A stretch of DNA of 64,000 nt, taken from the NCBI GenBank assembly GCA_022953095.1, contig JALJCR010000001.1, positions 1,026,501 to 1,090,500 on the forward strand, read 5' to 3'. The position numbers and the translations under genes were made by a program. This stretch comes from Qipengyuania sp. ABI-127-1 (GTDB lineage: Bacteria; Pseudomonadota; Alphaproteobacteria; Sphingomonadales; Sphingomonadaceae). The notes under the pieces are model-generated. The model searched no databases and had not been told where the DNA came from. It worked only from the letters and a program-made list of their open reading frames with translations. This document shows positions 1 to 64,000 of the stretch, piece after piece (positions within the stretch are counted from its first letter, which is position 1; each line of letters opens with the position of its first letter).

Positions 1-259
1 GGTTGCGGAACGAGCCGAGAAACAGCTTGAGGCTCTTCGATTCCACGATCGTTTCGCCCGGCGCATAGTCGATCACCAGATGCGCGAAATCGGGCTGACC
101 TGTCACCGGACAGAGCGAGGTGAACTCGGGCACGGCAAAGCGGACCATGTAGAGCTGGCCCGTGCGTGGATTGGGTACGTAATCGAGTTCCGCTTCGTCG
201 GGCGAGGCGGGCAGCGCGGTATTGGCGCCGAGGAATTTGGGGGCAGGTGTGTCGCTCAT
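1..259 (-). CDS. queF: NADPH-dependent 7-cyano-7-deazaguanine reductase QueF (partial, N-terminal part)
   Basis: QueF reduces preQ0 to preQ1 in queuosine biosynthesis for tRNA wobble modification, in the cytosol. The reverse strand encodes about 86 N-terminal residues beginning [17 protein letters not shown], and the window edge cuts the rest. The stretch [15 protein letters not shown] holds the nucleophilic cysteine of the T-fold reductase, and [14 protein letters not shown] is the family's substrate-binding segment. The ATG complements positions 257-259. It diverges from the gene at 380 across 120 bases in which I see no clear riboswitch. Confidence 0.93.
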
Positions 260-379
260 GTCGCGCTCCTGCCGCGAACCGCCGCGCAGCGCAAGCCGGG
301 GCTTGGAAGCCTGCCCTTCAGTACCTATTCAGCGCGGCTCTGCACTTTTGCGGCCCCTGATCCCACGAAACGACCTGCA

Positions 380-1480
380 ATGGCCTTTCCCTTCCGTACC
401 CTTCTTATCGCCGTGGCAGTGGTGCTGCCGGCTGCGGCACACGCGCAGTCGACCAACGAATTCTCGCTCGAACCGGCGCCCACACCTACCGCGACGCCGC
501 AGGCGCAAGGCCCCGCCGATACGCGCAGCGGCGTGCAAATCGGGCCGCGGGTGGTCAACACGCCGACACCTGCGCCCTCGCCGACGCCGAGACCTACGCC
601 CGAAGCTCCTCCGGTCGATGCCGCCGCGACGCGGGAGGTTCCAACCGCGCTGCCAGTGCCGCGCAATACCCCGCTACCCACGATCACACCGCGCGCGGTG
701 GAAACCCGCGATGTGTCACCTCTTCCGGACCGCCCGGATGCGGCACCGGCAGCTCGCGAAGGAGCGGCTGCGACTCCGCTTGCGCGTCCCAGCGCGACAC
801 CGTCGACCGCGCCGGAACCCTTGCCGGAAGCCGAGGACACACACGCCGAAGAGAGATTGCCGTGGCGGCTGATTGCAGCGGCGGCGGCCTTGCTAGCGCT
901 CCTTGGGGCCGGTTTCCTGTTCCACAAGCGCCGCAACGGAACAGTGGTGCACGATATCGAACGTCCGGTCGTTGCCCGCGCCAAGCCGACCGCCGCTGTT
1001 CCTCTGGCAGATGCGGTGCAGCTCCAGGTCGAAAGCGAAAAGCTGATTCGCAGCGCTGCCTTCGCCACGCTCAGATATCGCCTGACGCTGAGGAATCGAA
1101 CCGATGCCCAACTGACCGATATCGCAGTCGGGATCGATCTGGTTTCGGCCCATGCCAATGCGGCGATGGAAGAGCAGGTCGCGATCGAGAGCACTGCGCT
1201 CGAGAAACGGCACGAGATTGCCCGTATCGCGCCTCGTCAGTTCGTCACGCTCGACGGCCAGGTACAGCTCCCGCTCGCCCAGGCGCATGTCATCCGGCAG
1301 GGTCGGCTTCCCCTGCTGGTGCCGCTGATGCGTGTGCGGGTGGACGGGTCGGGCGAGGGTGCCTTGCTGAAAACTTTCGTGGTCGGGCTCGGCTCGCCCG
1401 GTGGGGGGCGCCTGCAACCCATCCGGCTGGACGAAGGGCCGCGTACATACGGGCAAATTTCCCAGCGCGAGCTTGCCTAG
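380..1480 (+). CDS. Signal-peptide, Pro/Thr-rich, single-span membrane protein of unknown function
   Basis: I do not recognise a named family. Of the possible starts I take ATG 380, because it begins a clean signal peptide (residues 1-22, cleavage after AHA). Residues about 30-155 are rich in proline, threonine and alanine, like a flexible periplasmic linker. A hydrophobic helix follows at about 161-180 with KRR directly after it, which would place the C-terminal domain (about 190-366) in the cytoplasm. That domain is soluble and beta-rich in appearance, with phrases such as LRYRLTLRNRTDAQLTDIAV that recall an immunoglobulin-like fold. The function is unknown. It may be cotranscribed with the sulfurtransferase 31 bases downstream. 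Confidence 0.7.
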   Translation: MAFPFRTLLIAVAVVLPAAAHAQSTNEFSLEPAPTPTATPQAQGPADTRSGVQIGPRVVNTPTPAPSPTPRPTPEAPPVDAAATREVPTALPVPRNTPLPTITPRAVETRDVSPLPDRPDAAPAAREGAAATPLARPSATPSTAPEPLPEAEDTHAEERLPWRLIAAAAALLALLGAGFLFHKRRNGTVVHDIERPVVARAKPTAAVPLADAVQLQVESEKLIRSAAFATLRYRLTLRNRTDAQLTDIAVGIDLVSAHANAAMEEQVAIESTALEKRHEIARIAPRQFVTLDGQVQLPLAQAHVIRQGRLPLLVPLMRVRVDGSGEGALLKTFVVGLGSPGGGRLQPIRLDEGPRTYGQISQRELA

Positions 1481-1511
1481 CTCGACTTAGTCCCTTCCGG
1501 CGGCTAACCGG

Positions 1512-2351
1512 ATGGTGATGGACAGTCTTGTTTCGACTCAATGGCTCGCTGACAATCTCGATACCGAAGATCTCGTCGTGGTGGATGCAACGATGCATTT
1601 GCCCGACAGTCCACGTAAGAGTTCGGTCGAATTCGTCGAAGGGCATGTGCCGGGCGCGCGTTTTCTCGATCTGGTGAGTTTTGTCGATACGGCCTCTTCA
1701 GTGCCCAAGGCCCTGCCGGACGCGCGGCAGTTCGCCGACCGGCTGAGCCAGATGGGAATAGAGCCCAGCAGCCGCGTGGTCCTGTATGATGACAGCCAGA
1801 TCAGGACCGCCGCGCGAGCTTGGTTCATCTTGCGACTTTACGGCTTCGACCAGGTTGCGATTCTCGATGGTGGACTCGGAAAATGGAAAAGCGAAGGGCG
1901 CCCGCTCGAACAAGGCGCGGCATCGTCCGCGCAAAGCACTTATCCGGCGCCCCATGCGCTGCGTGCGGTTCGCTCCAAGACGGACATGCTCGCCAATTGC
2001 CGCTCGCGCGCCGAGCAGGTCGTGGATGCTCGCGATACCGCGCGTTTCGCGGGTGAGGATGGCAGCGGCTCAGAGGGTCATATTCCGGGGGCAGCGAACG
2101 TGCATTATCCCGCGCTTTTGGCTGCCGACGGAACCTATCGTTCCGCCGAGGAAATCCGATCGATCTTCGCTGCTGCGGGTATCGATCTCGACAGGCCGGT
2201 CGTCACCTCCTGCAATAGCGGGATGACCGCCTGCGTTCTTGCTTTCGGTCTGCATCTCGCGGGCAAGGACGACGTTTCCGTCTATGACGGTAGCTGGCTG
2301 GAATGGAGCGACGACCCAGATCTGCCCAAGGAAAAGGGGGCGGCGCGCTGA
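1512..2351 (+). CDS. sseA: Thiosulfate/3-mercaptopyruvate sulfurtransferase
   Basis: A two-domain rhodanese of 279 residues that moves sulfur from 3-mercaptopyruvate or thiosulfate to thiol acceptors such as cyanide or thioredoxin. The C-terminal active loop reads CNSGMTAC, with the catalytic cysteine at residue 234. Its form (C-x-S-G-x-T) is closer to mercaptopyruvate than to thiosulfate sulfurtransferases. The N-terminal rhodanese domain lacks a cysteine in the equivalent loop (VLYDDSQ region), as usual. ATG 1512 and ATG 1518 are both possible starts. The stop codon is two bases before metC, so the two sulfur genes look cotranscribed. Confidence 0.9.
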   Translation: MVMDSLVSTQWLADNLDTEDLVVVDATMHLPDSPRKSSVEFVEGHVPGARFLDLVSFVDTASSVPKALPDARQFADRLSQMGIEPSSRVVLYDDSQIRTAARAWFILRLYGFDQVAILDGGLGKWKSEGRPLEQGAASSAQSTYPAPHALRAVRSKTDMLANCRSRAEQVVDARDTARFAGEDGSGSEGHIPGAANVHYPALLAADGTYRSAEEIRSIFAAAGIDLDRPVVTSCNSGMTACVLAFGLHLAGKDDVSVYDGSWLEWSDDPDLPKEKGAAR

Positions 2352-2353
2352 TA

Positions 2354-3565
2354 ATGGCGGATGAGGACGACAGCAGGTATCGCCCCGCGACACGCCTTGT
2401 CACAGGGGGGCGGTCGGGCAGCTTTTCCCGGGATGTGGTCAATCCGCCGATCTGGCGCGCAAGCACGCATCTTTACGCCGATTGCGCGGACCTCAGGGCT
2501 CGCAAGAGCAGCAATCAGGATGGTTCGTTCTTCTATGGCCGCCGCGGTGCGCCAACGCAGTGGGCCTTGTGCGAAGCGCTGACGGCGCTGGAGCCCGGAG
2601 CTGCGGGAACGGTGCTCTACCCCAGCGGTCTGGCTGCCCTCGCGGGGGCCCTCCTCGCGGTCCTGCGCAGTGGTGACGTTCTGCTGGTGGCCGATAATGC
2701 CTATGATCCCACGCGCAGTACCGCGATGGGGTTGCTCAAGACCTTCGGCGTCGAGCACCGCTTCTTCGACCCGCTCGATCTCGAAGCATATGAAGCGGCG
2801 TTCTGCGAACGGACCCGTGCGGTGATGCTGGAAGTGCCGGGCAGTCTGACGATGGAGGTCTGCGATATTCCCGCGCTGGCCCGTATCGCACGGGCCAAGG
2901 GGGCGGTGAGCCTGGTCGACAACACCTGGGCTACCGCGCTTGGTTTTGCCGCCCTTGGCCACGGTTGCGATATCGCAATTACCGCGCTGACCAAGCATGT
3001 GGGTGGGCATTCCGACGTGATGATGGGGGCGGCGAGTGCGGGTGAGCGCTGGTATCGCCGCTTGCGGCTCGGTGCGCAGCAGCTAGGCTTTGTCGTCTCG
3101 CCCGACGATGCGGCCTTGGTCCTGCGCGGATTGCGCACGATGGGCGTCAGGCTGGAGCGGCAAAGTGCCAGCGCGCTCGCCATTGCCGAATGGCTTGCGA
3201 GCCGGAAAGAGGTCGCGCATGTCCTTTCTCCGATGCTGTCCGGCACGCCGGGCCATGCCCTGTGGCAGCGCGATTTCACCGGAGGCTGCGGCCTGTTCAG
3301 TTTTGTCTTGAAAGGGCGCGACGATGCGGCGCGCTGCCGCCTTGTCGATCGGCTGGAGCTGTTCGGCATCGGCTATAGCTGGGGCGGGTTCGAAAGCTTG
3401 GCATTGCCGTTCGATGTCGAACCGGTGCGCAGCAAGATGCCGTGGCCGAAGCCGGGCTGGGGGGTTGAGGATCGTCATGCCATCCGTGTATCCATCGGGC
3501 TGGAAGATACCCATGATCTTATCGCCGATCTGGCCAATGGCTTTGCGGCACTGAACGAAGGATAG
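2354..3565 (+). CDS. metC: Cystathionine beta-lyase (Cys/Met metabolism PLP enzyme)
   Basis: A PLP-dependent enzyme of 403 residues that would cleave cystathionine to homocysteine, pyruvate and ammonia in methionine synthesis. The Schiff-base lysine is in ALTKHVGGHSD (Lys214), and the fold-I segments SGLAALAGAL and DNTWAT are clear. ATG 2354 is preferred over an upstream in-frame start because it gives the family's usual N-terminus and sits two bases after the sseA stop. The MetC assignment rests on overall resemblance. A related gamma-lyase or sulfhydrylase activity is possible but less likely. Confidence 0.87.
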   Translation: MADEDDSRYRPATRLVTGGRSGSFSRDVVNPPIWRASTHLYADCADLRARKSSNQDGSFFYGRRGAPTQWALCEALTALEPGAAGTVLYPSGLAALAGALLAVLRSGDVLLVADNAYDPTRSTAMGLLKTFGVEHRFFDPLDLEAYEAAFCERTRAVMLEVPGSLTMEVCDIPALARIARAKGAVSLVDNTWATALGFAALGHGCDIAITALTKHVGGHSDVMMGAASAGERWYRRLRLGAQQLGFVVSPDDAALVLRGLRTMGVRLERQSASALAIAEWLASRKEVAHVLSPMLSGTPGHALWQRDFTGGCGLFSFVLKGRDDAARCRLVDRLELFGIGYSWGGFESLALPFDVEPVRSKMPWPKPGWGVEDRHAIRVSIGLEDTHDLIADLANGFAALNEG

Positions 3566-3567
3566 AC

Positions 3568-4635
<1,068 letters not shown>

Positions 4636-4732
4636 ATTGCTGCGCGCACAGCGTCTGTTTCAAAATCTGGCCTTCCTTGTGGCACACGCATTCTGATTGG
4701 CGCCGGGCCGGGATACGCCGCATCTTGCGGGC

Positions 4733-5491
4733 ATGGCAAAATCCGGAACCATTTATCTCGTTGGCGCGGGGCCGGGCGATCCCGACCTGCTGACGATCCG
4801 TGCTGCAAGGCTGATCGAGCGGGCACGTGTAATCGTCCATGACGGTCTCGTCGATCCCGCGATTCTGAATCTCGCCCGCGCGGATGCCGAACTGATTTCA
4901 GTGGCGAAGCGTCGGTCGCACCATACCCTCCCGCAGGAGGAGATCAGCGATTTGCTGGTGCGGATCGCGCGGTCGGGCGGGGATGTCGTCCGTTTGAAGG
5001 GCGGTGATCCATTCATTTTCGGGCGCGGCGGCGAGGAAGCCGAAGTCGCCCGTGCCGCTGGCGTTGCGGTCGAAGTCGTCCCCGGCATCAGCGCCGCCAA
5101 TGGGGCGGCGGCGGCGGCGCAGATCGCGCTGACCCACCGTGATGCATCGAGCATCGTCAGCTTCGTGGCCGGCCAGTGCAAGGGCTTGAAGGACCAGGAT
5201 TGGGCCGGGCTTGCCGGTAAGGGTCGCACGCTGGTGATCTATATGGGCGTGAAGACCGCCCCGCAGATTGCCGACAAGCTGATGGAAGACGGCCTGGCCC
5301 CCGATATGCCTGTGGCGGTGATCGAGAACGGCACCCGGCCCGAAATGCGGGTTCTGCGCGGGCTGCTGGCCGGTCTGCCCAACCTCGTCGAGCGTGAAGA
5401 GGTCGTCAGCCCGGCACTGATCGTGATCGGCGAAGTCACCGCACGCGACGATGCAACACTGGCCATGACCGCTCGGGAGGCCGCGCGATGA
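4733..5491 (+). CDS. cobA: Uroporphyrinogen-III C-methyltransferase
   Basis: A SAM-dependent enzyme of 252 residues that dimethylates uroporphyrinogen III to precorrin-2, the precursor of the sirohaem that CysI needs. The N-terminal signature LVGAGPGDPDLLT and VVPGISAANGA are the SUMT SAM-binding motifs. ATG 4733 is chosen because it sits just before that motif; an upstream in-frame start adds 12 unrelated residues. No CysG dehydrogenase/chelatase domain is fused, so that step must be encoded elsewhere. It overlaps the DUF2849 gene by ATGA and opens the sulfite-reduction cluster. Confidence 0.95.
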   Translation: MAKSGTIYLVGAGPGDPDLLTIRAARLIERARVIVHDGLVDPAILNLARADAELISVAKRRSHHTLPQEEISDLLVRIARSGGDVVRLKGGDPFIFGRGGEEAEVARAAGVAVEVVPGISAANGAAAAAQIALTHRDASSIVSFVAGQCKGLKDQDWAGLAGKGRTLVIYMGVKTAPQIADKLMEDGLAPDMPVAVIENGTRPEMRVLRGLLAGLPNLVEREEVVSPALIVIGEVTARDDATLAMTAREAAR

Positions 5492-5784
5492 GGCTGCTGA
5501 CCGGAAACGATCTCAAGACTGGCGCCGTCACATGGTGGACCGGCAGCGACTGGTCGATCCATATCGAGGACGCGGTCGATGTGACGGGGAGCGAAGACGA
5601 AATCGCCCGGAGCGAGGAGGCCGCGCGGCGGGTAAACGTGCCCTATGCGGTCGATGCCGAACTGCATGAGGGCAACCCCCGGCCTTCGCACATCAAGGAG
5701 CGCGTTCGCGCGCTCGGCCCCACCGTCCGCCCCGACCTGACCCTCAAGCCCGCCGATCCCGAAATCGGCAATTGGGTGATCTGA
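5488..5784 (+). CDS. DUF2849 domain protein, sulfite-reductase-associated
   Basis: A small cytosolic protein of 98 residues with no signal peptide or membrane segment. It matches the DUF2849 family (MRLLTGNDLKTGAVTWW, then RPSHIKERVRALGPTVRPDL), found next to cysI in many alphaproteobacteria. The biochemical role is not established; position suggests an accessory to sirohaem sulfite reductase, perhaps in cofactor loading or electron delivery. It overlaps cobA by four bases and cysI by one (TGATG), so translation is probably coupled. Confidence 0.88.
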   Translation: MRLLTGNDLKTGAVTWWTGSDWSIHIEDAVDVTGSEDEIARSEEAARRVNVPYAVDAELHEGNPRPSHIKERVRALGPTVRPDLTLKPADPEIGNWVI

Positions 5785-7418
5785 TGTACGCATACGACCA
5801 ATACGACCAGGCGATGGTCGACGCCCGCGTGGAAGAATTCCGTGATCAGGCGCGTCGCCGTCTCGAAGGGAAGCTGACCGAAGACCAGTTCAAGCCATTG
5901 CGGCTGATGAACGGCCTCTACCTGCAACTCCACGCCTATATGCTGCGTGTCGCCATCCCCTATGGCACGCTCGACAGCCGCCAGATGCATGCCCTGGCCG
6001 ACATCGCCGATAAATACGATCGCGGTTACGGCCACTTCACGACGCGGCAGAATATCCAGTACAACTGGATCAAGCTGGAGGATGCGGCGGATATCCTGGC
6101 TGATCTGGCCAAGGTCGAGATGCATGCCATCCAGACCAGCGGCAACTGCATCCGCAATATCAGTTCGGACCATTTCGCCGGCGCTGCGGCCGACGAGATC
6201 GTCGATCCGCGACCCTATGCCGAACTGCTGCGCCAATGGTCCAGCTTCCACCCAGAATTCAGTTACCTGCCGCGCAAGTTCAAGATCGCTGTCATCGCCA
6301 GCGAGACCGATCGGGCAGCCATGCGGTTGCACGATATCGGCATCAACATCGTGAAAAACGATGCGGGCGAGCTGGGTGCGGCATTCTATGTCGGCGGCGG
6401 CATGGGCCGCACGCCGATGATCGCGCCCTGCATCAATCCCTTCGTGCCGCTCGACCAGCTCGTGACCTATGCCGAGGCGTGTCTGCGGGTCTACAACCGC
6501 TACGGTCGCCGCGACAACAAGTACAAGGCGCGGATCAAGATCCTCGTCCACGAACTGGGCGCGGAGGAATATACAAGGCAGGTGGAACAGGAGTTCGAAC
6601 ACCTTCTTGATCAGGGTGTGGAACCGCCGCTTGCCGAACTTGATCGGATCAGGACCTTCTTCGATGACCCGCTGTTCGACACTCGCGCTGCGTACGAAAT
6701 CGATCGCAGCGATCCCGACTTCGCCCTGTGGGTCGATCGCAACACGGTTCCGCACAAGGCCGATGGCTATGTTTCGGCTGTGATCAGCTTGAAGCCAGTC
6801 GGCGGCATTCCCGGCGATGCCACCGCCGAACAGATGCGGCTGATGGCCGATCTGGCCAAGGATTACAGCTTCGACGAGCTGCGCGTCATGCACACGCAGA
6901 ACATCGTCCTGCCGCATGTCCGCAAGGCCGACCTCCACGCGCTGTGGACCGCGCTAGAAGAGGCGGGTCTGGGCAGCCCCAATCTCGACACCGTCGAGGA
7001 CATTATCGCCTGCCCCGGCCTCGACTATTGCAGCCTCGCCAATGCCCGCTCGATCCCGATCGCGCAGCGCATTTCAGAGCGTTTCGCCAAGACCGGCAAG
7101 ACCGGTACTCTGGGCCAGCTGAAGCTCAAGATTTCGGGCTGCATCAATGCCTGCGGGCATCACCATGCTGGCCATATCGGTATCCTCGGCGTCGACCGGA
7201 AAGGCGTCGAGAATTATCAGCTCCTGCTTGGCGGGAGCGAGGCCGAGGATGTCAGCCTAGCCAAAATCACCGGCCCGGGTTTCGACGAACATGGCATCGT
7301 CGATGCGGTCGAAACCGTGACCACCGTCTACGAGAACGAGCGCCAGGACGGCGAACGTTTCGTGGACACTTACCGCCGCATCGGCATGAACCCCTTCAAG
7401 GAGGCGCTCTATGGCTGA
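5784..7418 (+). CDS. cysI: Sulfite reductase haemoprotein (nitrite/sulfite reductase family)
   Basis: A protein of 544 residues that would reduce sulfite to sulfide by six electrons using sirohaem and a 4Fe-4S cluster. The four cluster ligands are visible as C410-x5-C416 (CPGLDYC) and C453-x3-C457 (CINAC), and two ferredoxin-like half domains precede them. ATG 5784 overlaps the DUF2849 stop. The electron donor is not obvious because no cysJ flavoprotein is nearby. A nitrite reductase is the alternative, but clustering with cysH and cobA favours sulfite. Confidence 0.94.
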   Translation: MYAYDQYDQAMVDARVEEFRDQARRRLEGKLTEDQFKPLRLMNGLYLQLHAYMLRVAIPYGTLDSRQMHALADIADKYDRGYGHFTTRQNIQYNWIKLEDAADILADLAKVEMHAIQTSGNCIRNISSDHFAGAAADEIVDPRPYAELLRQWSSFHPEFSYLPRKFKIAVIASETDRAAMRLHDIGINIVKNDAGELGAAFYVGGGMGRTPMIAPCINPFVPLDQLVTYAEACLRVYNRYGRRDNKYKARIKILVHELGAEEYTRQVEQEFEHLLDQGVEPPLAELDRIRTFFDDPLFDTRAAYEIDRSDPDFALWVDRNTVPHKADGYVSAVISLKPVGGIPGDATAEQMRLMADLAKDYSFDELRVMHTQNIVLPHVRKADLHALWTALEEAGLGSPNLDTVEDIIACPGLDYCSLANARSIPIAQRISERFAKTGKTGTLGQLKLKISGCINACGHHHAGHIGILGVDRKGVENYQLLLGGSEAEDVSLAKITGPGFDEHGIVDAVETVTTVYENERQDGERFVDTYRRIGMNPFKEALYG

Positions 7419-7836
7419 TACCCTGCGCTATCGCGACGATGAGCCCGTCGATCACCCGGCGGTTACCGTCGATTCCTTTCTGGACCAGTCGAATGCCACT
7501 GCCGTGAGGATCGAACCGGGCGACGATGCGCGCGCTCTGGTGCCGCATCTCGAAAGGCTGGCTCTCATCGAAGTGAACTTTCCCGCCTTCGGTGACGGGC
7601 GCGGATATTCCTCCGCCCGCATTCTGCGCGAAGCCGGATACGAGGGTGAGCTTCGCGCTGTCGGCGATGTTCTGGTCGACCAATTGGCCTATATGCGCCG
7701 GTGCGGTTTCGACGCCTTCGAACCGGACAAGCAATTCGATATGGACGATGTGGCAGCCGCGCTCGAAAGATGGCCCGGAGTTTACCAGCAGGCAGCGGAC
7801 GATCGCACGCCGATCTGGTCCAAACGGCACGCATGA
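7411..7836 (+). CDS. DUF934 domain protein, sulfate-assimilation-associated
   Basis: A soluble protein of 141 residues of the DUF934 family. The typical core is LALIEVNFPAFGDGRGYSSA followed by LREAGYEGELRAVGDVLVDQ. It is nearly always encoded between sulfite reductase and PAPS/APS reductase genes in alpha-, beta- and gammaproteobacteria. Its reaction is unknown, and the context implies help with assimilatory sulfate reduction. It overlaps cysI by eight bases and cysH by four (ATGA), which places it firmly inside the operon. Confidence 0.92.
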   Translation: MADTLRYRDDEPVDHPAVTVDSFLDQSNATAVRIEPGDDARALVPHLERLALIEVNFPAFGDGRGYSSARILREAGYEGELRAVGDVLVDQLAYMRRCGFDAFEPDKQFDMDDVAAALERWPGVYQQAADDRTPIWSKRHA

Positions 7837-8588
7837 ACGCAGTGCGCGCTATCGACCGCATCGATACCGGCCCCCGCTTCACCGAGCAGGATGCCATCCG
7901 CCTCAACCGGATGTTTCGCGGCACGGAGACGGAGGAATGGCTGCGCGCAGTGATCGAGGGCAGTCTGGTCGGCGATACGGCGGTGGTGTCGAGCTTCGGC
8001 GCGGAGAGCGCGGTGTTGCTGCATCTGATTGCGCAGGTCGATCCCACGGTGCCGGTGCTTTTCCTGGAGACGGGCAAGCATTTCCCCGAAACACTCGCCT
8101 ATCGCGATGAGTTGACCGATCGTCTGGGCCTCAACCGGGTCGATCTATACCCCGAGATCGCGGATCTCGAGGCGCGCGACGAAAGCGGGCTGAGGTGGTC
8201 CTACGATCCCGATGGGTGCTGCGAATTGCGCAAGGTCAAGCCGTTGGAGACGGCTCTGGCGGGCTTCGATGCGAGCTTCACGGGGCGCAAAGCGTTCCAA
8301 TCCGCCACCAGGGCCAACCTACCGCGCTTCGAAGTCGATTCGTCCGATGCGCAGGGTCGCCTGAAGATCAATCCGCTGATCGATTGGTCTTCAGAGGATA
8401 TCGCTGCCTATTTCGAACGCCACGATCTGCCGCGCCATCCATTGGTCGAACGCGGCTTCCCCAGCATCGGCTGTTCACCCTGCACGCGCCAGGTTTCCGC
8501 AGGCGAAGACCCCCGCGCGGGCCGCTGGTCCGGCTGGGACAAGGTCGAATGCGGGATCCACAAGCCCGGCGAGGAACCGTTCCTGTAG
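7833..8588 (+). CDS. cysH: Phosphoadenylyl/adenylyl-sulfate reductase
   Basis: A 251-residue reductase of activated sulfate to sulfite with a reduced thiol donor. Visible motifs are the PP-loop SSFGAESAVLL, ETGKHFPET and the catalytic ECGIH near the C-terminus (Cys240). A CC pair (129-130) and C214-x2-C217 are also present. These four cysteines are the 4Fe-4S ligands of the APS-reducing type, so APS rather than PAPS is the expected substrate. ATG 7833 overlaps the DUF934 stop; longer in-frame starts lie inside that gene. It is the last gene of the cobA-cysH cluster. Confidence 0.94.
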   Translation: MNAVRAIDRIDTGPRFTEQDAIRLNRMFRGTETEEWLRAVIEGSLVGDTAVVSSFGAESAVLLHLIAQVDPTVPVLFLETGKHFPETLAYRDELTDRLGLNRVDLYPEIADLEARDESGLRWSYDPDGCCELRKVKPLETALAGFDASFTGRKAFQSATRANLPRFEVDSSDAQGRLKINPLIDWSSEDIAAYFERHDLPRHPLVERGFPSIGCSPCTRQVSAGEDPRAGRWSGWDKVECGIHKPGEEPFL

Positions 8589-8607
8589 GAGCGTGATGCG
8601 GGGAAGG

Positions 8608-8683
<76 letters not shown>

Positions 8684-8731
8684 GACCGGGAACAGCGCCT
8701 TTCGGGCAATCCGGCGCGAATGTCCAGACCC

Positions 8732-9643
8732 TCAAAGCCATCCTTTTTTGCGATACCAATCGGCGGTCGATCGCAGCCCCTCTTCCCCTTCGATCCGGGG
8801 CGACCAGACCGCTTCGGGCACCTTCTTGGAAGACCGCGCAACCCAGTTGGGATGCGTCATGTAACCCACCCGGTCGGCTGTGAGGCGTGCCTTGTCGCCG
8901 CGCAGCATCCGGTCGAGCTTCGCGGCACTTTCCAATACCGATTGGGGCAGGTGGGGGGCAAAGATCGGTCGCCCGACTGCCTTGCCGATCGCCTTGGCCA
9001 TTTCCTTGTGCGACCAACCACCTTCGCGCCCGTCGTCGGGCTCGAACATGCGGCGGCGGACGAGGGCGGGGGAGGCATCGACAAGATCGAGCAGCAGCCG
9101 GGCAAGATCCTCGACATGGATGATCGAACTCGCTCCGCCTGGAGGCAAGGGGACAAAGCCGAATTTCGCGCTGCGGAACATCTCGAAATAATCGATATCG
9201 TGCGGGCCATAGACGCCGGGTGGGCGCACGATGGTCCAGTCGAGCCCGCTTGCCTCGACCAGCTTCTCCGCCTTTGCCTTGGATGCGCCATAGGCGGACA
9301 GGTCCGGCTCGCGTGCAGAAAGCGAGGAAACGAAAATGAAGCGCTTTGCCTGCGCCTGTTTCGCAGCCGCGATCAGCCGTGCGGTGCCGCCGACATTGGC
9401 CACTTCGAATTGGCCGGGGTCGGGGGTGTTGGTGAGGCCGGCAACATGAATGACGGCGTCGGCCTGGTGACACAGGCTTGCGAGCGCGGCAGGATTCGAG
9501 AGGTCGCCCTCGATCCAGTCGACGTGGGGGCGCGGGCCTTGCGTGCGGCGGGTGAGTGCGCGCAGGGGGTCCTCGCGCCGGACCGCCTCGTCGAGCACGG
9601 CCTTGCCGACGAAACCGGTGGCACCGGTCAATGCGATGGTCAT
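8732..9643 (-). CDS. NAD(P)-dependent epimerase/dehydratase-like protein (atypical SDR, NDUFA9-like)
   Basis: A Rossmann-fold protein of 303 residues. The nucleotide-binding motif GATGFVG lies at residues 6-12, and a long-chain atypical-SDR core follows (YGASKAKAE, with the SDR Tyr and Lys, then IVRPPGVYGPHD). Such proteins act on nucleotide sugars or, as NDUFA9-like proteins, bind NADPH in respiratory complex I; the substrate cannot be told. ATG at 9643 directly precedes the motif, and longer in-frame starts run back into proB. It overlaps the proB stop by ATGA, so the two are translationally linked. Confidence 0.82.
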   Translation of the reverse strand: MTIALTGATGFVGKAVLDEAVRREDPLRALTRRTQGPRPHVDWIEGDLSNPAALASLCHQADAVIHVAGLTNTPDPGQFEVANVGGTARLIAAAKQAQAKRFIFVSSLSAREPDLSAYGASKAKAEKLVEASGLDWTIVRPPGVYGPHDIDYFEMFRSAKFGFVPLPPGGASSIIHVEDLARLLLDLVDASPALVRRRMFEPDDGREGGWSHKEMAKAIGKAVGRPIFAPHLPQSVLESAAKLDRMLRGDKARLTADRVGYMTHPNWVARSSKKVPEAVWSPRIEGEEGLRSTADWYRKKGWL

Positions 9644-10767
9644 GCGTGCACCATGTGGTCGCGGTGTATCACGGCGGCGCGCGGTGCATAGCCGAGCTTT
9701 GCGGACTGCTGATCTTCGCGCAGACCCAGGATCTCGCTGCATTCGGTCGAGGTATATTCGACCAGCCCCTGGCCGAGCCGCTCGCCCTTTGGGCCATGAA
9801 TTGCGACGAGATCGCCACGACCGAACGTGCCTTCGACCCCGGTGATGCCCGCGGCAAGCACGCTCGCGCCGTTTTCGAGCGCGGTCATACACCCCAGGTC
9901 GACCGTTACCACGCCCGAGGGTGCGAGCCGCCCGCCGAGCCACGCCTTGCGTGCGCTGGCATCGGCTTGCGCGGGGAACAGGGTGCCGGTGCCGCTGTCG
10001 AGCGCGCGGGAAATGGGCGAAGGGTGGGTGCCGTTCACGATGGCGAGTGTGATGCCCGCCCGTTCGGCAATGCGCGCGGCTTGCAGTTTTGCGAGCATTC
10101 CGCCCGAACCGAGACCCGAGGATGACGCGCTACTTGCCATGGCGATGATTTCGGGTGTGACGCCTTCGACGCGCTCGACGAGTTTTGCACCGGATTCCCG
10201 TGGGTCGCGGTCGTACAATCCATCGACATCGGACAGCAGCACCACCGCGTCGGCGCCCGCAGCCTGAGCTACACGCGCAGCAAGCCGGTCGTTATCGCCA
10301 AAGCGAATTTCTTCGGTCGCGACGCTATCATTCTCGTTCACCACCGGGACCGTACCGGCCTCGAGCAGGCGGCCAAGGGTGGCAGAGGCATTGAGGTAGC
10401 GACGCCGGTCTTCCAGATCGCCCAGCGTCACCAGCATCTGCGCTGCAGTAATACCGTGGGTTCCAAGTGCATCGGACCACAGCCGGGCCAGTGCAACCTG
10501 ACCGACCGATGCCGCGGCCTGGGCATCGGCGAGACTTCCGCGACCGCCCTTGGCAAGCCCCAGCTTGGCTGCACCCAGCGCGATTGCCCCGGAGGAGACT
10601 ACGATTACCTCGGCATTCCGCGTCAAGTCTGCAATTTCCGTCGCCAGCGTCGCCAGCCAATCGGCGCGCGCCTTTTTGCCCTCCACCAGCAGCGCCGAGC
10701 CCACCTTGATTACGAGGCGGCGTGCTTGGCGCAGGTCGGGGAGGGAGTTCAAAACTTTCATTGTCAT
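9640..10767 (-). CDS. proB: Glutamate 5-kinase with PUA domain
   Basis: A 375-residue enzyme that phosphorylates glutamate in the first step of proline synthesis. The amino acid kinase domain (about 15-255) shows RRLVIKVGSALL, SSGAIALGA, VNENDSVATEE and FGDNDRLAA. A PUA domain fills the C-terminus (about 275-370). ATG 10767 or ATG 10761 may be used; neither has a strong ribosome-binding site, and both lie at the edge of a dispersed dyad repeat. It follows obgE, as in many alphaproteobacteria, though proA is not adjacent. Confidence 0.95.
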   Translation of the reverse strand: MTMKVLNSLPDLRQARRLVIKVGSALLVEGKKARADWLATLATEIADLTRNAEVIVVSSGAIALGAAKLGLAKGGRGSLADAQAAASVGQVALARLWSDALGTHGITAAQMLVTLGDLEDRRRYLNASATLGRLLEAGTVPVVNENDSVATEEIRFGDNDRLAARVAQAAGADAVVLLSDVDGLYDRDPRESGAKLVERVEGVTPEIIAMASSASSSGLGSGGMLAKLQAARIAERAGITLAIVNGTHPSPISRALDSGTGTLFPAQADASARKAWLGGRLAPSGVVTVDLGCMTALENGASVLAAGITGVEGTFGRGDLVAIHGPKGERLGQGLVEYTSTECSEILGLREDQQSAKLGYAPRAAVIHRDHMVHA

Positions 10768-10873
10768 TCCCGCGGAAGCGCAACTGACCGGAGGTGAAAG
10801 CGGGAATCCCGCTTTTCTTCAAGCCTAGAACCGAAGATTTAGCGGGACCCGCGCCTTCGCGGGTGTGACGAAA
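10763..10873. repeat. Pair of facing REP-like dyad elements between obgE and proB
   Basis: One copy (about 10763-10814) runs GTCATTCCCGCG to GCGGGAATCCCGCTT, with an odd insert in its loop. A second, reversed copy (10841-10873) reads AGCGGGACCCGCG to CGCGGGTGTGACGAAA. Together they form a large imperfect inverted repeat of the GTCATTCCCGC type seen between genes in many proteobacteria. The left copy overlaps the proB start codon. It may fold in RNA and attenuate obgE-proB readthrough, which is inference. Confidence 0.6.
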
Positions 10874-10891
10874 TGTTGAGCCCTTGAAAGA

Positions 10892-11995
<1,104 letters not shown>

Positions 11996-12005
11996 TCAGG
12001 CGGTG

Positions 12006-13274
12006 TCAGTCGACGAAATCGGTCACGCGCTCGATGATGATCGCGGGGGCCATTCCGCCCGCTGCGCACATGGTGACGAGGCCATAGCGCTTATCCTGGC
12101 GTTCCAGCTCGTCAACCATCGTGCCGATCAGGATCGAGCCCGTGGCACCGATCGGGTGGCCCAGCGCGATCGAGCCGCCATTGACGTTCACCTTGTCCCA
12201 GTCGAGATCGAGATCGCGCACGAATTTGGCGGCGACCACCGCGAAAGCCTCATTGATCTCGTAAAGATCGATGTCATCCTTCGTCAGGCCTGCCTTCTCG
12301 AGGACCTTCCTGGCTGCCGGAACGGGCGCATTGAGCATCAGCGTGGGATCATCGCCCATGTTGGCGGTCGCAACGATGCGCGCGCGCGGCTTGAGGCCGT
12401 GCTTCTGCGCGTAATCCTTGCTGGCAACCAGCACGGCCGCCGCACCATCGACCACGCCCGAACTGTTGCCCGCGTGGTGGAAGTGCTTGATTTCGACGTC
12501 GGGATATTTGGCGTTGACCAGCCCGGCAAAGGTGGTGCCGTTCTTGTCGAGCGGCACGTTCGCGATCTTGGCAAAGGCCGGTTCGAGCTGACCCAGCGTT
12601 TCCATGGTCGTGCCGGGGCGCGGATATTCCTCCTTGTCGAGCACGACATTGCCATCGTCGTCCGTCACGGGCACGACCGACTTGTCGAAGCGCCCCTCCG
12701 CGATGGCCTTGGCGGCGCGCTGCTGGCTGCGGAAGCCGACTTCGTCCAGTTCCTCGCGCGTAAAGCCCTCGATCGTCGCGATGGCGTCGCCGCACACGCC
12801 CTGGTGGCTTTGCGGATGAGTGCGCATAAGGCGCTCGTTATAGCTGCCCATCATCGGCGGCTTGAGGCCGGCAGCCATCTTGTCCTTCGACATCTGCGCG
12901 GTGAGGCTCATCATCTCGGTGCCGCCCGCGACCACACAGTCTTCCATCCCGCTCATCACCTGCGCGGCAGCCAGCGCAACGCTGGTGATGCCGCCGCCGC
13001 AGAAACGGTCGAGCGTGGTGCCGGATGAGGTAATGTCGTAGCCCGCGTCGAGTGCAGCCATCCGCCCAAGATCGCCCGCCTGCATGCCGTCCTGCGTGCT
13101 GACCGACCAGATCACGTCGTCGACCGTCGCCGTATCGAGATCGTTGCGGTCCTTGATCGCCTTGAGGCAGGTCGCGGCAAGATGCTGAGGGTGCATGTGG
13201 GCAAGTGCGCCCTTGCCCTGCTTGCCAATCCCGCGCGGGGTACGGACAGCATCGATGATATAGGCTTCGGCCAT
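12006..13274 (-). CDS. Acetyl-CoA C-acetyltransferase (thiolase)
   Basis: A thiolase of 422 residues that would either cleave 3-ketoacyl-CoA or condense acetyl-CoA. The nucleophilic cysteine is Cys92 in [10 protein letters not shown], the histidine lies in [14 protein letters not shown], and the second cysteine is Cys403 in [11 protein letters not shown] 13274 is used because it opens the typical [12 protein letters not shown]; the longer reading frame adds 29 unrelated residues. It diverges from the crotonase gene around a dyad operator, which argues for a role in acyl-CoA or branched-chain breakdown. Confidence 0.92.
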
Positions 13275-13319
13275 GGTGTGAACTCCTCTCGACTTGTCGT
13301 TTTGTGCCGCAAATGCCGG

Positions 13320-13341
13320 TTGACGTTTGCGTAAACGTCGA
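13320..13341. promoter_or_regulatory. LiuR-like dyad operator in the thiolase/crotonase divergent promoter
   Basis: The sequence TTGACGTTT-GCGT-AAACGTCGA has nine-base arms with one mismatch and a four-base spacer (perfect inner arms 13322-13328 and 13333-13339). It lies between the divergent start codons at 13274 and 13391. The ACGTTTnCGTAAACGT form resembles operators of the MerR-family LiuR regulators of branched-chain amino acid and fatty acid breakdown. The regulator is not in this window, so the assignment is inference. Confidence 0.6.
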
Positions 13342-13390
13342 GCAGCAAGGGCGCAAGACAAGTTTCGAATTGAAATGGGAGAGAGCAGCT

Positions 13391-14152
13391 ATGTCCGAGG
13401 AAGTCCTCACCAGCGAAGAGGACGGCATTCTCGTCGTCACCATCAACCGGCCCGAAGCCAAGAACGCGATGACCAAGGCCGCCGCCGAGGGGATTGCCGC
13501 GGCGATGGACCGGCTCGACAGCGACGACAGCCTGCGTGTCGGCATTCTGACGGGCGCGGGCGGGACCTTCTGCTCCGGCATGGACCTGAAAGGCTTCCTG
13601 CGCGGCGAATCGCCGAGCATCGAAGGTCGCGGCTTTGGCGGTATCGTGCAGAAGCCGCCTGAAAAGCCGCTGATCGCAGCAGTCGAAGGCTATGCACTGG
13701 CTGGCGGTCTGGAATTGATGATCGCCTGCGATCTCGTGGTCGCCAATGCGGGCGCGAAATTCGGCATTCCGGAAGTGAAGCGTGGCCTCGTTGCCGCAGC
13801 GGGCGGCGTGATGATGCTGCCCGACCAGATCCCCGAGAGGATCGCGATGGAGCTGGCGCTGACCGGCGATTTCATCGACGCAGCCCGCGCCTATGAGCTC
13901 GGCCTGATTAACCGCGTGACCGAGGGCGACGCGCTATCGGGCGCGAAAGAACTCGCTGCCAGCATCGTTGCCAACGGTCCGCTTGCCGTGCGCGTCTCGA
14001 AGCAGGTCATCAAGCAATCGCGCGGCTGGCCGATGGAAGAGCGGTATACCCGCCAGACGCAGCTGATCGCGCCGGTCTTCATATCGGAAGACGCCCGCGA
14101 AGGCGCTGCCGCCTTCGCCGAAAAGCGTAAGCCCAACTGGAAGGGCAAGTAA
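13391..14152 (+). CDS. Enoyl-CoA hydratase/isomerase (crotonase family)
   Basis: A 253-residue crotonase that would hydrate 2-enoyl-CoA or perform a related thioester reaction. The oxyanion-hole segments are GTFCSGMDL and GYALAGGLEL, and FGIPEVKRGLVAAAGG carries the usual catalytic-region glutamate. The start ATG 13391 follows a GGGAGAGAG ribosome-binding site; an upstream in-frame start runs through the operator and is rejected. It leads an apparent operon with the acyl-CoA dehydrogenase 44 bases downstream. Confidence 0.92.
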   Translation: MSEEVLTSEEDGILVVTINRPEAKNAMTKAAAEGIAAAMDRLDSDDSLRVGILTGAGGTFCSGMDLKGFLRGESPSIEGRGFGGIVQKPPEKPLIAAVEGYALAGGLELMIACDLVVANAGAKFGIPEVKRGLVAAAGGVMMLPDQIPERIAMELALTGDFIDAARAYELGLINRVTEGDALSGAKELAASIVANGPLAVRVSKQVIKQSRGWPMEERYTRQTQLIAPVFISEDAREGAAAFAEKRKPNWKGK

Positions 14153-14196
14153 GACCCTTCGGCACGCCATAAAGATATTGGAGAGGAACCCGAGAG

Positions 14197-15360
14197 ATGC
14201 CCGTAATCGACGTACCCCAGCCTGAGTTCATGGAAGACGAGGAAATCGCGATCTTCGCCGACGCCGTGGGCAAGTTCTACCAACAACACGCCCCGGAAAA
14301 GCGGGTGGAGAAATGGCGCGAGGACGGCCAGGTAGAACGGGAATTCTGGAACGAGGCGGGGGCGGCAGGCCTACTCGGTGTGTCGGTGCCAGAGGAATAT
14401 GGCGGCCATGGCGGCGACTTCCGTCATGACATGGTGGTCATCGATCAGCAGGCCAAGCATGGTGTCGATGGATTCGCCGCCAGCCTGCACAATACGATCA
14501 TCCTCCCATATCTCGTGCGGCATGGCACCGAAGAGCAGAAGAAGAAGTACCTCCCCAAGCTCGTGACCGGCGAACTGGTCAGTGCCATTGCCATGACCGA
14601 GCCCGGCGTTGGGTCCGATCTGCAGTCGATCACCACCACCGCACTCAAGGATGGCAACGGTTACCGCATAAACGGGGCCAAAACCTATATCTCCAACGGC
14701 CAGACCGCGGATTTCATCGTGGTCGTTGCCAAGACCGATCCGAACGAGCGCGCCAAGGGCATCTCGCTCCTGCTGCTCGAGACCGAAGGGGCGGAAGGAT
14801 TCGAGCGCGGCAAGAAGCTCGACAAGATCGGGCTCGATGCTGCGGACACGTCGGAGCTGTTCTTCGACAACGTCTTCGTCCCGGCCGAGAATATCCTTGG
14901 CGGGGTCGAAGGTAAGGGCTTCTACCAGCTGATGGGGGAGCTTGCGCAGGAACGGCTGGTCATCGCGATGGGCGCGGCGACGGGGATCGAGAAGGCGCTC
15001 GATGTCACGGTCGAATACGTCAAGAGCCGCAAGGCCTTCGGGCAGACGATCTGGGATTTCCAGAACACGCAGTTCGTGCTCGCGGACCTCAAGGCGCGCG
15101 GCACTGCGGCGCGCATTTTCGTCAATGACTGCATTGCCAAGCTGCTCAAGGGCGAGCTCGATGTCGCGACCGCCGCGATGGCCAAATACTGGGTCACCGA
15201 GCTCCAGAGCGAGGTGGTCGACAAGTGCCTCCAGCTTCACGGCGGCGCAGGCTACATCAATGAATATCCGATCGCCAAAATGTACCGTGACGCACGCATC
15301 ACCCGCATCTTCGGCGGCTCGAACGAAGTCATGAAGATGCTCATCGCCCGCTCGATGTGA
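14197..15360 (+). CDS. Acyl-CoA dehydrogenase (long-chain-like)
   Basis: A 387-residue FAD enzyme that introduces the 2,3 double bond into acyl-CoA and passes electrons to ETF. AMTEPGVGSDLQSI and SNGQTADFIVVVAKT are the FAD-binding segments. The C-terminal IFGGSNEVMKM resembles long-chain acyl-CoA dehydrogenases rather than the YEGT form of short-chain enzymes. GGAGAGGAA precedes the ATG. Chain-length preference cannot be read from sequence. Its stop overlaps the GNAT gene start. Confidence 0.93.
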   Translation: MPVIDVPQPEFMEDEEIAIFADAVGKFYQQHAPEKRVEKWREDGQVEREFWNEAGAAGLLGVSVPEEYGGHGGDFRHDMVVIDQQAKHGVDGFAASLHNTIILPYLVRHGTEEQKKKYLPKLVTGELVSAIAMTEPGVGSDLQSITTTALKDGNGYRINGAKTYISNGQTADFIVVVAKTDPNERAKGISLLLLETEGAEGFERGKKLDKIGLDAADTSELFFDNVFVPAENILGGVEGKGFYQLMGELAQERLVIAMGAATGIEKALDVTVEYVKSRKAFGQTIWDFQNTQFVLADLKARGTAARIFVNDCIAKLLKGELDVATAAMAKYWVTELQSEVVDKCLQLHGGAGYINEYPIAKMYRDARITRIFGGSNEVMKMLIARSM

Positions 15361-15890
15361 TGAGCACCCAAATGGGTGGGCTTGGACCATGGCGGGCTAT
15401 GGGCACCGGGGACATCGACCGGGTTCATGGCATATCCGAGGCAGTTCATCCCACCCTGCCGGAAAACCGCGCGGTCTTTGCCGACCGGCAGGCGCTCTAT
15501 CCCGCCGGAGCCTTCGTGCTGGAGCGCGACGGCACGGTGGCGGGGTATTGTATCGGGCATCCCTGGCTCGAGGCGGAACCTCTGCCGCTCGATGCGCGGA
15601 TCGAGCGGCTGCCCGTTCGTCCGGACACCTTCTACCTTCACGATCTGGCGCTCCTCCCCGGCGCGCGCGGCCTGGGGGCAGCCGGTATTATCGTGCCATA
15701 TATAATCCGGCACGCATGCGAGACAGGTCTGGCCTCGGTCAGCCTGATCGCCGTAGGCGATTCCGCGCCGTTCTGGCGCCGGTTCGGCTTCCGCGATACG
15801 CAGGCGAGCGAAGGCAAGCTTGCCGGCTATGGCGCGGATGCCCGCTTTCTTACGCTGCGGTTCGACCCGGAAGCGCAGGGGCGGCACTAA
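15360..15890 (+). CDS. GNAT family N-acetyltransferase
   Basis: A 176-residue protein with a GNAT fold. The acetyl-CoA-binding loop appears as ALLPGARGLGAAGIIVPYI, and the C-terminal FWRRFGFRDT is the typical beta6-alpha segment. ATG 15360 shares a base with the acyl-CoA dehydrogenase stop (TGATG); a GTG one codon earlier is an alternative. The acceptor is unknown. Coupling to the acyl-CoA genes may be positional only. Confidence 0.85.
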   Translation: MSTQMGGLGPWRAMGTGDIDRVHGISEAVHPTLPENRAVFADRQALYPAGAFVLERDGTVAGYCIGHPWLEAEPLPLDARIERLPVRPDTFYLHDLALLPGARGLGAAGIIVPYIIRHACETGLASVSLIAVGDSAPFWRRFGFRDTQASEGKLAGYGADARFLTLRFDPEAQGRH

Positions 15891-15915
15891 CGGCCACCAC
15901 CTGCCTCCCCGAGTG

Positions 15916-16926
15916 TCAGGCGGCGACCACTTCCTGTTCGATCGCGCCGAAGATCGAATGCCCGTCGGCATCCTTCATTTCGACGCGGACGGTGTCGCCG
16001 GGTGCCATGAAGCGAGTCTTGGCTTCGCCATCGGCAATGGTTTCGATCATGCGGATCTCGGCGATGCAGCTATAGCCCAGACCGCCTTCACTAACGGGCT
16101 TGCCTGCGCCGCCATTCTCGTCCTGGTTGGACACCGTGCCCGAACCGATGATCGTGCCTGCGCCGAGGTTGCGGGTCTTCGCCGCATGGGCGACGAGATC
16201 GGCAAGGCTGAAGGTCGCATCGACCCCGGCATTGGCGCGGCCGAAGGGCTCGCCATTGTAATCGACCATCAGCGGCAGGTGGATGACACTGTCCCGCCAG
16301 GCATCGCCAAGCTCGTCGGGTGTGACGCATACGGGGCTGAAGGCGCTGGCGGGCTTGGACTGGAAGAAGCCGAAGCCCTTGGCCAGTTCGCCCGGAATCA
16401 GGCCGCGCAGCGACACATCGTTGACCAGCATGACCAGCTTGATGTGGCTCGCGGCCTCTTCGCTCGACACGCCCATGGGCACGTCGTCGGTGATGACCGC
16501 GATCTCGCCTTCCATGTCGCAGCCCCACTTGGTGTCTTTCAGCGGAATGTCGTCGCGCGGGGCGAGGAAGGTGTCACTGCCGCCCTGATACATTAGCGGG
16601 TCGTGATAGAAGCTCTCCGGCACCTCGGCGCCGCGTGCTTTGCGGACCAGCTCGACATGGTTGATATAGGCCGAGCCATCGGCCCACTGATAGGCACGGG
16701 GGAGCGGTGAATGCGCCTCGCGCTCGTGGAAACGCTCGCAGGGCACCGCCTGGTGTTCGACATCGGTATAGAGCGCCTCAAGCTTGGGCGCGATCTCGTC
16801 CCAATTGTCGAGCGCGGCCTGCAGCGTCGGCGCGATGTTGTCGGCGGCGCAATAGCGGGTGAGGTCCTTGGAGACGACGACGAGCTTGCCGTCGCGCGTG
16901 CCGTCTTTGAGTGTTGCGAGCTTCAT
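15916..16926 (-). CDS. Fumarylacetoacetate hydrolase family protein
   Basis: A 336-residue member of the fumarylacetoacetate hydrolase fold. The metal and substrate region includes DGSAYINHVELVRKARG, CDMEGEIAVITDDVPMG and VSLRGLIPGEL, with a C-terminal GSGTVSNQDENGG. With the maleylacetoacetate isomerase gene five bases upstream, the expected reaction is splitting fumarylacetoacetate to fumarate and acetoacetate, the last step of tyrosine or homogentisate breakdown. It is shorter than the animal enzyme. No hmgA is nearby, so a gentisate-type route is also possible. Confidence 0.88.
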   Translation of the reverse strand: MKLATLKDGTRDGKLVVVSKDLTRYCAADNIAPTLQAALDNWDEIAPKLEALYTDVEHQAVPCERFHEREAHSPLPRAYQWADGSAYINHVELVRKARGAEVPESFYHDPLMYQGGSDTFLAPRDDIPLKDTKWGCDMEGEIAVITDDVPMGVSSEEAASHIKLVMLVNDVSLRGLIPGELAKGFGFFQSKPASAFSPVCVTPDELGDAWRDSVIHLPLMVDYNGEPFGRANAGVDATFSLADLVAHAAKTRNLGAGTIIGSGTVSNQDENGGAGKPVSEGGLGYSCIAEIRMIETIADGEAKTRFMAPGDTVRVEMKDADGHSIFGAIEQEVVAA

Positions 16927-16931
16927 GGGTG

Positions 16932-17576
16932 TCAGGTCCTCTCGGGATTGTCGGGTTGGTTATCCGGATGTGCGCGCTGGAATTCGGGCAATGCGAGGCA
17001 GGCGCTTTCGATCCGGGTGATATGCGGCTTGTCGCCGAAGTCGAAACCGAACCGCCGCGCGTTATAGACCTGCGGCAGCAGGCATACCTCGAAGAAGCCG
17101 GGCCTGTCGAACAGCAAATCGCCCGTGCCGAGCTGCGCCAGGCGCGCCTCGATCGGGTCGAGCGTGCGCGCGAGCCAGTGGCGATACCACACGCCGATTT
17201 CGTCCTGCGACTTGCCGTATTCGTTGGCCAGGTACTTGAGGACGGGCAGGTTCAGGGGCGCGTGCAATTCAGTCGCGATCGCGTAGGCGAGTTCACGCGC
17301 GACGTAGCGATCCTGAATGTCCGAAGGCAGTAGCGCGCGTTCGGCATAGGCTTCGTCGAGCCATTCGATTTGCGCCATCGACTGGACGTAGTTCTTGCCG
17401 TCGACTTCGAGCAGCGGGACCGTGCCGAAGGGATTGCGGTTGGTGAAATCCTTTCCCTTTTGTTCGGACTTGAGCAGGTTCACCGGGACGCATTCGTATT
17501 CCAGCCCCTTCAATTCCAGCGCGATGCGCAGGCGATAGCTGGTCGAGCTGCGATAATATCCATGGAGCCTGATCAA
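16932..17576 (-). CDS. maiA: Maleylacetoacetate isomerase (zeta-class glutathione transferase)
   Basis: A 214-residue glutathione-dependent enzyme converting maleylacetoacetate (or maleylpyruvate) to the fumaryl form. The zeta-class signature [12 protein letters not shown] is near residue 7, and [13 protein letters not shown] lies in the thioredoxin-like domain. The only suitable start is TTG at 17576, which overlaps the gcdH stop as TTGA; weak initiation by coupling is likely. It sits between gcdH and the fumarylacetoacetase-like gene in one minus-strand operon. Confidence 0.9.
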
Positions 17577-18757
17577 AACGCGGCGATCCCGGTGATCGCA
17601 CGCCCCAGGATCAGTGCATGGACGTCGTGCGTGCCTTCATAAGTGTTGACCGTCTCCAGGTTCACCATGTGGCGGATCACCTGATATTCTTCCGAAATGC
17701 CATTGCCGCCGTGCATGTCGCGCGACTTGCGGGCGATATCCAATGCCTTGCCGACGTTGTTGCGCTTGACGATGGAGATCATCTCGGGGGCGAACTTGCC
17801 TTCATCCATCAGCCGGCCGACGCGCAAGGAGGATTGCAGGCCGAGCGAAATCTCGGTGATCATGTCGGCCAGCTTCAATTGGTAAAGCTGTTTCGACGCG
17901 AGCGGCACGCCGAACTGATGTCGGTCGAGGCCGTATTGCCGCGCGGCATACAGGCAGAATTCAGCGGCGCCCATCGCGCCCCAGCTAATGCCGTAACGCG
18001 CGCGGTTGAGGCAGCCGAACGGCCCTTTGAGACCCTGCACTTCGGGCAGCAGGGCATCTTCGCCGACTTCCACTTCGTCCATCACGATCATACCGGTGGT
18101 CGAGGCGCGCAAGGACAGCTTGCCTTCGATCTTGGGTGCCGACAGCCCCTTCATACCCTTTTCGAGCAGGAAGCCGCGAATGCCGCCGCCATGCGCATCG
18201 CTCTTCGCCCAGACCACGAAGACATCGGCAAAGGGCGCGTTCGAGATCCACGTCTTCGATCCGGAGATGACATAGCCGCCATCGACCTTCTTGGCAGTGG
18301 TCTTCATCCCGCCCGGATCGCTGCCCGCGTCGGGTTCGGTCAGGCCGAAACAGCCGATCAGTTGCCCACTGGCGAGGCCGGGGAGGTACTTCTTGCGCTG
18401 CTCTTCCGAACCATAGGCATGGATCGGATACATCACGAGGCTCGACTGCACGCTGGCCATCGAGCGATAGCCTGAGTCGACCCGTTCGATCTCGCGTGCA
18501 ATCAGGCCGTAGGCGACATAGCCTGCGCCCGCGCCGCCATATTCCTCGGGCACGGTTGCGCCCAGCAGGCCAGCTTCGCCCATCATCGGGAACAGCTCGG
18601 GATCGTCGACTTCCTTGCTGAAATTTTCGATCACCCGCGGCTGCAACTCGCCCTGTGCAAAGGCGTGCGCGGCGTCGCGGATCATCCGCTCGTCCTCGGT
18701 CAGCTGATCATCGAGATTGAAGGGATCGTCCCAAGCGAAGGGCACCATACCGGCCAT
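17573..18757 (-). CDS. gcdH: Glutaryl-CoA dehydrogenase
   Basis: A 394-residue flavoenzyme that oxidises and decarboxylates glutaryl-CoA to crotonyl-CoA in lysine, tryptophan and aromatic breakdown. [18 protein letters not shown] N-terminal residues (here [16 protein letters not shown]), [15 protein letters not shown] and the active-site [17 protein letters not shown] match the family and its catalytic glutamate. ATG 18757 follows a GGAGAC site; the longer frame adds 46 unsupported residues. The length is that of known enzymes. Crotonyl-CoA would feed the nearby crotonase and thiolase. Confidence 0.94.
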
Positions 18758-18831
18758 GTGGTCTCCTTTGTTACTATCCAGCCAGTGACAGGCTTGCGCG
18801 TCCTTCGCAAGAGGCTTGGACGCATCGTGAA

Positions 18832-19218
18832 TCACGTCACCAGCGGCAAAGCCTTGCGGCAGTCCTCCGCGCATTCGCGACACATCTTCGCGCATAGCTG
18901 GCAGTGCGGATCGTCATGGCCTTCGCATTCTGCCGCACAAGTCTCGCAGGCCGTGATGCAGGTTTCGAGCTGGCTGCGCAGGACATCGATATTCTGCGCG
19001 GTGCGACGCACGGCCAGTCGCGCGGTGGCGGTGCAGACATCGGCGCAATCCAAGCAATTGCGGATGCATTGCGCCATGTCCATGTCTTCGGCCACGCAGG
19101 CATCGGCGCAGCTGGTGCAGAACAGCGAGCACAGCATGGCGTGCCGTGCGGCCAGGATCAATTCTTCGGTCTCGTCCTGTACCTGCGGGTGGGCAGCGAC
19201 CATTTTCTGAAGTGACAT
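18832..19218 (-). CDS. Four-helix-bundle copper-binding protein (DUF326/Csp-like)
   Basis: A protein of 128 residues with 17 cysteines spaced as CxxxCxxC repeats along predicted helices ([51 protein letters not shown]). This is the pattern of copper storage proteins, whose four-helix bundles hold many Cu(I) ions. There is no signal peptide, so a cytosolic Csp3-like role is expected. AAGGAAAGGAAG precedes the ATG. It is monocistronic, with the response regulator gene following on the same strand. Confidence 0.88.
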
Positions 19219-19297
19219 AGAGCTTCCTTTCCTTGGGGTTCACCCAGGGAATGGATCGTGGCAATCCGATGTTCCGGCTGCGCCCCGGAAAGCGCGA

Positions 19298-19660
19298 TCA
19301 ACCGTGCGCGGCCGCCCGTTGGACCGATTCGATCACGGCTGCCGGAGGGCAGGGCTTGGACAGCGCCTGTGCCTGCGGGAAACGCTCGGCAACCTCGTCG
19401 GGAGTGAGCTGACCCGAATGGAAGATGACCGGGACGTCTTCGGCCATCATTTGTTCGGCCAGTGGATAGACGATACCATCGCCCAACTGCACATCGAGAA
19501 TGGCGATATCGGGCTTGGCCTTTTGATAAGCGAGCATTGCCGAAGAAAGGTCGTCATACGGACCTTCTACCATATACCCGGCCTCGGCCACCGTGTCGCA
19601 AAGGTCGTATCCCACAATCAGCTCGTCTTCAGCAACGAGCACGCGCAAAGGCTGCCCCAT
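19298..19660 (-). CDS. Stand-alone response regulator receiver protein
   Basis: A 120-residue CheY-like receiver with no output domain. Key residues are present: acidic pair Glu11-Asp12, phospho-acceptor Asp56 in AILDVQLGDG, Ser82 in FHSG and Lys102 in LSKPCPP. ATG 19660 is preferred over an upstream in-frame start because it gives the standard receiver N-terminus. Such single-domain regulators in sphingomonads often work with HWE/HisKA2 kinases and phosphorelays of the general stress response; no partner kinase is adjacent. Confidence 0.88.
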   Translation of the reverse strand: MGQPLRVLVAEDELIVGYDLCDTVAEAGYMVEGPYDDLSSAMLAYQKAKPDIAILDVQLGDGIVYPLAEQMMAEDVPVIFHSGQLTPDEVAERFPQAQALSKPCPPAAVIESVQRAAAHG

Positions 19661-19724
19661 CCTGGCTCTCCTCTTATGCCGACCCATCTAAGGGAAAACC
19701 GTAATCCGGGATCGGTTCCGCGAG

Positions 19725-20201
19725 TTATGACAATTTGCCGTAACGCTGGGCGAAACCGGCGTCGTCTCCTTGCGCGAGCAACTGCGCTTGGCCGACCCAG
19801 TCGTCTCGGCGAATGCGTCCCTGAAAGCGGCCGAGCTGGCTGTCGATCCGGTCGATCTCGGCTTCGTCCCAGGCAGCGATCTGCGCAAAGGTGGCGACGC
19901 CCAGATCGCGCAGGGTTGCTGCCAGCTTCGGCCCGAGGCCCTTGATTCGTGTCAGGTCATCGCCGCTTGCATCCGGCTGTATGGCGGCACCGACGGCGGG
20001 TTGCATCGGTGTCGCGGCCGGTGCGCTGTCGATCAGCGCCTTGTTGCGTTCTGCGGGAGCGGCGCCTTCGTCCAGCACATCGCGGCTCGTGCCTGTCACA
20101 CGCGTCTTGCGCGAGGCGTTGAAGACATACCAGGCAATGGCCACGCCGAGAACCAGCGCGGCGACGATAAGCGGCCAATAGATCTGGAGCAGTTCGCTCA
20201 T
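19725..20201 (-). CDS. Membrane-anchored helix-hairpin-helix protein
   Basis: A 158-residue protein with one N-terminal membrane helix (about 9-27), a Pro/Ala linker and a C-terminal domain. The segment DDLTRIKGLGPKLAATLRDLGVATFAQIAAW matches the predicted flap-endonuclease-like helix-hairpin-helix family. The hairpin could bind DNA or act as a protein interaction module. It is the third gene of a compact operon with the OmpA-like protein and a 34-residue membrane protein, starting three bases after the latter. The function is unproven. Confidence 0.8.
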   Translation of the reverse strand: MSELLQIYWPLIVAALVLGVAIAWYVFNASRKTRVTGTSRDVLDEGAAPAERNKALIDSAPAATPMQPAVGAAIQPDASGDDLTRIKGLGPKLAATLRDLGVATFAQIAAWDEAEIDRIDSQLGRFQGRIRRDDWVGQAQLLAQGDDAGFAQRYGKLS

Positions 20202-20204
20202 ACG

Positions 20205-20309
20205 TTATTCCTTGTCTGTGTCGTGGCGGCCCCACAAGGCCCAGCCGATACCGATCCCCGCGATATAGGCGACAAGCATCAGCGCGGCGAGTTCGAACCA
20301 TAGAGGCAT
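20205..20309 (-). CDS. 34-residue single-span membrane protein
   Basis: The reading frame MPLWFELAALMLVAYIAGIG continues to a GWALWGRH segment and a charged tail, 34 residues in all. It lies one base after the OmpA-like stop and three bases before the helix-hairpin-helix gene. The tight junctions on both sides and the hydrophobic, glycine-patterned helix support a real small membrane protein. The function is unknown; it could bridge the envelope OmpA-like protein and the membrane-anchored hairpin protein. Confidence 0.7.
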   Translation of the reverse strand: MPLWFELAALMLVAYIAGIGIGWALWGRHDTDKE

Positions 20310-20310
20310 G

Positions 20311-21051
20311 TCAGCGCGCCCCCGGCGTATCGACGGGTGTGGGGCGAAGCGGTTCGGTGCGGATGACCGAGAATTCGATGCGGCGGTTGGCCGGATCGGT
20401 AGGCGCGAGTCCTTCGACCGGCTGGCTCGAACCGACGCCGCTCGCGCGCAACCCGTCGCGCGGGATCCCCCGGCGCACCAGTGCTTCGCGTACGGCGCGC
20501 GCACGCTCCATGCTCAGTGCGAGGTTGCCGGGTTCCGGACCCGACTGATCTGTATGGCCGGTGATCGCGATGATCGAGCCGAGGCAGGGGCGCAGCGCAT
20601 CGGCGACCTCATCCAGCAGCATACGGCTGGCAGGAAGTATCGCGCTGCTTGCCTCTTCGAACCGGATCGAACGGGTGCGTAGCAGGCCTTCGACGTCTTC
20701 CTGGCAATGCAGTGGCTGAAACGTCGGCTCGTCGCTTTCGGCACGAGCGGTTCCGTCACTCCAGACAATGCCGCCGACGCCCGGAACATTGTATACGGCC
20801 CGCGCGACCCGAGCGCGTGTCTTTTCGTCGAGCCGCTCGCCCCCGCTCAGCAACGGGTGGCGCGAAGGCCATCCTGCGGCGTTGGCAAAGCGCGCGGTAA
20901 CCCCGCTGCCGCCCGCTTCGACGATCGCGTCGGCGGTATCCTGTTCCAGTCGCTCGATGAAACCGGGGGCCGCGGGCTCGGCCAGAAGATAGGCGCTGGC
21001 CACGGTCAAAGCGGCTCCGGCGAAAATGGCGAGCGAGGGGCGGATCGGCAT
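20311..21051 (-). CDS. OmpA-like peptidoglycan-binding envelope protein
   Basis: A 246-residue protein with an N-terminal signal or anchor (residues 1-25) and a C-terminal OmpA/MotB-like domain. ITGHTDQSGPEPGNLALSMERARAV and the later ANRRIEFSV carry the Asp and Arg that bind diaminopimelate in peptidoglycan. The middle part (about 30-120) resembles a BON-like domain with the phrase VPGVGGIVW. It heads the three-gene OmpA/small protein/helix-hairpin-helix operon and probably ties it to the cell wall. Confidence 0.85.
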   Translation of the reverse strand: MPIRPSLAIFAGAALTVASAYLLAEPAAPGFIERLEQDTADAIVEAGGSGVTARFANAAGWPSRHPLLSGGERLDEKTRARVARAVYNVPGVGGIVWSDGTARAESDEPTFQPLHCQEDVEGLLRTRSIRFEEASSAILPASRMLLDEVADALRPCLGSIIAITGHTDQSGPEPGNLALSMERARAVREALVRRGIPRDGLRASGVGSSQPVEGLAPTDPANRRIEFSVIRTEPLRPTPVDTPGAR

Positions 21052-21093
21052 GACACGGGCTTTAGCCGTGTGTCGACCCGCCTGCCAAGCGGG

Positions 21094-22788
21094 CTATTCG
21101 AGCCCGTCCGCAGTCTGCACCAGCTGGATGAACTCCTGCCGCCAGAAATTGCTCTGCTTTCCGGCCAGCGCGGCAATTTTCGGGTAGGAAAAATCCGCCA
21201 GCAAGGCATCGCCGCGCAGCTTCTGTCCGAAGGCGGCGACTGCACTGGCGAAGGCGAAATCGCCGGTCGGTGCGCGAGTGGTGCGCAGCGCCGATGCGGG
21301 CAGCGTGTAGGTCAGCAGCGTCGATTTGTCGCCACCAGGCAGTTTGTAGCGTAGTTTGACATAGGCCGCTTCGGCCGCCAGCTCGCTAGCGCGCGTATCG
21401 GGCTTGTCCTCGTACCGGCGCGTCGGGATCCAGCCCTTGGCGCCGACAGGAACGACCTCGTAGATCGCGGTGACCTGATGGCCCGCACCGATATCGCCCG
21501 CATCGACCGCGTCATTGTCGAAATCCTGTTCGCGCAGCACGCGGTTCTCGTAGCCGACCAGACGGTACTGGCTGACCACCGCCGGGTTGAACTCGACCTG
21601 GATCTTCACGTCCTTGGCGATGGTGAAGAGCGTTGCGCCCATTTCGTCGCCGAGCACCTTGCGCGCCTCCAGCGCGCTGTCGATGTAGGAGTAATTGCCG
21701 TTCCCGTTATTGGCGACCTGTTCCATCATCGCATCGTTCAGATTGCCGCGCCCGAAGCCGAGCACCGACAGGGTAACCCCGGTTTCGCGCTTTTTCTCGA
21801 TTAGTTCGACCAGTGATTCCCGATCGGAAGTGCCGACATTGAAATCGCCATCGGTCGCCAGGATCACGCGGTTGACGCCGCCTTCGATCCGGCTGGCCTC
21901 GGCTACACGATAGGCAAGTTCGATCCCCGCACCGCCTGCGGTGGACCCGCCCGCGTTGAGCTGGTCGAGCGCATCCTTTATCTTGCGCTCGTCATTGGTC
22001 GGCTCGAGCACGAGGCCTGCCGCCCCAGCATAGACGACGATCGACACGCGGTCCTTTGCGGTTAGCTGGCCCGCGAGCTGCCGCATCGCGGTCTTCACCA
22101 GTGGCAGCTTGTCGCGACTCGACATCGACCCCGACACGTCTAGCAGGAAGACGAGGTTGGCCGGGGGGCGCTCCTGCGCGGGCATTTCGTATCCGGCAAG
22201 CCCGATGCGCACGAGCCGCGAGTTCGTATTCCACGGCGTCACCGCGACATCCGTATTCACTGTAAAGGGCTGCGATGCGCTGTCCGGCCGGTCGTAATCG
22301 TAGCGGAAGTAGTTGACGAATTCTTCGGTCCGCACGGCTCCCTTGGGCGGCAACTGGCCTTCGGAAATGAAGCGGCGCGCATTGGTGTAGGCGCCCGTGT
22401 CGACATCGACCGAGAAGGTCGAAACCGGTTCATTGGCGACGACCTTCACCGAAGAGACTTCCTCGCCGTCATACTGATCGCGGCTGGGCGGCGACGGCAC
22501 GAAGACCGGTGGGAAATAGCGGTAGCTGCTGTCGGCGGTTTCACCCTGTCCGGGCGCTGCGGCAGCTTCCGCTCCCACGCGCGAGCCCGTTACGACCACG
22601 GGGGACGGAGTGGCGAGGCTGTAGGCTGGCGGAGGAGGAGGAGGAGGGGGTGGTGGAGGGACCCGCCCACTATCCGACGCGTCGGCCTTCGAGCCGGTCA
22701 GGACAATTTCCTCACCCCCTTGCTGCGAGGCACACCCGGCAAGCAATGCAGCAGCGGCACAAGTGACAGTAAATGTTGCGAAACGCAT
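21094..22788 (-). CDS. von Willebrand factor A domain lipoprotein (YfbK-like)
   Basis: A 564-residue exported protein with a lipobox (LLAGC, Cys19). A run of 11 prolines follows near residue 45, then a YfbK N-terminal domain, a vWA domain and a DUF3520-like C-terminus. The metal-dependent adhesion site reads DVSGSMS, with the later ATDGDFNVG. The polyproline run would need EF-P for translation. GGGGAGGA precedes the ATG. Homologues are envelope proteins of unknown partner, and TonB-receptor-like phrases (PVVVTGSRVG) occur near the N-terminus. Confidence 0.87.
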   Translation of the reverse strand: MRFATFTVTCAAAALLAGCASQQGGEEIVLTGSKADASDSGRVPPPPPPPPPPPAYSLATPSPVVVTGSRVGAEAAAAPGQGETADSSYRYFPPVFVPSPPSRDQYDGEEVSSVKVVANEPVSTFSVDVDTGAYTNARRFISEGQLPPKGAVRTEEFVNYFRYDYDRPDSASQPFTVNTDVAVTPWNTNSRLVRIGLAGYEMPAQERPPANLVFLLDVSGSMSSRDKLPLVKTAMRQLAGQLTAKDRVSIVVYAGAAGLVLEPTNDERKIKDALDQLNAGGSTAGGAGIELAYRVAEASRIEGGVNRVILATDGDFNVGTSDRESLVELIEKKRETGVTLSVLGFGRGNLNDAMMEQVANNGNGNYSYIDSALEARKVLGDEMGATLFTIAKDVKIQVEFNPAVVSQYRLVGYENRVLREQDFDNDAVDAGDIGAGHQVTAIYEVVPVGAKGWIPTRRYEDKPDTRASELAAEAAYVKLRYKLPGGDKSTLLTYTLPASALRTTRAPTGDFAFASAVAAFGQKLRGDALLADFSYPKIAALAGKQSNFWRQEFIQLVQTADGLE

Positions 22789-22877
22789 GGGCAGTCCTCC
22801 CCGATATTTCGATAATTTAGAATTACTTCACCGGGCGGTGAATGCCGACTGAACGCGCCGTACACGCGACGATCCGA

Positions 22878-24380
22878 TCATTTCCGGGTCGGTTCGTCCT
22901 TGTCGAGATTACGCCGGAACAGCACCCGATCCTCCGGTCCGAAGCCGCGAGTCCAGATAATATAGCCATAGACGGCCAGGATCGCCGGAACACCCACGAT
23001 CAGCTCGGCCCATTCGGGCAATCGGGTTGCCAGCCAGCCGACCAGCACTGCCGGAGGTGCCGCCCAGACCAGTGGCCAGCGGAAGGTGTTGATCGTGTGG
23101 CCGAGGAACTTCGAAAGCATGAGGGCTTTCACGAGACTGGCTGTGCCGAGCGCCAGCATCAGTGCGATTGCCGCCGCCGCCGCCTTGTAGGGTTCGCCGT
23201 AACCGCCGCGTACCATCGCTTCGATCAACACCACGGTCAGCACGGCCTGGAGCGCGATTGTGCCGATCGAGATCCACAAATTGCGGACCCGCGCAACATA
23301 GACGAGCACGGCTTCGGACACGACCGCCGTCGCCGCAACCACCTCTGCGATCAGCAGGAAGGCGAGCGCGCCGGTGCCGCCGACGAACTCCGGCCCGACA
23401 AGGCCCATGACCGCCTCGCCCGGCACGCCGAGCGCCAGCGCGATCCCCGCCTGCATCGCGACGATCCAGAAGCCGACCTGGCATATCTGCTTGGCGATCG
23501 CTTCGTAGTTCTTGGTTTTCAGATTCTTGGTGATGACCGGGCCGAGGATCGGCTCGAAACTGGTCTTGAGCTTTTGCGGCAGGCTCGCGACTTGCTGGGC
23601 GATGTAGTAGACACCCACAGCGGCCGGTGCGGCAAACAGGCCGAGGATGAAGATATCGACGCGCCGCGTGCCCCATTCGATCGCATCGGCCGTGGCCAGC
23701 GGCAAGGCGCGCACGGTCATCCTGCCCATGTAGACGGGGTGGGGGCGCCATGCCTTGGGCGGACCATAGCTGCGGAAGAAGGACCACAGCCCGGTCGCAA
23801 GGCCTGCATAGATCGAAGCGAGGTAGGCCATCGCGAGACCAGATTCGCTGACGGCGGGTACGAAGAAGAACACTCCGGCCATGATCGAGATGGTCCAGGG
23901 TTCCACTACCGCACGCGCGCGGACCGTCGTCGCAATGTCGTAGCGATAGGCCTGCGCGGCGAGGACGATCTCGGTCAGCGCGTAACCGGGGATTGCGAGG
24001 ACCACGAAGCGGTCGAGCTCGGTGTATTCACCGCTCGGAAACAGCGGGGCGGGCACGAACCAGAAAAACGCGGCCGCAAGACCTGAGAACAGCAGCGCCA
24101 GCAGCATCCCGTCATAGACGAGATTGGCAGGATGGCTCTCTTCCCCCTCGGACAGACGTTGGGCGAGGCCGCGCTTTTCGCCCATCGCACAAACCAGTGC
24201 AACCAGTTCGACCACCACCAATGCAGACGCGAAACGCCCCAATGCGTCGGGTCCGTAAAGACGTCCCGCGATGAATAGGAACGGCAGGCGCGCGACGAGG
24301 CGCAGGATGAAGCCGAAGAAATTCTGCCGCCCGCCCTTGGCGAGGGCGGAAAGGTCTTCGTCGGGTTTTTCCGCTGTCAC
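22878..24380 (-). CDS. Polysaccharide/lipopolysaccharide flippase (MOP superfamily)
   Basis: A 500-residue integral membrane protein with about 12-14 hydrophobic helices, of the oligosaccharide flippase type in the MATE/MOP superfamily. It would move a lipid-linked glycan across the inner membrane for capsule, exopolysaccharide or O-antigen. The start is GTG 24380, overlapping the gpsA stop (GTGA). No glycosyltransferase is adjacent, so the glycan is unknown. Sitting downstream of tsaD-gpsA it probably shares their transcript. Confidence 0.85.
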   Translation of the reverse strand: MTAEKPDEDLSALAKGGRQNFFGFILRLVARLPFLFIAGRLYGPDALGRFASALVVVELVALVCAMGEKRGLAQRLSEGEESHPANLVYDGMLLALLFSGLAAAFFWFVPAPLFPSGEYTELDRFVVLAIPGYALTEIVLAAQAYRYDIATTVRARAVVEPWTISIMAGVFFFVPAVSESGLAMAYLASIYAGLATGLWSFFRSYGPPKAWRPHPVYMGRMTVRALPLATADAIEWGTRRVDIFILGLFAAPAAVGVYYIAQQVASLPQKLKTSFEPILGPVITKNLKTKNYEAIAKQICQVGFWIVAMQAGIALALGVPGEAVMGLVGPEFVGGTGALAFLLIAEVVAATAVVSEAVLVYVARVRNLWISIGTIALQAVLTVVLIEAMVRGGYGEPYKAAAAAIALMLALGTASLVKALMLSKFLGHTINTFRWPLVWAAPPAVLVGWLATRLPEWAELIVGVPAILAVYGYIIWTRGFGPEDRVLFRRNLDKDEPTRK

Positions 24381-25369
24381 TCGGCGCTGCCTTGTTCGGC
24401 GCGCAGCGGGCGCGATAGGAGGCCGGATACGACCTCGCGCGGGGCATCGCCTTTGAGCAGGCCGTAAACCGCCGTAACGATCGGCATGGCGACAGCGTGG
24501 CGTGCGGCCAGTTCGACCAGTACGGGCGCTGTATGCGCGCCTTCGGCCACGGTGCGGCGGTCGGCCATGAGCTCTTCCGCCTTCTGGCCTTCGCCCAGCG
24601 CCTTGCCGAGCGAGAAATTGCGGCTCGAAGTCGAGGAACAGGTGAGCACGAGATCACCGAGACCGCACAGGCCTGCCAGCGTCTCCGCTCGCGCGCCCAG
24701 CGCCTCGCCGAAGCGCAGCATTTCCGCATAGCCGCGCGCGATCAGCGCTGCGCGCGCGTTCTGCCCGAGTCCAAGGCCGTCGACCACGCCGCAGGCGATG
24801 GCGAGCACGTTCTTGACCGATCCACCGATCTCCGCACCGATCACATCGTCCGAATAGTAGGGCCGGAAGGCCGGGCGGGCGATGACCGGCGCAAGGCGCT
24901 CCCATTGCGCCTCGCCATCCCCGCAAGCGAGTGTAACCGCAGTGGGCAGGCCTGCCGCTACCTCATGTGCGAAGGTCGGGCCGGAGAGCACCGCAATCGC
25001 GCTATCCGGTGCCGCGGATTTGGCGGCATGGTTCATCAGCCGCCCGGTGCCCGCCTCGATCCCTTTCGAACACAGGACCAGGTCGCGCGGATGCGCGGGC
25101 ATATCGGCCAGGACGCTGCCCATGTGCTGCGCTGGAGTCACCACCAGCAGCGTGTCGAGTTGCGCCATATCGGCGAGGTTACCGGTCGCCCGTATCGTAT
25201 CGACGAGCGCGGCAGAGGGCAGGAAGAGCGAATTGCTGTGCGCGGAATTGATCTCCTCGACCAGCTCCTTCTCACGCGCCCAGATCAGTACCTCGCGTCC
25301 GTCGCTGGCGAGCATTTGCGCCAACGCCGTGCCCCAGGCGCCAGCTCCCAGAACGCCGACCGTACTCAT
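24377..25369 (-). CDS. gpsA: Glycerol-3-phosphate dehydrogenase [NAD(P)+]
   Basis: A 330-residue enzyme reducing dihydroxyacetone phosphate to sn-glycerol 3-phosphate for phospholipids. The NAD-binding motif is [13 protein letters not shown], and [20 protein letters not shown] and [11 protein letters not shown] are catalytic-region signatures. ATG 25369 overlaps the tsaD stop (ATGA). The tsaD-gpsA order is common in alphaproteobacteria. Confidence 0.96.
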
Positions 25370-26394
25370 GCTTTCACTCCCGCGCCGCGCGCCGGTTCGG
25401 CGTCGGGATCGAGCGGCCAGCGCGGGCGTGCCGCAATGTCGAGCGGGTCGTTCTGGCCGAGCCGTTCGATCCCCGCCCAGGCAATCATCGCTGCATTGTC
25501 GGTACACAGTTTGGGCGGCGGCGCAGCGAAGCGCATCGCGTGGTCGGCCGCAAGCTGCTCGAGCGCGGCCCGCACCGTCTTGTTCGCCGCAACGCCACCT
25601 GCAACCACGAGCGTATCGATATCGTCCATGCCGCCTAACGCGATGCGCAACCGGTCGGTTACGCAATCGACCGCCGCCTGCTGGAAACTCGCCGCGATAT
25701 CGGCGACCGCGTACTGGCCGCTCTCATGTGCGCGCAGGACCGCGCTCTTGAGCCCGGCGAAGGAGAAATGCGGTTCGCCGCTGCCGACCATCGGGCGGGG
25801 CAGGGGCACTGCAGCGGCGTTGCCTTCCAGCGCCTTGCGTTCGACTGCTGGGCCGCCGGGAAAGCCGAGGCCGAGGATCTTGGCGGTCTTGTCGAACGCC
25901 TCGCCCAGCGCATCGTCGATGGTGGTGGCCAGGCGGCGGTATTGGCCAACGCCGTCGATGCGCAGGATCTGGCAGTGCCCGCCCGAAACCAGCAGCAAGG
26001 CGTAGGGGAATTCGATCGTCTCGTCGGCGAGGCGCGGGCTCAGCGCATGGCCTTCGAGGTGGTTGATCGCGATCAGCGGTGCGTTGGTCGCCATCGCGAG
26101 CGCCTTTGCGCTCACGAGGCCGACCATGACCCCGCCGATCAGGCCCGGTCCGGCAGTTGCGGCAATCGCATCACAATCGGCCAGGGCGATCCCCGCATCG
26201 GCCAGCACACCCTCGATCATCGGAGCCAGCCGTGTGGCATGCGCACGGGCGGCAATCTCGGGCACGACGCCGCCAAAGGGCGCGTGTTCCGCATCTTGCG
26301 AGGCGATGCGCTGCGCGACGATGCGCCGCTGGCTGTCGACCAGTGCGACTGCGGTTTCGTCGCAGGAGCTTTCGATGCCGAGAACCAGTGCCAT
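25366..26394 (-). CDS. tsaD: tRNA N6-adenosine threonylcarbamoyltransferase TsaD
   Basis: A 342-residue ASKHA-fold metalloenzyme that, with TsaB and TsaE, transfers threonylcarbamoyl to A37 of ANN-decoding tRNAs. [14 protein letters not shown] opens the ATP-binding fold, and NHLEGHALS carries metal-binding histidines. VSGGHCQI and [11 protein letters not shown] are conserved. It is divergent from hemC with 44 bases between start codons, so both promoters must be compact or overlapping. Confidence 0.97.
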
Positions 26395-26438
26395 CCCGCT
26401 TCCCCTTAGCGAAGTGGGTCGCTAGGGCAAGCCGACCT

Positions 26439-27368
26439 ATGCCAGACCAGCCCCTTATTCGCCTTGGAACCCGCCGCTCTCCCCTTGCCATGGCCCAGGC
26501 CCACGAAGCGCGTGCGCGCCTTTGCGCAGCGCATGATTGGGACGAATCGGCCGTGGAACTGGTCCCCGTCGTGGCCAGCGGCGACAAGGTGCTGGACCGG
26601 CCGCTCGCCGAGATCGGCGGCAAAGCGCTGTGGACGCGTGAACTCGACCACTGGCTGCTCGAAGGCCGGATCGATGCGGCGGTGCATTCGATGAAAGATG
26701 TCGAGACGATCCGGCCCGAAGCCATCACGATCGGTGCGATACTGCCGCGTGCGGACAAGGCCGACCGTCTGCTGGGTGCGGCGTCCATCGCCGACATTCC
26801 CGCAGGCGCGCGAGTGGGAACCAGTGCGCCGCGCCGCGCGGCACAGCTACTCTACTTGCGGCCCGACCTGACAGTGGTTGGCATTCGCGGGAATGTCGCA
26901 ACCCGGATGGCGAAGCTCGAAGCCGGCGAGGCCGATGCGACCTTTCTTGCTTCGGCGGGCCTCGACCGGCTGGGTGAAGACGGGGTCGGCATTCGGCTCG
27001 ACCCGGAGCAATGGCTGCCCGCGCCCGCGCAGGCCGCGATTGGTCTCGAATGTCGCAGCGACGATACCCGCGTGCGTGATCTGCTGGCCGCGGTCGATCA
27101 TGCCGGGAGCCATGCCGAAATTCGTGCGGAACGTCGCTTGCTCGAAGGGCTGGGCGGATCGTGCAGCAGTCCGATCGCCGCTTTGTCGCGCCGCGATGGC
27201 AATCGAATTACCCTGAGCGCGGCCATCTTTAGCCCCGATGGCAAGGTGCGGATCGCCGACGACACTTGTTTCGAAATAGAGGATCGGACTGCCCCGCTCG
27301 ATTTGGCGCGGTCGCTCCTTGATACCGCGCCGCCTGCGGTGGCCGTGCATTTCGGTGGGGCGGCATGA
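26439..27368 (+). CDS. hemC: Porphobilinogen deaminase
   Basis: A 309-residue enzyme building hydroxymethylbilane from four porphobilinogens. RLGTRRSPLAMAQA begins the protein, and the dipyrromethane cofactor cysteine is Cys242 in LGGSCSSPIA. KALWTRELD and VHSMKDVET are the substrate-site segments. ATG 26439 is chosen because it starts the family's usual N-terminus. It overlaps hemD by ATGA, and the product feeds both haem and the sirohaem made with CobA. Confidence 0.96.
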   Translation: MPDQPLIRLGTRRSPLAMAQAHEARARLCAAHDWDESAVELVPVVASGDKVLDRPLAEIGGKALWTRELDHWLLEGRIDAAVHSMKDVETIRPEAITIGAILPRADKADRLLGAASIADIPAGARVGTSAPRRAAQLLYLRPDLTVVGIRGNVATRMAKLEAGEADATFLASAGLDRLGEDGVGIRLDPEQWLPAPAQAAIGLECRSDDTRVRDLLAAVDHAGSHAEIRAERRLLEGLGGSCSSPIAALSRRDGNRITLSAAIFSPDGKVRIADDTCFEIEDRTAPLDLARSLLDTAPPAVAVHFGGAA

Positions 27369-28054
27369 AGCCGCTATTCCTGTTCCGTCCCGAACCGGGC
27401 TGGTCGGTCAGCGCGCAAACGGCGCGCGATATGGGGCTCAATGTGCATGGCGCGCCGCTCTTCGCGATCGAGCCGATAGAATGGATCGTTCCGTCCCCGG
27501 ATGATTTCGACGGCATTCTCGTCGGCAGCGCCAACGCCTTCCGGCATGGCGGCAAGCACCTGGAAAAACTGACCCGGCTGCCCGTCCATGCGGTTGGCGA
27601 AGCCACTGCCCATGCCGCGCGCATTGCCGGGTTCCTGGTCGGGCGAACGGGTCGGGGAGGGCTGCAGGGACTTGTCGACGAACTCGGCGATCGAAAGCTC
27701 AAGCTCTTGCGACTTGCGGGCAAGGACAGGGTGAAGCTGCGCCCGCCCGATGGCATCGAAGTCGAAACCCGGGTGCTCTATCGGGCGGTGGCCGAAGAGC
27801 TGTCGGACGAGAACGCCGAGCTGATGCGCGATGGCGGCGTGGCGGTATTGCATTCGGGCGCGGCCGCTGTGCGGCTGCGTGACGAATTCGATCGCCTTGG
27901 CCTGAACAGCGCGGTTTTCGATCTCGCCGTCATTGGCCCTCGCGTTGCCGAAATGGCGGGAGAGGGGTGGCGATCCATCCACATCGCCGATGCACCCGGA
28001 GACAGCGAGCTACTGGCCTTGGCGAGAGCTTTGTGCCAGACCGAGGACCAATGA
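27365..28054 (+). CDS. hemD: Uroporphyrinogen-III synthase
   Basis: A 229-residue enzyme that inverts ring D and closes hydroxymethylbilane to uroporphyrinogen III. The fold is weakly conserved, but FDGILVGSANAFRHGG and the C-terminal pattern FDLAVIGPRVAEMAGEGWRS fit the two-lobe family, and hemC immediately upstream supports it strongly. The start overlaps the hemC stop (ATGA). Confidence 0.9.
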   Translation: MKPLFLFRPEPGWSVSAQTARDMGLNVHGAPLFAIEPIEWIVPSPDDFDGILVGSANAFRHGGKHLEKLTRLPVHAVGEATAHAARIAGFLVGRTGRGGLQGLVDELGDRKLKLLRLAGKDRVKLRPPDGIEVETRVLYRAVAEELSDENAELMRDGGVAVLHSGAAAVRLRDEFDRLGLNSAVFDLAVIGPRVAEMAGEGWRSIHIADAPGDSELLALARALCQTEDQ

Positions 28055-28103
28055 TAGGAAGGGGCCTTGAGAACTGGCCCACGGTGTCGCGGAACGGAAT
28101 TCG

Positions 28104-28991
28104 ATGGACGATTACATGAGCACCAGGCGCAAGGGGCCTTCGGCAAGGCCGGTTCTCGTCGCCGTGCTTGCCAGCTTCCTGCTCGGCGGTGCGATCGCCG
28201 GCTATGCGGTCTATTCGATGACCGACCGAGACGAGCGTGAAGCCGCCGTGCCCCCGCAGGAGCCGCAAACGCTCGCCAACCCCGCTGTCGCCCCCTCGCC
28301 GACTCCCAGCGCCACTGCAAGCCAGGCGGCGCAGGATGCGGTCGAGCGGGTCGAACAACAGCAGGGCGGAATAGACCAGCGTCTCGCCGCTGCCGAACAG
28401 CGTTTGGCCCGGCTCGACCTGCAGGCACAGGCGGCTGCGGGCAATGCCGCACGTGCCGAAGGCCTGTTAATTGCTTTTGCCACGCGGCGGGCATTCGAGA
28501 AGGGGGCAGAACTCGGCTATCTCGCCGATCAGTTGCGGCTGCGGTTCGGCGATGCGCTGCCCAATGCGGTAGACACGATCATCCGGACCAGTCGCGATCC
28601 GATCACGCTCGACCAGCTCATCGCCCGGCTCGAGGGCCTGTCTCCACGCCTCGCCCAACCGAACGATCAGCGCGGCTGGGCTAGGTTCGGCGAGGAGCTG
28701 TCACAGCTCTTCGTGATCCGTCGCGAAAGCGCGCCGTCGCCCCAGCCCGAGCGCAGGCTCGAACGCGCGCGCCTGTTTCTCGAAAGCGGGCGCACCCAAT
28801 CGGCGATTGCCGAAGTTCGCAATCTTCCGGGAGCCGACGAGGCCGGAGGGTGGATCCGCGATGCGGAACGCTATGCCGCCGCCCAACGGGCGCTAGACCT
28901 GATCGAAACCGCAGCCGTTCTCGAACCGCGGCGCTTGCGCGACGGGGCGGGGAACCGGATCGAACAGCCGAGCCCTGCGGAAGAAAGTTAG
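28104..28991 (+). CDS. Mitofilin/Mic60-like membrane protein
   Basis: A 295-residue protein with a basic N-terminus, one membrane helix (about 17-39), a Pro/Ala linker and a coiled-coil-prone segment (about 75-125). The C-terminal part (LSQLFVIRRES, RLERARLFLESG, QSAIAEVRNLP, GWIRDAERY) resembles the mitofilin signature of alphaproteobacterial Mic60. That protein shapes inner-membrane invaginations and is typically encoded beside hemD. It is shorter than most Mic60 proteins, so I call it Mic60-like. ATG 28104 or ATG 28116 could start it. Its stop overlaps the convergent UbiH-type gene by four bases. Confidence 0.7.
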   Translation: MDDYMSTRRKGPSARPVLVAVLASFLLGGAIAGYAVYSMTDRDEREAAVPPQEPQTLANPAVAPSPTPSATASQAAQDAVERVEQQQGGIDQRLAAAEQRLARLDLQAQAAAGNAARAEGLLIAFATRRAFEKGAELGYLADQLRLRFGDALPNAVDTIIRTSRDPITLDQLIARLEGLSPRLAQPNDQRGWARFGEELSQLFVIRRESAPSPQPERRLERARLFLESGRTQSAIAEVRNLPGADEAGGWIRDAERYAAAQRALDLIETAAVLEPRRLRDGAGNRIEQPSPAEES

Positions 28992-30202
28992 GCTTTGAGC
29001 AATTCGGGCAGCTTGCCCGAGATGCCGCGCGCTTCGTCCATGAAGAAGCGCTTGAGCCAGCCACTGCGCTGAATGCCGGCCATGCCCAGTCGGCGCACCG
29101 CGCTGGCCGTCTTCCCCGGAATGCCGAAAATGCGGGTCAGGCTGTCGGTCGCGCCCATCACCATGAGCGAGTCGAGCGCGCGCCATTCTTCGTATTTCTT
29201 CAGTACCTGTGCATCGCCGAGGTCGAGACCGAGCCGGACCGCCTCGTCGAGTACCTCGACCAAGGCGCCGACATCGCGCAAGCCGAGATTGAGGCCCTGG
29301 CCCGCGATCGGGTGCATGCCATGCGCACTGTCGCCGACTAGCGCCAGGCGGTGTTCCACGATTTTCGCCGTGTGCTGGAAACTCAGCGGGTAGGACGAGC
29401 GCGCGCTGTTGATGGTGAGCTCGCCGAGTAGATCGCCCATGCGCTTGTAAACCTCGGCGAGGAAGGCACGGTCGGAGAGCTTCAGGACGCCTGACGCGTC
29501 CTTTTCGTCGACCGTCCAGACCAGCGCACTGCGATGCTGGCCGTCGGGGCCGTCGAGCATGGGCAGCAGCGCGAAAGGTCCGTCGGGATAGAAGATTTCC
29601 CAGGCTACGTGGTCGTGCGGTTTGCTGTGGTCGAGCCCGACGATCATCGCGCGGTGGCTGTAATCCCAGCTTGCCATCTTGAAGCCCGCTTCCTCGCGGC
29701 TGGGCGATCCGCGCCCTTCCGCGCCGACCATCAATGCGGCTTCGAGGACGCGGCCATCGGCGAGCGTTGCCGATACGCCGAATTCGCCGCGTTCGCGCGA
29801 TACGACCTCGACGGGGGCGTGCCATTCGATCAGCGGCTCCTTCGCCGCCGCCTCGTGAAGAGCGAGGCGCAGCTGGCGGTTGGCGAACATGCGGCCAAGC
29901 GTGCCTTCATGCGGCTCGGGGCGGAAATCGAGCCGGCCCGCCTTCATCTGGTCGAGCACGGCAATCGCGGCGATATCGCACCCATATGGTTCCAGCGCGT
30001 CTTCGAGGCCGATATGGCGGAACAGGCGCCAGCTCGCGGTCGAGATCGCCGAGGCGCGGCCATCGAAGCCTTCCGCAGTCAGGCTGGCCGGATCGGCACG
30101 GTCGACGAGGTGGCTGGACAGCCCCTTTTTCGCCGCCGCCAGCGCCAGTGTCATGCCCACCAGGCCGCCGCCCAGGATCAGCAGGTCTCGCTTGTCTGTC
30201 AT
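28988..30202 (-). CDS. UbiH/UbiF/VisC/COQ6 family FAD-dependent hydroxylase
   Basis: A 404-residue flavin monooxygenase, most likely hydroxylating the ubiquinone ring. LGGGLVGMTLALAAAKKG binds the ADP of FAD, and GDSAHGMHPIAGQGLNLGLRD is the second FAD motif plus the Ubi-hydroxylase signature. ATG 30202 directly precedes the first motif. Which ring position it oxidises cannot be told. It is divergent from dsbD, with only 25 bases between the starts. Confidence 0.92.
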   Translation of the reverse strand: MTDKRDLLILGGGLVGMTLALAAAKKGLSSHLVDRADPASLTAEGFDGRASAISTASWRLFRHIGLEDALEPYGCDIAAIAVLDQMKAGRLDFRPEPHEGTLGRMFANRQLRLALHEAAAKEPLIEWHAPVEVVSRERGEFGVSATLADGRVLEAALMVGAEGRGSPSREEAGFKMASWDYSHRAMIVGLDHSKPHDHVAWEIFYPDGPFALLPMLDGPDGQHRSALVWTVDEKDASGVLKLSDRAFLAEVYKRMGDLLGELTINSARSSYPLSFQHTAKIVEHRLALVGDSAHGMHPIAGQGLNLGLRDVGALVEVLDEAVRLGLDLGDAQVLKKYEEWRALDSLMVMGATDSLTRIFGIPGKTASAVRRLGMAGIQRSGWLKRFFMDEARGISGKLPELLKA

Positions 30203-30227
30203 GGGGTGAGTCCCTAGAGCGGCGAGC

Positions 30228-32339
30228 GTGATCGACGCAAGGATATTGGAGCGGATCGCCGCGCTGGTGATGCTGTGTGCGCTGGCCTTGGCCCTTGCCC
30301 CGGCTGCCAACGCGCAGCAGCAGGCGCGCGGGCCGGGTAGCGAGCGGATGCCGGTGGAGATCGTGGCCGAAGGCGCGCCGCAGCCGGGCGAAACCTGGAT
30401 GGTCGCGCTGCATTTCAGGCCCTCGAGCCCCGAATGGCACGGCTATTGGTCGAATCCCGGCGATGCGGGGCTCGGCATGCAGCTCGACTGGAGTTTGCCC
30501 GAGGAGTGGAGGGCTGGCGAACCGCTCTATCCGCTACCCAAGCGGCTGGTGATCGGCAATCTGATGAACCATGTCTATGAAGGCGACTATGCGGTTCTCG
30601 TGCCGATTGCCGTTCCGCAAAGCGCTGCGGTCGCCAATGTGGCGCCGATTGGCGTCACCGCGAATTATCTGGCCTGCACGGACAAGATCTGCGTGCCGCA
30701 GCAGGCGCGGCTGACGCTCGATCCCGCACGGGCTGGTGCCGATCCGCGTTTCGGTAGATGGCGCGCGGCAATCGTACCTCAGCTTGACAGCACGGCACAG
30801 TTCGAATTCACGCCGACACGCTTGCGGATCGGTATTCCGATCCCGGCCGAAACAGTGTTCGGCGATCTCCACCTATTTCTCGGCACGCCCGAACTGGGGG
30901 AAGGCGACAGACCGGATTACACCGGCGTGCAGACCTTTATCAGCGAAGGCAATCTGCTGGTGGCCGAAATGCCGATCGAGCGGATGGCGGTGGCGGACAA
31001 TGTCGAGCTTGCGGCCGAGCCGCGCCCCCAGACGATCACCGGCATCCTCGATCTCGGCAGCGGCCGCGGCGTGCGCTTTACCGCCGTGCCGGGGGATGTG
31101 CCGCTCGAAGGGGTGGAGCCGATCCGTGGTGGTGGGGCAGAGCCGGTCCTGTGGCAGTTGCTCGTCGCCGCGCTGGCGGGTGGATTGCTGCTCAACATCA
31201 TGCCCTGCGTCTTCCCGATCCTCAGCCTCAAGGCGCTGTCGCTGGCCAAGGCGGGGGGGGACGAGCGTGCGGCGCGGCGCGATGCGCTGGCCTACACTGC
31301 CGGGGTGGTGCTGGCCTGCGCTGCACTCGGCGCGACCATCCTGCTCCTGCGTTCGGCGGGCGAGCAGGTCGGGTGGGCCTTTCAGTTGCAGGAGCCCATC
31401 GTCGTGGTCGGCCTTTTTCTGCTGGCACTGGCGATCACGGTCAATTTCCTCGGGGTGTTCGAAGTGCCCGGCATGGCCATTTCGGGCGGCGCGCCCTCGC
31501 GAGGCGGTTCTTTCTCGACGGGCCTTCTCGCGGCCTTCGTGGCGACACCATGTACCGGCCCGTTCATGGCCATCGCGCTGGGGGCGGCGCTGGTCATCAG
31601 GCCGATCCACGGACTCCTCGTCTTCGTCGCCTTGGGTGTAGGCCTTGCGCTACCCTTCCTGCTGGTTGGCTTCGTCCCGGCGATCCGTCGGCACCTGCCC
31701 AAACCGGGCGCCTGGATGGATAGCTTCCGGCGCTGGATGGCGCTGCCGATGGGGCTGACCGCGCTGGCGCTTGCCTGGCTCCTCTGGCGCATCGGCGGAT
31801 GGGACTATCTCGGTCCGGTGCTCATCCTGGCAGTGCTCGCGCTTGCGGGGCTTGCGCTTATCGGGCTGTTCCAGCGTCGGGCGCGATCTGGTGCGCTGGT
31901 GGTTTTCGCCAGCCTCGTTGCGGTGCTTGGGATCGGGGCCGCTCTGCTCCCCAAGCCCGAGGCGCAGGCCGCATCAAGCGAAAGCTTGCTGGATCCTGTG
32001 ACCTATAGCGAAGCCGCGTTGGCCGAAGCGCGTATTTCAGGCCGCCCGGTCTTCATCTGGTTCACCGCTGACTGGTGCGTCACCTGCAAGGTCAACGAAA
32101 GTGTGGCGATCGAACGCGAGGCCACGCGCAAGGCTTTCGAGGAAGCGGGCGTCATCGCCATGCGCGGCGACTGGACGCAGCCCGATGAAGAAATCAGCCG
32201 CATGCTGACCCGTCAGGGCGCGGCGGGCGTCCCGCTCTATCTGTGGTACGAGCCCGGCGGCGAGGCCGAGCAATTGCCGCAGGTGCTTACGCCGGATCTG
32301 CTGGTGGAGAAGGCGCGGGATTCGGCTCGTCGCCGCTAG
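30228..32339 (+). CDS. dsbD: Thiol:disulfide interchange protein DsbD
   Basis: A 703-residue inner-membrane reductant conduit from cytosolic thioredoxin to the periplasm. A signal peptide (1-29) is followed by an N-terminal periplasmic domain (to about 300). The transmembrane electron-transfer domain has Cys327 (MPCVFP) and Cys442 (TPCTGP), and a thioredoxin domain has CVTC at 617-620. The start is GTG 30228, kept because it supplies the signal peptide's basic residues. Its last 53 bases overlap the convergent lipoprotein gene. Confidence 0.93.
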   Translation: MIDARILERIAALVMLCALALALAPAANAQQQARGPGSERMPVEIVAEGAPQPGETWMVALHFRPSSPEWHGYWSNPGDAGLGMQLDWSLPEEWRAGEPLYPLPKRLVIGNLMNHVYEGDYAVLVPIAVPQSAAVANVAPIGVTANYLACTDKICVPQQARLTLDPARAGADPRFGRWRAAIVPQLDSTAQFEFTPTRLRIGIPIPAETVFGDLHLFLGTPELGEGDRPDYTGVQTFISEGNLLVAEMPIERMAVADNVELAAEPRPQTITGILDLGSGRGVRFTAVPGDVPLEGVEPIRGGGAEPVLWQLLVAALAGGLLLNIMPCVFPILSLKALSLAKAGGDERAARRDALAYTAGVVLACAALGATILLLRSAGEQVGWAFQLQEPIVVVGLFLLALAITVNFLGVFEVPGMAISGGAPSRGGSFSTGLLAAFVATPCTGPFMAIALGAALVIRPIHGLLVFVALGVGLALPFLLVGFVPAIRRHLPKPGAWMDSFRRWMALPMGLTALALAWLLWRIGGWDYLGPVLILAVLALAGLALIGLFQRRARSGALVVFASLVAVLGIGAALLPKPEAQAASSESLLDPVTYSEAALAEARISGRPVFIWFTADWCVTCKVNESVAIEREATRKAFEEAGVIAMRGDWTQPDEEISRMLTRQGAAGVPLYLWYEPGGEAEQLPQVLTPDLLVEKARDSARRR

Positions 32340-32865
32340 GCGGCTGCGCCAGCGCCCGGCACTCCTCGACCAGTTCGCCGGGCAGGGCGCTCGGATTGAG
32401 AATCACGCTGCCAGCGCCCGGCACCGTCGCCTCGACCTCGCGCGTACCGGTGAGCACGTCCCAGCGCGGATCGGTCACCGGCTCCGCACCTTCCCAGCGC
32501 CATACGTCGCCAATCTGCGTCGCGTCGATCGGCAGGCGCGTTACATGGCTGTTCCCGATGAGCGCCAGTACTGCCTTGGCATGAGGGTCCGCCTTGGCGA
32601 AACGAGTATAGGCGAGCATCGGCCCGGTCCCTTGTCCAACGCATTCGATGGCGAATAGCGGGCGTTCGCCCGGTGTGCCGTAAAGCAGGCGCCGGGCCTT
32701 GTCGGCAGGCGCCCAAACCGCGCCTTCGGTATCGGGAGAATCGATCGGTTCAGACGGACCTTGAACCTCGCCCCCGATACGTGTGCGCTCGACATAGTCA
32801 TCGGCCGCAGGCGGCTTGCAGGCGGCGAGGACAAGGATCGGAAGCAAAGCCAGAGCGCGACGCAT
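32287..32865 (-). CDS. Hypothetical lipoprotein
   Basis: A 192-residue protein with a clear lipobox (ILVLAAC, Cys16) and no recognised domain. The mature part starts with an Asp/Glu-rich stretch. A globular region about 70-165 includes RPLFAIECVG and DVWRWEGAEPVTDPRWDVLTG, and the C-terminus is Pro-rich. The 3' end overlaps dsbD by 53 bases in the opposite strand, so mutual antisense effects are possible. The coding assignment rests on the lipobox and its full-length frame. Confidence 0.72.
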   Translation of the reverse strand: MRRALALLPILVLAACKPPAADDYVERTRIGGEVQGPSEPIDSPDTEGAVWAPADKARRLLYGTPGERPLFAIECVGQGTGPMLAYTRFAKADPHAKAVLALIGNSHVTRLPIDATQIGDVWRWEGAEPVTDPRWDVLTGTREVEATVPGAGSVILNPSALPGELVEECRALAQPPSGDEPNPAPSPPADPA

Positions 32866-32919
32866 CAGCGCGCTATGGCACAGGCGCGCGCAGGTTCAAG
32901 CGGGCGGGGTGCGCTATCC

Positions 32920-34434
32920 TCAGCGATCGCGGATGAAGGCACGGACATCGCGCGCCAGTTTCACCCGGTCTTCGTCGCGGACATACATCATATGGCCCGA
33001 GCCATAGTAATGCAGTTCGACCCGCTCCTGCGGGATGCCGATCCGGTTGAGCGAATATTCTGCGCCGAAGAAAGGCGTGGCGAAATCGTAATAGCCCTGC
33101 GCGTTGAACACCCGCAGGCCGGCATTCTGGCGCATCGCCTTGCCGATCAGCGGAGCGACGTTGAGATAGGCGCTGCGGCCCGGTCCGCTCGACAGGCTCC
33201 AGTTCCAGTGCTGTCCCGGCTCGCGCCCGATCGACTGGTATTCGCGGTCCGTCTCGAAACCCAGCCCCTCGCGCAGCCAGGCATTGACCGCCGCGGTATA
33301 GCCCGCGTCGATGCCGTAGAAGCTGGGATCATTGTCGGGATATTCCCCGGCATTATCGTAATCCGTGCCGGTATAGCGTGCATCGAGACGGCCGACGGTG
33401 AGGCCCCTGTCACGCAGTAACTCTTTGTAGAAGCGCTGGCTGGTGACGCGCAGATTGGCTTGGTCGAGATAGGTTTCGGACAGGCCCGTCAGCCGTGAGA
33501 GTTCCGCGCGCACGGCAGCGCGTTCGGCATCGGGAAGATCCTGCCCCTTGAGCAACGCGCTGGCAAACGGACCAATGGCGAAGCGGCGCGCTTCCTCCGC
33601 GATAGCCTCGACCGAGGGCGCCTCGGCCTTGCCGTGGAACCAAGCGGCGGCGGCCATATTGGGCAGCGTCACGATATAGGCCATTTCGTTGCCCGGCGTG
33701 GGCTCGCGCGCGGCGAAATCGAGGATGGTCGAAACGAGGATGAGCCCGTTGAGCCCCACATCGTTGAATGTGCTTCCTTCCAGCTCGTCCACCACCATGG
33801 CCGTACGCGTGGTGCCATAGCTCTCTCCGCCGAGATATTTTGGACTGTTCCAGCGTCCGTTGTCGTTGATCCAGCGGCGAATCACCTCGGCCACGGCGCG
33901 CGCATCCTCGCGCAGGCCGTAATATTTCTTCGGATCGGTGCCGGGGGTGAGATAGCTGAAACCCGTACCCGGCGGGTCGATGAAGACGAGGTCGGCGACA
34001 TCGAGCAAGCTCTCGGGATTGTCGACCAGCGGATAGGGCGGCGCCCCATCGTCGCGCGCATCTGACGGGATGGCGACCCGCTTCGGCCCCCAGGCGCCCA
34101 TCTGCAACCAGACCGATCCCGAGCCTGGCCCGCCATTGTAGATGAAGAATACCGGCCGCGAGGTGTCGCGCGGGCTGCGCACATAGCTGGTGGTGACGAT
34201 CACCGCTTCGGGCTTGCCCTCATCCGAAGTGAGCACGGTTTCTCCTACGGTCGCGCGGTAGGAAATGCGCTGCCCACCGAAGGTGCCGAAGAGGTCGCGC
34301 GTACGGACTTGGGGGACGACAAGCCCCTGTTTTTCAGCGGCCGGGCGATCTGTCTCCTGCCCTGCGGCGCCGGATGCGACGAGGAGAGGCGCACCGGCCA
34401 GCACGAGCGATGCAAGCAATTTACGGATGGGCAT
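32920..34434 (-). CDS. Secreted serine carboxypeptidase-like peptidase (S10)
   Basis: A 504-residue exported protein with a signal peptide (1-25). The family S10 motif NGGPGSGS is at about 100-107. The nucleophile is Ser205 in GGESYGTTR, and the Asp and His of the triad appear in GYYDFATPF and YGSGHMMYV near the C-terminus. It would trim C-terminal residues from peptides in the periplasm. Bacterial S10 proteins are less studied than the yeast enzyme, so specificity is unknown. Confidence 0.9.
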   Translation of the reverse strand: MPIRKLLASLVLAGAPLLVASGAAGQETDRPAAEKQGLVVPQVRTRDLFGTFGGQRISYRATVGETVLTSDEGKPEAVIVTTSYVRSPRDTSRPVFFIYNGGPGSGSVWLQMGAWGPKRVAIPSDARDDGAPPYPLVDNPESLLDVADLVFIDPPGTGFSYLTPGTDPKKYYGLREDARAVAEVIRRWINDNGRWNSPKYLGGESYGTTRTAMVVDELEGSTFNDVGLNGLILVSTILDFAAREPTPGNEMAYIVTLPNMAAAAWFHGKAEAPSVEAIAEEARRFAIGPFASALLKGQDLPDAERAAVRAELSRLTGLSETYLDQANLRVTSQRFYKELLRDRGLTVGRLDARYTGTDYDNAGEYPDNDPSFYGIDAGYTAAVNAWLREGLGFETDREYQSIGREPGQHWNWSLSSGPGRSAYLNVAPLIGKAMRQNAGLRVFNAQGYYDFATPFFGAEYSLNRIGIPQERVELHYYGSGHMMYVRDEDRVKLARDVRAFIRDR

Positions 34435-34504
34435 GTCGTCTCCTCGGGAAATGTCTCACCCATCCCTTGAAAGGGGATGCGTGCCGGGTCAATCGCCCAA
34501 GCGC

Positions 34505-35965
34505 CTAGCCCGGCCTGCCCCCATGCGCCTGCCAGTTGGCCATAAAGTCGCGCCGCGTCTTCGGGCCATAGGTGGCAAAACTGGGATTTCCGCGCTCCCG
34601 GTGGTCGAGCCGCCGCCTGTCGAGCCCATTGCGGCCCGCCATGCGCTCGCCATCGATACCGTAGACCTGCGCTGCATTGAGGCCGAAGATCTTGCGCTTG
34701 GCGGTCGGGGAGAGGGCTGGATAGCCGAAGCGGTCCTGATACTCTTCCCCGATCTCGAAGGCCCGGAAAGCCTGGATCTGGTCCTGCGGGCTGCCGAACC
34801 AGATGCTGTCCGTGCCCCACAGGATGCGCTCCTCGCCGAAATATTTGAGCAGTTTTCCCAGCAAATGCGCCGCCTCGTCCGGGCGGCTCATGAAGTGACG
34901 CCAGACCGAACCCAGCTCGGCATAGAGATTGCCCTGGTTGGGGACGAACCCCGCGTCCTGGTGCGCCTTGATCAGCCGGTCGACGCCCTCGGCCGCATCC
35001 GGCCTGTAAGGCCCTTCCGGCTTCCCGTGCTCCATGCCCGAATGATAGACGAGGAAGGTCAGGTCCGGGTTCGCCGCAGCGGCGCGGCCCATGTCTCTGG
35101 GCGAGGAATAGTCATACTCGAGACCGTAGAGCGGTATCCCCTTGTGCACCGCAATAGTGGTCACGCCGAGCCTGCGCGCTTCCTCGAAGGCGCGGGCCGC
35201 GTGATCGCTTTCGTCGAGGAAGAAACCGCGGCCTTCCGGCCCCCATTGCGGATACATCTTCCAGGCATCGACCCGGTGGACTTCCGCCTTCTCCTGCATC
35301 GCCTCGAGATCGCCCGGATCGTTCGGCAACAGTCCGCCATGGATCAGGCAGCGCGCGCCGTCGCCGCCAATCGCCTCGACGATCTCGCGGGCTTCGGCGG
35401 CATAATGGGTAGGCGTGGGATTGCTCTTCTGGCTGCCCCAGAGCGCGGAAACGACGGCCACGTCCGTGTCGCTGTCGAGATAGACCTCCTTGGCAAGCGT
35501 CTGGGCGGAATAGCACTCGTAACCACTGCCGCCGCATTTCGCATATTGGCCGAAGGCCTGCCGCAGGACCGCGTCCCAGATTTCCCCTTCACGCCCGACG
35601 CGCCAAGCGCCTGACGGATCGACGCAATGGGTCTGGACGTCGAGAATGAATTCGTCGCCCAGCAGGACGCTGTCCGCCGCCGCCGTGTCCAGTGCAGCCT
35701 CGGCGGGCAGGGCAAAACGGCCGCCCGCGGCGGGGTTGGCCGCGTTGCAGGCGACAAGCGTCGCTGCCGCTCCGGCGGTGCTTACGAGGAAGGCGCGGCG
35801 CCCGATCCCCAGCCGGCGGCTGTTTTCGGATGCCATATCATGGGCGATGGCATTCGCTATGTGCTGCTGCGGCGTGAGGTCGAGCGGCATGAACTCGCCA
35901 TTGCTGGTTCCGTCGAAACGGATGGGCAGGCGGGTGCCATCGGGATCGCAGTCGATTTTGGCCAT
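34505..35965 (-). CDS. Tat-exported amidohydrolase (amidohydrolase-2 family)
   Basis: A 486-residue protein with an internal twin-arginine signal (GRRAFLVSTAGAAATLVAC) beginning near residue 55, preceded by a long N-terminal region typical of this family (DPDGTRLPIRFDGTSNGEF). The catalytic barrel shows DVQTHCVDP, AVHKGI, VYHSGME and GTDSIWFGS, which supply metal-binding His and Asp residues. The substrate is unknown; relatives act on decarboxylation or ring hydrolysis. ATG 35965 is favoured over ATG 35836 because the family keeps the N-terminal extension. Confidence 0.82.
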   Translation of the reverse strand: MAKIDCDPDGTRLPIRFDGTSNGEFMPLDLTPQQHIANAIAHDMASENSRRLGIGRRAFLVSTAGAAATLVACNAANPAAGGRFALPAEAALDTAAADSVLLGDEFILDVQTHCVDPSGAWRVGREGEIWDAVLRQAFGQYAKCGGSGYECYSAQTLAKEVYLDSDTDVAVVSALWGSQKSNPTPTHYAAEAREIVEAIGGDGARCLIHGGLLPNDPGDLEAMQEKAEVHRVDAWKMYPQWGPEGRGFFLDESDHAARAFEEARRLGVTTIAVHKGIPLYGLEYDYSSPRDMGRAAAANPDLTFLVYHSGMEHGKPEGPYRPDAAEGVDRLIKAHQDAGFVPNQGNLYAELGSVWRHFMSRPDEAAHLLGKLLKYFGEERILWGTDSIWFGSPQDQIQAFRAFEIGEEYQDRFGYPALSPTAKRKIFGLNAAQVYGIDGERMAGRNGLDRRRLDHRERGNPSFATYGPKTRRDFMANWQAHGGRPG

Positions 35966-36004
35966 GTCTGTCCCTACTTTTTCTGCTCGGCCGTCGCTGT
36001 CGGT

Positions 36005-36796
36005 CTAGCTGCCGACCGCGGGCTTGACGAATTTCATCACGAAACGGTCGGTCTTGCCGCGGATGGCTGGATCGAAGACATTGACCGTGTGATCGTCTTC
36101 GGGGTTCGCGAGCATGTCGCTCTGTGCCTCCAGTACGAAGCCGGCCTTCTCGAAATCGGCCCTGACGACGGCAGGCTCGATCCGGTGGAAGCTCTCGACG
36201 GCCTCGCGGGTGTCGCCCGGATTGGCCACGTGGTCGATCACGCCAACGACACCGCCCGGCTTCATCGCCGCATAGAGCGTGGCGAGGTAGGCGGACGGTT
36301 CGGAGCGCGGGACGTCGTATTCTTCCGATTCCCAGTAAAGATCGTGGTAGACTAGGTTCATCACCGCGAAATCGAAGCGGTGGGGTTCGCTTTGGAAATC
36401 CTCGAAGCGATAGCGTTCCAGCGCGATGTCGGGCTGGGCTGCGGACAAGGCTGCCCAGCGCTCCTCGTCGTAGAATTGCTCGGGCTCGAGCGCGGTCACG
36501 CTGCCGTCCTCACCCACAGCTTCGGCGAGGATTTCGGCCCAATAGCCGCCGCCCGAAATGAGATCGACCGCATCGTCGCCCTGTTCGAGGCCGAGGAAGG
36601 CGAGCACTTCGGCAGGCATGCGGCTTTCATCAAGCGCGCGGGCGGCCTCGTGGCGGGCCTCGTTGGCAACCGCTGCGGCCAGCGTCTCGTCAGAAACGAG
36701 CTGCGCGACCGGGGTATCGACCTGCGCTTCAGGCGCCTCGCTGCATGCGGCAAGCGAGAGGGCCAGCGCGCTCGCAAGGGAAAGGGGCAATTTCAT
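36005..36796 (-). CDS. Exported methyltransferase-like lipoprotein
   Basis: A 263-residue protein with a strong lipoprotein signal (LSLAAC, Cys18), then a class I methyltransferase-like fold. Motif I is replaced by VDLISGGGYWAEILAEAVG, with VTALEPEQFY as strand 2 and GGVVGVIDHVA as motif IV. The COG4798-like family is annotated as predicted methyltransferase, but SAM is not known to be free in the periplasm. Its activity or export is therefore unclear. ATG 36796 follows GGAGGAAC. Confidence 0.8.
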   Translation of the reverse strand: MKLPLSLASALALSLAACSEAPEAQVDTPVAQLVSDETLAAAVANEARHEAARALDESRMPAEVLAFLGLEQGDDAVDLISGGGYWAEILAEAVGEDGSVTALEPEQFYDEERWAALSAAQPDIALERYRFEDFQSEPHRFDFAVMNLVYHDLYWESEEYDVPRSEPSAYLATLYAAMKPGGVVGVIDHVANPGDTREAVESFHRIEPAVVRADFEKAGFVLEAQSDMLANPEDDHTVNVFDPAIRGKTDRFVMKFVKPAVGS

Positions 36797-36834
36797 CGGT
36801 GTTCCTCCCACAACAGATGAGGAGGAGGATGAAC

Positions 36835-36852
36835 CCACCTCGCGCGAGGTGG
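36835..36852. repeat. Perfect 18-base palindrome upstream of the methyltransferase-like lipoprotein
   Basis: The sequence CCACCTCGCGCGAGGTGG equals its own reverse complement over all 18 bases. It lies in the 115-base gap between uvrB and the lipoprotein gene, about 40 bases before the latter's start. It could be an operator for that gene or part of the uvrB end; no T-tract follows, so a simple terminator is less likely. Confidence 0.6.
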
Positions 36853-36911
36853 AAGAGATGCGCACGCCGCTGGTCGAGACAGCGACCACGCCGGTCGAAG
36901 GATCGTGCGAT

Positions 36912-39107
36912 CTAAGGTTTTCCGCCCATTCGTTTGTAGCGCGTCTTGCCATACCGCGTCTTGCGCGTACCCGGCCGCCCGGCATCGCTCCGCCCGACGC
37001 GGGGTGCTTTCTTCTCTTCCTCGCCCAAGCCGAGTTCGTCGTTTTCCAATCGGCGGATCTCGTCGCGTAGCCTTCCTGCTTCCTCGAACTCGAGGTCGGC
37101 GGCGGCGGCACGCATGCGCTTTTCCAGATCCTCGATATAGGCGCGTAGATTGTGGCCGACGAGGTTGTTGCGCTCGTCGTCGCCCGTATCGACCGTCACC
37201 CCGTCCTGCGCGGCGGTGTGCGCGACGATATCGGCGATCTGGCGCTTGATCGTCTGCGGCGTGATGCCGTGTTCCTCGTTATAGGCGCGCTGTTTCTCGC
37301 GGCGGCGCTCGGTCTCCGCCATCGCGCGTTCCATGCTGCCGGTGACGCGGTCGGCATAGAGGATAACCCGGCCATCGACATTGCGCGCGGCGCGGCCGAT
37401 GGTCTGGATGAGGCTGGTTTCGGAGCGCAGGAAGCCTTCCTTGTCGGCATCGAGGATGCAGACCAGCCCGCATTCGGGAATATCCAGCCCCTCGCGCAGC
37501 AGGTTGATACCCACCAGCACGTCATAAACGCCGAGGCGCAGGTCGCGGATCAGCTCGATACGCTCCAACGTCTCCACATCGGAGTGCATGTAACGGACCT
37601 TCACGCCCGCTTCGTGCATGAATTCGGTCAGATCTTCCGCCATCCGCTTGGTCAGCGTGGTGACGAGCGTGCGATAGCCCATCTGAGCGGTCTTCTTGCA
37701 TTCCTCGATGCAGTCCTGGACCTGATCCTCGACCGGTTTTATCTCGACCGGCGGGTCGATGAGACCCGTGGGGCGGATGACCTGTTCGGCAAACACACCG
37801 CCGGTCTGCTCCATCTCCCACGTTCCGGGCGTGGCCGAGACCGCGAATGTTTGCGGGCGCATCGCGTCCCATTCGTTGAATCGGAGCGGGCGGTTGTCGA
37901 TGCAAGAAGGCAGGCGAAAGCCGTGCTCGGCCAACGTGATCTTGCGGCGATGGTCGCCTTTCGACATCGCGCCGATTTGCGGCACTGTCTGGTGGCTTTC
38001 ATCGACGAAGAGCAACGCATTTTCGGGCAGGTATTCGAACAGCGTGGGCGGAGGTTCGCCGGGGAGGCGGCCGGTGAGGAAGCGGCTGTAATTCTCGATT
38101 CCGGCGCAGGAGCCGGTGGCGGCGATCATTTCGAGGTCGAAATTGGTGCGCTGTTCGAGCCGCTGGGCTTCGAGCAGGCGACCTTCCTCGTGTAGTTCCT
38201 TAAGGCGTTCCTGCAGCTCGAACTTGATGGCTTCGGAAGCCTGTTTCATTGTCGGGCCGGGTGTGACGTAATGCGAGTTCGCATAGACGCGGACCTTGTC
38301 GAGGCTGGCGCCCTTCTTGCCGGTCAGCGGATCGAATTCACTGATTTCCTCGATTTCGTCGCCGAAGAAGCTGATCCGCCAGGCCATGTCCTCGTAGTGT
38401 GAGGGGAATATTTCGAGACTGTCGCCGCGCACGCGGAAATTGCCGCGCGCGAAGGCGGCATCGTTGCGCTTGTATTGCAGGGCCACGAGCTTGCGGATCA
38501 GCTCGCGCTGGTCGACCGTTTCATCCTTCTTGATGTCGAAGATCATCGCCGAATAGGTTTCGACCGAACCGATACCGTAGAGGCAGGAGACCGAGGCGAC
38601 GATGATGACGTCGTCCCGTTCCAGCAGCGCGCGCGTGGCTGAGTGGCGCATCCGGTCGATCGCCTCGTTTACCGAGCTTTCCTTCTCGATGTAGGTGTCG
38701 GATCGCGGCACATAGGCTTCGGGCTGGTAATAGTCGTAATAGCTGACGAAATACTCGACTGCGTTTTCCGGGAAGAAGCTCTTGAACTCGCCATAGAGCT
38801 GCGCGGCGAGGATCTTGTTCGGCGCAAGGATCAACGCCGGGCGCTGCAATTCCTCGATCACCTTGGCCATGGTGAAGGTCTTTCCCGAGCCGGTGACGCC
38901 GAGCAGCACCTGGGTCTGGTCCCCTTCCTTCGCTGAACCAGTCAGTTCGGCGATCGCGGTGGGCTGGTCGCCGCTTGGCGTATAATCGCTGACGAGCTTG
39001 AATTTCTTGCCCGGCATCGATTTTTCGGGGCGCGCGGGCTTATGGGGGACGAACTCGTCGGTGGTGTCCGGCTCTTCCAGCCCTCTTCGAATAACGAGTT
39101 CGCTCAT
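36912..39107 (-). CDS. uvrB: Excinuclease ABC subunit B
   Basis: A 731-residue nucleotide excision repair helicase-like subunit that loads on damage with UvrA and recruits UvrC. Walker A is GVTGSGKTF at 70-78, and helicase motifs follow through [12 protein letters not shown]. The C-terminal UVR motif is near [21 protein letters not shown] 39107 is chosen over an upstream ATG 12 codons earlier, which lies in the divergent promoter. I saw no GTTC-N7-GTTC LexA box in the gap to the next gene. Confidence 0.97.
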
Positions 39108-39202
39108 GCGCGCACATATGGGGAACATCGTGGCGGCGTGCAACGGTGCTTGCCTCGCGCCATCCGGCTGCTAGCTTCGGGAGACGACTTAGGAGACCTG
39201 AT

Positions 39203-39751
39203 ATGCATCGTATCGTGATTGTTGCCACCGCCAGCTTCGCTCTTGTCGCGTGTGGAGGCGGGAGCAGTGCCGATGCCGATGGAGACGGCGAGATCACGAT
39301 GGCCGAGGCCGCAGCCAAGACCGAGGACATGGTCAGGCCGCAACCGGGCAAATATCGCGCCACGGTGGAGTTCGTCGATGTCGAAATGCCCGGCGCCCCG
39401 CAACAGGTGCAGGACATGATGCGCAGCATGTTCGATCGCGGTCCGCAGACTCACGAATATTGTCTGACTGCGGAGGAGGCCGAGCAGGGCTTCGAGGAAA
39501 TGGCCCGGCAATCGCAAGAGTCCGGTTCGGATTGCACTTTCGAAAAGTTCGAAGCCGAGGGTGGCAGCATCGATGCGATCATGAATTGTAATGCGGAGGG
39601 CCAGGGCGCTGCCCGTATGACCCTGCAGGGCACCGGCGGAGAGACATCGTCCCAGATGACCATGACAATGGTTGGCGAAGGGCCGGACGGTCAGTCGATG
39701 GAGATGACCATGAAGAGCTCGCAGGAGCGCATCGGCGATTGCGACGCGTAA
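39203..39751 (+). CDS. DUF3617 lipoprotein with an EF-hand loop
   Basis: A 182-residue lipoprotein (LVAC, Cys17) whose mature start is DADGDGEITMAE (residues 24-35), a canonical 12-residue EF-hand loop with Asp24, Asp26, Asp28, Gly29 and Glu35. A DUF3617 domain follows, seen in GKYRATVEFVDVEMPG and the paired cysteines. DUF3617 proteins are periplasmic and of unknown role. ATG 39203 follows GGAGACC. It is divergent from uvrB. Confidence 0.82.
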   Translation: MHRIVIVATASFALVACGGGSSADADGDGEITMAEAAAKTEDMVRPQPGKYRATVEFVDVEMPGAPQQVQDMMRSMFDRGPQTHEYCLTAEEAEQGFEEMARQSQESGSDCTFEKFEAEGGSIDAIMNCNAEGQGAARMTLQGTGGETSSQMTMTMVGEGPDGQSMEMTMKSSQERIGDCDA

Positions 39752-39806
39752 ATGACCGGGTGAAATTCGGGAGCCATTAATCGGCTTCGCGTATTATGAC
39801 GAGGTG

Positions 39807-40574
39807 ATGGCAACATTACCGTTCAAAGACACTGCATGGGCCAATCGCGAGGAACTCGCGCGTCGATGGGCGCTCGCCGCAGAGCCGTGCCCGGACGATG
39901 CGCGGGGTCCGCATTGGCAATTATTGCTGCGCGAGTTCCTCTGGCCGTTTGAACCGGCGCGTCGGCTGATCGGCCCGCCGCTGGAGATTGCTGCGGCCCG
40001 CAATCCGAAAACGGTTATGCTGCTGCCCGGTTTCGGCGCGCACCCGATCCGTATGCGCTGGATGGCGCGCAAGCTCGAAAGGGCAGGGCACACGACCAAG
40101 AAATGGGGTTTGGGTTACAATCTGGGCGCGACCGAGGCCCGTTTCCGCAAGGTCGAAAACCGGCTGGTCGAATTGCACCGGGTGAAGGGACAACCGATCC
40201 ACCTGGTGGGGTGGAGTCTGGGCGGAGTCATGGCGCGCGAATTGGCCAAGGCCCATCCCGACAAGGTGGCCAAGGTCGTCACCATGGGTTCGCCCTTCTC
40301 GGGGTCTCCGCGTGCCAATAATGGGTGGCGCGCCTATCAGGCTATTGCTGGACACCGGGTGGACGAACCCGAGATCGAGGCCGTGACGCACGAAAAACCA
40401 CCGGTCGAAACCGTCGCCTTCTGGAGTCCGCGAGACGGCGTCGTCCACCCCCGGGCCGCTTGCGGCAGGCCGGGCGAGCGTGATCGCGCGGTGGCGCTGC
40501 GGTGTTCACACATGGGCTTCGTACTCACGCATGAGGCGGTCGCGGCGTTGCTGAGGGAACTGGACGCGGACTGA
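39807..40574 (+). CDS. Alpha/beta hydrolase (lipase-like)
   Basis: A 255-residue cytosolic hydrolase. The nucleophile elbow is GWSLGG (Ser137), the oxyanion segment LPGFGAHP, and a likely acid and histidine lie in SPRDGVVHP and CSHMGFVLTH. It resembles triacylglycerol-lipase-like esterases. ATG 39807 is preferred over GTG 39804. The gap to the ATP-grasp gene is 82 bases on the same strand; a link to that cluster is possible but unproven. Confidence 0.85.
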   Translation: MATLPFKDTAWANREELARRWALAAEPCPDDARGPHWQLLLREFLWPFEPARRLIGPPLEIAAARNPKTVMLLPGFGAHPIRMRWMARKLERAGHTTKKWGLGYNLGATEARFRKVENRLVELHRVKGQPIHLVGWSLGGVMARELAKAHPDKVAKVVTMGSPFSGSPRANNGWRAYQAIAGHRVDEPEIEAVTHEKPPVETVAFWSPRDGVVHPRAACGRPGERDRAVALRCSHMGFVLTHEAVAALLRELDAD

Positions 40575-40656
40575 ACCTTTAGTCTCCTGATGGAGGGTAT
40601 CCTGCCCTCGCGCTGGCACGATGATCGTGCGGCGATTTTTTCCTGATCGGGGGACC

Positions 40657-42084
40657 ATGACCGGCGACGGCGAATTTTTCGATGAGATGCGCGATCCCGG
40701 TGGTGCTGTCCGCGAGGCCTATGCAGGCTATTGCGACTGGTTCGACGATCAGGAAACCGCGCTGCTCCGGCGCAAGCATACCGAGGCCGAAAGCAATTTT
40801 CGCAAAACCGGCATCACCTTCAACGTTTATAGCGAAGAGGAAGCCGAAGAACGGCTGATCCCGTTCGATATGGTCCCGCGCGTTATTACCGCGGCGGAAT
40901 GGCGCAAACTGACGCGCGGCATCGAACAACGTGTTTCGGCGCTCAACGCCTTCATGCACGATCTCTACCACCGGCAGGAAATTATCCGTGCCGGGCGTAT
41001 CCCCGAACGGCTGTTTCGCAACAACGACGCTTGGTTGCCGCATATGGTGGGCTTCACTCCGCCCGGCGGCATCTACACCCATATCGTGGGCATCGATCTG
41101 GTGCGGACGGGGTCGGACGAGTTCTATGTGCTCGAAGACAATGCACGCACCCCGTCGGGTGTCAGCTACATGCTGGAAAATCGCGAAACAATGATGGCGA
41201 TGTTCCCCGAACTGTTCATGCGGGTGCCGGTGGAAAGCGTATCCGATTACCCGCGGCGTCTGGCGAAGAGCCTGGCGGCCTGCGCGCCCGACTGCATCCG
41301 AGGCAAGCCCACCGTTGCTGTCTTGACACCGGGGATCTACAATTCTGCCTATTTCGAACACGCTTTCCTCGCCGACCAGATGGGTGCCGAACTGGTCGAA
41401 GGCAGTGATTTGCGCGTGATCGACGGTCGGGTCGCGATGCGGACGACATCCGGGTATAAACCTGTCGACGTTATCTATCGCCGCGTTGACGATGACTTCC
41501 TCGATCCGATGACTTTCAACGAGGATAGCGTGCTGGGCGTACCAGGCATTATGGATGTCTATCGCGCAGGCGGCGTGACCATCGCCAACGCACCGGGCAC
41601 GGGGGTTGCCGACGATAAGGCGATTTATTCCTTCATGCCGGAAATCGTGGAATTCTACACTGGCGAGAAACCGCTGCTACCCAATGTCGAAACGCATCGC
41701 TGCGCTGACGAGGAATCGCGCAAATATGTGCTCGATAACCTCGCCGAACTGGTGGTGAAGGAAGTCCACGGTTCGGGAGGGTACGGCATGCTGATCGGGC
41801 CGACCGCGACAAAAAAGCAAATCGCGGAGTTTCGCAAGAAGATTGCCGACGAGCCGGAAAACTACATCGCCCAGCCGACCTTGGCCCTGTCGACCTGTCC
41901 GATTTTTACCAAGAAAGGCCTTGCGCCGCGCCATGTGGATTTGCGGCCTTTCGTGCTCGTCTCGCCAGACAAGATCGACATTACTCCTGGCGGCCTCACG
42001 CGGGTGGCCCTGGATGAGGGATCGTTGGTGGTCAATTCCAGCCAGGGCGGCGGGACCAAGGATACCTGGGTGCTCAAGGACTGA
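40657..42084 (+). CDS. Circularly permuted type-2 ATP-grasp protein
   Basis: A 475-residue protein of the DUF404/DUF407 ATP-grasp family, predicted to form amide bonds using ATP. Signature stretches are FNVYSEEEAEERLIPFD, VVKEVHGSGGYGM (ATP-binding lysine and glycine loop) and DLRPFVLVS. ATG 40657 has a GGGGG site at the right distance; ATG 40621 is possible. It opens a four-gene run with alpha-E, transglutaminase and Anbu genes, an association proposed to build and process peptide tags. Confidence 0.92.
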   Translation: MTGDGEFFDEMRDPGGAVREAYAGYCDWFDDQETALLRRKHTEAESNFRKTGITFNVYSEEEAEERLIPFDMVPRVITAAEWRKLTRGIEQRVSALNAFMHDLYHRQEIIRAGRIPERLFRNNDAWLPHMVGFTPPGGIYTHIVGIDLVRTGSDEFYVLEDNARTPSGVSYMLENRETMMAMFPELFMRVPVESVSDYPRRLAKSLAACAPDCIRGKPTVAVLTPGIYNSAYFEHAFLADQMGAELVEGSDLRVIDGRVAMRTTSGYKPVDVIYRRVDDDFLDPMTFNEDSVLGVPGIMDVYRAGGVTIANAPGTGVADDKAIYSFMPEIVEFYTGEKPLLPNVETHRCADEESRKYVLDNLAELVVKEVHGSGGYGMLIGPTATKKQIAEFRKKIADEPENYIAQPTLALSTCPIFTKKGLAPRHVDLRPFVLVSPDKIDITPGGLTRVALDEGSLVVNSSQGGGTKDTWVLKD

Positions 42085-43028
42085 TGCTGGGACGGACCGC
42101 CAACGGGCTTTTCTGGATGTTCCGCTATCTTGAACGGGCGGAAAATACTGCGCGCCTGCTCGATGCGGGACTGCGCATGGCGTTGACGCGTGATTTGGTG
42201 ACGGCGGAAGAGGAGTGGCGATCGGTCATGTCCACTGCCGGGCAACGCGCAGGCTACGAGGCCAAACACGGCACTTATACAGGTATGCAGGCATGGAATT
42301 ACATCCTGCGCGACAAGGACAATCCCTCCTCGGTTCTCGCCATGTTCGGGCAGGTTCGCCAGAACGCCCGTCTCGCTCGCAATGCCATCAGCGGTGAATT
42401 GTGGGAAGCGATCAACGAAAACTGGCTGGAAATTCAGGATCAGCTCGCCAAGCCTGTAGGGGAGAACCGCGTACTCGATACGGTCGCAACGATCCGCCGT
42501 GCCGGCACCATGGCGCATGGTGCGATGGAAGGCTCCATGCTGCGCAACGAAGCGTATCACTTCGGACAAGCGGGTACCTTCCTCGAGCGCGGCGATAGCA
42601 TCGCGCGCATTCTGGACATCAAATACTACCTCTTATTGCCATCACTGTCTTACGTCGGCTCAAGCCTCGATACCGGGCAGTGGGACCAAGTGTTACGGTC
42701 GGTGTCGGGCGATCGCGCCTATCGCTGGCTCAATGCCGGGCAGATCGATGCACGGGGAATCTGCGAATTCCTGATCCTCGACGATTGTTTTCCGCGCAGC
42801 CTGGCCTTCTGCCATTCCGCCCTGCGCGCCAATCTCGCCGCGCTCGCCCGGTTGCATGGCTCGGAAGGGGAGAGCAACGCTCTCATGCGCGCCGCCGACA
42901 CACGGATTGCCGATCTCACCATCGATGACGTTTTCGAACAGGGTCTGCACGAATTCCTGGTCGACTTTACGGCGTCCAACGCGGCGATCGGAGATGCGAT
43001 CGCCAAAGATTACAGGTTCTTGTCCTGA
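42084..43028 (+). CDS. Alpha-E domain protein (DUF403)
   Basis: A 314-residue, almost wholly helical cytosolic protein of the alpha-E family. Typical phrases are MFRYLERAENTARLLD near the N-terminus and DSIARILDIKYYLLLPS in the middle. It has no known catalytic residues and is thought to partner the ATP-grasp enzyme encoded immediately upstream. It shares one base with each neighbour (TGATG junctions), indicating coupled translation. Confidence 0.93.
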   Translation: MLGRTANGLFWMFRYLERAENTARLLDAGLRMALTRDLVTAEEEWRSVMSTAGQRAGYEAKHGTYTGMQAWNYILRDKDNPSSVLAMFGQVRQNARLARNAISGELWEAINENWLEIQDQLAKPVGENRVLDTVATIRRAGTMAHGAMEGSMLRNEAYHFGQAGTFLERGDSIARILDIKYYLLLPSLSYVGSSLDTGQWDQVLRSVSGDRAYRWLNAGQIDARGICEFLILDDCFPRSLAFCHSALRANLAALARLHGSEGESNALMRAADTRIADLTIDDVFEQGLHEFLVDFTASNAAIGDAIAKDYRFLS

Positions 43029-43843
43029 TGCGCCTCTCGATCCGTCATACCACCCGCTACCGTTTCGATGCCCCGGTCTTCCATGCGCTCCAGCGTCTGC
43101 GCCTGACGCCCAAGCAGACACAGGGGCAGGAAATCCTTGAATGGGAAATGGAATACGAGAACGCCCATCCCGAGATCACTTACGAAGACCAACATCACAA
43201 TACGGTGACTCTCGTTTCGGTGGAGCAGGGTGCACAGGACGTCACAGTGACTTGTCGGGGCCGTGTCGACACGCATGATCACGCGGGTGTAATTGGGCGC
43301 CACGCAGGACACCTGCCGCTTTGGAGTTTCCTGAGCCAGACTGATATGACGCGCCCCGGCCCGGGAATGCGCAAGCTCGCCGCCAACATGCAGACGAGTG
43401 GCGAAGACCGGCTGGAAACGCTCCACCAGCTATCGGCAACGATACTCGATCGAGTCGAGTACAAGACTGGCACCACGCATTCGCGCACCAGTGCGGAAGA
43501 GGCGTTCGCCGCCGGTAACGGTGTCTGTCAGGACCACGCACATGTCTTCATCGGTATCGCCCGGACGTTGGGCATACCGGCGCGCTATGTCAGCGGCTAC
43601 CTAATGATGAACGACCGTATCGATCAGGAGGCCGGGCATGCCTGGGCCGAAGCCCATGTCGCGGAACTGGGCTGGGTCGGGTTCGATATCTCCAACGGGA
43701 TCAGCCCCGATGCGCGCTATGTCCGAGTAGCCACGGGGCGCGACTATCAGGATGCGGCACCGATTACTGGGATAAGCTTCGGCACTAGGTCGACCGTGCT
43801 CGAAGTCGATGTCGCTGTGGAACAGCAACAAGTGCAGCAGTGA
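43028..43843 (+). CDS. Transglutaminase-like cysteine peptidase
   Basis: A 271-residue protein with a bacterial transglutaminase-like N-terminal domain and a papain-like core. The triad is Cys167 (GNGVCQDHAH), His204 (AGHAWAEAH) and Asp220 (GWVGFDIS). It could hydrolyse or transpeptidate an amide made by the ATP-grasp enzyme. There is no signal peptide, so it is cytosolic like its neighbours. The start shares a base with the alpha-E stop. Confidence 0.93.
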   Translation: MRLSIRHTTRYRFDAPVFHALQRLRLTPKQTQGQEILEWEMEYENAHPEITYEDQHHNTVTLVSVEQGAQDVTVTCRGRVDTHDHAGVIGRHAGHLPLWSFLSQTDMTRPGPGMRKLAANMQTSGEDRLETLHQLSATILDRVEYKTGTTHSRTSAEEAFAAGNGVCQDHAHVFIGIARTLGIPARYVSGYLMMNDRIDQEAGHAWAEAHVAELGWVGFDISNGISPDARYVRVATGRDYQDAAPITGISFGTRSTVLEVDVAVEQQQVQQ

Positions 43844-43863
43844 AGCTGCCTAAAGGATAGAGC

Positions 43864-44607
43864 ATGACGTATTGCGTGGGAATGATACTCGACCGGGGTC
43901 TGGTCCTGATGAGCGATACGCGTACCAATTCGGGCGTCGACAACATTTCCGTATTTCGCAAGATGTTTACCTGGAACGTGCCGGGTGAACGCATCATCAC
44001 ATTGATGACCGCGGGAAATCTTGCGAGCACGCAGGCCGTCATCAGCCAGCTTGGAGAGCGGATGAAGGCGCCCGACGAACGGGACAACATTCTCCTCAAG
44101 TCACCCACGATGTTTCAGGTTGCGACCGAGATTGGAAAGTTGCTGCGGACCATCATCGCCGAACGCCAGACCGCCAATGGGGACAGAGGAAAAGGCCGCT
44201 TTACCGCCTCGATCATCGTCGCCGGACAGATTGCCGGGATGGAGCCGCGCCTGTTCATGGTCTATCCCGAAGGCAATTTCATCGAGGCGAGCCACGATAC
44301 TCCGTTTTTCCAGATCGGCGAGACCAAGTATGGCCGTCCGATCATCATCCGGGGGTACGATCGCACGATGAGCATGGAAGATGCCGTGAAGCTCCTGATG
44401 GTCAGCTTCGATTCCACACTCAAGGCCAATCTGTCGGTCGGTCTGCCCCTCGATCTCCAGGTCATTGAGCGCGATGTTTTCGAACCTGCGCACGAACATC
44501 GCGTCACTCACGACGATCCCTATTTTCGGTCGATTTCCTCGAGCTGGGGGGATGCTTTGAAAAGCGCGTTTCATTCTCTCCCCGATTACAGCATTGTCGG
44601 GGAATGA
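43864..44607 (+). CDS. Anbu proteasome-like peptidase
   Basis: A 247-residue Ntn-hydrolase of the Anbu type (ancestral beta subunit), related to HslV and the 20S proteasome. It begins MTYCVGMILDRGLVLMSDTR; Thr2 would be the N-terminal nucleophile after Met removal, and Asp18 and Arg20 are also typical. Anbu proteins form open helical assemblies without a known unfoldase, and in vivo substrates are unclear. It ends the ATP-grasp/alpha-E/transglutaminase operon after a 20-base gap. Confidence 0.93.
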   Translation: MTYCVGMILDRGLVLMSDTRTNSGVDNISVFRKMFTWNVPGERIITLMTAGNLASTQAVISQLGERMKAPDERDNILLKSPTMFQVATEIGKLLRTIIAERQTANGDRGKGRFTASIIVAGQIAGMEPRLFMVYPEGNFIEASHDTPFFQIGETKYGRPIIIRGYDRTMSMEDAVKLLMVSFDSTLKANLSVGLPLDLQVIERDVFEPAHEHRVTHDDPYFRSISSSWGDALKSAFHSLPDYSIVGE

Positions 44608-44742
44608 CGCTGGAGTAATGAGAAGGCTCGGCCGTTCCGGCAATGCGCGAGCCGGCCGCAGTGAACGTAGCGGTTGTTTCGCGCCATTGAACCAATAACG
44701 AATCTCTGGCGAGAACGCGTCTCTTTGCTTAAGGTATTACGC

Positions 44743-45372
44743 ATGAGCGATGACCCAATTCTCCATATCGTGGGCGGCTCGAGCCGTAGCAGGACGGAGC
44801 AGGCCCGCCTGGGTTTCGAACTGGGGTTCCACTGCGAAACCTACGCGCACATAGCGGAATTCATGGAACGTCCGCCGGAAGACGGTATCGTCCTCGCTCG
44901 GGACGATCCGGCCGATGGCGGCGCATCACGCATTCTGGAATTACTGGCGGAAGCGGGCCGATGGCTGCCGGTCATCGCAACCGCTCCCAGCCCGCGTCCG
45001 CTCAGCGTGGTCGAAGCGGTGAAAGCAGGCGTCTTGGATTATATAGCGCTGCCTTTGAAGCCCGAACGGCTGGCGCAATCGGTCAGCCGCATCTCTCGAG
45101 AGGCGGATGCCTATGCCCGTGCCCGGCGCCGGATCGTCGAGGCCCGCAATCGGATCGCCAGCCTCTCCCCACGCGAGCGGGAAGTTCTGGATTGGCTTGC
45201 GGAAGGTTGCAGCAGCAAGGCAATCGCGCGCAAACTCAACATAAGTCCGCGAACGGTAGAGAATCACCGCGCCAATTTGATGACCAAGCTCGAAACGGAT
45301 CGCACCGCGCAGGCGGTCAAGCTCCAGCTCGAAGCGCATCTTGTGGACGACGCTTTGAAGGCGAGCGGATAG
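44743..45372 (+). CDS. LuxR-type regulator with degenerate receiver
   Basis: A 209-residue regulator of FixJ-like layout. Residues about 5-125 keep the receiver fold. However, the acidic pair is replaced by GG (HIVGGSSRS), the phospho-Asp position reads Ala (IVLARDDP) and the KPF lysine is Leu (DYIALPL). The LuxR helix-turn-helix (about 145-200) is intact: SPREREVLDWLAEG, SSKAIARKLNISPRTVENHRAN. It is therefore unlikely to be switched by ordinary phosphorylation. ATG 44743 gives the cleanest start. It lies 135 bases after the Anbu gene. Confidence 0.85.
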   Translation: MSDDPILHIVGGSSRSRTEQARLGFELGFHCETYAHIAEFMERPPEDGIVLARDDPADGGASRILELLAEAGRWLPVIATAPSPRPLSVVEAVKAGVLDYIALPLKPERLAQSVSRISREADAYARARRRIVEARNRIASLSPREREVLDWLAEGCSSKAIARKLNISPRTVENHRANLMTKLETDRTAQAVKLQLEAHLVDDALKASG

Positions 45373-45384
45373 GCCGGTTCGACA

Positions 45385-46062
45385 CTAGCGGCAATAGCTG
45401 CCGCCACCATGCTCCAGATGGAAGTGATCATGGTGTGCCTTGTTGTAGTCTGGGCCGAGCACGGTGCCGAAACGCTTGCAGGCACTGCGATGAATAACCC
45501 GGAGAAATTCGCGTTCGCTTTGCGAGGCATTCCAGCCGGATCGAACCGAAATTCGTCGCCCGTCCGCGAGCACGAACGCCGCGACATCGACTGCTTCGGC
45601 GCGCGAATGCGCGCTGCGCCGCGCGGTTCCGGCGACATTGCGGCAGGAATAGCTGCCCATCGTTTCGATCTGTTGCAGCGGACTACCGAGGATCTGGCGT
45701 GCAGCGCGATCGACCCCGAAACGCGCCCATGCAGCGAAACTGTTGGCGAGCGGGCAGGCCACGGCACCGAGATTGGTCACTGCGAACTGGTGGCGATCCC
45801 CGCCGACGCCTTCGAGGCTCACGCTATTCGTGGTCGAACATCCGGCACCATAGTATTTGTCGGGCAGAGGGGCGAAGCGCGAACCCGTCTGCCCCAGTTC
45901 GGCGTGGCATTGCCGGGCCTCCGGCCGGGTGACACTGATCGGTGCCGAACCGGCCGTCCGCGCGCCCCGTTCGGCGGGCTTGGTTTGGGGAACCGCGCCG
46001 CATCCCGCCAGAGCAAGGGAAATGAGGAGAGAAAAGGCGGGATGCGGTCGCATGGAACGCAT
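45385..46062 (-). CDS. Extensin-like lipoprotein (peptidase-like fold)
   Basis: A 225-residue exported protein with a lipobox (LALAGC). Its C-terminal half is the extensin-like domain of alphaproteobacteria. HSRAEAVDVAAF and YNKAHHDHFHLE supply the His/Asp set shared with M15 D-Ala-D-Ala-type zinc peptidases, so it may trim peptidoglycan. Conserved cysteine pairs fit a periplasmic location. It is convergent with the LuxR gene across 12 bases. Confidence 0.85.
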   Translation of the reverse strand: MRSMRPHPAFSLLISLALAGCGAVPQTKPAERGARTAGSAPISVTRPEARQCHAELGQTGSRFAPLPDKYYGAGCSTTNSVSLEGVGGDRHQFAVTNLGAVACPLANSFAAWARFGVDRAARQILGSPLQQIETMGSYSCRNVAGTARRSAHSRAEAVDVAAFVLADGRRISVRSGWNASQSEREFLRVIHRSACKRFGTVLGPDYNKAHHDHFHLEHGGGSYCR

Positions 46063-46130
46063 TATCTCGCAGCCATGGTTAACTTCCCGCTAACGCCCTC
46101 GGGGCAAGCGCGATCGGGCGAATTCCTGGC

Positions 46131-46502
46131 CTAGTCCGGTGCCTGAAGTTGTTCCCACAATTCGATCTTTACCCCGTCGGGATCGAGTATCCAGGCGAAC
46201 TTCCCGTAACCTTCGTCGACATGACCGAGTATTTCGACGCCCTTATCCTTTAGCTGTGCGACCATTGAATCGCAGTCGTCCACGCGCAGATTGATCATGA
46301 ATCCGCCGATACCGGGCTTGATGTATTCCCCGTCCGGGAAATGGCTGATCAGCGAATAGGGCCGGTCCCCCGTTTCCTCCGACCAGTTGAGCTGCGGTCC
46401 GTATTCGCCATCGATACCCAGCGTGTCGCGGTACCATGCGCGCGTCGCCGCGGGGTCCTTCACTATGTAAAAGACCCCGCCCAAACCGGTCACCTTCGCC
46501 AC
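46131..46502 (-). CDS. VOC/glyoxalase-fold protein
   Basis: A 123-residue vicinal-oxygen-chelate protein with paired beta-alpha-beta-beta-beta units. Landmarks are GGVFYIVKDPAATRAWYRD at the N-terminus, INLRVDDCDSMVAQL and a C-terminal KIELWEQ with the metal-ligand-like Glu. The substrate is unknown. The start I prefer is GTG at 46502 behind GAGGGAGAG; a TTG at 46517 adds five residues. It is 11 bases after the Ggt stop on the same strand. Confidence 0.85.
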   Translation of the reverse strand: MAKVTGLGGVFYIVKDPAATRAWYRDTLGIDGEYGPQLNWSEETGDRPYSLISHFPDGEYIKPGIGGFMINLRVDDCDSMVAQLKDKGVEILGHVDEGYGKFAWILDPDGVKIELWEQLQAPD

Positions 46503-46513
46503 ATTGCTCTCCC

Positions 46514-48304
46514 TCAATAGCCGCTCGCCTGCCCGTCCTTGCGCATCTCCGTCGCCCCGGTAAGCACGCCGGTTTCCGGATCTCGGGCGATTGCTTGATA
46601 TCCGCCGAACATGATGCCGTTATCGACCACTTCCACCTTGTGGCCCATGGCGCGAAGCGCAGCGATCGTTTCGGCCGGAATACCCGGTTCGACGTGGAGT
46701 GTGCCGAGCGGATCGGCCGAAGACCCCGTCAACGGCTCGGTCGGCTGGCGACCGCCATCATGGTTGAAACGCGCTGCATCGCCCGCTTCCTGCAAATTCA
46801 TGTCGTAATCGACGATATTGACGAGGATCTGGACGTGGCCCTGCGGCTGCATCCCGCCACCCATCAGGCCCAGCGTCATGTAGGGCTTGCCATCCTTCTT
46901 CACGAAGGCCGGGATGATCGTGTGAAAGGGGCGCTTGCCGGGCTCATAGGCATTGGGATGGGCTGGATCGAGGCTGAACAGTTCGCCGCGATCCTGAAAC
47001 ATGAAGCCCGTACCCGGCGCTACCAGCCCGCCGCCCATGCCGCGATAGTTCGACTGGATGAGGCTGACCATCAGCCCGTCGCCATCGACTACGGTGAGGT
47101 AGGTCGTGTCGCCTTCGCCCTCGAGCTTGGGTTCGCCAGGTCCGAATTCGGGCGTGGCCCTGGCGGGATCGATCAGCGCAAAGCGTTGACGGCCGTACTC
47201 CTCGCTCAGCAGCTCTTGAGGGAAGGGCGCGAAATCGGTGTCGGCATAAAAGCGCGCGACATCGGCATAAGCGAGCCGCTTGGCCTCGACCATGTAGTGC
47301 AGCGCTTCGGGGCTGCCGCGCTCCCACTGGGATAGGTCCACATTCTTGAGAATGTTGACCATCTGGAGCGCGGCGAAGCCCTGCCCATTGGGTGGAAGTT
47401 CGCACAGTTCGTAGCCGTCCTTGTATTCCGCGCAGGCGGGCTCGACCCAGTCGCTGGTGTGGCTGGCGAAATCCTCCCGCGTGAAGGCGCTGCCCTGATC
47501 CTGCAAATAGCCGACCATCACCTCGGTCAAGGCGCCGTCGTAGAAGGCATCGCGTCCCTCGCGCCCGATAGTCTCGAGCGTTGTGGCAAGGTCTGGGTTC
47601 TTGAACACCTCGCCCGCTTCGGGCGCGGCGCCGTCGGCGAACCAGACCTTGCGGGCATTATCGAATTCGAAGGGATGGATCTCTTGACGGGCAGTGTAGG
47701 CTCGCAGAGCGCGGTTGAGATACATACCTATCACCGGCGCGATCGGGTGGCCTTCGCGGGCATAGCGCACGGTGGGTGCGAGATTCTCGGCCATTGACAG
47801 CTTGCCGAACTTTTCGTGCATGGCGAACCACGCATCGACCGTGCCGGGGATCGTGACCGGCAGGGGGCCAACCGGGGGCAGGGCGTCCGCCCCGTCGAGC
47901 TTTTCGAGCAACTGGCCGAGCGTCTGGCCCTTGGGGCTGCGGCCCGACCCGTTGATGCCGTGCAGCTTGCCGCTCTTCGGATCGTAAATGATCGCGAAGA
48001 GATCACCGCCGATGCCGTTGCCGGTCGGTTCCATCAGGCCGAGCGCTGCGTTGGCGGCAATCGCCGCATCGACCGCAGTGCCGCCCGCCTTGAGGATATC
48101 GAGCGCGATCTGCGTCGCCAGCGGATGCGCGGTCGCCGCCATGCCGTGTTGGGCAATGACCGGGCTGCGTGCCCAGTTCGCACCCACGGGCCGTCCGCCA
48201 CCGCCGATCTGCTCTTCGACCGTGGGTGTATCGGCAGCCTCCTGCGCGTTTGCCGGAGTGGCCGTGAGGGCAAGGGCCGCTACGCCCACCAGTATCGCTC
48301 GCAT
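46514..48304 (-). CDS. ggt: Gamma-glutamyltransferase
   Basis: A 596-residue periplasmic Ntn-hydrolase that transfers or hydrolyses gamma-glutamyl groups from glutathione. A signal peptide (1-20) leads, GNGIGGDLFAIIYD is the family block, and the self-cleavage nucleophile is Thr400 in DTTYLTVVD. GLMGGGMQPQGHVQ lies in the small subunit. The precursor would split at Thr400 into roughly 380- and 197-residue subunits. It is next to PutP, with which it may share amino acid scavenging. Confidence 0.95.
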   Translation of the reverse strand: MRAILVGVAALALTATPANAQEAADTPTVEEQIGGGGRPVGANWARSPVIAQHGMAATAHPLATQIALDILKAGGTAVDAAIAANAALGLMEPTGNGIGGDLFAIIYDPKSGKLHGINGSGRSPKGQTLGQLLEKLDGADALPPVGPLPVTIPGTVDAWFAMHEKFGKLSMAENLAPTVRYAREGHPIAPVIGMYLNRALRAYTARQEIHPFEFDNARKVWFADGAAPEAGEVFKNPDLATTLETIGREGRDAFYDGALTEVMVGYLQDQGSAFTREDFASHTSDWVEPACAEYKDGYELCELPPNGQGFAALQMVNILKNVDLSQWERGSPEALHYMVEAKRLAYADVARFYADTDFAPFPQELLSEEYGRQRFALIDPARATPEFGPGEPKLEGEGDTTYLTVVDGDGLMVSLIQSNYRGMGGGLVAPGTGFMFQDRGELFSLDPAHPNAYEPGKRPFHTIIPAFVKKDGKPYMTLGLMGGGMQPQGHVQILVNIVDYDMNLQEAGDAARFNHDGGRQPTEPLTGSSADPLGTLHVEPGIPAETIAALRAMGHKVEVVDNGIMFGGYQAIARDPETGVLTGATEMRKDGQASGY

Positions 48305-48345
48305 ATCCGTCTCCTCCTATCGGGAGACGGTGTGGCGAAGCCGGG

Positions 48346-49824
48346 TCAGGCTGGCAAGGGGCGCTCGCTTGCGGCAGTCGCCTTGCTGACCAGCCAGATG
48401 GCGAGCCAGGCGGCGATGAAGCCCGGAACGATTTCGTAAAGCCCGGCATCCATGCCCGGAAGCGCGGCGTTCCAGCCGAGAACGATCCAGGCGATGACCA
48501 CCGCCGCGCCGGTTACAAGACCTGCCACTGCGCCTGCGCCTGTCATCCGGTCCCATGTCAGCGAAAGGATGATCAGCGGGCCGAATGCCGCACCGAAACC
48601 GGCCCAGGCATTGGCGACGAGCCCCAGCACCTGGCTGTCGGGATCGCTTGCGATGGCGATAGCCGCGAAGGCGACCAGGGCGACGCAAATGCGGCCGACA
48701 TTGACGCTTTCACGTTCCGATGCGTTGCGGCGGAAGAACAGTTTGTAGAAGTCTTCGGTCAGCGAACTCGAGGCAACCAGTAGCTGCGAGCTGATGGTCG
48801 ACATGATCGCCGCCAGCAAGGCCGCCAGCAGGAAGCCGGTGATCAGCGGATGGAACAGCAGGTTGGCGAGCACGATGAAGATCGTTTCCGGATCGTCCAC
48901 CACCAGTCCGTTGCGCTCGACAAAGGCGCGGCCGGCAATGCCGATGCCGATCGACCCGAGCAGCGCCACACCCATCCAGGTCATGCCGATATTGCGCGCC
49001 GGGCGGACTTTCTCGACCGTATCGATCGCCATGAAGCGCACGATGATGTGCGGCTGACCGAAATATCCGAGGCCCCAGGTCACTGCGCTGATAAAACCCA
49101 GCAAGGTGAGCCCGTGGGTCAGGCTGAGAAACCCTTCGACCGGGACATCGGTGAGCGAGCCGCCCGCGCTGCCGCCATCGCCGAACATCACCACCAGCGG
49201 CATCACCACCAGGGCGACGACCATGATCAGACCCTGGACGAAATCGGTCAGGCTGACCGCCAGAAAGCCACCGACCATGGTATAGGCGAGCACTACCAGG
49301 GCGGTAATCCAGATACCGAGCATGTAGTCGCTCATCCCGACATCACCAAAAGCGCTGGCAAAGCTCGCTTCGAACAGCTTGCCACCCCCCACCAGGCCTG
49401 CGGCGGTATAGACTGCGAAGAAGACCACCACGATCAACGCAGAGATAACCCGCAGCGCCACTGCTTTGTCAGGGAAGCGGTTGGCGAGGAATTCGGGAAT
49501 GGTCAGTGCATTGCCATAGCTTTCGGTCTGCGCGCGCAGGCGCGGGGCGACCACGAACCAGTTGGCCAGCGCTCCGATGAACAGGCCGATACCGATCCAC
49601 GCCTCGACCAGGCCGCTGGCATAAAGTGCGCCGGGCAAGCCGAGCAGCAGCCAACCGCTCATATCCGATGCGCCTGCGGACAGTGCCGCGACCGAAGGAG
49701 AAAGATTGCGTCCAGCGAGCAGATAGCCCTCGCTCGTGTCGGTAGAACGCTTCCAGGCCCAGAGACCGATCGCGAGCATGAGAATAAAATATAAGGCGAG
49801 TGAAATATATGTTCCCGTCTGCAT
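48346..49824 (-). CDS. putP: Sodium/proline symporter
   Basis: A 492-residue sodium:solute symporter with about 13 membrane helices. The PutP pattern is clear in AGRNLSPSVAALSAGASDMSGWLLLG-type residues (shown in part: SDMSGWLLLGLPGALYASG) and GLGYFGQPHIIVRFMA. It imports proline with sodium. ATG 49824 is chosen because the longer frame adds 19 polar residues before the first helix. It lies upstream of ggt in the same direction with a 41-base gap. Confidence 0.9.
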   Translation of the reverse strand: MQTGTYISLALYFILMLAIGLWAWKRSTDTSEGYLLAGRNLSPSVAALSAGASDMSGWLLLGLPGALYASGLVEAWIGIGLFIGALANWFVVAPRLRAQTESYGNALTIPEFLANRFPDKAVALRVISALIVVVFFAVYTAAGLVGGGKLFEASFASAFGDVGMSDYMLGIWITALVVLAYTMVGGFLAVSLTDFVQGLIMVVALVVMPLVVMFGDGGSAGGSLTDVPVEGFLSLTHGLTLLGFISAVTWGLGYFGQPHIIVRFMAIDTVEKVRPARNIGMTWMGVALLGSIGIGIAGRAFVERNGLVVDDPETIFIVLANLLFHPLITGFLLAALLAAIMSTISSQLLVASSSLTEDFYKLFFRRNASERESVNVGRICVALVAFAAIAIASDPDSQVLGLVANAWAGFGAAFGPLIILSLTWDRMTGAGAVAGLVTGAAVVIAWIVLGWNAALPGMDAGLYEIVPGFIAAWLAIWLVSKATAASERPLPA

Positions 49825-50023
49825 GGTGCGGCACCTAACAGACTGAACCTGCGCTGACCACCGCAGCCTAGAATACCACATTGTGGGTCATTCTTTGCGC
49901 AGCGCAGCCATGTCTGTGGCAATTTTGCGACGGTTCCATTTGGTTTGCAAAAGTCTTTGGAACGCCTTTCCTTGTCGCACGTCTCTTCGACAAACAGGGT
50001 CCACATAAACTACAGGTATTCCA

Positions 50024-50869
50024 ATGAAAAAATCGACAATTCTGGCCACCGCAATCTTTGCGGGCACTATCGCTCAGCCAGCAATCGCCCAAGATACCGA
50101 TCCCGACTTCTTCGACGGCTTCTATGTCGGTGGCAGCTTTGGGCTCGATGCGATCGATGACGGGGCGGACGATGGCATCGTTTTCGACACCAATGGAGAT
50201 GGCGAATATGGCGATGTCGTTCGCACCACCACCGGCGCGAACGCCTTTGGCCCGGGCTTCTGCAACGGGATCGCCAACGGGTCGCGTACCATCGATGGTT
50301 GCGGCGATGACAAATCGCGCTTCGGCTATGGCGTACGCCTTGGCTTCGACAAGCGTGTGGGCGATGGTCCGTTCGTAGCCGGCCTTCTCGTCGAAGGGGC
50401 GATGTCGGATTCGAAAGAGTATTCGAGCGGGTTCAGCACCACTCCGGCAAGTTACACCTTCGTGCGCGAGCTCGACAAATCGGTCGCGCTGCGTGGACGC
50501 CTCGGGATCTCGCCGGGCAGTGGCCGTGGTCTGCTGTATGTGACGGGCGGTCTCGCTTATGCCGACATCGACCATGATTTCGTCACCACCAATGGCGCCA
50601 ATTCCTTCACCATGACGGACGATGGCGACTGGCAACTGGGCGGTCAGATCGGTGCGGGCGGCGAACTTTACTTGACCAATAACATCTCGCTGGGGCTCGA
50701 ATATCTCTATTCGCGTTATGACGATGACGACGCCTATGTGCTGGTCGGTCCCGGTACGGCCCCCGCGACGAACCCGTTCCTGCTCGATTCGGGCCAGACG
50801 GGTCTGCGCCCGTCGGATTCCGACTTGGCGATCCACTCGTTCCGCACCACGCTGAATTTCCGCTTTTGA
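50024..50869 (+). CDS. Outer-membrane beta-barrel protein
   Basis: A 281-residue protein with a signal peptide (AIAQ cleavage near residue 23). A beta-barrel of the OmpA-like/Omp25 type follows, ending in the aromatic LNFRF needed for barrel assembly. Glycine-rich strands alternate (GGSFGLDAIDDGADD, GYGVRLGFDKR), and acidic loops may bind cations. The function is unknown. The 199-base upstream gap has no clear consensus promoter. A strong terminator follows. Confidence 0.86.
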   Translation: MKKSTILATAIFAGTIAQPAIAQDTDPDFFDGFYVGGSFGLDAIDDGADDGIVFDTNGDGEYGDVVRTTTGANAFGPGFCNGIANGSRTIDGCGDDKSRFGYGVRLGFDKRVGDGPFVAGLLVEGAMSDSKEYSSGFSTTPASYTFVRELDKSVALRGRLGISPGSGRGLLYVTGGLAYADIDHDFVTTNGANSFTMTDDGDWQLGGQIGAGGELYLTNNISLGLEYLYSRYDDDDAYVLVGPGTAPATNPFLLDSGQTGLRPSDSDLAIHSFRTTLNFRF

Positions 50870-50891
50870 GTGTAGGTGACGACTGAAAAAG

Positions 50892-50919
50892 AAAGGGCCA
50901 CCCTTGCGGTGGCCCTTTT
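50892..50919. terminator. Bidirectional Rho-independent terminator
   Basis: AAAGGGCCACC (50892-50902) pairs with GGTGGCCCTTT (50909-50919) over a six-base loop. An A-rich run lies before it and a T-run within and after it, so it can end both the outer-membrane gene and the convergent typA transcript. Confidence 0.92.
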
Positions 50920-50942
50920 TCGTTCGGCTTGACGTTGCGCGG

Positions 50943-52763
<1,821 letters not shown>

Positions 52764-52852
52764 GGATACTTGCTTTCTAATCAGGGTACCGTAGCGTCAG
52801 TGCACAGAGCATGCGACGCGTTCCGGGCGCGCCCCTAGCCGAGTTGCTGCAT

Positions 52853-52869
52853 TGCGGCAAGGTGCCGCA
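52853..52869. repeat. Small GC-rich hairpin in the typA/TonB-receptor gap
   Basis: TGCGGCA and TGCCGCA (52853-52859 and 52863-52869) form a seven-pair stem with a three-base loop. The 259-base gap 52764-53022 otherwise shows no gene and no clear promoter consensus. The hairpin could be a regulatory structure upstream of the receptor gene. Confidence 0.4.
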
Positions 52870-53022
52870 GTGTAACGCGAAAGGCACAGTCGTCGGACGA
52901 GCTATGACACTCGTCGGCTAAATACTTGAGAGGCCATGCTGGTCTGGTAACTCGCCTCTGCTTGCGTATTTTTGGGGACTGCGCAGCAGACCATAATACG
53001 TATTGAGAGAAGAGGACCTTTC

Positions 53023-55704
53023 ATGAAATTCATTACTTTCGGCCGCGCCGCGACCGTTCGTACCGCTTTGCTTGCCAGTGCTGCCGGGTTGGTTGTACCC
53101 GCCACCGCACAGGCGCAGGACGCCGGTGCAGACGAGGCAGAAGTCGAGGCACCCGCCAGTAACAATGTCATCGTCGTCACCGCGACCAAGCGCGAACAGA
53201 CGTTGCAGGAAACCCCGGTCGCCGTGAGCGTGACCAGTTCCGAAACCATCGAGCGCGCGCAGATCCGCGATGTCGCCGATCTCGCCACCGTGGTTCCCTC
53301 GCTGCGCGTCAGCCAGAACCAGAGCTCGTTCGCGACCAGCTATTCGGTTCGCGGTTTCGGCACCGACGGCAACAATATCGGTCTCGAACCGTCGGTCGCG
53401 ATGTTCGTCGATGGCGTCTATCGCAGCCGTGCTGTATCGCAGATTTCCGACCTTCCCGACATCCAGCGGGTCGAGGTTCTGCGCGGTCCGCAGTCGACCC
53501 TGTTCGGCAAGAACGCCAGCGCCGGCGTGATCTCGATCGTGACCAAGGAACCGCAGTTCGATTTCGGCGGCATGGTCGAGGCCAGCTATGGCAATTTCGA
53601 CGCCATCGTGGCCAAGGGCTACGTGACCGGCCCGATCGCCGACTCTCTTGCCGTCAGCTTCGGCGGCGGTGTCAACAAGCGCGATGGCTTCCTCACCAAT
53701 GGCGTCGACGGTCAGGACATCAATGACCGGAACCGCTGGTTCACCCGCGGCCAGCTGCTGTTCGACAATGGCGGCCCGCTGCGTGTTCGCGTCATCGGCG
53801 ACTACGATAAGATCGAAGAGCGTTGCTGCGGCGTGATCAATGTCGCGCCTTCGGCTGAGATCGGTGCGATCCAGTTGCTCGGCGGACAAGTCAACGATTT
53901 CCGCAACAATCCGGATGGCGATGTGGTCTTCACTGATGTGGACCCGGTCAACGAAGTCGAGAATTACGGTATTTCGGGCCAGATCGACTACGAACTCGGC
54001 GCATTGACGCTGACCTCGATCACCGCCTATCGCAAGACCGGCCTGATGGCGGATCAGGATGTTGACTTCACCAGCCTCAATGCGGTTAGCGGTGCGAATA
54101 TCGGCGATGCCGACATCGACACCTTCACGCAGGAACTCCGGATCGCCTCGGACTTCGATGGTCCGCTCAACTTCCTGATCGGCGGCTATTACTTCGACGA
54201 GCGCGTCGATACGTCGGACCAGATCGTCTATGGTGACGGCTTCCGCCCCTACGCCAATCTGCTGCTGCAGGGGGCGACCGGCGGTACGCAGACTGTCGAC
54301 TCGCTCGAAGCCACGCTGTCGGCGCTCAACGGCACCGACTACACTGGCCAGTTCTTCGCCAGTGGGCAGGGCTTCTTCAACAATATCGTGCAGGACAATG
54401 AAGCCTTCTCGATCTTCGGCAATGTCGATTTCGAGATCACCGATCGGCTGGTGCTGACCCTTGGTGCGAACTACACCAAGGACAAGAAGCAGATCGTGAC
54501 CAACTCGACGAGCACCGATGCGTTTTCGAACGTCGATCTGGTGGCATCGGGCAACCGCGCGATTTTCGCTCAGGGTCTTGCAACCCAGGTCGGTACGCTG
54601 CTCGGCCTCGGTCGCCCGGCAACGCAAGCCGAGATCGGTGCCTTTGCCGGCGGCAATCCGGCTGCCTTCGCACAGGTCTCGGCGGGTGTGCAGGCCTTCG
54701 CCGATGCGAACGACACCAATCCCGCCGTCAACTCGTTGCTGGCGCTCACCCCGTTCCAGTTCCTGCCGCCACTGCAGAACTGCCCGAACGCGGTGGAAGA
54801 TTGCTCGACCAATGACGACGACTGGAGCTGGAACGTCCGCCTTGCCTATGAAGTGACCCCGACGCTCAACGTCTATGCGAGCTGGGCGACTGGCTACAAG
54901 GCGCCGAGCTTCAACCTGTCGCGCGACAGCCGTCCGCTTCCGGCCGATTTCGCCGCGCTTCGGGCACAGGGCCTTGCGGTCACCAATCTGCGGCCGGGAA
55001 CCCGCTTTGCCAATGCCGAGAATTCGGAAGTGTACGAAGTCGGGATCAAGGGCAATTGGAGCCGTGCCGCAGCAAACCTGACGGTGTTCCAGCAGTCGAT
55101 CAAGGACTTCCAGGCGAACACATTCACCGGAACCTCCTTCATCCTGTCGAATGCGGGCAAGCAGGAAACCTTCGGTGTCGAGTTCGATGGCCAGTTCTAT
55201 GCCAGTGACGAACTCACGCTGAACGTCGCGCTTACCTATCTCGACGCGCAATATGACAGCTTCGTCGCTTCGCCGGTCGGCGATCTGTCGGGCGAGCCGG
55301 TTGCCGGTGTGCCCGAACTCTCGGCAGTCTTCGGCGCGCAGTACGACAAGGAAGTCAATTCCAATGGCGACCGGATCATCCTGCGCGGCGATTTCTCCTA
55401 TCAGTCGCCGGTGCAGGTGGTTGACGGGCTGACGAACTTCATCGTGGTCGACCCGGTGACGGGCGCGCGCGACTTTGGTCCCGCACGCGCAGCGGCAGCC
55501 GCTTTCAAGCGGGAGGTCAACAGCCTCAACGCCTCGCTCACCTATGCTTTCGACATGGGGCTGGAACTGACCGTTTGGGGGCGCAACCTGCTGGACGATC
55601 GCTATATCAGCACGGTTTTCCCGGCAGTGGCCCAGGGCCAGGCGATTTCGGGTTATCCGAACCAGCCGCGCACCTATGGCGTGGCGGCGCGGTTCCGCTT
55701 TTGA
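53023..55704 (+). CDS. TonB-dependent outer-membrane receptor
   Basis: An 893-residue receptor with a signal peptide (about 1-32). A TonB-box-like VIVVTATKREQTLQET (about 46-61) is followed by a plug domain (GVYRSRAVSQISDLPDIQR, VLRGPQSTLFGKNASAG) and a 22-strand-type barrel ending RFRF. The substrate is not evident; no utilisation genes are beside it, so a siderophore, glycan or vitamin ligand is open. ATG 53023 starts the signal peptide and has AGAGGAC upstream. The large antisense frame across it is a shadow. Confidence 0.94.
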   Translation: MKFITFGRAATVRTALLASAAGLVVPATAQAQDAGADEAEVEAPASNNVIVVTATKREQTLQETPVAVSVTSSETIERAQIRDVADLATVVPSLRVSQNQSSFATSYSVRGFGTDGNNIGLEPSVAMFVDGVYRSRAVSQISDLPDIQRVEVLRGPQSTLFGKNASAGVISIVTKEPQFDFGGMVEASYGNFDAIVAKGYVTGPIADSLAVSFGGGVNKRDGFLTNGVDGQDINDRNRWFTRGQLLFDNGGPLRVRVIGDYDKIEERCCGVINVAPSAEIGAIQLLGGQVNDFRNNPDGDVVFTDVDPVNEVENYGISGQIDYELGALTLTSITAYRKTGLMADQDVDFTSLNAVSGANIGDADIDTFTQELRIASDFDGPLNFLIGGYYFDERVDTSDQIVYGDGFRPYANLLLQGATGGTQTVDSLEATLSALNGTDYTGQFFASGQGFFNNIVQDNEAFSIFGNVDFEITDRLVLTLGANYTKDKKQIVTNSTSTDAFSNVDLVASGNRAIFAQGLATQVGTLLGLGRPATQAEIGAFAGGNPAAFAQVSAGVQAFADANDTNPAVNSLLALTPFQFLPPLQNCPNAVEDCSTNDDDWSWNVRLAYEVTPTLNVYASWATGYKAPSFNLSRDSRPLPADFAALRAQGLAVTNLRPGTRFANAENSEVYEVGIKGNWSRAAANLTVFQQSIKDFQANTFTGTSFILSNAGKQETFGVEFDGQFYASDELTLNVALTYLDAQYDSFVASPVGDLSGEPVAGVPELSAVFGAQYDKEVNSNGDRIILRGDFSYQSPVQVVDGLTNFIVVDPVTGARDFGPARAAAAAFKREVNSLNASLTYAFDMGLELTVWGRNLLDDRYISTVFPAVAQGQAISGYPNQPRTYGVAARFRF

Positions 55705-55729
55705 TCGAGCGAACAATTGGATAAGGGGA

Positions 55730-55751
55730 GGGGGCTTTCGAGCCCCCTTTT
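55730..55751 (+). terminator. Rho-independent terminator after the TonB receptor
   Basis: GGGGGCT (55730-55736) and AGCCCCC (55741-55747) enclose a TTCG loop and are followed by TTTTCTTTG. This is a textbook intrinsic terminator ending the receptor transcript before the GNAT gene. Confidence 0.92.
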
Positions 55752-55788
55752 CTTTGTCTAACGCGCGTGATGCGGCAAAGGTCATGGC

Positions 55789-56256
55789 ATGCCTGTCGCC
55801 ATTCGCCCCCTGACCGAGGAGGAGCTGGAAGAAGCCAGTGCGGTGTGCCTGCGCTCCAAGGCGTACTGGGGCTACGATGCCACTGTCATGAAAGCTTGCC
55901 GGGACGAACTGACCCTGAGCGCAGCCGATCTGGAAGGCGGTTTATCAGTCGGCATGCGGGAGGGCGGTACGCTTTTGGGTGTCGCTCAAGTGATCTGCGA
56001 GAGCGACAACTGGGAACTGGAGAAGCTGTTCGTCGATCCGCCTGCCATGGGTAGGGGCGTCGGCAGCCAGCTATTCGCCTGGGCTGTGGCAGCGGTCGGG
56101 GCTCGCGGCGGGCATACCATGAGTATTGCCGCCGATCCGGAGGCTGCCGATTTCTATCGTAAAATGGGTGCGGTCGATGCCGGACACGTGGCTTCGGCAT
56201 CGATCCAAGGGCGGTGCCTGCCGCTCCTGCGCTACCGGATCTTGGGCGGAAGCTAG
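55789..56256 (+). CDS. GNAT family N-acetyltransferase
   Basis: A 155-residue acetyltransferase with WELEKLFVDPPAMGRGVGSQLFAWAV, the acetyl-CoA loop (here shown in two parts: LEKLFVDPPAMGRGVG and SQLFAWAV). A C-terminal DFYRKMGAVDAG follows. The acceptor is unknown. Its stop TAG overlaps the convergent permease stop through a shared CTAG. Confidence 0.85.
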   Translation: MPVAIRPLTEEELEEASAVCLRSKAYWGYDATVMKACRDELTLSAADLEGGLSVGMREGGTLLGVAQVICESDNWELEKLFVDPPAMGRGVGSQLFAWAVAAVGARGGHTMSIAADPEAADFYRKMGAVDAGHVASASIQGRCLPLLRYRILGGS

Positions 56257-58760
56257 AGCGCCCGCAGCGCTTGCGCCGGTTTGGCCCGCAACAGCGGCAG
56301 CGAGGCGCCGATGGCGAAGGACAGAACTATGGCGATCCCGAGGCCAAGGACCGCGATCACCATGCCCCAATCTGGCAGCCAGTCGAATTCGAACAACTGG
56401 GTGACCACCAGCCAGGCAGCGAAACTGCCGATGCCGAGCGCCACAAGCGCCAGCGCGCCTGCCAGAACGACGTATTCGATCAGCTGCATGACCAGCACTT
56501 GCCTTCTGTCGGCGCCGAGGACGCGCAGGACCACGGTATCGTAAGTGCGTGCAGCGCGCGCTGCGGCGATCGCCCCCAACAGAACGGCGAGGCCCGCCAG
56601 CACGGCCACGCTTGCCGCGGCCAGCGTGGCAAGCCCTACCTGTTCCAGGATCGTGCGCGCCTGTTCGAGCACGCCGCCGACCTCGATCACCGAAGTGGAG
56701 GGAAGTGCCGCGACCAACGCCTGGAGCAGCGGGCCCGTCGGTGTGCCCGGACTGAGTTCGATCGTCGCCGCGAGGTTGTGTGGCGCGTCCTGAATTGCAT
56801 TGGGGCTCAACACGAAGACATAGTTGAAGCCCATGCTCTCCCAGTCGATCCGCCGGGTGTTCGCGATCCGCGCTGTGCGCTCGATACCCAGCACGCCGAA
56901 GGTCAGCATGTCACCCACTTCCAGGTCGGCGGCTGCGGCGAATTCCTCGTCGACCGAGACCAGCGGTTCGCCGTCATAGGCAGGCCCCCACCATTGTCCC
57001 TGGGTCAGCTCGTTGCCCTCGGGAAGCGTATCCGCATAGGTTAGGCCGCGTTCGCCGCGCAGCGCCCAGGCTCCGTCGGGGATTTCCTCGAGGTCGAGCG
57101 TGCGGGTCATGGCGCCTTCTGGCCCGAAGGCGAGGACCGAGCCGCGCAGCGCCGGGACGGTCCGCCAACTCGCATCGGGATCGGCTTCGCGAACCAGTGT
57201 CTCGAACTCGGTGATTTGGTCGCGCGGAATGTCGAGCACGAAATAGTCGGGCGCACGGTCGGGTACGCGCTTGGCAATGTTCCCGTCGATCGCGCTCTGG
57301 ACGGCGGCGAGCAATACGAAAGCGGCAAGGCCGAAGCCGAGCGCCGTGACCAATGCGCCGGTGGACGAACCGGGCCGATGCAGATTGGCGAGCGCATTGC
57401 GGGCGATGGGGCTCTTGGGGCGGGGCATGGCGCCGGCGAGCTTGCGAATACCCAGACCAAGCAAAGCGAGGAGGGCGAGCACCGCAGCGGCCCCGGCGAG
57501 AAACCCGCCGGACAGCATCGGATTCTCGGCCGTCAGCAATGCGAGCGCGACGATGGCGGCGAGGCCACTGCCGACCACCAGCAAGGCTTGAGGATCGCGT
57601 GCCAGTGGGGCGACACGTGCGCGCATCAGAGCCATCGCGGGAAAATGGCGTGCGCGCAGCAAGGGCGGGGCCGCGAATACCAGCGCTACCAGCATCCCAT
57701 AAGCCAGCGCCAGCAGGATCGCGCCAGGATCGAGGATGAGGCCGCTGGAAACCGGTAGCAGTCCGTCTAGCGCGGTTGCCAGATGGGGCACGAGAGCCAC
57801 GCCAACGGCAATCCCGGCGATACTGCCAATCAGCGACGCGGCCACAATCTGCAAGGCGTAAATGCGCGCGATATCGCTGCTGGAAGCGCCGAGAATCTTG
57901 AGCGTGGCGATGCCTTGCCGACGGGCATCGAGATAGGATGTCACGCCGCCGCCGATTCCGATCCCCGCGATCACCAGTGCGGCAAGGCCGACCAGCGTCA
58001 GGAATTCGCCCATGCGGTCGACGAAACGGTCGGTGCCCGGTGCCGCGCGCTCGGCCGTGTCGATATCGAAGCCCTGCGAGGGAAACCGTTCCTCGAGCGC
58101 CTCGCGCGTATCACCAATGTCCTGATTGCCCGAGAAGCGGACCCGGGTCTTGGTCTGGTACATCGAACCCGGTGCGATCAACCCGCCGCGTATGGGCATG
58201 TCTTCCGCCACGATGACCGTGGGGCCGAGCTGGAAACCTTCGCTCAACCGATCGGGTTCATTGGACACGATACCGCCAACGGTCAGCGTTTCGGTGCCGA
58301 TGGCGATGGTGTCGCCCGGCGCCGCGCCGAGGCGGTCTGCCGCACCCTGCGACAACCACGCCTCGTCCGGGCGGGGCGGGCCGACCGAGCGGCCGTCTTC
58401 CAGCGTCAGTTCGCCATAGAGCGGGTAGGCGGCATCGACTGCCTTCAATTCGATCGGGGCGGCCTGCTCGCCAAAGCGCGCCATTGCCTGCATGCGGATG
58501 CCAGCGGAAACATCGCCGAGGTCCTCGAGTGCAGCGCGCTCCTCCTCGTCGAGACCGCGTTGCCAGAGTTCGACCTGCAGATCGCCGCCGAGATATTCGC
58601 GGCCATTGGATTCGATCTCGCGCTCGATCGCTGCGGTGAGTGATCCGATCGCGGCAAGCGCACCGGTGCCCAGAAACAGGCAAACCAGCAGCAGGCGCAA
58701 GCCGCGGAAACGCGCATTGAGATCGCGCCGCGCGATACGCCAAGCGGTGGTCCAGCTCAT
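56253..58760 (-). CDS. ABC transporter permease, FtsX/YbbP type
   Basis: An 835-residue permease with ten or so membrane helices in two FtsX-like bundles and large periplasmic loops. Examples are ATLKILGASSSDIARIYALQ and the equivalent RVLGADRRQVLVMQL. It pairs with the ATPase gene overlapping by ATGA. The YbbA-YbbP-TesA arrangement is conserved in proteobacteria. The exported substrate is unknown; a lipid or cell-envelope effector role is suspected. Confidence 0.92.
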   Translation of the reverse strand: MSWTTAWRIARRDLNARFRGLRLLLVCLFLGTGALAAIGSLTAAIEREIESNGREYLGGDLQVELWQRGLDEEERAALEDLGDVSAGIRMQAMARFGEQAAPIELKAVDAAYPLYGELTLEDGRSVGPPRPDEAWLSQGAADRLGAAPGDTIAIGTETLTVGGIVSNEPDRLSEGFQLGPTVIVAEDMPIRGGLIAPGSMYQTKTRVRFSGNQDIGDTREALEERFPSQGFDIDTAERAAPGTDRFVDRMGEFLTLVGLAALVIAGIGIGGGVTSYLDARRQGIATLKILGASSSDIARIYALQIVAASLIGSIAGIAVGVALVPHLATALDGLLPVSSGLILDPGAILLALAYGMLVALVFAAPPLLRARHFPAMALMRARVAPLARDPQALLVVGSGLAAIVALALLTAENPMLSGGFLAGAAAVLALLALLGLGIRKLAGAMPRPKSPIARNALANLHRPGSSTGALVTALGFGLAAFVLLAAVQSAIDGNIAKRVPDRAPDYFVLDIPRDQITEFETLVREADPDASWRTVPALRGSVLAFGPEGAMTRTLDLEEIPDGAWALRGERGLTYADTLPEGNELTQGQWWGPAYDGEPLVSVDEEFAAAADLEVGDMLTFGVLGIERTARIANTRRIDWESMGFNYVFVLSPNAIQDAPHNLAATIELSPGTPTGPLLQALVAALPSTSVIEVGGVLEQARTILEQVGLATLAAASVAVLAGLAVLLGAIAAARAARTYDTVVLRVLGADRRQVLVMQLIEYVVLAGALALVALGIGSFAAWLVVTQLFEFDWLPDWGMVIAVLGLGIAIVLSFAIGASLPLLRAKPAQALRAL

Positions 58761-59461
58761 GCGGCGCTCTTGGCCGACTGCGTATCACTGACGATACGCC
58801 CGTCGGCGAGCTGGAGTACGCGCTGGCAATGTTCGGCCAGCTCCGGATCGTGCGTGATGACCAGCAGTGTCGCGCCGGTTTCCGCGCGGCGGGCGAAGAG
58901 CAGTTCGACGATTTCGTGGCCGGTCGCGGCATCGAGATTGCCGGTGGGTTCGTCGGCAAAAATAAGGGCGGGGCGCGGCGCGATGGCACGGGCGATGGCA
59001 ACGCGCTGTTGCTCGCCCCCTGAAAGTTGTTGCGGGTAATGGTCCAGCCGGTGGCCGAGGCCCACCGCTTCGAGTTCCGCCCTCGCGCGGTCCTGAGCAT
59101 CGTTCTCACCAGCCAGTTCCATCGGTGTGGCCACATTTTCCAGTGCAGTCATGGTCGGCAGCAGGTGGAAAGCCTGGAGCACGATCCCGATCCGGCCGCG
59201 CCGGGCGTGGGCCAGTGCATCCTCGTCCATCGTGGCGAAATCCTCGCCCGCGACCGTCAGCGTGCCGCCACTCGCGCGTTCGAGGCCCGAAAGCACGGCC
59301 ATAAGCGAACTCTTGCCCGACCCGGAGGGGCCGAGCAGCGCCACGGTCGAGCCGAGCGCGATGTCGAGATCGATCCCGCGCAGAATATCGACCGGCGCTT
59401 CCTTGCTGCCGAGCGTGAGAGTGAGGTTACGGGCGGAAATCGCGGCTTGAGAGTTCGTCAC
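58757..59461 (-). CDS. ABC transporter ATP-binding protein, YbbA type
   Basis: A 234-residue ATPase of the FtsE/LolD/MacB group. Walker A is GPSGSGKSSL, the signature LSGGEQQRVAIARA and Walker B LIFADEPTGNLD. It drives the adjacent FtsX-like permease. The start is uncertain: GTG 59461 gives the normal length, and a second GTG at 59494 is possible; neither has a strong ribosome-binding site. It is divergent from the tesA-like gene. Confidence 0.92.
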   Translation of the reverse strand: MTNSQAAISARNLTLTLGSKEAPVDILRGIDLDIALGSTVALLGPSGSGKSSLMAVLSGLERASGGTLTVAGEDFATMDEDALAHARRGRIGIVLQAFHLLPTMTALENVATPMELAGENDAQDRARAELEAVGLGHRLDHYPQQLSGGEQQRVAIARAIAPRPALIFADEPTGNLDAATGHEIVELLFARRAETGATLLVITHDPELAEHCQRVLQLADGRIVSDTQSAKSAA

Positions 59462-59508
59462 GAGACTGCGATGGCATGGGGTCCAGGCTGGCACAAGGAA
59501 ACTCGCCG

Positions 59509-60210
59509 ATGCGGCTAAGGCATTTGTCGATTACACTTATCGTTTTCTCACTGACTGCCTGCGGCAGCGTCGAGGATGTTGCGGAAGCGCCCGAGGCAAT
59601 GAGTGACGATGTGGCAGCGGCTCCCGACATCGTGGTCGACGGCCCCGAGCGCCGTATCCTGGCCTTCGGCGACAGCCTGTTTGCGGGTTACGGCCTGGAG
59701 GAGCAGCAGGGCTATCCCGAGCAGCTCGAAGACGCGATGCGCGGGCGGGGTATCAATGCGCGCGTCATCGATGCAGGTGTATCGGGCGATACGAGTGCAG
59801 CCGGTCGTCAGCGGCTTGCCTTCACGCTCGACGCGCAAAGGGTAAAGCCCGACCTCGTGATCCTCGAACTGGGCGGAAACGACATGCTGCGCGGCATCCA
59901 GCCGGAGCAGACGCGCGCCAATTTCGAGGCCATGCTGGAAGAGCTGCGGGGCCGCGAAATCCCCGTCCTGCTTATGGGCATGCGCTCGCCGCCCAATTAT
60001 GGCGAGGAGTATCAGCAGCAGTTCGATAGCCTTTATGGAGAACTCGCGCGCGAATACGATGTGGCACTGGTGCCCTTTTGGCTCGAGAGCATTTACGAGG
60101 ACCAGAGCCTGTTTCTCGACGATCGTATCCATCCCACCGCCGAAGGTATCACCGAGCTGGTCGAGGATACGGTGGACGATGTCGAAGCGGCGCTGCCGCC
60201 GGCCGGTTAG
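59509..60210 (+). CDS. tesA: GDSL arylesterase/lysophospholipase, TesA-like lipoprotein
   Basis: A 233-residue SGNH hydrolase. The lipobox LTAC (Cys18) anchors it, block I is AFGDSLFAGYGL, block III GGNDM and block V DDRIHPTAEG. It cleaves acyl esters or lysophospholipids in the periplasm. Divergent YbbA/YbbP genes are its usual neighbours. E. coli TesA is not a lipoprotein, so membrane attachment here is notable. The stop overlaps convergent recF. Confidence 0.9.
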   Translation: MRLRHLSITLIVFSLTACGSVEDVAEAPEAMSDDVAAAPDIVVDGPERRILAFGDSLFAGYGLEEQQGYPEQLEDAMRGRGINARVIDAGVSGDTSAAGRQRLAFTLDAQRVKPDLVILELGGNDMLRGIQPEQTRANFEAMLEELRGREIPVLLMGMRSPPNYGEEYQQQFDSLYGELAREYDVALVPFWLESIYEDQSLFLDDRIHPTAEGITELVEDTVDDVEAALPPAG

Positions 60211-61286
60211 ACGCGCTCCACGGCTCCGCCGTTCACCCGCCAGATCGCTGCTTCTTCCGCAATCGAGCTGAAAGGTGCCGGTTCGGTGCCCGTCATCCAG
60301 ACCTGCGCTCCGCTGCTGCGCAATTGCTCGAACAGCGCCGCCCGGCGGAGGGGGTCGAGATGGGCTGCCACTTCGTCGAGCAGCAGCAGGCCCGCGCGTC
60401 CCTGCGCTGCGAGCCCTGCATGCGCCAGCGTCATGGCTACCAGCATCGCCTTCTGTTCGCCGGTTGAACTTTGCGCTGCAGAAACACGCTTGGCCGCGTG
60501 GATCACGTCCAGCTCGTCACGATGCGGACCTTCGAGAGTACGCTGCGCGGCCCGGTCGCGCCTGCGATTGTCGTAGAGCGCCTGGCTGAGCCCGTCGGCA
60601 TGATCGGGCGCACCCGGATTATAGGTGAGAGCCGGGCGGGCAAAGGGCTCGGCCGGCATTTCCGCCAGGCGCACGGCGAGCGTTTCGACCAGTCGCGCGC
60701 GGCCCTGCATCAGCGCGGAACCATGCTGGACCATTTGCGCCTCGATGGCATCGAGCCACGCGCTTTCGAGTTCGCGCGTGTCGGATAGCAGGCGGTTGCG
60801 TTCGCGCAGCGCGGCATCGTAGCGGGCGGCATGGGTTGCATGGGCGGGATCGAGGGCGAGCGCGAGGCGGTCCATATAGCGTCGCCTGTCGCTCGCCGGC
60901 CCGGTGAACAGACCGTCCATTGCGGGAGTCAGCCAGGTGACGGCGAGCCATTCGCCGAGACTGGTCGCGGTGGTCTCCGCCCCGTTTACCCGCACGCGGC
61001 GTCGCCCCGGATTGGCGCTCTCCGCATAGGTGCCGAGACGGACAGTTTCGTCACCCTGCACGAGACTTGCCCCCACTCCGAAGCCGGTTTCGCTATCGCT
61101 GCGCACCATATCTGCCAGCGCGGCGCGGCGCAGCCCGCGCCCCGGCGCGAGTAGCGAAAGTGCCTCGAGAATGTTGGTCTTTCCCGCACCGTTCTCGCCC
61201 ACCAGCAGGTTGAACTGGCCGGTCTCGCCCAGCTCGGTCGCGGCATGGTTGCGGAAGTCGGTAAGGGAGATGCGGTCGAGCGCCAT
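60207..61286 (-). CDS. recF: DNA replication and repair protein RecF
   Basis: A 359-residue SMC-like ATPase that helps load RecA at gaps through RecOR. Walker A is GENGAGKT at 30-37, and Walker B and signature residues lie in GLLLLDEVAAHLD and ASSTGEQKAML-like segments. It is not next to dnaA, dnaN or gyrB here. It overlaps the tesA-like stop by four bases and is divergent from the sigma-54-driven operon. Confidence 0.95.
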   Translation of the reverse strand: MALDRISLTDFRNHAATELGETGQFNLLVGENGAGKTNILEALSLLAPGRGLRRAALADMVRSDSETGFGVGASLVQGDETVRLGTYAESANPGRRRVRVNGAETTATSLGEWLAVTWLTPAMDGLFTGPASDRRRYMDRLALALDPAHATHAARYDAALRERNRLLSDTRELESAWLDAIEAQMVQHGSALMQGRARLVETLAVRLAEMPAEPFARPALTYNPGAPDHADGLSQALYDNRRRDRAAQRTLEGPHRDELDVIHAAKRVSAAQSSTGEQKAMLVAMTLAHAGLAAQGRAGLLLLDEVAAHLDPLRRAALFEQLRSSGAQVWMTGTEPAPFSSIAEEAAIWRVNGGAVERV

Positions 61287-61343
61287 AGAGTGCCACGCGC
61301 GATAGCGCGCGCTGCCTCATACCGCCACTCGAAAGGCGCCATT

Positions 61344-61367
61344 CCAACAATTGGTAAAATTTCCCAA
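61344..61367. promoter_or_regulatory. Upstream dyad, candidate enhancer-binding site
   Basis: CCAACAATTGG overlaps TTGGTAAAATTTCCCAA (61351-61367), an AT-rich imperfect palindrome with TTGGnAAA/TTTnCCAA arms. It lies about 90-110 bases upstream of a sigma-54 -12 element, where PspF-type activators bind. The activator is not in this window, so the role is inference. Confidence 0.5.
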
Positions 61368-61441
61368 CCTTTCGGATTGATGAACGAGTGTGCGCGGACG
61401 AGTTCAGGTGGGAATGGCTGTTTTCCGCGGTTTCTCGATTT

Positions 61442-61457
61442 TGGCACGCCGGTTGCA
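61442..61457 (+). promoter_or_regulatory. Sigma-54 (RpoN) promoter
   Basis: TGGCACGCCGGTTGCA matches the sigma-54 consensus TGGCAC-N5-TTGCA at every fixed position, with GG (61443-61444) and GC (61455-61456) ten bases apart. The expected start is about 61468, some 48 bases before the first small gene and its AAGGAG ribosome-binding site. It is oriented toward the small-protein/pspC operon. Confidence 0.88.
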
Positions 61458-61515
61458 ATGTATTGGGCATCCCGGATGGTCCGGAGAAAACAAGCCAAGG
61501 TTCAAGGAGTTACCA

Positions 61516-61635
61516 ATGTCTATCTTCGATTATGCCAGCAACCGCGCCGTCGCCGCCGTCTTCGCTCTCAGCGTTTCCGCGATGTTCATGGCCGCAGCCA
61601 TCATCCCCGCCAGCCCAGCCGGCCTCGTCGCCTGA
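61516..61635 (+). CDS. 39-residue membrane protein, first of a homologous pair
   Basis: The frame reads MSIFDYASNRAVAAVFALSV and continues to a PASPAGLVA end, 39 residues in all. It is preceded by AAGGAG six bases from the ATG and lies just downstream of the sigma-54 promoter. A single hydrophobic helix (about 11-32) is followed by a PASPxGL tail. Nineteen of its last 32 residues match the next small gene, so the pair arose by duplication. The function is unknown. The site, coupling to PspC and conserved tail suggest an envelope-stress role. Confidence 0.8.
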   Translation: MSIFDYASNRAVAAVFALSVSAMFMAAAIIPASPAGLVA

Positions 61636-61679
61636 TCGGTTCGCTGACCGCCCAACCTTGACCCCGAAGGAAAGGAATT

Positions 61680-61796
61680 ATGTTCTCTCACGAAAATAGC
61701 AGCAGGCTTTTCGCAGCTGCCTTCTCACTGGCCCTGTCGGCGGCCTTCTTCGCCACGGCCATTCTCCCCGCCTCGCCCAATGGACTGATCGCATGA
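61680..61796 (+). CDS. 38-residue membrane protein, second of a homologous pair
   Basis: The frame encodes 38 residues (MFSHENSSRLFAAAFSLALS then AAFFATAILPASPNGLIA). GAAGGAAAGG precedes the ATG by about six bases, and its stop overlaps the pspC start (ATGA), which ties it to PspC translation. It matches the preceding small protein in 19 of 32 aligned residues, mostly in the hydrophobic helix and the PASPxGLxA end. The function is unknown; the small size and hydrophobicity suggest a membrane-embedded partner of PspC. Confidence 0.82.
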   Translation: MFSHENSSRLFAAAFSLALSAAFFATAILPASPNGLIA

Positions 61797-62014
61797 ACGA
61801 CCTGAAATTCCGCGAAACCGACCACGCCGTTCGTCCCGCCAAGAGCTTCGCGCTCGATCGCACCGGCGGCAAACTGATGGGGGTCTGCTCCGGCATCGCC
61901 CGCTATTTCGGCATCGATGCCACCTGGGTCCGCCTGGGCTTCGTTGCAGGAACGCTGCTCGGCTTCGGCAGCTTCATCCTGATCTACCTGGCAATCGCCC
62001 TGATTGCCGACTGA
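61793..62014 (+). CDS. pspC: Short PspC-domain membrane protein
   Basis: A 73-residue PspC-domain protein. The core is DRTGGKLMGVCSGIARYFGID then the TWVRLGFVAGTLLGFGSFIL membrane hairpin. PspC senses or relays inner-membrane stress in the phage-shock response. This copy lacks the C-terminal coiled-coil extension of E. coli PspC (119 residues). No pspA, pspB or pspF is nearby. Translation is coupled to the upstream 38-residue gene. Confidence 0.88.
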   Translation: MNDLKFRETDHAVRPAKSFALDRTGGKLMGVCSGIARYFGIDATWVRLGFVAGTLLGFGSFILIYLAIALIAD

Positions 62015-62084
62015 GCACGGCCACTCGCCAGACCGACCCGGTTTTCATGGGGCGGCCGTGCCCACCAGAACTTGAGAAAACCGG

Positions 62085-62107
62085 GAGGGGCCATCTGGCC
62101 CCTCTTG
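62085..62107 (+). terminator. Rho-independent-type terminator after pspC
   Basis: GAGGGGCC (62085-62092) and GGCCCCTC (62097-62104) form a stem over the four-base loop ATCT, followed by TTGTG. It would end the small-protein/pspC transcript, and its other strand lies just past the convergent SDR gene stop. Confidence 0.75.
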
Positions 62108-62127
62108 TGATTCCGGCCTCCAACTTC

Positions 62128-62910
62128 CTACATCGCGGAAATGCCGCCATCGAGTTTCAGCTCGGCGCCAGTCATGAAGCGGCTCTCGTCGCTCGCCAGA
62201 TAGACCACCGCATTGGCGATATCATTGGGCTCGCCGACGAATTTGAGCGGTATCTGCCGCGCTAGCTTGTCCAGCAGCACTCCCTTGTCGAGATTGTGAT
62301 GCTTGGCCGTCCCGTCGAGGATCGGCGTGTCGACGAAGGTCGGGTGTACCGAGTTACAACGGATCTGCATGTTGTTCTTGGCGCAGTGCAGCGCGATCGA
62401 TTTGGACAGCATCCACACCGACGCCTTGCTGGCGTTGTAAGCAGGCATGGTATCGCTGGCGATCAGTCCGGCGATGCTCGAAATGTTCACGATCGAACCA
62501 GGCGCGTGTTCGCGCATGAGGGGCAACGCCTTTTGGCAGCCGTGAAAGATCGAATCGACATTGATCGCGAAACAGCGCTTCCAATCATCGAAATCGCAGG
62601 TCTCGATATTCCCCGCGACGCCGATCCCGGCATTGTTCACCAGCACGTTGAGTCCGCCGAGTTGTTCGCGTGCGGCATTGATTGCTGCTTCCCAGGCGTG
62701 TGGATCGGTGACGTCATGCGCGATTGAAAACGCCGTGCCATCGCCCAGCGCCTCGTTGATCAGCGCTGCGCTCTCCGCCGCGCCTTTGCCGTTGATGTCG
62801 GTGCACAGCACCCGGGCGCCTTCTTCGGCAAGCCGCGTCGCATGCGCGCGCCCGAGGCCTTGGGCCGCCCCCGTCACCAGGGCGAGTTTGCCCGCACACC
62901 GTCCAGTCAT
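62128..62910 (-). CDS. Short-chain dehydrogenase/reductase
   Basis: A 260-residue classical SDR. The NAD-binding motif is TGAAQGLGRAH, NNAGIGVAG is conserved, and catalytic Ser, Tyr and Lys appear as NISS and YNASK. A C-terminal GAELKLDGGISA is typical of FabG-like and hydroxysteroid dehydrogenases. The substrate is not evident. ATG 62910 begins the usual N-terminus. It starts three bases after the NUDIX gene stop on the same strand. Confidence 0.9.
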   Translation of the reverse strand: MTGRCAGKLALVTGAAQGLGRAHATRLAEEGARVLCTDINGKGAAESAALINEALGDGTAFSIAHDVTDPHAWEAAINAAREQLGGLNVLVNNAGIGVAGNIETCDFDDWKRCFAINVDSIFHGCQKALPLMREHAPGSIVNISSIAGLIASDTMPAYNASKASVWMLSKSIALHCAKNNMQIRCNSVHPTFVDTPILDGTAKHHNLDKGVLLDKLARQIPLKFVGEPNDIANAVVYLASDESRFMTGAELKLDGGISAM

Positions 62911-62912
62911 TG

Positions 62913-63482
62913 TCACTCTCCTGTCAGAATCCCTTGTCCGAGCAACAGGAGCATGCGCACGTCGATCCCGCAACCTTGGTTTCGTTTAGCAACGATAAAA
63001 CTGGGCAGATCGGCCAGCGCTACGCGATGGACGGTGATGTTCTCGCCTTCGGTCCCGCCGCCTTCGGAGATCTTGGTCAGATCGTGCGCGCGGACCATGG
63101 TAAAACTCTCTCCGAGGAGGCCGGGCGAGGAGTAGAATTCGCCACAATCCTCCAGCCGCGCCGCGCGATAGCCGGTCTCTTCCTCCAGCTCGCGGGCCGC
63201 GGCGGCGAGCGGGGCTTCGCCTTCGGTCTCGTCGCCGATCAGGCCGGCGGGCAGTTCGAGGCAGCTTCTGCCCATCGGCACGCGGTACTGTTCGACCAGC
63301 AGGACATGGCCGTTCTCGACCGCGAGGATGACAGCAGCGCGTACGCCACGCGGACGGGTCACATATTCCCAGCGGCCGCGCTTGCAAGTAGTCAGGAACT
63401 TGCCCTGCCAGACGATCTCCTCGTCCGCGTCATGATCGGGCACCGTCAGACTGGGCGACAAAGGCGACACCGTGTCACCCAT
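62913..63482 (-). CDS. NUDIX hydrolase, ADP-ribose pyrophosphatase-like
   Basis: A 189-residue hydrolase with a full NUDIX box from Gly83 to Tyr105: GDETEGE, then REL, then EEETGY-like residues (Arg97, Glu98, Glu101, Glu102, Gly104). The core also has VEQYRVPMGRSCLELPAG, the ADP-ribose-pyrophosphatase pattern. It would hydrolyse ADP-ribose or a related nucleoside diphosphate. The SDR gene lies downstream across three bases, so they probably share a transcript. Confidence 0.9.
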   Translation of the reverse strand: MGDTVSPLSPSLTVPDHDADEEIVWQGKFLTTCKRGRWEYVTRPRGVRAAVILAVENGHVLLVEQYRVPMGRSCLELPAGLIGDETEGEAPLAAAARELEEETGYRAARLEDCGEFYSSPGLLGESFTMVRAHDLTKISEGGGTEGENITVHRVALADLPSFIVAKRNQGCGIDVRMLLLLGQGILTGE

Positions 63483-63551
63483 GGTATTATCCTTTCAACA
63501 TTTTGAATTTGAACATTTTCCATGCCGTATCGCCCGGGTGACACTTCGACG

Positions 63552-63585
63552 GAGGCCCCCCCCCCGGAGACGCGTCAGGGGCCTC
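63552..63585. terminator. Hairpin with a 10-C tract between the TPM and NUDIX genes
   Basis: GAGGCCCC (63552-63559) and GGGGCCTC (63578-63585) can pair across an 18-base loop. The first arm overlaps a run of ten C residues (63556-63565). There is no T-tract on the plus strand. It may end the TPM transcript or be a slippage-prone tract. Confidence 0.45.
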
Positions 63586-63650
63586 GCCATCCTCGTGGCA
63601 AATCGCAGCGCAGTAGGAAAGGCAAATGGTCCCTCGCCCGGGCTGGGCGA

Positions 63651-64000
63651 TCAGACTTCGATCAGCCGGTCGGGCAATTCGTTCTGGTCGTCCTCGGCGC
63701 GCGGGAAATGTTCGGACAGGACCTTGCCCACATCGCGCACACCGGCTGCGAGACCTTCCGCAATGCGGCCCTCTTTGATCTCCGCCAGCATGTCCGCCAT
63801 CGCTTCGCCCCAGACCTCTGCCGGGACCTTTTCGGCGATCGGCTGGTCGGCGACAATCTCGGCGCGGTGCTCGCGCATCGAGAGATAGAGGAGCACGCCG
63901 GTACGGCCGTGGGTGCGCCGTTCGGCGCCGACCTTGAAATGCTTGATCGCCCGCGCACGTACCCGCGCGGTCTTTACCGGACTGGGGGTAAGGGCGAAAC
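63651..64000 (-). CDS. TPM-domain protein (partial, C-terminal part)
   Basis: The reverse strand reads in frame from the window edge as LTPSPVKTARVRARAIKHFKV, continuing GAERRTHGRTGVLLYLSMRE and ending RLIEV. This is the TPM (TLP18.3/Psb32/MOLO-1) phosphatase-like domain of the C-terminal YgcG-type family. The start lies outside the window. Similar sphingomonad proteins are small soluble TPM proteins. A GTG at 63896 is internal and is not the true start. Confidence 0.85.
   Translation of the reverse strand, partial: FALTPSPVKTARVRARAIKHFKVGAERRTHGRTGVLLYLSMREHRAEIVADQPIAEKVPAEVWGEAMADMLAEIKEGRIAEGLAAGVRDVGKVLSEHFPRAEDDQNELPDRLIEV

Follow-up and report, generated by a model that had tools for sequence, protein, structure and literature searches.

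The window (the whole stretch of DNA analysed, 64 kb, C1:1026501-1090500 of a 3.15 Mb genome) holds a small operon with a sigma-54 promoter, two tiny genes and a gene for a short PspC-domain protein. The question raised by this locus is which regulator switches the operon on and what its products are for. A sequence-only reading had proposed a stand-alone mini-psp operon in which the tiny genes take the place of PspA and PspB. These two are indeed absent next door, but a canonical pspF/pspABC locus of the same genome, about 79 kb away, encodes both, and replacement of PspA and PspB by the tiny proteins is thereby ruled out. The other part of that proposal, sigma-54 together with probably a PspF-type control of a small PspC operon, stands: the promoter is conserved and shares its dyad type with pspA.

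The operon is best explained, with fair but not full confidence, as a satellite of the PspF regulon, its tiny proteins and a tail-less PspC forming an effector arm and not a relay to PspF. Control by PspF appears well supported by the promoter sequences, from which PspF is the presumed activator; the effector role is suggested by two things, the missing PspC tail and analogy.

Organization of the locus

The operon forms one plus-strand unit between a recF-like gene and a short-chain dehydrogenase gene. Judged by the PspC gene, the closest public relatives are genomes of Erythrobacter and Qipengyuania. The features are as follows.

60207-61286, minus strand: recF-like gene, SMC_N domain
61351-61367, plus strand: upstream dyad TTGG-N9-CCAA (TTGGTAAAATTTCCCAA), candidate PspF enhancer; exact, at -91 relative to the TGG in the -24 element
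61368-61385, plus strand: block CCTTTCGGATTGATGAAC, possible further-regulator or bending site, marked by conserved position
61413-61432, plus strand: second dyad, a degenerate copy (consensus AATGGCNGAATTCNGCCATT), directly upstream of the -24 element
61442-61456, plus strand: sigma-54 -24/-12 core TGGCACGCCGGTTGC; the match TGGCAC-GCCGG-TTGCA spans 61442-61457
61504-61509, plus strand: ribosome-binding site of s1, AAGGAG, read in the sequence
61516-61635, plus strand: s1, first tiny membrane protein (predicted), 39 aa, one hydrophobic stretch; in alignment A1
61671-61676, plus strand: AAAGGA upstream of s2, read in the sequence
61680-61796, plus strand: s2, second tiny membrane protein (predicted), 38 aa, paralog of s1; in alignment A1
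61793-62014, plus strand: PspC-domain protein of 73 aa without the tail, overlapping s2 by ATGA; PF04024
62082-62107, strand not assigned: GC-rich hairpin, terminator-like, possibly of the facing gene or of both genes
62128-62913, minus strand: short-chain dehydrogenase

The two very small hydrophobic genes with ribosome-binding sites are thus as first described, and so is the PspC gene coupled to them by ATGA. The closing terminator is less clear. The hairpin is strong (-30.6 kcal/mol, z -3.0 for the segment 62050-62112), but in the sole terminator-like match there (1 match, 0.9 expected) the T-rich tail is on the minus strand, so that the hairpin may terminate the facing gene instead of, or besides, the psp-type operon. 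Neither strand of 61250-62200 shows a sigma-70 promoter-like site, and 61200-62200 matches no Rfam family (E up to 1); an antisense RNA over the tiny genes, as in a type I toxin-antitoxin system, may nevertheless exist.

Promoter structure

The sigma-54 pattern matches once in the 64-kb window, with 0.03 matches expected from shuffles, and TGGCAC-N6-TGC is present in all 57 promoters (the window and 56 relatives); a chance match is rejected on these grounds, and the consensus core first read upstream of the operon is confirmed. The upstream dyad of the same reading also holds up. Exact TTGG-N9-CCAA lies at -90 to -92 from the first T of the core in 47 of the 57 promoters, and the remaining dyads have one mismatch (7/57), two mismatches (2/57) or are masked by N (1/57).

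A 20-bp dyad of the AATGGCNGAATTCNGCCATT type, often near-perfect, ends 9 bases before the core. Scored with a consensus derived from these very promoters, it is found with at most two mismatches at -29/-28 in 32 of 57; the window copy has four. The CCTTTCGGATTGATGAAC block is conserved in position in 23 Qipengyuania-type promoters, and a similar block lies about two helix turns nearer the core in 12 Aurantiacibacter-type promoters. The conserved form of the block, CCTTTCGG-N4-ATGAAC, differs in position between genus groups and is a possible site of a further regulator. These extra satellite blocks are weak or absent at pspA promoters, which counts against control by PspF only, so another regulator may take part.

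Conservation of the operon among relatives

Loci were gathered by the PspC protein alone; 56 sphingomonad loci out of 62 were retained, and the upstream regions were then examined. The six loci excluded from the counts (L059-L064) are from Flavobacterium, Flavobacteriaceae, Rikenellaceae, Frateuria and two Corynebacterium; a simple scan found neither the sigma-54 pattern nor tiny ORFs in them. One to three tiny genes lie between promoter and PspC in 57/57 loci, so that the gene order and sigma-54 promoter predicted for relatives are both found. By script, 44 loci have two tiny genes, 10 have one and two have three; in L054 a single one was missed by the script and found by eye. Being related, the 57 loci are not independent samples: they hold 52 distinct 19-mers, and L003 is nearly identical to the window. 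The ATGA overlap with PspC is shared by the window and many relatives, and a recF-like motif upstream in 52 of the 56 relatives favours vertical inheritance.

A model of 31 tiny proteins (alignment A1) was used for an independent retrieval, from which 30 loci were fetched, the window included; their species may overlap with those in the model. The sigma-54 pattern is upstream in 29/30, the dyad at -90 to -92 is exact in 16/30 and has one mismatch in 12/30, and a PspC motif is downstream in 28/30. At a threshold of E up to 0.01 the same model has matches in 40 of the 99 family genomes; the 59 without a match count against the PspF-satellite reading. A protein search returned 457 homologs with E up to 0.001, and the organisms named among the 120 listed belong to Erythrobacteraceae genera. 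Three of the listed homologs (P0001, P0006 and P0053, 39-43 aa) are labelled 'recombination protein F', a label perhaps carried over from the adjacent recF. Homolog P0043 bears the Pfam tag PF25949, for which the Pfam scan gave no match.

Canonical psp locus and control by PspF

The search for pspF elsewhere in the genome, suggested by the sequence-only reading, was successful. Besides pspB and a full-length pspC, the canonical locus contains the following.

C1:1008267-1009253: pspF, over the TIGR02974 cut-off
C1:1007063-1007719: pspA
C1:1008131: sigma-54 site of pspA, divergent from pspF

The PspF of this genome is 47% identical to that of E. coli. Its pspA promoter carries an exact dyad, TTGGCAATAAAAACCAA, at -71 and a weaker one (6/8) at -91, whereas the exact dyad of the satellite is at -91. 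TGGCACRNNNNTTGC occurs at 10 sites of the genome, compared with 4 in the reversed control. At the eight other sites the dyad reaches at best only 4-6 of 8, and several of them are possibly chance matches; 12 of 4000 random stretches score 8/8. A nearby sigma-54-like site at C1:1093906 was considered as a further regulon member and rejected, as it has no dyad (best 5/8). Altogether 31 pspF loci were examined, 27 of which have a pspA promoter available to test: the dyad is exact in 9 (mostly at -70/-71), has one mismatch in 5, and is present in neither the exact nor the tried one-mismatch forms in 13, which speaks against the PspF-satellite reading.

A composite pattern (dyad, 55-85 bases, sigma-54 core) matches twice in the own genome and not at all in the reversed control. 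The second site, C1:438984-439089, also with an exact upstream dyad, is followed by two more tiny paralogs, each 36 aa long, and by no PspC. This second pair (L084:1160-1440, minus strand; C1:438643-439089 including the promoter) adjoins a ruvC-like gene, as judged by eye. In the family sample of 99 genomes, 45 matches were found in 40 genomes, with 1 control match. Classified by eye, the 44 matches besides the window precede pspA (16), tiny-gene units (21, a PspC ORF being displayed for at least 14) or other short ORFs and PspC proteins (7). Among 289 genomes of the class, 4 of the 285 outside the family match the pattern, with 2 control matches, and the arrangement looks family-specific at the sampled depth.

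PspF is over the cut-off in 91 of the 99 family genomes and cut by a contig end in one more; with the composite pattern in 40 genomes only, this is a point against the satellite reading. Seven genomes are without PspF over the cut-off. None of the seven has a composite site and none the tiny family, as against 40/92 each in the other genomes (about 0.02 by hand; one of the seven genomes is 67% complete), a contrast that is only supportive of the link to PspF.

A matrix built on 52 distinct satellite dyad sites gave one outlier dyad in the E. coli pspF-pspA intergenic region, at 11.9 bits; 5 of 1000 single-base shuffles scored as well, and the best of 16 other stretches near it scored 6.7 bits. 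We take this dyad to be the place where E. coli PspF binds. It starts at -82 from the TGG of the -24 element, compared with 92 in the satellites, a difference that weighs against the satellite reading. The stricter sigma-54 pattern has no match in the E. coli psp region, the -12 element there being TTGT, and the E. coli core was therefore located by its letters.

Tiny membrane proteins

The proteins s1 and s2 are paralogs, 53% identical in alignment A1. Each has a single hydrophobic stretch and one arginine, and close to the N-terminus one or two residues that are acidic or histidine; insertion into the membrane is predicted. Across the satellite operons the tiny genes occur in 1-3 tandem copies and encode 36-47 aa. 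Purifying selection (pN/pS 0.37 for s1 and 0.28 for s2, from the 17 of 57 loci of equal length that were compared) supports their coding status. No Pfam or NCBIfam family was matched at E up to 1; as PspG models are presumably present in these libraries, s1 and s2 are taken not to be PspG. Nor is there a sequence match to PspB in Pfam or NCBIfam, the true PspB of this genome being that of the canonical operon. When 10 tiny proteins were scanned at E up to 10, the one match was DUF3379 (E 0.16, below the cut-off). A structure was predicted for L032, a relative of 43 aa that forms the first row of A2 and is not the window's own protein; it is one helix at residues 4-32, with a mean pLDDT of 71.5.

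Tail-less PspC

The satellite PspC matches PF04024 at 64.6 bits (gathering cut-off 25), and by this profile the assignment of a PspC domain is secure. With TIGR02978 it reaches only 53.9 bits, under the 104-bit cut-off, and covers profile positions 7-59 of 121, whereas the canonical PspC of the same genome, 125 aa long, scores 127.3 bits over positions 2-121. The satellite copy thus differs from the canonical one in having no C-terminal half. It had been described as truncated, but none of the 57 copies exceeds 73 aa, counted from the matched start, and this makes it a fixed short form and no broken gene. The structure model of the window's PspC is poor (58.9).

In Yersinia the C-terminal tail of PspC binds PspA (excerpt of PMC5596341). 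Without this tail, the satellite PspC is not expected to signal on to PspF through a contact of the Yersinia type; mainly for this reason, its role is probably that of an effector or of a feedback component.

Proposed mechanism and alternatives

Inner-membrane stress would act on the canonical PspBC/PspA switch, which would release PspF. PspF would then bind the TTGG-N9-CCAA enhancer and activate sigma-54 polymerase at 61442. The predicted output consists of a pair of tiny membrane proteins, each single-pass, together with a PspC in which the membrane domain is retained and the PspA-binding cytoplasmic tail is missing. These products would enter the inner membrane and may stabilise or occupy damaged membrane or mislocalised proteins.

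The same PspF-driven satellite might instead provide feedback: its tiny proteins and its tail-less PspC would join mixed PspB/PspC complexes that do not bind PspA, and would so damp or reset the response. This is rather unlikely. The absence of the Yersinia PspA-binding tail from all 57 PspC copies (PMC5596341, in part) would suit it, as would the tail retained by the full-length PspC of the same genome, but an interaction with PspB or PspC has no sequence support and the second tiny-gene locus is without PspC. Still less probable is that the tiny proteins are TisB- or YohP-like membrane-active peptides which lower the membrane potential in order to slow metabolism, PspC being their protector or partner. 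Small size, one hydrophobic stretch, tandem copies and the single predicted helix of the 43-aa relative would fit such peptides, and E. coli YohP, itself a small membrane protein, reduces the membrane potential and leads to induction of PspA and PspC (PMC12719787, in part). However, these peptides are often positively flanked according to the same excerpt, whereas s1 and s2 have one arginine each; the region has no sigma-70 promoter-like site and no Rfam match over the intervals given above; and PspC is downstream in nearly all loci retrieved by the tiny-protein model.

A stand-alone mini-psp module under another enhancer-binding protein and independent of the canonical psp locus, a view close to the sequence-only proposal, is improbable. 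The genome has five other strong matches to sigma-54 activators, and both the satellite blocks that are weak or absent at pspA promoters and the 13 pspA promoters without a dyad would be accommodated; but the own pspA promoter beside pspF and the E. coli psp promoter have the same type of site, and the composite site and the tiny family are both missing from the seven genomes in which PspF does not pass the cut-off. Least credible is that the short ORFs are mere leader peptides setting the translation of PspC. Such a role would agree with the ATGA overlap in the window and many relatives, yet the protein sequences of s1 and s2 are under purifying selection, the tiny genes come in one to three tandem copies, and a pair exists with no PspC behind it. 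The effector-arm satellite under PspF thus remains the preferred explanation.

Comparison with known systems

The operon resembles pspG, which PspF targets at an unlinked site in E. coli and Yersinia (excerpts of PMC9239133, PMC5596341 and PMC2763126), in being unlinked from pspABC and in having a sigma-54 promoter, predicted PspF control and a predicted small membrane product. It differs from pspG in that s1 and s2 have no Pfam or NCBIfam match and that one to three tandem copies are followed by PspC. The pspG-like logic is already known, and the tiny proteins appear from their sequences to be unrelated to PspG. With the canonical pspABC and its divergent pspF the satellite shares a PspC domain, a sigma-54 core and the same dyad type, but it is without PspA and PspB. 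Like E. coli YohP, the tiny proteins are below 50 aa, with one predicted transmembrane stretch and a link to envelope stress; the sigma-54/PspF-type promoter and the PspC partner set them apart, and the composite promoter shows no enrichment outside the family among the class genomes sampled. The stand-alone PspC domain, a paralog alongside a canonical PspC, recalls the short PspC-only proteins of surveys (excerpts of PMC9239133 and PMC11237479).

The excerpts of these two Psp surveys contain neither the operon nor its promoter nor the tiny genes, and the main texts contain no word starting with 'sphingo'. In the excerpt of a Novosphingobium genomics paper (PMC5443232), a PspC gene appears only in a table of phage-associated regions. 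No description of the operon appeared among the papers listed by the literature searches, most subscription journals being outside their reach. According to a 2022 survey (PMC9239133), PspF had until then been described in the Psp response of Enterobacteriaceae only. If the satellite reading is correct, the PspF regulon would extend to a large family of Alphaproteobacteria in which a cis-site is ready-made, and a new tiny-protein family would be paired with a PspC without known PspA contact, making a role of PspC apart from PspA signalling directly testable.

Small proteins in the pspA operons of the family

Across the Sphingomonadaceae, tiny single-pass proteins may belong to several, perhaps most, units of the Psp regulon, as first genes of pspA operons, in satellites with tail-less PspC and as stand-alone pairs; they would make up a PspA-independent effector or feedback arm unknown in enterobacteria. 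This wider proposal is tentative, at somewhat under even confidence. The pspA operons of the family often begin with a short membrane-protein gene. Compared with A1, 14 pspA-leader proteins of other sphingomonads gave an hhalign probability of 93, which hydrophobic composition may inflate, and 11 leaders of the own-genome type gave no match (0.3).

The canonical pspABC operon extends into four small genes (L001:91-1287, minus strand; near C1:1006548) encoding proteins of 90-104 aa. By eye, these have a C-terminal LER/VER-type motif as in PspB and, loosely, PspC; for one of the four there is a weak match to PspB, below the cut-off at E 0.0023. Some members of the family have a pspA operon that opens with a gene for a longer protein, of about 160-175 aa (L122:943-1443; ORFs in L091, L123 and L127). 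The start of these proteins is signal-peptide-like and similar to the tiny leaders, and the one from L122 has a TonB_C domain (TonB C-terminal).
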